23,258 nucleotides of DNA from IMG/VR virus record IMGVR_UViG_3300034190_000487, positions 1 to 23,258 of that record. One strand, written 5' to 3'. The position numbers and the translations under genes are program-made. The first letter of the stretch is position 1; the number at the start of each line of letters is the position of its first letter. Shown here one piece after another: positions 1-23,258 of this stretch. Source of the DNA: a virus. The notes under the pieces were generated by a model. It had not been told where the DNA came from, made no database searches, and saw only the letters and a program-made list of their open reading frames with translations.

Positions 1-77
1 AAGCTTTATTCAGCGCAATCATAGCATTTTGGTTTGGGCAACGCTCAGTAAATAAATTCATGGGAGCAAAGCAATGA
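1..77 (+). CDS. Probable holin, C-terminal end (partial)
   Basis: An open frame enters from the left edge (first full codon at base 3) and stops at 75-77. It gives 24 residues: a hydrophobic stretch with the motif AFWFGQR, then a short polar, basic tail ending GAKQ. A terminal membrane helix followed by FWFG-R resembles the end of three-helix phage holins of the GTA-holin type (family knowledge from memory). The stop overlaps the start of the endolysin gene (ATGA at 74-77), the usual coupling in holin-endolysin cassettes. Such a protein would make holes in the inner membrane so that the endolysin can act. With only the tail visible the call rests mainly on position and the hydrophobic end; another small membrane protein is possible. 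Confidence 0.5.
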   Translation, partial: ALFSAIIAFWFGQRSVNKFMGAKQ

Positions 78-889
78 AAGTAACTTCTGATCAAGTACAC
101 AACCTTCTGCACGGTAATAGCGAATGGGAATCTTGGGTAGAACCATTACAGAAGATGCTTCCGATGTATGAGATAGATACTCCTGAACGTATTGCTATGT
201 TCATGGCTCAGTGTGGTCACGAAAGTAATAACTTCAGGGTGCTTAACGAAAACCTAAACTATTCAGCAAAAGCCTTGAATGCAATCTTTCCAAAGTACTT
301 TGAACGTGCAGGGCGGGATGCTGAAGAGTATCATAGGCAACCAGAAAAGATTGCTAATGTGATCTATGCTAATCGTATGGGTAATGGGCCAACTGAAAGC
401 GGAGATGGTTGGACGCATAAGGGAATTGGTATTATCCAATTAACTGGTAAGAATAATCAAACTGCATTCGCTAACTCAATGGGTAAAACTCTTGAACGTA
501 CACTTGAGTATCTAGGCACAAAAGAAGGTGCATTAGAAAGTGCCTGTTGGTTCTGGAAAGAGAACGGTCTGAATAGATATGCAGATGATATCTTACGAGC
601 CACGAAGAAAATAAATGGTGGCACAATAGGGCTTGAAGACAGAAAGCATCACTACAAGAATGCATTAGATATCTTAGGTGGTCAGTATAATCCTAGCCCA
701 TCGCCTATACTGCTAAAGGTAGGTTCAACAGGAGAAGCAGTTAAGCTTGCACAAGCAGCATTAGGATTAGAAGATGATGGTGTGTTCGGCCTAATGACCG
801 AGAAGGCTGTTAAGGCATGGCAGGAAGAAAATGGGCTAACTGCGGATGGTTTAGTAGGCCCAAAGACGTACAAGGCATTAGTTGCGTAA
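74..889 (+). CDS. Endolysin: GH19-type muramidase/chitinase-like domain plus peptidoglycan-binding domain
   Basis: The 271-residue protein would cleave host peptidoglycan at the end of infection. Residues about 1-205 look like a glycoside hydrolase 19 (chitinase-like lysozyme) domain. The motif MFMAQCGHESNNF around residues 42-54 carries the expected catalytic Glu (E50). The later block GWTHKGIGIIQLTG (about 112-125) matches the usual substrate-cleft segment. Residues about 213-270 form a PG_binding_1 repeat (VGSTGEAVKLAQ, then DGVFGLMTEKAVKAWQ and DGLVGPKTYKAL), which anchors the enzyme to the wall. There is no signal peptide, so export probably depends on the overlapping upstream holin. The start at 74 has GGGAGCAAAG upstream as ribosome binding site. 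This modular layout with the binding domain at the C-terminus is common in Gram-negative phages. Confidence 0.88.
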   Translation: MKVTSDQVHNLLHGNSEWESWVEPLQKMLPMYEIDTPERIAMFMAQCGHESNNFRVLNENLNYSAKALNAIFPKYFERAGRDAEEYHRQPEKIANVIYANRMGNGPTESGDGWTHKGIGIIQLTGKNNQTAFANSMGKTLERTLEYLGTKEGALESACWFWKENGLNRYADDILRATKKINGGTIGLEDRKHHYKNALDILGGQYNPSPSPILLKVGSTGEAVKLAQAALGLEDDGVFGLMTEKAVKAWQEENGLTADGLVGPKTYKALVA

Positions 890-901
890 TTAATAAAGTT
901 C

Positions 902-930
902 TTGTATTTACCTTAGTTAAGTGGTACTAT
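902..930 (+). promoter_or_regulatory. Possible sigma70-like promoter before the GNAT/virion genes
   Basis: In the 80-base gap between endolysin and GNAT gene, TTGTAT (902-907) and TACTAT (925-930) are separated by 17 bases, followed by an AT-rich stretch. Both boxes are imperfect. The -35 box resembles that of the leftward promoter at 17113-17142 (TTGTAC). The motif TAGTTAAGTGGTAC (914-927) overlaps the spacer and the -10 box and is also present at 17127-17140. Called from sequence pattern only. Confidence 0.4.
919..927 (+). promoter_or_regulatory. Copy 1 of the AAGTGRTAC motif (possible operator)
   Basis: AAGTGGTAC lies across the spacer and -10 box of the predicted promoter at 902-930. It sits inside a 14-base identity (TAGTTAAGTGGTAC) with the promoter region at 17127-17140. 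Recurrence at each predicted promoter of the window suggests a regulator-binding site; no binding protein is identified here. Confidence 0.35.
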
Positions 931-969
931 TAATACTATAAGTTTATTTTATCTTTTAATAAGGCCTTA

Positions 970-1437
970 ATGTCAGTTTACGTTAGAAGGCTTCGTCAAA
1001 GTGATCTACCAAAAGTATTAGTAGTTTATAAGTGGTTACACGAAAACTCTCGATACAGTGTATTTAATTGGAACGAAGCAAAAGTTAAAACCCTCCTTTC
1101 AATGAGTTTAGATCCTTCTTCAGATGTATACGCATCTGTAGCATTAGAAAAAGGCTCTAGCGAAATCCTTGGCTTTGTTCATGGATTTGTAGACGAACAC
1201 TATTTTAGTGATCAAAAATATGCAGGTGATTGGGCAATATGCATACTCCCTGAGTATAGACGAAAAGCTCCTAAATTACTGAGGCTCATGATTCAACAAT
1301 TTGAAAAGTGGGCAAAAAACAATGGAGCAGTTGAAGTATCAATAGGTGCTTCAACAGAAGCATACGGAACTGGCTATAAAAAGTTTCTTAAAAGACAAGG
1401 GTACAGGGACGTAGGTTTCTTGGCAGTGAAAGGATAA
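970..1437 (+). CDS. GNAT-fold acetyltransferase-like protein (T7 gp13 position)
   Basis: The 155-residue protein has the outline of a GNAT domain: an N-terminal VRRLRQSDLPKVL strand-helix start, a central strand (EILGFVHGFV), and the strand-helix WAICILPEYRRKAPKLLRLM (about 87-106) at the acetyl-CoA-binding motif A. The usual Q/R-x-x-G-x-G/A loop is degenerate (YRRKAPK), so catalysis is uncertain. In T7-like phages a GNAT-related protein (gp13) lies just before the internal core proteins and helps virion assembly. The same position here, directly before the large virion genes, favours a structural or assembly role over enzymatic acetylation. AAGG at 961-964 serves as ribosome binding site. 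The next gene starts three bases after the stop. Confidence 0.7.
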   Translation: MSVYVRRLRQSDLPKVLVVYKWLHENSRYSVFNWNEAKVKTLLSMSLDPSSDVYASVALEKGSSEILGFVHGFVDEHYFSDQKYAGDWAICILPEYRRKAPKLLRLMIQQFEKWAKNNGAVEVSIGASTEAYGTGYKKFLKRQGYRDVGFLAVKG

Positions 1438-1440
1438 AAT

Positions 1441-2874
1441 ATGTGTTTTCAGAAAAAAACAACAGTTACAAATACTGGATTAGGTGATGCTCAATATCAG
1501 AAGTTACAAACTAATCAAGTAGGTTTAGGCTCTCAAGTAGAAGAGGGTTTTACTGGTGCTGGTACAAAGTTAGATACCATAAATTCCAGTGTATCTGGAT
1601 TAGGTGGTAAAGTTGATAATGTTAATACAGGCGTGACCACTGGCTTCACAAATATGCAAGATCTGATTAACAAGTATAATCAAGGCATGAATACACAGTT
1701 TGATGCTGTTAATGCAGGTGTAAGCAATAACGCAACTGCAATGGCTAACAACGCAACAACAAATGCTAATACTCTGTCTAATCTTCAGTCTGATGTTACA
1801 GGTGGTTTTGATGCGTCTAATACTAGATTTGATACAATTGATAATGCCAATGCAACGATGCAAGGTGCTGTTGATCAGGGTTTTGTAGATCAAGCCCAGG
1901 GATTTACTGACGCACAATCAGATAGAGATGCACAGTTTGCTACTGCTGAAGCTGCACGAGCAGCTAATTTTGCAACTACAGGAGATGTATTAAATCAAGG
2001 GTTTGGTAATGCCACTACTGAAAGAGCTACCAATCAAGCAAACGTATTAGGTGGGCAAAACACCATACAAAGTAATCTAGACACTATGTCTAATACAGCG
2101 GATGCTTACGCCACTCAATCATTAGAAAATCAAGGTGCATTACGTTCTGCTCAAGACGGCTTTATATCAAACTTTGATACCTACGCACAGAGATACGGCG
2201 AAGATACAAAACTAGCTCAACAAACACGAGCAGATATGCAATTAGCAAATGCTAACGCCAACCAACGTATGAGAGAAGATATTGGTAACTTTGCAAACTC
2301 TGCTGCGTCTGACAGGCAAGATATTTCAAATGATATGGATACGCAGTTTGCAGAGCTAGGTAATACAGTTGATGGTGGATTTAGTGCATCTAACGCAGCC
2401 ACTCGATCAGCTATAGTTGCAAACTCCAAGGATAATACTGATGCACTTAATAAGCTACAGTATGATTTGGATACAGGTTTAGAAGACATAAGTGTAGGTC
2501 AAGTTGTTGCTGCGAGAGACTTAGCTAAAGTAGCCTCTACACAAAATGATATTGATATGGAGTTACGTCAAAACTTTAACCAACTTGGTAATGCATTTGA
2601 TGATAGCGGGCAGCTAATAGCAAACAGTATTGATGAGCAGGGTAATACAATTTCACGTTCCGTAGACGAACAAGGTAATTTACTACTTCGAAGCTTTGAT
2701 ATCACTGGCGGAGCAATAGGCGAAAAGTTTCTCAATATCCGTAGCACACTAAGAGATTTACAAGCAGTGCAAAGTCAGCAGGGAGCTAATGCTTCTATGG
2801 GAAATTTATCACCAGCGATGTCGGGTGACGTTCCTACGAGTGGGTTTGCTTCACCGTTTGCTGCAACGAGATAG
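1441..2874 (+). CDS. Repetitive helical virion protein (probable internal or tail-associated protein)
   Basis: The 477-residue product is rich in Asn, Gln, Ala, Asp and Thr and very poor in Cys. Through most of its length it repeats short units built on Gly-Phe or Gln-Phe followed by Asp and Asn, such as QVEEGFTG, GVTTGFTN, QFDAVNAGV, GFDASNTRFD, QGFGNATTE and GGFSASNAATR. The spacing of hydrophobic positions fits long alpha-helical coiled coil. The N-terminus MCFQKKTT is not a signal peptide. No enzymatic motif is visible. It follows the GNAT-like gene by three bases and precedes further large virion genes, the place where T7 carries internal core proteins 14-16. A fibre-like trimeric coiled coil is the main alternative. 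No specific homologue is recognised. Confidence 0.55.
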   Translation: MCFQKKTTVTNTGLGDAQYQKLQTNQVGLGSQVEEGFTGAGTKLDTINSSVSGLGGKVDNVNTGVTTGFTNMQDLINKYNQGMNTQFDAVNAGVSNNATAMANNATTNANTLSNLQSDVTGGFDASNTRFDTIDNANATMQGAVDQGFVDQAQGFTDAQSDRDAQFATAEAARAANFATTGDVLNQGFGNATTERATNQANVLGGQNTIQSNLDTMSNTADAYATQSLENQGALRSAQDGFISNFDTYAQRYGEDTKLAQQTRADMQLANANANQRMREDIGNFANSAASDRQDISNDMDTQFAELGNTVDGGFSASNAATRSAIVANSKDNTDALNKLQYDLDTGLEDISVGQVVAARDLAKVASTQNDIDMELRQNFNQLGNAFDDSGQLIANSIDEQGNTISRSVDEQGNLLLRSFDITGGAIGEKFLNIRSTLRDLQAVQSQQGANASMGNLSPAMSGDVPTSGFASPFAATR

Positions 2875-2883
2875 GATAAATAA

Positions 2884-5052
2884 ATGGGATTATGGTCTAG
2901 CACCTTTGGCGGTGGAAATAGCTTTAAAGAGAGCGTTGCCAATATATCTACGCCTGGTGATAATAAACAGTATCAAGGCGGCAGTCTTGTAAATACAAAT
3001 ACAAATAAAGTTATTCAAGGTGGAGCAATGAACTCCACAGCTACCAATCAGAAGGATAGTAAGGTTGGTTCAACCTCAACTGGATTTGTTGATAATCAAC
3101 CTATTAGCGCTGTTTTAGGTACTTGGGGTGCAGATTCTTCAGTAGGATATGTAAAAGGAAAAGCTCCGACCAAGTTAACGAAAACAATCACAGGGGCTAT
3201 TTCACCAGTAATTCCTATTATGGGAAAAATTGCAGGTTGGGTAAACGGAATTGATCCTAAAGTAGATTCATCTAAGACAGTTGGTAATAGAGAAGTGTAT
3301 ACCAACGAAAAGGGGTTTAGTTACTCTTACAATTTTTTAGGTTTGCCTTACGAAGTAACTGTTGATGGAAATACTGTTGTTGATACATTAAGTATAAAAG
3401 GCGATGATGGTTTAAATGGCTATGAACGACAAGCTCGTTTAGCAGAATCTCGTGGTGATAATGATACTGCAAACCAAATACGCCAAGAACAGCAAAACAA
3501 CCAGGATAATGATGATGATGGTGGTAGTTCTAATATGGAACTTAACCCAGACAACATATTAGAATGGGCTAAGAAAGCGGGCGTGCTTGAGTCTAATGCT
3601 GATTTAAAAGCTATTACAGATGACCCAGCGGGATACTTAAAAACAAAAGGTCTTAACCTAGCAGACATTGTTAACGAGAATGGTGTGCTAATTGATCCTG
3701 AAGATGCATCTGCATTACTAGATCCTAATAATCCTAATTATGCCTTGGGCGATACACCTGTAGTTAACCCTGCATTGATGTCAGATGTAGCAGAAGTTAC
3801 TGCGTCTGATGCGGTAGCGCCTGTCAATTATGAAGCTTCTACTGCCTCTGACTTAATGGGTACAGATGCGACTAGTATTAATGCAGCTACAGGCGAAATA
3901 GATGCAGACACTACGATAGAAGCAGAACAGATTGATATGGTAGGTGCTGCTACTGGTGTAAATGTTGATGGTACAACGAGTGTTGTTGGTAATGCTCTAA
4001 ATGACTTTGCTTCGCAAAATATCAGTAGTATAATTGATACATCTACTGTTGCAGGTAAGTTACTTGCACAAAAGTTAGGTGAAGGTAACTACACAGATAG
4101 TAAGGCTACAATTCTAGGGCAGATGGAAATTATATCTGCTGAATTTAAAAATGCACAAGGTGAACCTATAATACCTGCTTGGGCGCAAGGCCTATCTCGT
4201 GATGTACAGAGAACTATGGCATTTAGTGGTATTACAGGCACGGCTCAAACAGCAGCTATGTCTAATGCTATTATGGAAGCTGTATTAGGAATTGCAGAAA
4301 AAGAAGCAACATTCTTTCAAACTATTACAACAAAGAACTTAGATAATAGACAACAAGCAATTATAAATAAAGCAAGCGTATTAGCAAATTTTGAAACAGC
4401 TAACCTAGATGCTAGACAAGAAGCTGCCGTACAGAATGCACGTAACTTCTTAGAAATGGACTTGAATAATTTAACAAATGAGCAACAAGCTGAAGTAGTA
4501 AACACCCAGTTAATGATGGATGCTATTTTTAATGATCAGGCAGCTATTAATGCGGCTCGTATCTTTGGCGCAGAAAATGCTAACGAATTTCAAAAGTTTT
4601 ACGACACTATGAGTGTGCAAGTACAAACGCATAATAGTGAGCAAATTAACATAATGAAGCGTTTTAATGCAGGTGAAATTAATGATGCATCTGAGTTTAA
4701 TGCAAAAATGCGTGATAGTCGTGATCAGTTCTATGCAAATATGCAATTTAATGTGGATACTGCTAATGCCAAGTGGCGGCAAGAAGTCCTAACTTCAAAC
4801 TCTGAAATGTTATTTGATGCATATTCTGCCGATATCAAAAACTCTATGGATATTAATCAAGAGGGTCTGAATAGAATGTGGGATAGAGTAGATAGCTTAT
4901 TAGATTTCATGTTCAAAGGCGCACAAACAGAAGCCACATTAGAAGCACAAATCTTAGCTTCTGAAATTGCCGCATCTTCGAAAAGCGGTGATTCTAAAAG
5001 CGGTATGTGGAATGCTATCGGGCAAATCGGTGCTGCGTTTATTAGCAGTTAA
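2884..5052 (+). CDS. Large virion protein, helical C-terminal half (putative internal/ejection protein)
   Basis: The 722-residue product has two parts. Residues 1 to about 330 are Gly/Asn/Asp-rich, with low-complexity linkers including a DNDDDGGSSN stretch near 207. Residues about 390-720 are strongly helical and Ala/Gln/Asn-rich (for example DNRQQAIINKAS, LDARQEAAVQNA, LNNLTNEQQAEVVNTQ), consistent with coiled coil. The C-terminus ends in a short hydrophobic Gly/Ala-rich segment (WNAIGQIGAAFISS) that could touch a membrane or another virion part. There is no catalytic motif and no recognised family. Its place between the 477-residue protein and the other large late proteins argues for a particle component, possibly one ejected with DNA. 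The start at 2884 follows AGGATAA. Confidence 0.5.
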   Translation: MGLWSSTFGGGNSFKESVANISTPGDNKQYQGGSLVNTNTNKVIQGGAMNSTATNQKDSKVGSTSTGFVDNQPISAVLGTWGADSSVGYVKGKAPTKLTKTITGAISPVIPIMGKIAGWVNGIDPKVDSSKTVGNREVYTNEKGFSYSYNFLGLPYEVTVDGNTVVDTLSIKGDDGLNGYERQARLAESRGDNDTANQIRQEQQNNQDNDDDGGSSNMELNPDNILEWAKKAGVLESNADLKAITDDPAGYLKTKGLNLADIVNENGVLIDPEDASALLDPNNPNYALGDTPVVNPALMSDVAEVTASDAVAPVNYEASTASDLMGTDATSINAATGEIDADTTIEAEQIDMVGAATGVNVDGTTSVVGNALNDFASQNISSIIDTSTVAGKLLAQKLGEGNYTDSKATILGQMEIISAEFKNAQGEPIIPAWAQGLSRDVQRTMAFSGITGTAQTAAMSNAIMEAVLGIAEKEATFFQTITTKNLDNRQQAIINKASVLANFETANLDARQEAAVQNARNFLEMDLNNLTNEQQAEVVNTQLMMDAIFNDQAAINAARIFGAENANEFQKFYDTMSVQVQTHNSEQINIMKRFNAGEINDASEFNAKMRDSRDQFYANMQFNVDTANAKWRQEVLTSNSEMLFDAYSADIKNSMDINQEGLNRMWDRVDSLLDFMFKGAQTEATLEAQILASEIAASSKSGDSKSGMWNAIGQIGAAFISS

Positions 5053-5080
5053 ATAATATATTTTAATACGGGATGATCCA

Positions 5081-5266
5081 ATGACATTTCAAGAAGCAGT
5101 AAAAAAATCCATCAAACAATTTATGGATGGTAAAATGCCTAAGAACCTCATGGAGGTTAATGGTGGCGAAGTAAAGTACACTCCTGAATATTTTGATGGC
5201 TTTAAAAAGGCTATGGAAGAAGAAGGGGATGCACCAGAAGTAGAGGAAACTACAGATGAAGTTTGA
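5081..5266 (+). CDS. Small acidic protein of unknown function in the virion operon
   Basis: This 61-residue protein has a short amphipathic basic helix at the start (TFQEAVKKSIKQFMDGKMP) and a very acidic tail (EEEGDAPEVEETTDEV). It lies between two late genes, starts 28 bases after the previous stop with GGGATGA upstream, and its end overlaps the next start by 11 bases, so it is likely translated in the operon. The charge split suggests a binding or chaperone-like partner of a neighbouring virion protein, but that is inference. No family is recognised. Confidence 0.6.
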   Translation: MTFQEAVKKSIKQFMDGKMPKNLMEVNGGEVKYTPEYFDGFKKAMEEEGDAPEVEETTDEV

Positions 5267-5834
5267 TGCGCCCGTACCTGGTGCTAATTTATTAGCCGAT
5301 ACTCGTAATTACCCTTGGCATCGCCCACCTGATATTACTGATTATGATGAAGCAGTAAGCTACATGATTACTCGTATCTCTGAAGAAGAACAGGCAGAGT
5401 TAGTATATTCGTTACTACAGATTGATACGACAGTTACGACAATTGTCTCAGGTCTTTTGATGCAGTCAATTGCTAAAGGTAAAATACCAATTGATCTGGC
5501 TATACTTATTTCTGGGCCAGTAGCTAAGTATATCGAGGTTATTGCTGAAACCAGTGGCTACAAATATGACATGGGTACAGATACATCTGACAGGGTTAAG
5601 ATCACACCTACACTGCTGAAAATGGCGATGGGCATCATAGAAGATGATGATGAAGATGAAATGGAAGATACACCAGAAGAAGTGGTATCAGTTATGCCTG
5701 AAGGTGGTCTTATGGGCGCTCCTACAGATGCAGATAAAATGACCGCTACTGATGAAGAACAAGCCTCGATGCTTGGCATGAACGCAGATAGCGAAGAACC
5801 AGTTGAAGAGGAAAACATCGATGGCATGGCGTAA
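5256..5834 (+). CDS. Conserved late-operon protein with acidic tail, unknown function
   Basis: The 192-residue protein has two regions. Residues 1 to about 125 look folded and begin with KFDAPVPGANLLADTRNYPW followed by RPPDITDYDEAV. That opening reminds me of a structural-region protein found in several marine phages, though I cannot verify this here. A hydrophobic helix follows (TTVTTIVSGLLMQSIAKG, then IDLAILISGPVAKYIEVIA). Residues about 128-192 are disordered and extremely acidic (IIEDDDEDEMEDTPEE, ending EEPVEEENIDG). The gene overlaps both neighbours, by 11 bases upstream and 14 downstream, which indicates coupled translation. A role in particle assembly or maturation is inferred from position. 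It could bind the partly basic ejection proteins encoded next to it. Confidence 0.6.
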   Translation: MKFDAPVPGANLLADTRNYPWHRPPDITDYDEAVSYMITRISEEEQAELVYSLLQIDTTVTTIVSGLLMQSIAKGKIPIDLAILISGPVAKYIEVIAETSGYKYDMGTDTSDRVKITPTLLKMAMGIIEDDDEDEMEDTPEEVVSVMPEGGLMGAPTDADKMTATDEEQASMLGMNADSEEPVEEENIDGMA

Positions 5835-8133
5835 CACAAACCCTTCTGATTATGCACCTAAAAGTAATGCTATCGGCGATGCCTTAACAGGGTTTGCCAG
5901 TGTATATGTACCTGCAAAGATTGCTAAAGATAAGCGTGAAGCTGAAATGGCTTACGAAAAAGAAAAGGCAGATGCTAAATCAGCAAAAGAAGCGGCTGAT
6001 AAAGCAGCGGCTAAAGATGCCCAAGATAAAAAAGATGCAAAGATAGTAAGCATTATCTTACGAGAACAGAATCTTGATCCTAAAAAAGTTGTACCTGGTG
6101 TACGATTAGATATTCTTAAAGACGTACAGATAATGGGCAAGGACGCCATATCTTATTACGGCGATCCCAACAAACAGTTTTCTCCAGAATTTGCATATGG
6201 TAGTTCGCCTGTTCTTAGCACGACACCTGTAGTGGATAGCACTGAAAACAATATAACTCAAAGTGACGACACTGCCGCAGCACTTGATGACAGCAGTACT
6301 GATAGTAATTTAGATACAGAAACGGAAACTGTGTTCCCTACAATAGATACAGAAAATGCTTCTGTAGGGGGTGAAGATAAAGAACCTGTCAGTAGATATC
6401 AATCCGTAGCTATAACAAATCAGCAAATAGTAGATTTGGAAGAAGCAGGTAGAATTGCTGCATTAAACGATTCTACTGTTTCAGCCGAAGACAAAAAACG
6501 GATTACTAATTGGATTAACGCAAACCAATCAATATTAGATAAGGAAGCAGAAAAAATTCCGTATGCGGACATAACGGCTACCAACTATATTCAAATAGCG
6601 GCTGGGTTTGAAAATAATACACAGTTACAAAACGGAAAAGAATTAGCTAAGAAAGTCACTGACCTTGGCGAGGTTTTAGTAAAATCTTTAAAGAAACCTT
6701 TAACATTAGTGGAAATAAACCAATTAGAGTTAGAAGTACTTGAAGGCTCAATAGCGGCAGGGGGTTTAGAAGAATCTCAGGCTAAATTATTCGATCAAGT
6801 TATTAAATCCAAGTATAAGAAAATGGGCAGAGAGTTATCTAGATTAGATGATGATGATCTACAAGGTACTAGAGATAACCCACAAGAAACTAAGGAAATG
6901 CAACTTGCTGCTGACGCAATACTTAAAGGTCGCAAGGAAGATTTCGATATAAAAGATTGGGATACTATCAAAGGTGCAACACTTGATGTTGCCATTGGTA
7001 CTGCTACTGGACAAATGAAATCTCAACTAGAGGCATTGAAAAAGGCTCGTGCAAATGTCCCTGCTGAAATCGAATTGGATACAAGCGCAGGTTTCTTAAT
7101 CTCTACTTATCAGGATGAAGATGGTGCTGTGATAATAGCAACTACTGCGCCTACTAAAAATGGACAGTTATTTGATATAGATAGGCAAAGAGTTGTACCT
7201 ACAAATAATAATGTAAGTAGTGTAGCTATTAAAACCCTACAAGCACAGGCGCAAACAGTGTCTCAGATGAATGATAAGGTTTTAGTGCCATTAACAGAAA
7301 GTCGTCGTGAGATGGCTACTATGTTACAGTCTGCTGAAAAATTAGAATCCTTCATTGATCCTAGCAAAGGCGGATCTCCTGAAATATTGACCACAGTCGG
7401 TGGTGATATACAGCGTCTCATTAACCGCTTTAATAATGAATACAAAGCTCTTAATGAGATGTATTTAAAAGGCAGTTCTGATGATGAAGTATTCAGCTAT
7501 ATAGATAGTGTGTCTGTAGGTGAAGATGGCGTTGCATCTAAAGCTTCTCAGTTCGAAGCAGAGTTACTTAAATACGCATACTTATATGCAACAGTATCAC
7601 TCGAACAACGAGGCGCTGGGCTATCCAATACAGACTTTAAGAATGCATTGCAGATTGTAGGTACTGGATCGGATTACACAACATTTAGCAACAATCTAAG
7701 ATCAAGGTCACTTGAGGGTATTGAAAAAGTTAAAGGTAGAATTAACGACCTTGTAGGAACAAGCGCACAGATTAAAATACTAGATCAACTAGACCCATCT
7801 AAGAACTTATCCTCTGGATATACACAGTCTGTAGAACAGTATCTAGAAGGTCGTGGGTTGTCTCATCTTGTAGAATACGCAACCACAAAAGCTACAGTAC
7901 AAAACCCACCACCAGGTAGTGTTGAGAAAAATACATCTAAAATTACCCCTACAATTGGTCAAGCACTTTCAACCTATAAAAACGCACCTACATATGCAGA
8001 AAATCAGGACGCATATAGTGGGATTCTTGGTAGCCAAGGGGAAGTCGAAGCCAATAAATATTTAGATATATTATCGAAGACCTACGACATACCAGTAGAT
8101 GTACTTAGAAAAGAATTTGGAACTCAGGAGTAA
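5821..8133 (+). CDS. Large virion protein (putative internal/ejection protein)
   Basis: Starting at ATG 5821 the product is 770 residues. This start is preferred over an in-frame TTG at 5803 because GAGG lies nine bases upstream of the ATG. Residues about 20-65 form a highly charged Ala/Lys/Asp helix (KDKREAEMAYEKEKADAK). An Asp/Thr/Ser-rich linker spans about 115-185. The rest is mostly helical with several hydrophobic stretches, such as AELLKYAYLYATVSLEQRG near 583-601 followed by GAGLSNTDFKNAL. No catalytic site is apparent. The position just before the largest gene of the cluster matches that of T7 gene 15, an internal core protein. The similarity is of place and style, not of recognised sequence. 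Confidence 0.55.
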   Translation: MAWRNTNPSDYAPKSNAIGDALTGFASVYVPAKIAKDKREAEMAYEKEKADAKSAKEAADKAAAKDAQDKKDAKIVSIILREQNLDPKKVVPGVRLDILKDVQIMGKDAISYYGDPNKQFSPEFAYGSSPVLSTTPVVDSTENNITQSDDTAAALDDSSTDSNLDTETETVFPTIDTENASVGGEDKEPVSRYQSVAITNQQIVDLEEAGRIAALNDSTVSAEDKKRITNWINANQSILDKEAEKIPYADITATNYIQIAAGFENNTQLQNGKELAKKVTDLGEVLVKSLKKPLTLVEINQLELEVLEGSIAAGGLEESQAKLFDQVIKSKYKKMGRELSRLDDDDLQGTRDNPQETKEMQLAADAILKGRKEDFDIKDWDTIKGATLDVAIGTATGQMKSQLEALKKARANVPAEIELDTSAGFLISTYQDEDGAVIIATTAPTKNGQLFDIDRQRVVPTNNNVSSVAIKTLQAQAQTVSQMNDKVLVPLTESRREMATMLQSAEKLESFIDPSKGGSPEILTTVGGDIQRLINRFNNEYKALNEMYLKGSSDDEVFSYIDSVSVGEDGVASKASQFEAELLKYAYLYATVSLEQRGAGLSNTDFKNALQIVGTGSDYTTFSNNLRSRSLEGIEKVKGRINDLVGTSAQIKILDQLDPSKNLSSGYTQSVEQYLEGRGLSHLVEYATTKATVQNPPPGSVEKNTSKITPTIGQALSTYKNAPTYAENQDAYSGILGSQGEVEANKYLDILSKTYDIPVDVLRKEFGTQE

Positions 8134-8137
8134 TAAT

Positions 8138-11100
8138 ATGGCTGATACTACATTAACTCCAGATGAGTTGAAATTTTTGGAAGATAACAACTTACCAATC
8201 CCTGTGCCTCTTGAGGAAGATGATACGACTACTTCACCTGAACTAAATGATGAAGAGTTAGATTTCTTAAATGCAAATAATCTTTCTGTACCAGAGCCGT
8301 TAAAACTATATGGGGGTACAGAAGAAGATTGGCAGGGAGAAGCTGAAAATTACAGCAATGAAGCATCTAAGGTAAAAGCTCCTGTTATTGAAAAGGATAA
8401 GAGAGATGCCTTCACGTATGATAACTTATATGGAGAAGTAACTCTTGAAGATGGTAATAAGTTAGAAAAACCAAACCTAAGTGTCTTTGATAGCATTGGT
8501 GCAATGTTCTATGATGCTGTAAATCCAGAAGGCGCACCAAAAAAGAAATCTCAAGTTGCACGAGATACTTATAAAGAAGAGATTGAAAAATACTCTACGG
8601 CAGTCAAAGATTTATACGAAAGTGATGCCTTTTATACAGAAGGTGTTAATCAAATTTATGACCGCTACATCCCTGTAAAAGATGCTGAAGGTAATGTAAC
8701 AAAATATAATTATGAAAAGGTATTAATTCCAAATCCTGAATTTGATAGTTCTGGATTTAGAAGAGTAATAGATCAGGCAGGTAGAAATATATACCAAGAA
8801 CTTGGGGGTCTGGTTACTGAAGGCGCTATAATGGGTAAAAGCAAGTTTGCTGAGTCCAGACCAGATATGGATTTATCAGGAGGCGAAGAGATTGCGTCTA
8901 CTATCCTATCTATAGCTGCTCCTACATTACCAGTTACTAAAGCATTAAAATATGGTGGGGGTCTTCTAAAGTATGCATCTACCGCAGGTAGGTCAGGAGA
9001 GGTAGGCACACGAGGAACTGCACTTGCTATAGCCCTTGGTGGGGCTGTCTCTGAAACTATTATGTCAGGGGAAGGTGATGAGGGATTATTTGTAAAACCA
9101 AGTGCCGTAACTGATCTACTACCAAATATCAGTGAACAAAATGCTAAAAACCTAGCAATGTTTATTGATGGGTTAGCTATTAATGGTGTAATGGATGGCG
9201 CTTTATCTCTATTAGGAAGAGGTTTGGGTTTTGCCTATGGTAAAGTTTCAGCAGGCAGACAAGCACTGAATAAAAATGCTCTTAAAAAGGCAGTGCAGGA
9301 CGGTACTCTTTTAGAGGTATTTAAGTACCTTGATCCTGATATTGTTAATTTAAAACCTGCACAATTGAAGCTTAGAATTTCAACTTTAGCAGATAAGCTA
9401 AACGATAATAGAATTATAAAAGTTGCACTGGGTGATATTACAGGTGAAATAACAGCCGATACTACTAATGCTATCATGATGTCTTCTGATGCATATATTA
9501 GAGAAACACGGGCAGGTTTAAAAAACACTATGTCTGCGGAAGCATTTGAAGAATTAGTCAATAAAGAAGCTGCTCGTATGTCTTCGTCAATGATTGGTCT
9601 ATTCAGAAGTCAGTTAAGTGACTCAAGAGTAGCAGGAACTGTTGATAGTGTACCTAATCAGATAGGGGAGTTTATAACAGGCGCTGCAGCGAAAAAATTA
9701 GATGGTGAAGATATAGATTTAGCTGCGCAATCTGTTGCATCCCAAGTTGTAAAGGGTGCTGACGCAGAAGTATCCGCATTAAATCTCCAGAAAAACGAAC
9801 TAAATACACAGACTGATGAAATACTTAAAGCTCAATCAGATGTGATTACAGATAATCCTGTATTACAAGATATCGTAGGGGATTTAACAGGTACTGATAA
9901 TATATTCAACAATACTAATAACGAAATGCGTAAAAAACTAAATGAATTAATTAGTACTGATATATATGATGAGTTTGTTGCCGTAATGGATGAAGTTGAT
10001 CTGGCATATAAGAATCTTCCAGAAGCACCAATTGATGTTGATTTATTTAACTCTAAATTAGCAGAGGTAACAGAGAGCATTAACCTGATAGATAATACAG
10101 GTGCAAGAACTAAAAAGGCTCTCAATGAACTATTTGATAGTCCTGTAGATGATGTAATGGAAAACATTGGGGAGGGTTTAAACTTTAAAGATTTGTATAC
10201 TTTAAAAGCAAGATTAGCACGAGTTATAGATGCGTACAGTGATCAGCCTTCGGTCATGCAAAAACTTAAAGAGTTTAGAAAACATATTACTGATGATAAA
10301 AATGGACAGATGGAATATGTCATCAGAACGCAAGATGATCCAGCTATAGCCGCTGCATACAAAGCTGCTGATGATAAATATAAGTTAGCTAAAGCACAGT
10401 TTGCTAGGTCTGAACCGATGCGCCGTTTAACTGATACATTTCAAGAAATGCGTAAGTTTGATTATGAGGACGCTAATTATCCTGGGCCAGGGCAAAGAAA
10501 TCAAGATGATGTTATACTAGCAGGAAACCAGTTTGTTAATGAAGTAATTGCAGATGAAACTGGCACTTTGATGGATGGCCTTATATTTGCGGCAAAGGAT
10601 ATAACTAATCCCGAAGAATTAAAGGGATCTTTCCGTGATATGTTTGTGGCAAAGGCAGCAAATAGTCTTAGAGATGTATTAGCATCAGGTTCTGGTGGAA
10701 GCGAACCAGAGAAAGTATTGTTCAATGCGTTTGCCCCTGTTCGTGATCAACTACAAAGACTAGGTGATCAAGACTTATTAAACCGTGTACAGAAAGCTTT
10801 TGACCAAGTAAGCGCAGCACACTCAGGTCTTGGGGATGTAAAAGCCGCAAATGATTTATTAGTTAAAGAACTAGATGCAAGTATAAAACAAGCTCATGAA
10901 GGTGTAGTAAAACAACTTATAGACACTACAGCTACAGGCACAGGATCAAGTACCGTAACTTCTAGCGCTAAATCAGTAATACGATCTATTATGACCTCTA
11001 AAAACTCGGCTAACAGAATGCAAGAGTTAGTAGATAAAATTGAATTATTACCTGATGAAGTTCAAAAGAACCTAGCCAGAGAAGCTTTACAAGCAGTAGC

Positions 11101-11749
11101 ATTAGACACGGTAGGTGAAAAGATATTTGGGGCTACAGGTACGGCCTTAAAGACAGGTACAAAAGCACGTAAAAATATAAATATAGGTGCAGTTAGTAAG
11201 TTAAGTGCAGATGATGCTAGTAATTTATTCAAGTCTATTAATGTAGTATATGGTAATGACAGCGCTATGGCAGAAGCTGTAACTAATGTTGTTAATATGA
11301 TGTATCAGACATCTTTACCTAGTCGTCTTAAAGTATCCCAAGCTGGATCAGATACAATAATAAACGCAGCACGTAGTGAAGATATACGAGATGCAGTATC
11401 AACAGCTATTCTATTAACTGCAGGTTACATGAACCCTACAGCAGCTATGTTACGCAGAATAACCAGTGTACCAATAGCAGAAGCAGAACGGTTACAGAAA
11501 GAAGTAGCCTCAAATGTATTAGCTGTTATTGTTTCAGACCCTGCTAAGTTCGAAGAACTACTAAGAGCATTAGCAAAAGGGCAAGGCCCTTCTGTCAGAA
11601 AAGTTGCTAATAGATTAGCATTAGAAGCTGTAAGTGCTGCCGCAGCAGGTGGTAGATATGAGATACGTGTTATAGAGGAAGATGCTTTCGGTAAGGAAGA
11701 AAACAGCACTATGGATCGTGACATGTTAGAACTGTTTAGTTTGCAATAA
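8138..11749 (+). CDS. Giant virion protein with duplicated N-terminal motif (putative ejected internal protein, T7 gp16 position)
   Basis: The 1203-residue product is the last gene of the late operon, where T7 has gp16, the ejected core protein. ATG 8138 is chosen over an in-frame ATG at 8099 because AGGAG sits seven bases before it. The N-terminus holds a tandem duplication: LTPDELKFLEDNNLPIPVPL (about 5-24) and LNDEELDFLNANNLSVPEPL (about 34-53). Hydrophobic stretches near 250-310 (EIASTILSIAAPTLPVTKAL; GTALAIALGGAVSETIM) could insert in the cell envelope during DNA entry. The middle and end are long charged helices. No lysozyme/transglycosylase motif like that of T7 gp16 is visible, so wall cleavage during entry must lie elsewhere if it occurs. 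The stop abuts the leftward terminator at 11748-11775. Confidence 0.6.
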   Translation: MADTTLTPDELKFLEDNNLPIPVPLEEDDTTTSPELNDEELDFLNANNLSVPEPLKLYGGTEEDWQGEAENYSNEASKVKAPVIEKDKRDAFTYDNLYGEVTLEDGNKLEKPNLSVFDSIGAMFYDAVNPEGAPKKKSQVARDTYKEEIEKYSTAVKDLYESDAFYTEGVNQIYDRYIPVKDAEGNVTKYNYEKVLIPNPEFDSSGFRRVIDQAGRNIYQELGGLVTEGAIMGKSKFAESRPDMDLSGGEEIASTILSIAAPTLPVTKALKYGGGLLKYASTAGRSGEVGTRGTALAIALGGAVSETIMSGEGDEGLFVKPSAVTDLLPNISEQNAKNLAMFIDGLAINGVMDGALSLLGRGLGFAYGKVSAGRQALNKNALKKAVQDGTLLEVFKYLDPDIVNLKPAQLKLRISTLADKLNDNRIIKVALGDITGEITADTTNAIMMSSDAYIRETRAGLKNTMSAEAFEELVNKEAARMSSSMIGLFRSQLSDSRVAGTVDSVPNQIGEFITGAAAKKLDGEDIDLAAQSVASQVVKGADAEVSALNLQKNELNTQTDEILKAQSDVITDNPVLQDIVGDLTGTDNIFNNTNNEMRKKLNELISTDIYDEFVAVMDEVDLAYKNLPEAPIDVDLFNSKLAEVTESINLIDNTGARTKKALNELFDSPVDDVMENIGEGLNFKDLYTLKARLARVIDAYSDQPSVMQKLKEFRKHITDDKNGQMEYVIRTQDDPAIAAAYKAADDKYKLAKAQFARSEPMRRLTDTFQEMRKFDYEDANYPGPGQRNQDDVILAGNQFVNEVIADETGTLMDGLIFAAKDITNPEELKGSFRDMFVAKAANSLRDVLASGSGGSEPEKVLFNAFAPVRDQLQRLGDQDLLNRVQKAFDQVSAAHSGLGDVKAANDLLVKELDASIKQAHEGVVKQLIDTTATGTGSSTVTSSAKSVIRSIMTSKNSANRMQELVDKIELLPDEVQKNLAREALQAVALDTVGEKIFGATGTALKTGTKARKNINIGAVSKLSADDASNLFKSINVVYGNDSAMAEAVTNVVNMMYQTSLPSRLKVSQAGSDTIINAARSEDIRDAVSTAILLTAGYMNPTAAMLRRITSVPIAEAERLQKEVASNVLAVIVSDPAKFEELLRALAKGQGPSVRKVANRLALEAVSAAAAGGRYEIRVIEEDAFGKEENSTMDRDMLELFSLQ

Positions 11750-11775
11750 AAAACCCCCAGACCGAAGTCCAGGGG
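11748..11775 (-). terminator. Leftward intrinsic terminator with UUCG tetraloop
   Basis: Read on the minus strand, CCCCTGGAC and GTCTGGGGG form a continuous 9-bp stem (two G-U pairs) closed by TTCG in the very stable C(UUCG)G setting. Six T follow (11748-11753). On the plus strand two pairs would be C-A mismatches, so it is built to stop leftward transcripts leaving the early operon. It touches the stop codon of the last late gene. Confidence 0.85.
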
Positions 11776-11832
11776 CTTAAACACAAAACAGAACCGACCA
11801 AGGTTCAGTCTCTAGATTTTTATATATATTTT

Positions 11833-11866
11833 ACGCCTTCAGGTCAAGCACTTGAGGGCGTTTTTT
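11833..11866 (+). terminator. Rightward intrinsic terminator of the late operon
   Basis: ACGCCTTCAGGT (11833-11844) and ACTTGAGGGCGT (11850-11861) pair over 12 bp with two G-T wobbles and a 5-base loop, followed by six T including the last stem base (11861-11866). The minus strand lacks a T-run after the stem. A weaker hairpin, GAACC/GGTTC at 11791-11806, lies just before it. The T-run ends against the stop codon of the leftward gene at 11865. Confidence 0.85.
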
Positions 11867-12287
11867 ATTGCATTGTTTGAATAAATACAGCTTTTTCTTT
11901 AGGTATATCAAAGAACTTTTCACCAAAGCGTATCTTCTTGTTAGGCACTTCTACGATAGGGCTATCCCATACAGATTTCCTACTGATTATAGCTGCATGT
12001 GTTAAGCTATTATTAAACACCATAAACTGTGTTGGCTTGTCTAAGAACTTAGCTTTGCGTACTGGTATATGTATTGTGTCATAATTAAAATCTACACCAT
12101 GCCAGACGGTTTTAACCTCAACCTCACAGAAGAATCTTTTACCATCTTTCTCTACAACAAGATCTACATCATACTCGTTTTCATGATCAGTGCATGTATA
12201 GCCTTGGCTACTCCAGAATGATTTAGCCTGATTACGTGCTGCTTCATCGTACTTGTCGAAGTCTTTCGATTGGAATACTTTGTACAT
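11865..12287 (-). CDS. PD-(D/E)XK-like nuclease, small
   Basis: The 140-residue protein carries a clear nuclease-core pattern: YDVDLVVEKDGK (D40, D42) followed after 14 residues by FFCEVEVKTVW (E55, E57, K59), and an N-terminal helix with AARNQAKSFW. This D...ExK strand-turn-strand layout is that of PD-(D/E)XK (restriction-endonuclease-like) enzymes, which cut DNA with bound metal. Its target is unknown; host DNA degradation or recombination are the usual roles in such phages. It is the last gene of the leftward operon, set apart from the RNR gene by about 140 bases with two hairpins, so its level may be controlled separately. AGGA lies seven bases before the ATG. The terminal residues IQTMQ run up to the rightward terminator. 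Confidence 0.6.
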   Translation of the reverse strand: MYKVFQSKDFDKYDEAARNQAKSFWSSQGYTCTDHENEYDVDLVVEKDGKRFFCEVEVKTVWHGVDFNYDTIHIPVRKAKFLDKPTQFMVFNNSLTHAAIISRKSVWDSPIVEVPNKKIRFGEKFFDIPKEKAVFIQTMQ

Positions 12288-12319
12288 ATGTTTTCCTGTT
12301 ATAAAAGTAAGCTTTATTA

Positions 12320-12360
12320 AAGCCCCGATGCCACTCTAAATTGTAATGAGATCGAGGCCT
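12320..12360 (-). other. Stable RNA hairpin upstream of the nuclease gene
   Basis: AAGCCCCGAT (12320-12329) and ATCGAGGCCT (12351-12360) pair over 10 bp on the minus-strand RNA (two wobbles) with a 21-base loop. Only a short TTTAAT follows, so it is a poor terminator. It may shield or process the leader of the nuclease gene that starts 32 bases further on. Confidence 0.5.
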
Positions 12361-12373
12361 GTATTTGCATACA

Positions 12374-12420
12374 AAATCCCCTTCAAAGAAGGCTAAGTAA
12401 CCTTGATCGAAAGGGGTTTT
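12374..12420 (-). terminator. Hairpin after the RNR gene, probable (leaky) leftward terminator
   Basis: CCCCTT (12378-12383) pairs with AAGGGG (12411-12416), and an inner AAGG/CCTT pair (12389-12392 with 12401-12404) extends it. Flanking A-runs and T-runs lie on both sides. On the minus strand the stem is followed by ATTTTG, six bases after the RNR stop. The T-run is short, so read-through to the nuclease gene is likely. Confidence 0.5.
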
Positions 12421-12425
12421 CATAT

Positions 12426-14168
12426 TTATTCACACTTCCTAAGACCAGTAGCAGGGTCAAAGTAACAAGCTCCACCTTCTTCAATAAAGTTGTCTTTTTC
12501 TATTGGCTTTTCTTCCACAACGTCTTCCGATGCAGACGCATTTAAAATTCCGAAACGCTTTCCACTGGCACGGAAGGTAGTACAACCTGATGAACCGCCT
12601 TCATATGCTTCCATATACACTTGTTTAAATTCTTCCCAAGTAACATCATCTCCAACATTACACGTTTTAGAACAGGCGCTATCTACATATCGAGATGCAA
12701 CATTTAGCACACGCACATGGTCAAACACAGATAGTTCATCCGCAGTTTTACCTTTTACCCCAAACTCACGATATCCGTAATCATCTACTCGCTCTATAGT
12801 CGGGCCATCAAATGTCTGAATTGTACGATCATAGAAGTGTGAGAACACTGGCTCGATACCAGAAGATACATTATCTGCACTCAGGCTGATTGTTCCTGTT
12901 GGAGCAACTGACAATAGGTGAGAGTTACGGATGCCGTGCTTTGCAATACTCTCACGTATTTTAACAGGTAAAGTTAGTGCAAATTCACTATCCAAGTATT
13001 CTTTCTTAAATAATGGGAATGCACCTTTCTCTTTTGCCAGATCAACAGATGTTTCATAGCAGATATCACGAATAGTACCCATGATGTCTTCAAGAACACG
13101 AATGAAATCATCCGATCCATAGTCAAAGCCCAACGCTTCAATAGCATTAGCAACACCAGTAACACCAAGACCCATGCGACGAGTATTTTTAGCCTGTGCC
13201 TCTTGTTGTGGTAATGGATATGTTGCTCGATCTACTACATTGTCCATAGCACGAACTACATATGGTATATCTGTCTTGAGCATATTCATGTTAAAAACGT
13301 ACTTACCATCATACTTCAAAATGTACTTAGTTAAGTTAAAAGAACCCAATAAACATGCACCATATGGTGGCAAAGGTTGTTCGGCGCAGGGATTGGTACT
13401 AACGATTTTTTCACAGTAATGTAGGTTGTTTTTTCGGTTAATGCGATCAATAAATAGAATGCCTGGTTCTGCCCAATCCCAAGTAGATCGTAAGATATCA
13501 TCCCAAAGCGCACGAGCATTAATTGTAGAATATACTCTGTCTTCAAATACCAAATCAAATTGACTATCTGTTTTAACAGCTTCCATGAATGCATCCGTAA
13601 CACCAACAGATATATTAAATCCTGTTAAGGCAGTAGAGTTATTCTTAGCACGTATGAACTTCTCAATATCAGGGTGATCTACTCGCAGTACGCCCATTTG
13701 TGCGCCCCTACGGTGACCTGCTGAAGCGATTGTGTGGCAGACACTATCAAATATAGCCATGAAGCTAAGTGGGCCACTAGAACGGCTGTCTAGGCTCTTA
13801 ATAAGCGCCCCATGCGGCCTTAGCGTAGAGAAGTCATACCCTATACCCCCACCAAGTTGCATGGTCTTAGCAGCTTCTTTTGCTGCGTCCATGATGCCTT
13901 CCATACTATCCTCAATAGTACGGGAAACAAAGCAATTATATGGAGTAACAGTACGAGGAGCGCCCATCGCTGACTGTACTCTACCTGCTGGTAGGAATCT
14001 TTGATTATCCAGAATATTTCTAAACTGCTCAAAGTGTGTTTCATCATCTTTTAAAGCTTCAGCAACTCTTGTCATTGCCTCGTGGAAGGTTTCTCCTTCA
14101 CTACGATATTTTTCTTGGTGGATCTGCTCACTGATAGGTAATTTAGGCCCGTATTCATTTCTTAGCAT
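12426..14168 (-). CDS. nrdJ: Ribonucleotide reductase, class II (adenosylcobalamin-dependent)
   Basis: This 580-residue enzyme would reduce ribonucleotides to deoxyribonucleotides for phage DNA synthesis, using B12 as radical source. Visible catalytic features are TPYNCF with C79 and GACLLG with C272 (redox pair), the thiyl motif NPCAEQPLPPYG with N259, C261 and E263, the nucleotide-binding loop SVAPTGTISL (420-429), and a C-terminal Cys pair C568/C579 for thioredoxin-type re-reduction. NPCxEQ and the absence of a radical-bearing small-subunit gene nearby favour class II over class I. It lacks an N-terminal ATP-cone and is shorter than many bacterial NrdJ. GGGAG precedes the start. No cobalamin riboswitch fits in the 19-base gap upstream. 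It is the last enzyme of the dNTP group with MazG. Confidence 0.92.
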   Translation of the reverse strand: MLRNEYGPKLPISEQIHQEKYRSEGETFHEAMTRVAEALKDDETHFEQFRNILDNQRFLPAGRVQSAMGAPRTVTPYNCFVSRTIEDSMEGIMDAAKEAAKTMQLGGGIGYDFSTLRPHGALIKSLDSRSSGPLSFMAIFDSVCHTIASAGHRRGAQMGVLRVDHPDIEKFIRAKNNSTALTGFNISVGVTDAFMEAVKTDSQFDLVFEDRVYSTINARALWDDILRSTWDWAEPGILFIDRINRKNNLHYCEKIVSTNPCAEQPLPPYGACLLGSFNLTKYILKYDGKYVFNMNMLKTDIPYVVRAMDNVVDRATYPLPQQEAQAKNTRRMGLGVTGVANAIEALGFDYGSDDFIRVLEDIMGTIRDICYETSVDLAKEKGAFPLFKKEYLDSEFALTLPVKIRESIAKHGIRNSHLLSVAPTGTISLSADNVSSGIEPVFSHFYDRTIQTFDGPTIERVDDYGYREFGVKGKTADELSVFDHVRVLNVASRYVDSACSKTCNVGDDVTWEEFKQVYMEAYEGGSSGCTTFRASGKRFGILNASASEDVVEEKPIEKDNFIEEGGACYFDPATGLRKCE

Positions 14169-14187
14169 TAACTGCTCCCTTTTTATA

Positions 14188-14514
14188 TTATCTGTTATCG
14201 CCCGAACCGCCTAGAACCCCACGTTCTAATCGGCTGTTTAATTTTGCTAGGTTCATCGTACAAATAGTCTCTAAATTGTACCCAAGAGATCTTGCACAAA
14301 TGGCTGTGTTCCACTGGACATCACCTAGTTCTTTTGCCATTTCCAATTTATCGGATGGTGTAATTACTCCATTATTGTCTCGTATAATTTTTGAATACTT
14401 ACTGGCTATCTCTCCTGCCTCTGCCGAAAGAGATAAGATGGTGTAAAGAAGCGCATCCTCTTCTTTAAAAATAGCAGTTTTACCTGCCTGATCTTGGTAG
14501 TCGTTTATGTTCAT
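14188..14514 (-). CDS. mazG: MazG-like nucleotide pyrophosphohydrolase
   Basis: The 108-residue protein shows the all-alpha NTP-PPase signature: SAEAGE (E32, E35) and, 26 residues on, KELGD (E62, D65), the EXXE...EXXD metal-binding residues. Enzymes of this family hydrolyse (d)NTPs to monophosphates and pyrophosphate. In phages they are proposed to recycle nucleotides from degraded host DNA/RNA or to lower alarmone levels. The gene starts four bases inside the previous one (ATGA overlap) and is followed by RNR, so it is part of a nucleotide-supply group. The single short domain is typical of phage MazG, unlike the two-domain bacterial enzyme. Confidence 0.85.
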   Translation of the reverse strand: MNINDYQDQAGKTAIFKEEDALLYTILSLSAEAGEIASKYSKIIRDNNGVITPSDKLEMAKELGDVQWNTAICARSLGYNLETICTMNLAKLNSRLERGVLGGSGDNR

Positions 14515-14807
14515 AAGTGTTCGCCTCTCTCGTGCATTTCTATTAAATCTTGTATGAAAAATTTCATTTTATTTAGGTCGTACAGAGTGTCTGTTCCGTC
14601 CTTTTCTCCAAGCCTGTAACAGGCCTTAAATATATCCCCACGGCTCTTGCTCATGGCCTTCTGAGATATAAGATGCCGAAGCTCTGTAGCGTGGCTAGGA
14701 AGGCTATAATAGGCCGTTGAGAGGCCATCTGAAGCCACCTTCTTGCGGTCTACTGTGCCTACAATATCTTCTTCTACAGATGGAGTTTTTTTGAAGTAGT
14801 TAGACAT
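14511..14807 (-). CDS. DUF3310/T7 gp1.7-like protein (putative nucleotide kinase)
   Basis: The C-terminal 60 residues of this 98-residue protein fit the DUF3310 pattern: a helix ending RGDIFKACYRLGEKDGTDTLYDLNKM and then FFIQDLIEMHERG (written here in part only as family landmarks). In T7 this domain occurs in gp1.7, reported as a nucleotide kinase. The N-terminal 35 residues look unstructured. It overlaps both neighbours, with TGATG at its start and ATGA at its end, and lies in the dNTP-metabolism group with MazG and RNR, which agrees with a nucleotide role. The match is by pattern recognition; the His usually found at the start of the domain is not obvious in the expected context. Confidence 0.5.
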   Translation of the reverse strand: MSNYFKKTPSVEEDIVGTVDRKKVASDGLSTAYYSLPSHATELRHLISQKAMSKSRGDIFKACYRLGEKDGTDTLYDLNKMKFFIQDLIEMHERGEHL

Positions 14808-15115
14808 CAGTTTATCCTATTTTTATTGATAGGAATTACCTTTGCATCAGCTATTGCATCCTTGAGTTCATCGTCTGCTTCAAACTCAACCTGATTACCT
14901 TCTAGTAGCTCTGTGAGATTACCTAGAGTGGCAGCAAAGTCAGGGTTTGTATGAATGATAAATTCCAAGCCTTTTAGCAGGAGATTTAAATACTCTTTTT
15001 CAGCGACAGGAAAACTATTACTAAAGTTATCCATTACTTGGGTAAGGGTGCTGCCATCTTCAGAAAGCGATACACAGATAGCCACAGTATCAACTGGTAT
15101 ACTTTTATTTTTCAT
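14807..15115 (-). CDS. Hypothetical protein in the nuclease/dNTP operon
   Basis: No family is recognised for this 102-residue protein. It begins with a strand-like segment (VDTVAICVSLSEDGSTLTQV), continues with amphipathic helices (EKEYLNLLLKGLEFIIH, LGNLTELLEG) and ends in an acidic helix followed by a short basic tail (PINKNRIN). It overlaps the preceding nuclease gene by 11 bases and the DUF3310 gene by one, so it is clearly co-translated with them. There are no cysteines beyond one, no membrane segment and no obvious catalytic motif. Confidence 0.55.
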   Translation of the reverse strand: MKNKSIPVDTVAICVSLSEDGSTLTQVMDNFSNSFPVAEKEYLNLLLKGLEFIIHTNPDFAATLGNLTELLEGNQVEFEADDELKDAIADAKVIPINKNRIN

Positions 15116-15461
15116 TATTTTTCTTTACTAGCTCGAAGAAGTGGTCGGCATCGACAACCGCTAATGGTTTACGTTTATCAGCCTTGACCATTCCGAGTGG
15201 TGTGATGCCTTTAGGACAGTTGCTGACGGCTTGATCCATAACTTTATAAATTGCATTGGCTTTGTTATTTTTGCATTCAACTGAGTAGGGAAATAATCTA
15301 CGAGCAGCAGGTGAAAATAATAAGTCTTCTCCACCTGCGCCCATGCTCGTAGACCGTATATCGCCATCTTCTAAAACAGTGAATGTTTCGTATAGACGAT
15401 CACGTACCCACTGTTGAAAACGCCTACCTTTTGCCTTTGCAGACTGTGGACTTATAGCCAT
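15105..15461 (-). CDS. Small PD-(D/E)XK nuclease, Holliday-junction-resolvase-like
   Basis: The 118-residue protein starts with a basic helix (AKGRRFQQWVRDRLYE). It then shows IRSTSMGAGGEDLLFS (D46) and, 14 residues further, YSVECKNNK (E62, K64), the D...ExK core of PD-(D/E)XK enzymes; the GGEDL-x-S-x-AAR spacing recalls archaeal-type and phage resolvase-like nucleases. Such enzymes cut branched DNA or degrade host DNA. Its place between the RecE-like nuclease and dNTP genes matches the recombination/nuclease segment of T7 (endonuclease I and exonuclease), but it does not look like T7 gp3 in sequence. It overlaps the upstream gene by 10 bases and the downstream one by 11. The exact substrate cannot be told from sequence. 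Confidence 0.68.
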   Translation of the reverse strand: MAISPQSAKAKGRRFQQWVRDRLYETFTVLEDGDIRSTSMGAGGEDLLFSPAARRLFPYSVECKNNKANAIYKVMDQAVSNCPKGITPLGMVKADKRKPLAVVDADHFFELVKKNNEK

Positions 15462-16234
15462 TTAGGTTTCTCAAGTATGGATACGTTACCCCACCCAGTG
15501 CCATAATATTGCTTGTCTTCAGCTTCAGCAATTACAGCGAGTGTTTTGTGCATTTCAACAGTAGCCCATTCCAAAGCTTCTGGGCTTACAAAATGCATAT
15601 GACTGACGTATGGGGCAGATTTTTCACAGGCAATGAAGGCAAACTTATTAACGTCTAATCCAACTAAATTACAGATATAAACATATACCGCTGCTTGAAT
15701 CAGGTAAGCATACTTGTTGCATTCAAAAGAAAACCCACGAGGGCTTGCATCCTGCGTAGTCTTTACATCATAAACCGTTTGCTCAGACTCAATCAACAAA
15801 TCTGGCCTGGTCTTTAAAAGCAAAGAGGATACTGGATCTTGTATGAATATACTACACTCATTGATCCTATCAGGATGCTTTAATGCCGCTTCGCATACAG
15901 GGTTTTCTAATGCTCCCTGGGCAATACGATTGGCTACGTTATATTCGACTTCAGTAAGCAGAACCTGATCATCAGTTAGTTTTTCCTTCATGTCTTTGAA
16001 GGCGGCACTAGACTTTGTTTTAGGGCCTTTAATAACCAAATTACGTTCTGGTTCTAACAAGTGTGCATGAACAGCATTACCCATAGCAAAAGCCGCCGAT
16101 TGGACAATCTTTTGCCCCTTCCAGTGCTTTAAGGATTTTTTATATACCGTCTTCACGGCGGATGACGATATACCACCCGAATTGTGGTACACGTCATTGC
16201 TCATGTCTTTTATTATAGCGTTGTTATCTACCAT
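15452..16234 (-). CDS. RecE/exonuclease VIII-like PDDEXK nuclease
   Basis: The 260-residue protein matches the C-terminal nuclease domain of RecE-type exonucleases. Landmarks in order: ISSSAVKTVYKKSLKHW (about 22-38), AFAMGNAVHAHLLEP with H56, the RPD motif at 143-145 (D145), YDVKTT with D156 and K158, and the helix YAYLIQAAVYVY with Q180. These form the metal-binding core of a 5'-3' double-strand exonuclease that produces 3' overhangs for annealing or degrades host DNA to feed nucleotide pools. Its start overlaps the preceding stop (TAATG), the preceding gene being a putative ssDNA-binding protein, a natural functional partner. There is no ATPase domain, so it is not an AddB- or Cas4-helicase fusion. 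Replacement of T7 gp6 exonuclease is a reasonable inference. Confidence 0.8.
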   Translation of the reverse strand: MVDNNAIIKDMSNDVYHNSGGISSSAVKTVYKKSLKHWKGQKIVQSAAFAMGNAVHAHLLEPERNLVIKGPKTKSSAAFKDMKEKLTDDQVLLTEVEYNVANRIAQGALENPVCEAALKHPDRINECSIFIQDPVSSLLLKTRPDLLIESEQTVYDVKTTQDASPRGFSFECNKYAYLIQAAVYVYICNLVGLDVNKFAFIACEKSAPYVSHMHFVSPEALEWATVEMHKTLAVIAEAEDKQYYGTGWGNVSILEKPKWL

Positions 16235-17088
16235 TACGCTACGTCTTCAAAGTCAGCATCTAATGAATCGCCGAGGGCATCAATAGCTGCGCTATCAATT
16301 GATCCTTCTTTGATTGACTTAAAGTAGTGTTCATCAACATATTTGTTTTCAGCACGGATAGCATCAGCAAAGACTAACATGGTATCATGCACGTCTTTGG
16401 TCATACCTAATTCATTTTTAAGATCAGGCTTGTACCCAAAAGTATACCAGACCACTGAACCGTTCTCATTGTATGATGAAGTGAGTTCAGCAGCATAATT
16501 ATAAATCTGTGAACCTTGAGGTAACTTCTTAATAAACTCATTATAGAAGCCACCATAATTACTGTTCTTGTGGAACATAATACAGGGTTCGTTTTCTACT
16601 GTAACTTCTACACCATCTTCAGTTTTACCTGTGTAGGAGACAACGCCACGAATTACACGGTGTTGCATAGCCCGCCACTTCTTGGCTTCGTCGTATTCCA
16701 TTTCTTTACGAGCATCCCAAGAAGGCATACCGCAAGCAATTCCACCAAGTAGATCTCTGGCTTCATCTTTATATGGATTTTTAACTGCAAGGGATTTGTT
16801 AACTAATTTACGCTTGCCATCTACTTCATCCCAATGAAAGTACTGGACATGGGAAGCCAATGGTCGAAAGCTAACTGTTTCAGAGTAAACAGGAGTGTCT
16901 GTGCCTGTTAAGTAAAAGCTACCTTCTGGTATTGGTTTCTTTGTAATTTTATTACGAGATTTCGCATTAATTTTTAACTCAGGAACTCTGACCAAAGCAG
17001 ATTTATTGCTTCCTGTTGGTACTTCTGTTCCTAATATTTCAGCTAGTTCTGCTAACTCACTGCTATCGATTTGTGTTAATTCGTTCAT
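16234..17088 (-). CDS. Putative single-stranded DNA-binding protein
   Basis: The 284-residue protein lacks a motif I can name with certainty. It contains beta-rich segments (SFYLTGTDTPVYSETVSFRP; VIRGVVSYTGK; SVVWYTFGYKP), many aromatic and basic residues suited to nucleic-acid binding, and a very acidic terminus (DSLDADFEDVA) like the protein-binding tails of phage and bacterial SSBs. It is first in its transcript, behind the predicted promoter at 17113-17142, directly between DNA polymerase and the RecE-like exonuclease. T7 has its SSB (gp2.5) in the equivalent neighbourhood and would need high expression. I regard SSB as the best reading, with a recombination annealing protein as the alternative. 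Confidence 0.5.
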   Translation of the reverse strand: MNELTQIDSSELAELAEILGTEVPTGSNKSALVRVPELKINAKSRNKITKKPIPEGSFYLTGTDTPVYSETVSFRPLASHVQYFHWDEVDGKRKLVNKSLAVKNPYKDEARDLLGGIACGMPSWDARKEMEYDEAKKWRAMQHRVIRGVVSYTGKTEDGVEVTVENEPCIMFHKNSNYGGFYNEFIKKLPQGSQIYNYAAELTSSYNENGSVVWYTFGYKPDLKNELGMTKDVHDTMLVFADAIRAENKYVDEHYFKSIKEGSIDSAAIDALGDSLDADFEDVA

Positions 17089-17112
17089 GTTAGAACCTTT
17101 TTGTTATGTGGT

Positions 17113-17142
17113 ATTATATTGTGGCATAGTTAAGTGGTACAA
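17113..17142 (-). promoter_or_regulatory. Leftward sigma70-like promoter before the SSB/nuclease/RNR genes
   Basis: On the minus strand TTGTAC (17137-17142) is followed after 18 bases by a consensus TATAAT (17113-17118). This is the 55-base gap between the polymerase stop and the next ATG at 17088. AAAAAGG precedes that ATG as ribosome binding site. The AAGTGGTACAAGT motif overlaps the -35 box. Confidence 0.55.
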
Positions 17143-17144
17143 GT
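17132..17144 (+). promoter_or_regulatory. Copy 2 of the AAGTGRTAC motif (possible operator)
   Basis: AAGTGGTACAAGT covers the -35 box of the promoter at 17113-17142. It differs at one base from AAGTGATACAAGT at 23021-23033, and the extended TAGTTAAGTGGTAC is identical to 914-927. Overlap with the -35 box would suit a repressor. Confidence 0.4.
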
Positions 17145-19282
17145 CAAGTGTATTCGTTTTGTTCCAACCAGTTTTTTCCACCAGAAATCTCTATTTCTAG
17201 GGGTAGGGCAAAGGTGTAGTCCCAGCGCTGGGCAGCTTCTTCAGTCACACCAACCATGGCCCAAGTTAAAGCCTCTTTGACCTGCTCTAATTCACCAGGA
17301 TAAACATCACAGACTATGGAATCATGCACAGTCAGGACTAATAAAGATTTTAGTTTAAGCTCTTTAAACTTACGGAAAGCACGTACACAGGACAGGAGCA
17401 TAAGATCCGCTGCACTAGACTGAACAGGGTAATTAACTATCTGTGTATAGAAGGTAGTGCGATTACCTTTTAATCGTTTTACGTTAGGCCAAAAGAATTG
17501 CCTACCTGAAGGTGTTTGCACAATACCATTCTTTAAAACACCTTTTGCAAGCCTTTCATGATAAGCACCTAAACCCTGATAGATATTAAAGAACTCACTA
17601 AAATAATTCTGAACGTGAGGAGCTTCTCCTGCTCCACGACCCCCATAAATGGGGCTAAAACTGAATTTTTTAGACCCCTGGCGAAGATCCTTAGTCACTC
17701 TATCTTCACTACATTGATGTATTATTGATGCGGTCTGTTTGTGTAAGTCTTTGCCGTTAACAACGTCAGCTATAATCTGGGTATCTCTACTTAATTCCCC
17801 TGCGAGTACAAATTCAATAGAACTGAAATCTGCCTCAACTACTGTTCCGTTTTCAAATCTACTTACAACAGCCTTTCGTACAGGAAACCCACGCTTTGGT
17901 GCATTCTGCATGTTGGGGGCAGTGCTAGATAATCTACCAGTGGCAGTAACACACTGGGTAAACTGTGTGTGTAATATACCATCTGCTCTAGTCCAAGTTT
18001 CAAACCCTTTAATAAAACTATCTAAATAAACATTTACAGCATTTAGTCTGCTGCTCTTTGTTAGAAACTCTACAGCTATATCATTGCCTTTACTTTCAGC
18101 CTGAGAGATTAATCTTTCTATGGTAACTTTATCAGTCTTGAATCCATTTATAGAGGCATCAGAAGGTGTAGCAGGATTAAGCTTTAGACCTGCAGTTATA
18201 CCATTTGGGTTGTAGAAAGCCCCAACGCCCAAACAAGTAGGGCATTTAGATAGGTTCTTGTATGGATCACCTTGCACCCTATACTTCTTGCCCATCTTAG
18301 TACGAGTGATTTGCTTAAACTTTTGGATACGTCCACGCCCATCGCAAGCATCGCAGCATATAACATCAGTACGTTGAATGATTTTAGTCGTTGCTCTAAC
18401 AGCTTTGCTGAAAGCACTCTTGTTCATTCGTGGCGGGTATAATGGTTTACCTGTCGGCCCAACACCAATGTTCCAGACCTGTTTGTGGTCATTACGATCT
18501 AGTACTTCACGGCTGTATACAACCTTAGTCATATCAGCGCCCGATGCTAAGTTGATAGGCGTGTCGCCCATAACCTCTTCGACTATCTCTTCTAAGCGTT
18601 TGTTGAGATCCTGTTGCTCTTGCATAAACTCTTGTTTGATTTCATCCAACTTAGTTAGGTCAATCTTTATGCCGTTTCTTTCGATCTCTACTAAGAACAA
18701 CAGCATTTCATTACTCAGCTTCACTGTCTCTGCTAATGATAGATTGCTTTTAGCTGCATACTCGTCTTGCTGAGATAAATATATTTCACCACAGGATATA
18801 ACATCAGCCTCTGCGTACTCTAATACTGTAGCCAAAGGCATAGCCTCAAAACCAGTGCCACTCTTGAATAGATCATCTACAAGGTCAGACTTCTTGCGTG
18901 TAACATCTCTGCGTTCAGCTATTGCTTTGAGCGACAACGGACGTTTCTGCCCTTTAGATAAGATGTATTCACCTATCATCGTGCAATACACTTTATCAGG
19001 GATTTTAAAGCCCATTTCTAACAACCAGGTAACATCAAACTTGGCATTGTGGCAGATAAGCAGCGTAGCCTTATTTAGTGCTTCTTGCATCTGCGCTGGG
19101 CTATCAGGAACGTCCTGTTCATTATGATGAAATACAAGGTTCGTTACTTCATCTACACCTTCCCATCCAATGAAACCAAAGTGGGCGCTTACACATTTAT
19201 TATCAGGATGGTACGGGCTGTTGTCCGTCTTTCCACCCAAGGTCTGAACAGTTGTTTCTAAATCCAAAACTAATATGTTCAT
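17144..19282 (-). CDS. DNA polymerase, family A (T7/Pol I type) with proofreading and a CXXCXGXG insertion
   Basis: The 712-residue replicative polymerase has a 3'-5' exonuclease domain with VLDLETT (D7, E9), CHNAKFDVTWLLE (N79, D83) and EYAEADV (Y156, D160). Polymerase motifs are A (EADFSSIE, D485), B (RQGSKKFSFSPIYG, R534, K538, F542, Y546) and C (TVHDS, H653, D654). Phe occupies the position of E. coli F762. Motif C reads HDS where most family members have HDE. In the thumb, about 309-355, lie two DnaJ-like cysteine pairs, CDACDGRG and CPTCLGVG, probably binding one zinc. ATG 19282 overlaps the methyltransferase stop, with GGGAG upstream; a GTG one codon earlier is possible. It works with the neighbouring helicase and primase at the fork. 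Confidence 0.93.
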   Translation of the reverse strand: MNILVLDLETTVQTLGGKTDNSPYHPDNKCVSAHFGFIGWEGVDEVTNLVFHHNEQDVPDSPAQMQEALNKATLLICHNAKFDVTWLLEMGFKIPDKVYCTMIGEYILSKGQKRPLSLKAIAERRDVTRKKSDLVDDLFKSGTGFEAMPLATVLEYAEADVISCGEIYLSQQDEYAAKSNLSLAETVKLSNEMLLFLVEIERNGIKIDLTKLDEIKQEFMQEQQDLNKRLEEIVEEVMGDTPINLASGADMTKVVYSREVLDRNDHKQVWNIGVGPTGKPLYPPRMNKSAFSKAVRATTKIIQRTDVICCDACDGRGRIQKFKQITRTKMGKKYRVQGDPYKNLSKCPTCLGVGAFYNPNGITAGLKLNPATPSDASINGFKTDKVTIERLISQAESKGNDIAVEFLTKSSRLNAVNVYLDSFIKGFETWTRADGILHTQFTQCVTATGRLSSTAPNMQNAPKRGFPVRKAVVSRFENGTVVEADFSSIEFVLAGELSRDTQIIADVVNGKDLHKQTASIIHQCSEDRVTKDLRQGSKKFSFSPIYGGRGAGEAPHVQNYFSEFFNIYQGLGAYHERLAKGVLKNGIVQTPSGRQFFWPNVKRLKGNRTTFYTQIVNYPVQSSAADLMLLSCVRAFRKFKELKLKSLLVLTVHDSIVCDVYPGELEQVKEALTWAMVGVTEEAAQRWDYTFALPLEIEISGGKNWLEQNEYT

Positions 19283-19806
19283 CACGTTCTCCCATAAAAT
19301 CTCGTTGCATAAGTTTCATCGTGGCGATCAAACAAATACCAACAGGCGTTATCTTTACCTGCGGTTTTGTCGAACCATTTCACACGACCAACGCTTACGA
19401 TCTTTCTTAGGCGAGGCATGAATGGAATAGCTTGCTTAGTGTGTACCCAATCAGCATCAAACAGCAGCCACGTAGGTCTAAGGTCTGAGAACCGTTCTAT
19501 CATAGGATGCAGAAGCTTACGCTCCCACGGTGGGTTTGTGATAATTAGATCTGCATCGTATAAATGCTCTTCAGTAATCTCACAGGCATTTTGGATATCA
19601 ATGCCATTAGATTGTGGCTCAATATCGTATGCGCTTGAGCAGGTCAGCCCAATCTCTTGTAGTGATCTGATTAATGCACCATCTCCTGCACACGGTTCGC
19701 AGAAGGTTTGATGCTCCTGAAGGTAAGGCCAAATAGGAAATACAGCCTCACGAGGGGTTCTATAATAATCTCTTGGATTTCTTTCAAAGTTTGATCGTTT
19801 TCCCAT
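19282..19806 (-). CDS. Orphan DNA methyltransferase (N6-adenine type)
   Basis: The 174-residue protein has the AdoMet-binding motif FCEPCAGDGALI (about 35-46), the acidic residue after the second strand (YDIEPQSNGID, about 60-70), and the catalytic NPPW (91-94) preceded by DLIIT, typical of amino-methyltransferases acting on adenine (or cytosine N4). The C-terminus is Trp/Arg-rich (RVKWFDKTAGKDNACWYLFD). No restriction partner is encoded nearby, so it more likely protects phage DNA from host enzymes or marks replicated DNA than forms a restriction system. It sits between helicase and polymerase with one-base and three-base overlaps, so it is made with the replication machinery. It is short, with little room for a separate target-recognition domain. 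Confidence 0.78.
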   Translation of the reverse strand: MGKRSNFERNPRDYYRTPREAVFPIWPYLQEHQTFCEPCAGDGALIRSLQEIGLTCSSAYDIEPQSNGIDIQNACEITEEHLYDADLIITNPPWERKLLHPMIERFSDLRPTWLLFDADWVHTKQAIPFMPRLRKIVSVGRVKWFDKTAGKDNACWYLFDRHDETYATRFYGRT

Positions 19807-21023
19807 TATACAACATACCTGCTGACTTCAGGCTCGATGTTGCAAATGACGCAACCGTGATAACCACTAAGCTTATTCTTACTTATGTTTATAAACCGTG
19901 TGTGATCAGGATTATCATCTTCAGATGCATTATGTTTGCCTACACCGATGATCAGATCAGCTTCCGCTGCTTTACCTGTCTTTGATCCCTCAAGCATCGA
20001 GAAGTCTATACGAGTACGCCCATCAGCATCAGCACTTGCTTGACTGATACCTAGCAAGGCACAGTCATGGCGTTTAGCTAATTCACGTAAGCTTCGATAC
20101 AACTCTCTGATGCGTTCATGAGAAGCATTGTAATTACCTGCAATATTAATTTTATCTGCCTGGTCTATTACAATTACATCAGGTTTTATCTTTTCACAGT
20201 AGCCATTGATCGTATCTAAATCCCATTCCTGCACATCCTTCATGATTATTCTGTCTTGGATCGATAGGTATTTGCTCATAGCTAAATCAGGATTGTCTGC
20301 AATCTGTTCACGGGTCATGCCAGAACAGGCTTGGATAGCTCTCAGCTTTGTGCGTGTGGTTTTCTCTTCATTACCAAGATACAGAACCTTTGCGCCCTGT
20401 TGAGCGAACCCACCAGGTGCAGCACAAAAGCTAATAGCTAATGCAGACTTACCTGTCTCTGGTCTAGCAAAGATAATTCCAAATTCCGCTGGGCCGATGC
20501 CATAAACATTGCGGCTAAGAGTTTCTATGTTGAACTGCCAACGATTATCATTGGATGTTTCAGCTAATAGCTCGTAGATATCATCCGTAGTTGGCTCACC
20601 AAAATCATCAGGCATGTAGCTATCTTTGGTACGCTCTAGCAGGGATATAAGATTGCCCATCGCCGTGGTATCACCTTCAGACATATTGATACCAAAGTTG
20701 GCAATGTCTCTGCCAATCTCTCTGCGCCATAAGCTTTCGATTACATCTGTAGCTATAGTATCTGTGATTTTATCTGCATACTTTAACTGATCAACGAGAT
20801 CTCTGAAGTCATTTATCTCTGCCGTTGTCGCAACAGGGTTCTCTGTTAGCCAAAGAGAATATAGATCATCAGGTTTAATATCTGTTTCGTATTTAGTATG
20901 CGCTTTACCCAGTAAAGTATAAATCTGTGCTAATTCATCTGAGAATATTGATCGGCGTAATCTAGGTTTTGTGTTTAAGTAAGTGTTATTATTAAGTAAC
21001 GTCTTTATTAATTGTATTTCCAC
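19806..21023 (-). CDS. Replicative DNA helicase, DnaB/T7 gp4 helicase family
   Basis: The 405-residue protein has an N-terminal helical region (1 to about 140) and a RecA-like C-terminal motor. Walker A is FARPETGKSALA (about 185-196), Walker B is DVIVIDQADK (282-291), and the sensor-like GISQAS is at 325-330 with an SKTGKAAEAD loop after it. It would form a ring that unwinds DNA ahead of the polymerase with NTP hydrolysis. Unlike T7 gp4 it carries no primase part; the primase is encoded separately upstream. The start is GTG (21021-21023), supported by AAGGAAGGG eight bases before it; an out-of-frame ATG further upstream makes only a dozen codons. A strong terminator lies just upstream (21083-21111). 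Confidence 0.9.
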   Translation of the reverse strand: MEIQLIKTLLNNNTYLNTKPRLRRSIFSDELAQIYTLLGKAHTKYETDIKPDDLYSLWLTENPVATTAEINDFRDLVDQLKYADKITDTIATDVIESLWRREIGRDIANFGINMSEGDTTAMGNLISLLERTKDSYMPDDFGEPTTDDIYELLAETSNDNRWQFNIETLSRNVYGIGPAEFGIIFARPETGKSALAISFCAAPGGFAQQGAKVLYLGNEEKTTRTKLRAIQACSGMTREQIADNPDLAMSKYLSIQDRIIMKDVQEWDLDTINGYCEKIKPDVIVIDQADKINIAGNYNASHERIRELYRSLRELAKRHDCALLGISQASADADGRTRIDFSMLEGSKTGKAAEADLIIGVGKHNASEDDNPDHTRFINISKNKLSGYHGCVICNIEPEVSRYVV

Positions 21024-21082
21024 TGCTCTGCCCTTCCTTGTGACATTTTATTATGCCCCTAGTAATAACCATTAGTAGAAAT

Positions 21083-21111
21083 AAAAAAAGCCCCAATCTT
21101 TCGACTGAGGC
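21083..21111 (-). terminator. Leftward intrinsic terminator with GAAA tetraloop
   Basis: On the minus strand GCCTCAGTC and GATTGGGGC form a 9-bp stem (two wobbles) closed by a GAAA tetraloop, followed by seven T (21083-21089). It lies between the 67-residue gene and the helicase gene, so primase and helicase are partly uncoupled unless it is leaky or antiterminated. On the plus strand the stem has two mismatches. Confidence 0.85.
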
Positions 21112-21144
21112 ATTTTTCTTTAATTAATGTTTTAAATCAGGAAG

Positions 21145-21348
21145 TTAGCTATTCCTAAATTTCATGTTCTTAATATCTGGTGATTGATCACCTCGACGCT
21201 CTTTCATATCTACTTGGTGGAAAACAACTCGCTTGTTATTTTTCACGATAGATGCAATGGCATCTTCTAATTTCTTTTGTTCTTCCGCAGCTTCTAAAAA
21301 GCCACCGTTAATATCGTAGTCTATGACTACTATTCCACGACATTTCAT
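21145..21348 (-). CDS. Small protein of unknown function (67 aa)
   Basis: The protein starts with a strand-like basic segment (MKCRGIVVIDYDINGGFLEA), continues with a charged helix (AEEQKKLEDAIASIVKNNKR) and a strand (VVFHQVDMKERRG). This beta-alpha-beta outline is short but looks like a folded domain. AGGAGAT lies six bases before the ATG, the same strong ribosome binding site style as the next micro-gene upstream. It is the last gene before the terminator at 21083-21111. No family is recognised; small early phage proteins of this kind often bind host proteins, which here is only a guess. Confidence 0.6.
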   Translation of the reverse strand: MKCRGIVVIDYDINGGFLEAAEEQKKLEDAIASIVKNNKRVVFHQVDMKERRGDQSPDIKNMKFRNS

Positions 21349-21423
21349 GTCGATCTCCTATAAAAATATAATATGTAAATGATTACATGCGCTAACGTGT
21401 ATGCATGTAGTTTGATTTAAAAT

Positions 21424-21597
21424 TTATTTCAATAGGTATTTAGGTGGGCCAGTGAAGGGATTACACCAATTTGTAACACGTCTACCGTGGCTACCGTGAC
21501 TTGCAAATCCAAGGCTTTCTATTTTCTTCCAAATCGGATGTTTTTGCATCCGCTCTTTTGGTAATTGATCTATGAAAATATGTTTACTACAATCCAT
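21424..21597 (-). CDS. Micro-protein with WCN..GP motif (57 aa)
   Basis: Read on the minus strand, ATG 21597 with AGGAGATAGG directly upstream opens 57 codons to TAA at 21424. The product is basic and aromatic (DCSKHIFIDQLPKERMQKHP at the start) and ends NWCNPFTGPPKYLLK. It shares GF, then V, then WCN and GP with the 32-residue product encoded just upstream, and the two genes share ATTACACCAA on the plus strand at 21460-21469 and 21663-21672. The ribosome binding site and the shared motif support a real gene. Histidine, cysteine and glycine content (SHGSHGRR) might allow metal binding. Function unknown. Confidence 0.6.
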   Translation of the reverse strand: MDCSKHIFIDQLPKERMQKHPIWKKIESLGFASHGSHGRRVTNWCNPFTGPPKYLLK

Positions 21598-21635
21598 ACC
21601 TATCTCCTATAAATAAACTATTAAAATTTAATTTA

Positions 21636-21734
21636 TTAAGAGTTTGGCCCAGATCGTGTGGTATTACACCAACTACTAACTTTTACCCCATAAAATCCAC
21701 TTGAGCATCGAGCCATATTATTTTCATTCCGCAT
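21636..21734 (-). CDS. Micro-protein related to the 57-aa neighbour (32 aa)
   Basis: ATG 21734, with AAAGG ten bases upstream, opens 32 codons ending at TAA 21636. The second half, GFYGVKVSSWCNTTRSGP, follows the same pattern as the 57-residue neighbour (GF...V..WCN...GP). It may be an N-terminally shortened paralogue, or the two may have arisen by local duplication. A second in-frame ATG six codons on is possible. Being so short, the gene is supported mainly by the motif shared with its neighbour and by its place in the operon. Confidence 0.42.
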   Translation of the reverse strand: MRNENNMARCSSGFYGVKVSSWCNTTRSGPNS

Positions 21735-21775
21735 TGTTATAATACCTTTCTACTAGACGTATAGTTGCTAGCTTT

Positions 21776-22546
21776 CTACATAACTAAATCTTCAATTGCT
21801 TGTGCAGTAAGATATTTTAAATCAAGTCTGGTAAATCTTACGTTACAATGCATATTTAGCTTCCTTGAAATAGATATTGCTTTAAGAGATGCGTCATTGT
21901 CAAGAACTAATGTTATTTTTTCGTACTTACTAAGTGTTTTAACTATACTTTTAGTAATGTTAGTACCAAGTAGCGCAATTCCGACAAATCCTACCACATT
22001 AGACACGCTACAAGCTGATGCAACATCTTCTACAAGTATTGCGTGCTTACCAGTACCAACAGGTATGCCAGTAGATAGATCCCCATAGCTCCACCACTTT
22101 GCTCTAACAGGGCGTAAGGATCTACCTACAGCGCCTGTACCTTCAGGGTTATAAAACAGTACACGATCTTCTTTAAGAGCGTACCTGGTCTTTATATCGC
22201 CACGTAGGTAAGCATCATAGCTGTTAACGTGCTTGAGATAACTAACAGCAGCTTCATGGTTGGTAACTCGTGTAGTTAAGGTTGGTATTTCTTTGTATTT
22301 AGCTTTGAAGCGCTGGGTAGCATTACCTTCAAGATAAGATTTAGCTGCATTGATATTCCTTTTACCAGTATACGCACCTTTTACACCGCAGGATGCACGA
22401 TAACAGTTCCAGATTAATTTTCCATCAAACTTATCTAATGTGAATTTGTTTTTACCGCCACAGAACGGGCAATCGGCTGTATGCCGATCACCTTCTCTTA
22501 GTATTATTGATTTAACATATTCAACCTGGTCACGATAACTGGACAT
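21776..22546 (-). CDS. DNA primase, T7 gp4 primase-like (zinc finger + TOPRIM)
   Basis: The 256-residue protein has an N-terminal zinc-binding motif with CPFCGGKNKF (C26, C29) and NCYRASCG (C48, C53), which recognises the priming site in single-stranded DNA. The TOPRIM catalytic core follows: HAILVEDVASA with E173 and ITLVLDNDAS with D216 and D218, which bind metal for primer synthesis. In T7 these domains are fused to the helicase; here helicase is a separate gene about 750 bases downstream, beyond three micro-genes and a terminator. The zinc motif retains four Cys, so it should be active. Its start overlaps the end of the small Cys/His gene by 17 bases, indicating coupled translation. Confidence 0.9.
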   Translation of the reverse strand: MSSYRDQVEYVKSIILREGDRHTADCPFCGGKNKFTLDKFDGKLIWNCYRASCGVKGAYTGKRNINAAKSYLEGNATQRFKAKYKEIPTLTTRVTNHEAAVSYLKHVNSYDAYLRGDIKTRYALKEDRVLFYNPEGTGAVGRSLRPVRAKWWSYGDLSTGIPVGTGKHAILVEDVASACSVSNVVGFVGIALLGTNITKSIVKTLSKYEKITLVLDNDASLKAISISRKLNMHCNVRFTRLDLKYLTAQAIEDLVM

Positions 22547-22790
22547 TATATTTTACCTTGGCTATCTCTCCACAGTCTCTGCAATTATGATGGAATAAGT
22601 AAGAGCCATCTTCTTCAAACTCTTTATCTAATTCATCTAAGCCTGTTTTAAATTTAGGGTCGGCTATATACACAACCAGTACCGCAGAATCACCTACACA
22701 GATTAAGTTATGACATGTTTGGCACGGCCTCATTGTAGTTTCTGTATAGTCTTCTATGGCCTTTAGGCTTCTTATCTTTCTTTTGCTCAT
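22530..22790 (-). CDS. Small Cys/His (zinc-ribbon-like) protein, first gene of the primase operon
   Basis: The 86-residue protein has a basic start (MSKRKIRSLKAIEDY) and two candidate metal-binding pairs: C23-x2-C26 (PCQTCHN) and a distal HHNCRDC with H67/H68, C70 and C73. The spacing suggests one zinc site across a beta-rich middle. Zinc-ribbon proteins of this size in early phage regions often bind DNA, RNA polymerase or a replication partner; which applies here is unknown. It is the first gene after the control region and promoter at 23043-23071, with GGAAGAG before the ATG, and it is translationally coupled to primase. It could be a regulator of the motif sites near the promoters, but that is speculation. 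Confidence 0.62.
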   Translation of the reverse strand: MSKRKIRSLKAIEDYTETTMRPCQTCHNLICVGDSAVLVVYIADPKFKTGLDELDKEFEEDGSYLFHHNCRDCGEIAKVKYNVQLS

Positions 22791-22805
22791 TACTCTTCCT
22801 CAACA

Positions 22806-22926
22806 GTTAGTAGTTAAACTAACCCTAGGCGGGTTAGCCGCAGGCTACTGCACTTTGTGAATAAGTCAACCACTTTATTAGGTGGCGGAGTTATGGGTAC
22901 AGTAACTTACGTGGCCTGTAACCCAT
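22806..22926. repeat. Cluster of inverted repeats in the control region
   Basis: Bases 22791-23084 hold no gene. This part has four dyads: GTTAGT/ACTAAC (22806-22811, 22818-22823); CTAACCC/GGGTTAG with a 5-base loop (22819-22837); TAGCC/GGCTA with a 3-base loop (22835-22847), which shares bases with the former; and ATGGGTACAG/CTGTAACCCAT with one bulged base (22893-22926). None is followed by a T-run, so they are not ordinary terminators. They could be regulator or recombinase sites, a replication origin, or a structured leader of the leftward transcript. Confidence 0.55.
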
Positions 22927-22946
22927 TGAAAATAAACGATTTACCT

Positions 22947-22988
22947 ATAACCTGAAGGTCGTAGGTTCAAATCCTACTCCCGCAACCA
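22947..22988 (+). other. 3' half of initiator tRNA (tRNA-fMet); putative attP core
   Basis: These 42 bases run from inside the anticodon loop (ATAACCTGA) through the variable region and T-arm (GTAGG, loop TTCAAAT, CCTAC) to TCCCGCA-A-CCA, agreeing with alphaproteobacterial tRNA-fMet as I recall it. The A at the acceptor end (position 72) fits the initiator-specific C1-A72 mismatch. The 5' half is absent: the bases upstream do not make a D-arm or the matching acceptor strand. A tRNA 3' half beginning in the anticodon loop is the classic form of a phage attachment core used by tyrosine integrases. No integrase is in this window. Confidence 0.65.
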
Positions 22989-23020
22989 ATAGATTGATAT
23001 CATTGAATTTTTATATTTCA

Positions 23021-23033
23021 AAGTGATACAAGT
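23021..23033 (+). promoter_or_regulatory. Copy 3 of the AAGTGRTAC motif (possible operator)
   Basis: AAGTGATACAAGT differs at one base from the copy at 17132-17144. It lies a few bases downstream of the expected start point (about 23036) of the leftward promoter at 23043-23071, a common place for a repressor site. A weaker relative, AAGTGGTTGAC on the minus strand, lies at 22865-22875. Confidence 0.4.
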
Positions 23034-23056
23034 TGAGTTAAGTTAATAAAAGTTAA
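23031..23056 (+). repeat. Phased AGTTRA direct repeats
   Basis: AGTTGA at 23031 and AGTTAA at 23036, 23041 and 23051 recur at steps of 5, 5 and 10 bases, that is half and whole helical turns, covering the -10 region of the leftward promoter. Another AGTTAA is at 22812 on the far side of the tRNA fragment. They may be binding sites for a regulator or integrase arm-type sites. Confidence 0.4.
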
Positions 23057-23071
23057 TGTTTTACGTGTCAA
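23043..23071 (-). promoter_or_regulatory. Leftward sigma70 promoter of the primase operon
   Basis: On the minus strand a consensus TTGACA (23066-23071) and TATTAA (23043-23048) are 17 bases apart, just after the ThyX stop. This is the best -35 box in the intergenic regions of the window and would serve the small Cys/His protein, primase and downstream genes through a leader of about 245 bases that crosses the tRNA-like fragment and inverted repeats. Confidence 0.65.
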
Positions 23072-23084
23072 CTTTATTTTTTTT

Positions 23085-23258
23085 TCACTTCGAATCCATT
23101 AATGCATCCCAAGATACTGGATATAATCTTTTCATTATATCGCTGATCTCGTCTGCAATTATTTTTGTTTCGTTCTGTGTGTCGCTAGTACAGCGCAGCT
23201 TACACATATCTGCAAAGGCATCTAAACTACCAGACCAATACCATTCGGTCATTAGATT
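23085..23258 (-). CDS. thyX: Flavin-dependent thymidylate synthase ThyX, C-terminal part (partial)
   Basis: The frame enters from the right edge and ends at TGA 23085-23087, giving 57 residues. The segment MTEWYWSGSLDAFADMCKLR, then TSDTQNETKIIADEI, ending YPVSWDALMDSK, matches the end of ThyX, where the Arg after the SL..F helix and the following D-x-Q-x-E helix help form the substrate site. ThyX makes dTMP from dUMP with folate and FAD, which complements the RNR and MazG downstream. The RHR signature would lie outside the window. A run of nine A follows the stop on the coding strand, then the promoter for the next operon. The call is from sequence pattern in the visible 57 residues only. 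Confidence 0.75.
   Translation of the reverse strand, partial: NLMTEWYWSGSLDAFADMCKLRCTSDTQNETKIIADEISDIMKRLYPVSWDALMDSK

What the first reader, a model, noticed from the sequence alone, without database searches (positions are those of the whole stretch)
22947..22988. tRNA-fMet 3' half in a lytic-looking podovirus: a likely attP without a visible integrase
The 42-base match starts inside the anticodon loop and ends at CCA, which is how integrases that use tRNA genes define their core. The 5' half of the tRNA is missing, so this is not a working tRNA. The rest of the window (T7-like replication genes, RNR, MazG, ThyX) looks like a strictly lytic phage. If the core is functional, the phage can lysogenise, with an integrase encoded elsewhere or supplied in trans. 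Otherwise it is a relic of lysogeny or a decoy of the initiator tRNA. Using the initiator tRNA gene as target would be notable because it is essential and often present in few copies.
Basis: partly seen in the sequence, partly recalled or inferred. Interest (0 to 1): 0.72.

Follow-up and report, generated by a model that had tools for sequence, protein, structure and literature searches.

The report
Roseophage attachment site in tRNA-fMet
The 42-base tRNA fragment is the integration (attP) site of a temperate marine phage related to Roseobacter phage CRP-3; its integrase gene lies just past the end of this incomplete contig, so the arrangement is ordinary and, for a relative, already shown by experiment.

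Summary
In detail: window 22947-22988 is identical to the last 42 nt of alphaproteobacterial initiator tRNA-fMet (anticodon loop to CCA), and no complete tRNA is present. The attP reading is very probably right. The missing integrase and lytic look come from truncation: the window is a whole 23,258-base IMG/VR fragment that ends inside thyX. Contig L242 overlaps its right end over 4.8 kb at 99.4% identity and carries a tyrosine integrase just beyond thyX, about 457 bases past the window's end. Roseobacter phages CRP-3, CRP-212 and CRP-235 (HMO-2011-type) have the same tRNA part between primase and thyX/integrase genes. Integration of CRP-3 into tRNA-Met(CAT) was shown by hybrid reads and PCR (PMC6918029), and its phage-side primers map on either side of the homologous element. 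In 65 of 73 loci with this integrase, the tRNA-fMet 3' part lies 0.26-2.0 kb downstream on the opposite strand; five others carry a 3' part of another tRNA. Other integrases also use tRNA-fMet in alphaproteobacteria, so the target is not unusual. No integrated relative was found in 397 + 12 Rhodobacteraceae genomes.

The parts
22947..22988 (+). attP core: last 42 nt of tRNA-fMet, anticodon loop to CCA
   Evidence: unique in window, 0 in shuffles; identical to host tRNA-fMet; same place as the experimentally mapped CRP-3 attP
22951..22988 (+). 38-nt portion kept across the phage family (CCTGAAGG...CCA); the crossover should lie at or right of its left end
   Evidence: 95% mean pairwise identity in 9 divergent phages against 34-52% in the flanks; the crossover position is inferred
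22993..23006 (+). ATTGATATCATTGA, putative integrase arm-type site in the right flank
   Evidence: exact match to ATTGANNTCATTGA, shuffle p 0.003; the motif stands at the same distance left and/or right of the core in several relatives; function inferred
23085..23258 (-). 3' end of thyX, cut by the end of the contig (57 codons and the stop)
   Evidence: translation; identical C-terminus in the complete thyX of L242, PF02511
22530..22790 (-). 86-aa ORF between attP and primase, function unknown
   Evidence: ORF list; same ORF in L242
21776..22546 (-). DNA primase on the other side of attP; used to find relatives
   Evidence: relative of the annotated CRP-3 primase, 46% identity; relatives

Best explanation
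The element is the core of attP of a temperate, CRP-3-like (HMO-2011-type) roseophage. A phage-encoded tyrosine integrase, whose gene lies about 457 bases beyond the contig end past thyX, recombines this core with the identical 3' part of the host tRNA-fMet gene. After integration, the host 5' part and the phage 3' part form an intact tRNA gene on the thyX/integrase side, and the displaced host 3' part remains on the primase side. Shown: the sequence, its identity with host tRNA-fMet, the integrase in the adjoining DNA of the same population, the family-wide pairing of integrase and tRNA part, and (literature) integration of the relative CRP-3 at this gene. Inferred: that this particular phage integrates, the exact crossover, and the role of the flanking repeats.
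For: Exact 42-nt match to host tRNA-fMet. Contig L242: 99.36% identical to the window's right end over 4,821 bases, then thyX and a PF00589 integrase. CRP-3, CRP-212 and CRP-235 have the same element and an integrase. CRP-3 integration into tRNA-Met(CAT) shown by hybrid reads and PCR (PMC6918029); its two phage-side primers map to 2829-2849 (+) and 3642-3662 (-), facing each other across the element at 3153-3213. 65 of 73 integrase loci carry the fMet 3' part 258-1973 bases downstream on the opposite strand, 57 with all 38 bases identical. Core conserved far above its flanks; where it varies, both sides of the T-stem vary together.
Against: No attL/attR junction of this phage or its near relatives was found; no member of the integrase family in 397 + 12 Rhodobacteraceae genomes. 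The tool notes that an empty answer without a positive control genome shows little. The host is unknown. The integrase is joined to the window only by an overlap between two metagenomic contigs.
Confidence: 0.95

Rival explanations
1. A relic: the phage lineage once integrated at tRNA-fMet but the site is no longer used by this phage.
For: No integrated relatives in the genomes searched; infrequent lysogeny is suggested for some marine podoviruses (PMC6918029).
Against: Integrase gene open and full length in L242; core identity kept while its flanks diverge, and paired T-stem changes.
Confidence: 0.03
2. A decoy or regulatory RNA derived from the initiator tRNA, without a role in integration.
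For: Only that the fragment keeps the T-arm and acceptor 3' strand.
Against: It is the site flanked by the CRP-3 integration primers; five relatives carry a different tRNA's 3' part near the integrase, which a decoy of the initiator tRNA does not explain.
Confidence: 0.01
3. A chimeric assembly that joins host tRNA sequence to phage DNA.
For: The tRNA part is identical to many hosts.
Against: The same junctions occur in independent metagenome contigs and in isolate genomes.
Confidence: 0.01

Closest known systems
Roseobacter phage CRP-3 integration system at tRNA-Met(CAT) (HMO-2011-type; PMC6918029, PMC9038755)
   Same: Same tRNA, same 38-nt core, same place between primase and thyX/integrase, homologous integrase (46.5% identity over 100% of the query).
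   Different: Diverged genes (primase 46% identity); identity with the tRNA reaches 4 nt further into the anticodon loop; the core lies about 0.73 kb from int (L242) instead of about 1.6 kb.
tRNA-targeting genomic islands and prophages with tyrosine integrases (as in the Islander database, PMC4383910, abstract)
   Same: The element carries the 3' part of a tRNA gene that restores the split target.
   Different: Often int lies next to the att site (own knowledge); here thyX and, in relatives, other small genes lie between.

Membership tests
attP of a tRNA-targeting tyrosine-integrase phage | Core identical to the 3' part of a host tRNA gene, through to its 3' end | tested here: met
attP of a tRNA-targeting tyrosine-integrase phage | Tyrosine integrase encoded by the same phage | tested here: met
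   L242 overlaps the window at 99.36% identity and encodes a PF00589 protein; not in the window itself
attP of a tRNA-targeting tyrosine-integrase phage | attL/attR junctions or demonstrated recombination | tested here: inconclusive
   none found for this phage; shown for CRP-3 in the literature, primers mapped
HMO-2011-type phages (CRP-3-like) | DNA polymerase A with a DnaJ-like insert holding two CXXCXGXG motifs | tested here: met
   CDACDGRG and CPTCLGVG in the translation of 17144-19285; DNA_pol_A and exonuclease domains; feature described
HMO-2011-type phages (CRP-3-like) | Gene order int - thyX - attP - primase - helicase - polymerase - MazG/RNR | tested here: met
HMO-2011-type phages (CRP-3-like) | Placement by five-gene phylogeny | not tested
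   no tree was built; the window lacks the portal, capsid and terminase genes

The most novel reading that the evidence does not exclude
The CRP-3-like integrase lineage keeps attP at one fixed place (between int/thyX and primase) but has switched tRNA target more than once (fMet; another tRNA ending GGCCTACCA; tRNA-Asn in CRP-738), with ATTGANNTCATTGA repeats beside the core acting as arm-type sites.
Probability: 0.45. Interest if true: 0.3.

Novelty: new member of a known kind. Interest (0 to 1): 0.17.

Why it matters
It shows that a fragment that looks lytic belongs to a temperate phage group, and that a tRNA 3' part alone can mark lysogeny potential in truncated metagenomic contigs. For HMO-2011-type phages it gives attP predictions beyond CRP-3, including CRP-738 at tRNA-Asn(GTT), that can be checked by PCR in cultured hosts.

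Tried and rejected
IHF site: a consensus match (WATCAANNNNTTR) overlaps the CCA end in the window, CRP-3 and some close relatives but is absent from the others, so it is not claimed as a part. Prophages of this family: none in 397 + 12 Rhodobacteraceae genomes. Two genome loci with a partly similar left flank (L080, L087) carry no primase, thyX or integrase of this family. A tRNA 3' part near the integrases of HMO-2011, CRP-2 and CRP-207 was sought by a T-arm pattern: nothing credible, so their attP stays unknown. Rfam gave only sub-threshold leader matches. Relic, decoy and chimera were considered and set aside for the reasons given under the rivals.

Full report
Observation. The 42 bases at 22947-22988 (+) are present once, and shuffled windows never give them, even with three mismatches. 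They are identical to the last 42 nt of initiator tRNA-fMet: of the genome loci fetched with the same 42-mer, 97 have it inside a complete tRNA, the commonest being CGCGGGATGGAGCAGCCCGGTAGCTCGTCAGGCTCATAACCTGAAGGTCGTAGGTTCAAATCCTACTCCCGCAACCA, with the C1/A72 mismatch typical of initiator tRNAs. The 5' half is not in the window.

Why no integrase is seen. The window is the complete record of a 23,258-base virus contig. It ends inside thyX, of which only the last 57 codons are present. A search with the window's primase brought in contig L242, which matches the window's right end over 4,821 bases at 99.36% identity. L242 continues through thyX (6144-6770) into a 357-aa tyrosine integrase (5067-6140; PF00589, E 3.8e-14). 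The integrase gene's 3' end lies about 457 bases beyond the window's end. The order in L242 is int, thyX, tRNA part (on the opposite strand), an 86-aa ORF, primase.

Relatives. The same element is in Roseobacter phages CRP-3, CRP-235 and CRP-212, all with an annotated integrase on the far side of thyX. [quoted passage not shown] also PMC9038755). The supplementary figure with the exact core could not be read here, so I mapped the published primers: attL-R lies at CRP-3 2829-2849 (+) and attR-F at 3642-3662 (-), facing each other across the element at 3153-3213. The homologous element is therefore at the mapped attP of CRP-3.

Family-wide test. Of 73 loci that carry a relative of the L242 integrase, 65 have the fMet 3' part 258-1973 bases downstream of the integrase gene on the opposite strand, 57 of them with all 38 core bases identical. 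Of the other eight, five carry a 3' part of another tRNA ending GGCCTACCA: L273, L290, L299 and L322 downstream of int, L308 upstream. L307 has an fMet part upstream of int, L309 ends 243 bases after int, and L330 shows none. None of these loci holds a complete tRNA, as expected of free phage DNA. Among nine divergent phages the 38-nt core keeps 95% mean pairwise identity, against 52% in the left flank and 34-45% in the right. Where the core varies, both sides of the T-stem vary together (CRP-212, L260, L264), as expected if each copy tracks a host tRNA gene.

Mechanism. After recombination the host 5' part joins the phage 3' part, giving an intact tRNA-fMet beside the thyX/integrase end of the prophage; the old 3' part stays at the primase end. 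The crossover is not known. In the fMet-type sites examined, identity with the tRNA always includes CCTGAAGG but varies to the left of it, so the crossover should lie at or right of that point (inference). Repeats of the form ATTGANNTCATTGA stand at fixed distances left and/or right of the core in several divergent relatives; arm-type sites are the likely reading, untested.

How unusual is the target. Displaced tRNA-fMet 3' parts close to other tyrosine-recombinase-like ORFs occur in Palleronia, Aliiroseovarius, Ruegeria, Roseovarius and a Sphingomonadales genome (recognised by catalytic-motif patterns). One genome in the genus of L043 has a complete tRNA-fMet and a second 47-nt 3' copy 25 kb away on the same contig. 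Use of tRNA-fMet as a target is therefore not rare in these bacteria.

Limits. No lysogen of this phage or its near relatives was found, and those empty answers lack a positive control genome. The host is not known. Membership in the CRP-3-like group rests on gene order, the DnaJ-like insert of the polymerase and the shared integrase/attP plan, not on a tree. The join between window and L242 is an overlap of two metagenomic contigs of one population.

Verdict. A real attP of a known kind, explained by a published relative; low interest. The parts that seem not to be in the papers read are the attP predictions for relatives (CRP-738 at tRNA-Asn, the GGCCTACCA tRNA in a few contigs) and the flanking repeats.

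Noticed in passing
L336 (CRP-738) about 2905-2965, - strand: Between integrase and primase, CRP-738 carries GTTAATCAATTGGTCGTTGGTTCGATCCCAACCGCCGGAGCCA, close to the 3' part of tRNA-Asn(GTT) of Rhodobacteraceae, with no complete tRNA there: a predicted attP with another target.
   Followed up: partly
L273, L299, L290, L322, L308: Integrase relatives with a 3' part of another tRNA ending GGCCTACCA in place of tRNA-fMet; a similar CAT-anticodon tRNA exists in genome locus L018.
   Followed up: partly
L253 2127-3110; L249 2238-3212; L279 1631-2581: The stretch between int/thyX and attP varies in gene content among close relatives: L253 lacks thyX and has other small ORFs, L249 has an extra 206-aa ORF, and a 68-76-aa ORF (MAYQKDYNFVFENGDT...) recurs beside attP.
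   Followed up: partly
L087 core at 3217; L080 core at 928 (core on + strand): Displaced tRNA-fMet 3' parts in two Rhodobacteraceae contigs share a left flank (ATCAAAGGCTTAT...TATTGGAATCAT) with each other but hold no genes of this phage family; probably ends of another integrative element.
   Followed up: partly
window 11737-11875: Strong hairpin followed by a T run between the two convergent gene blocks, giving sub-threshold Rfam leader matches; probably a transcription terminator.
   Followed up: no
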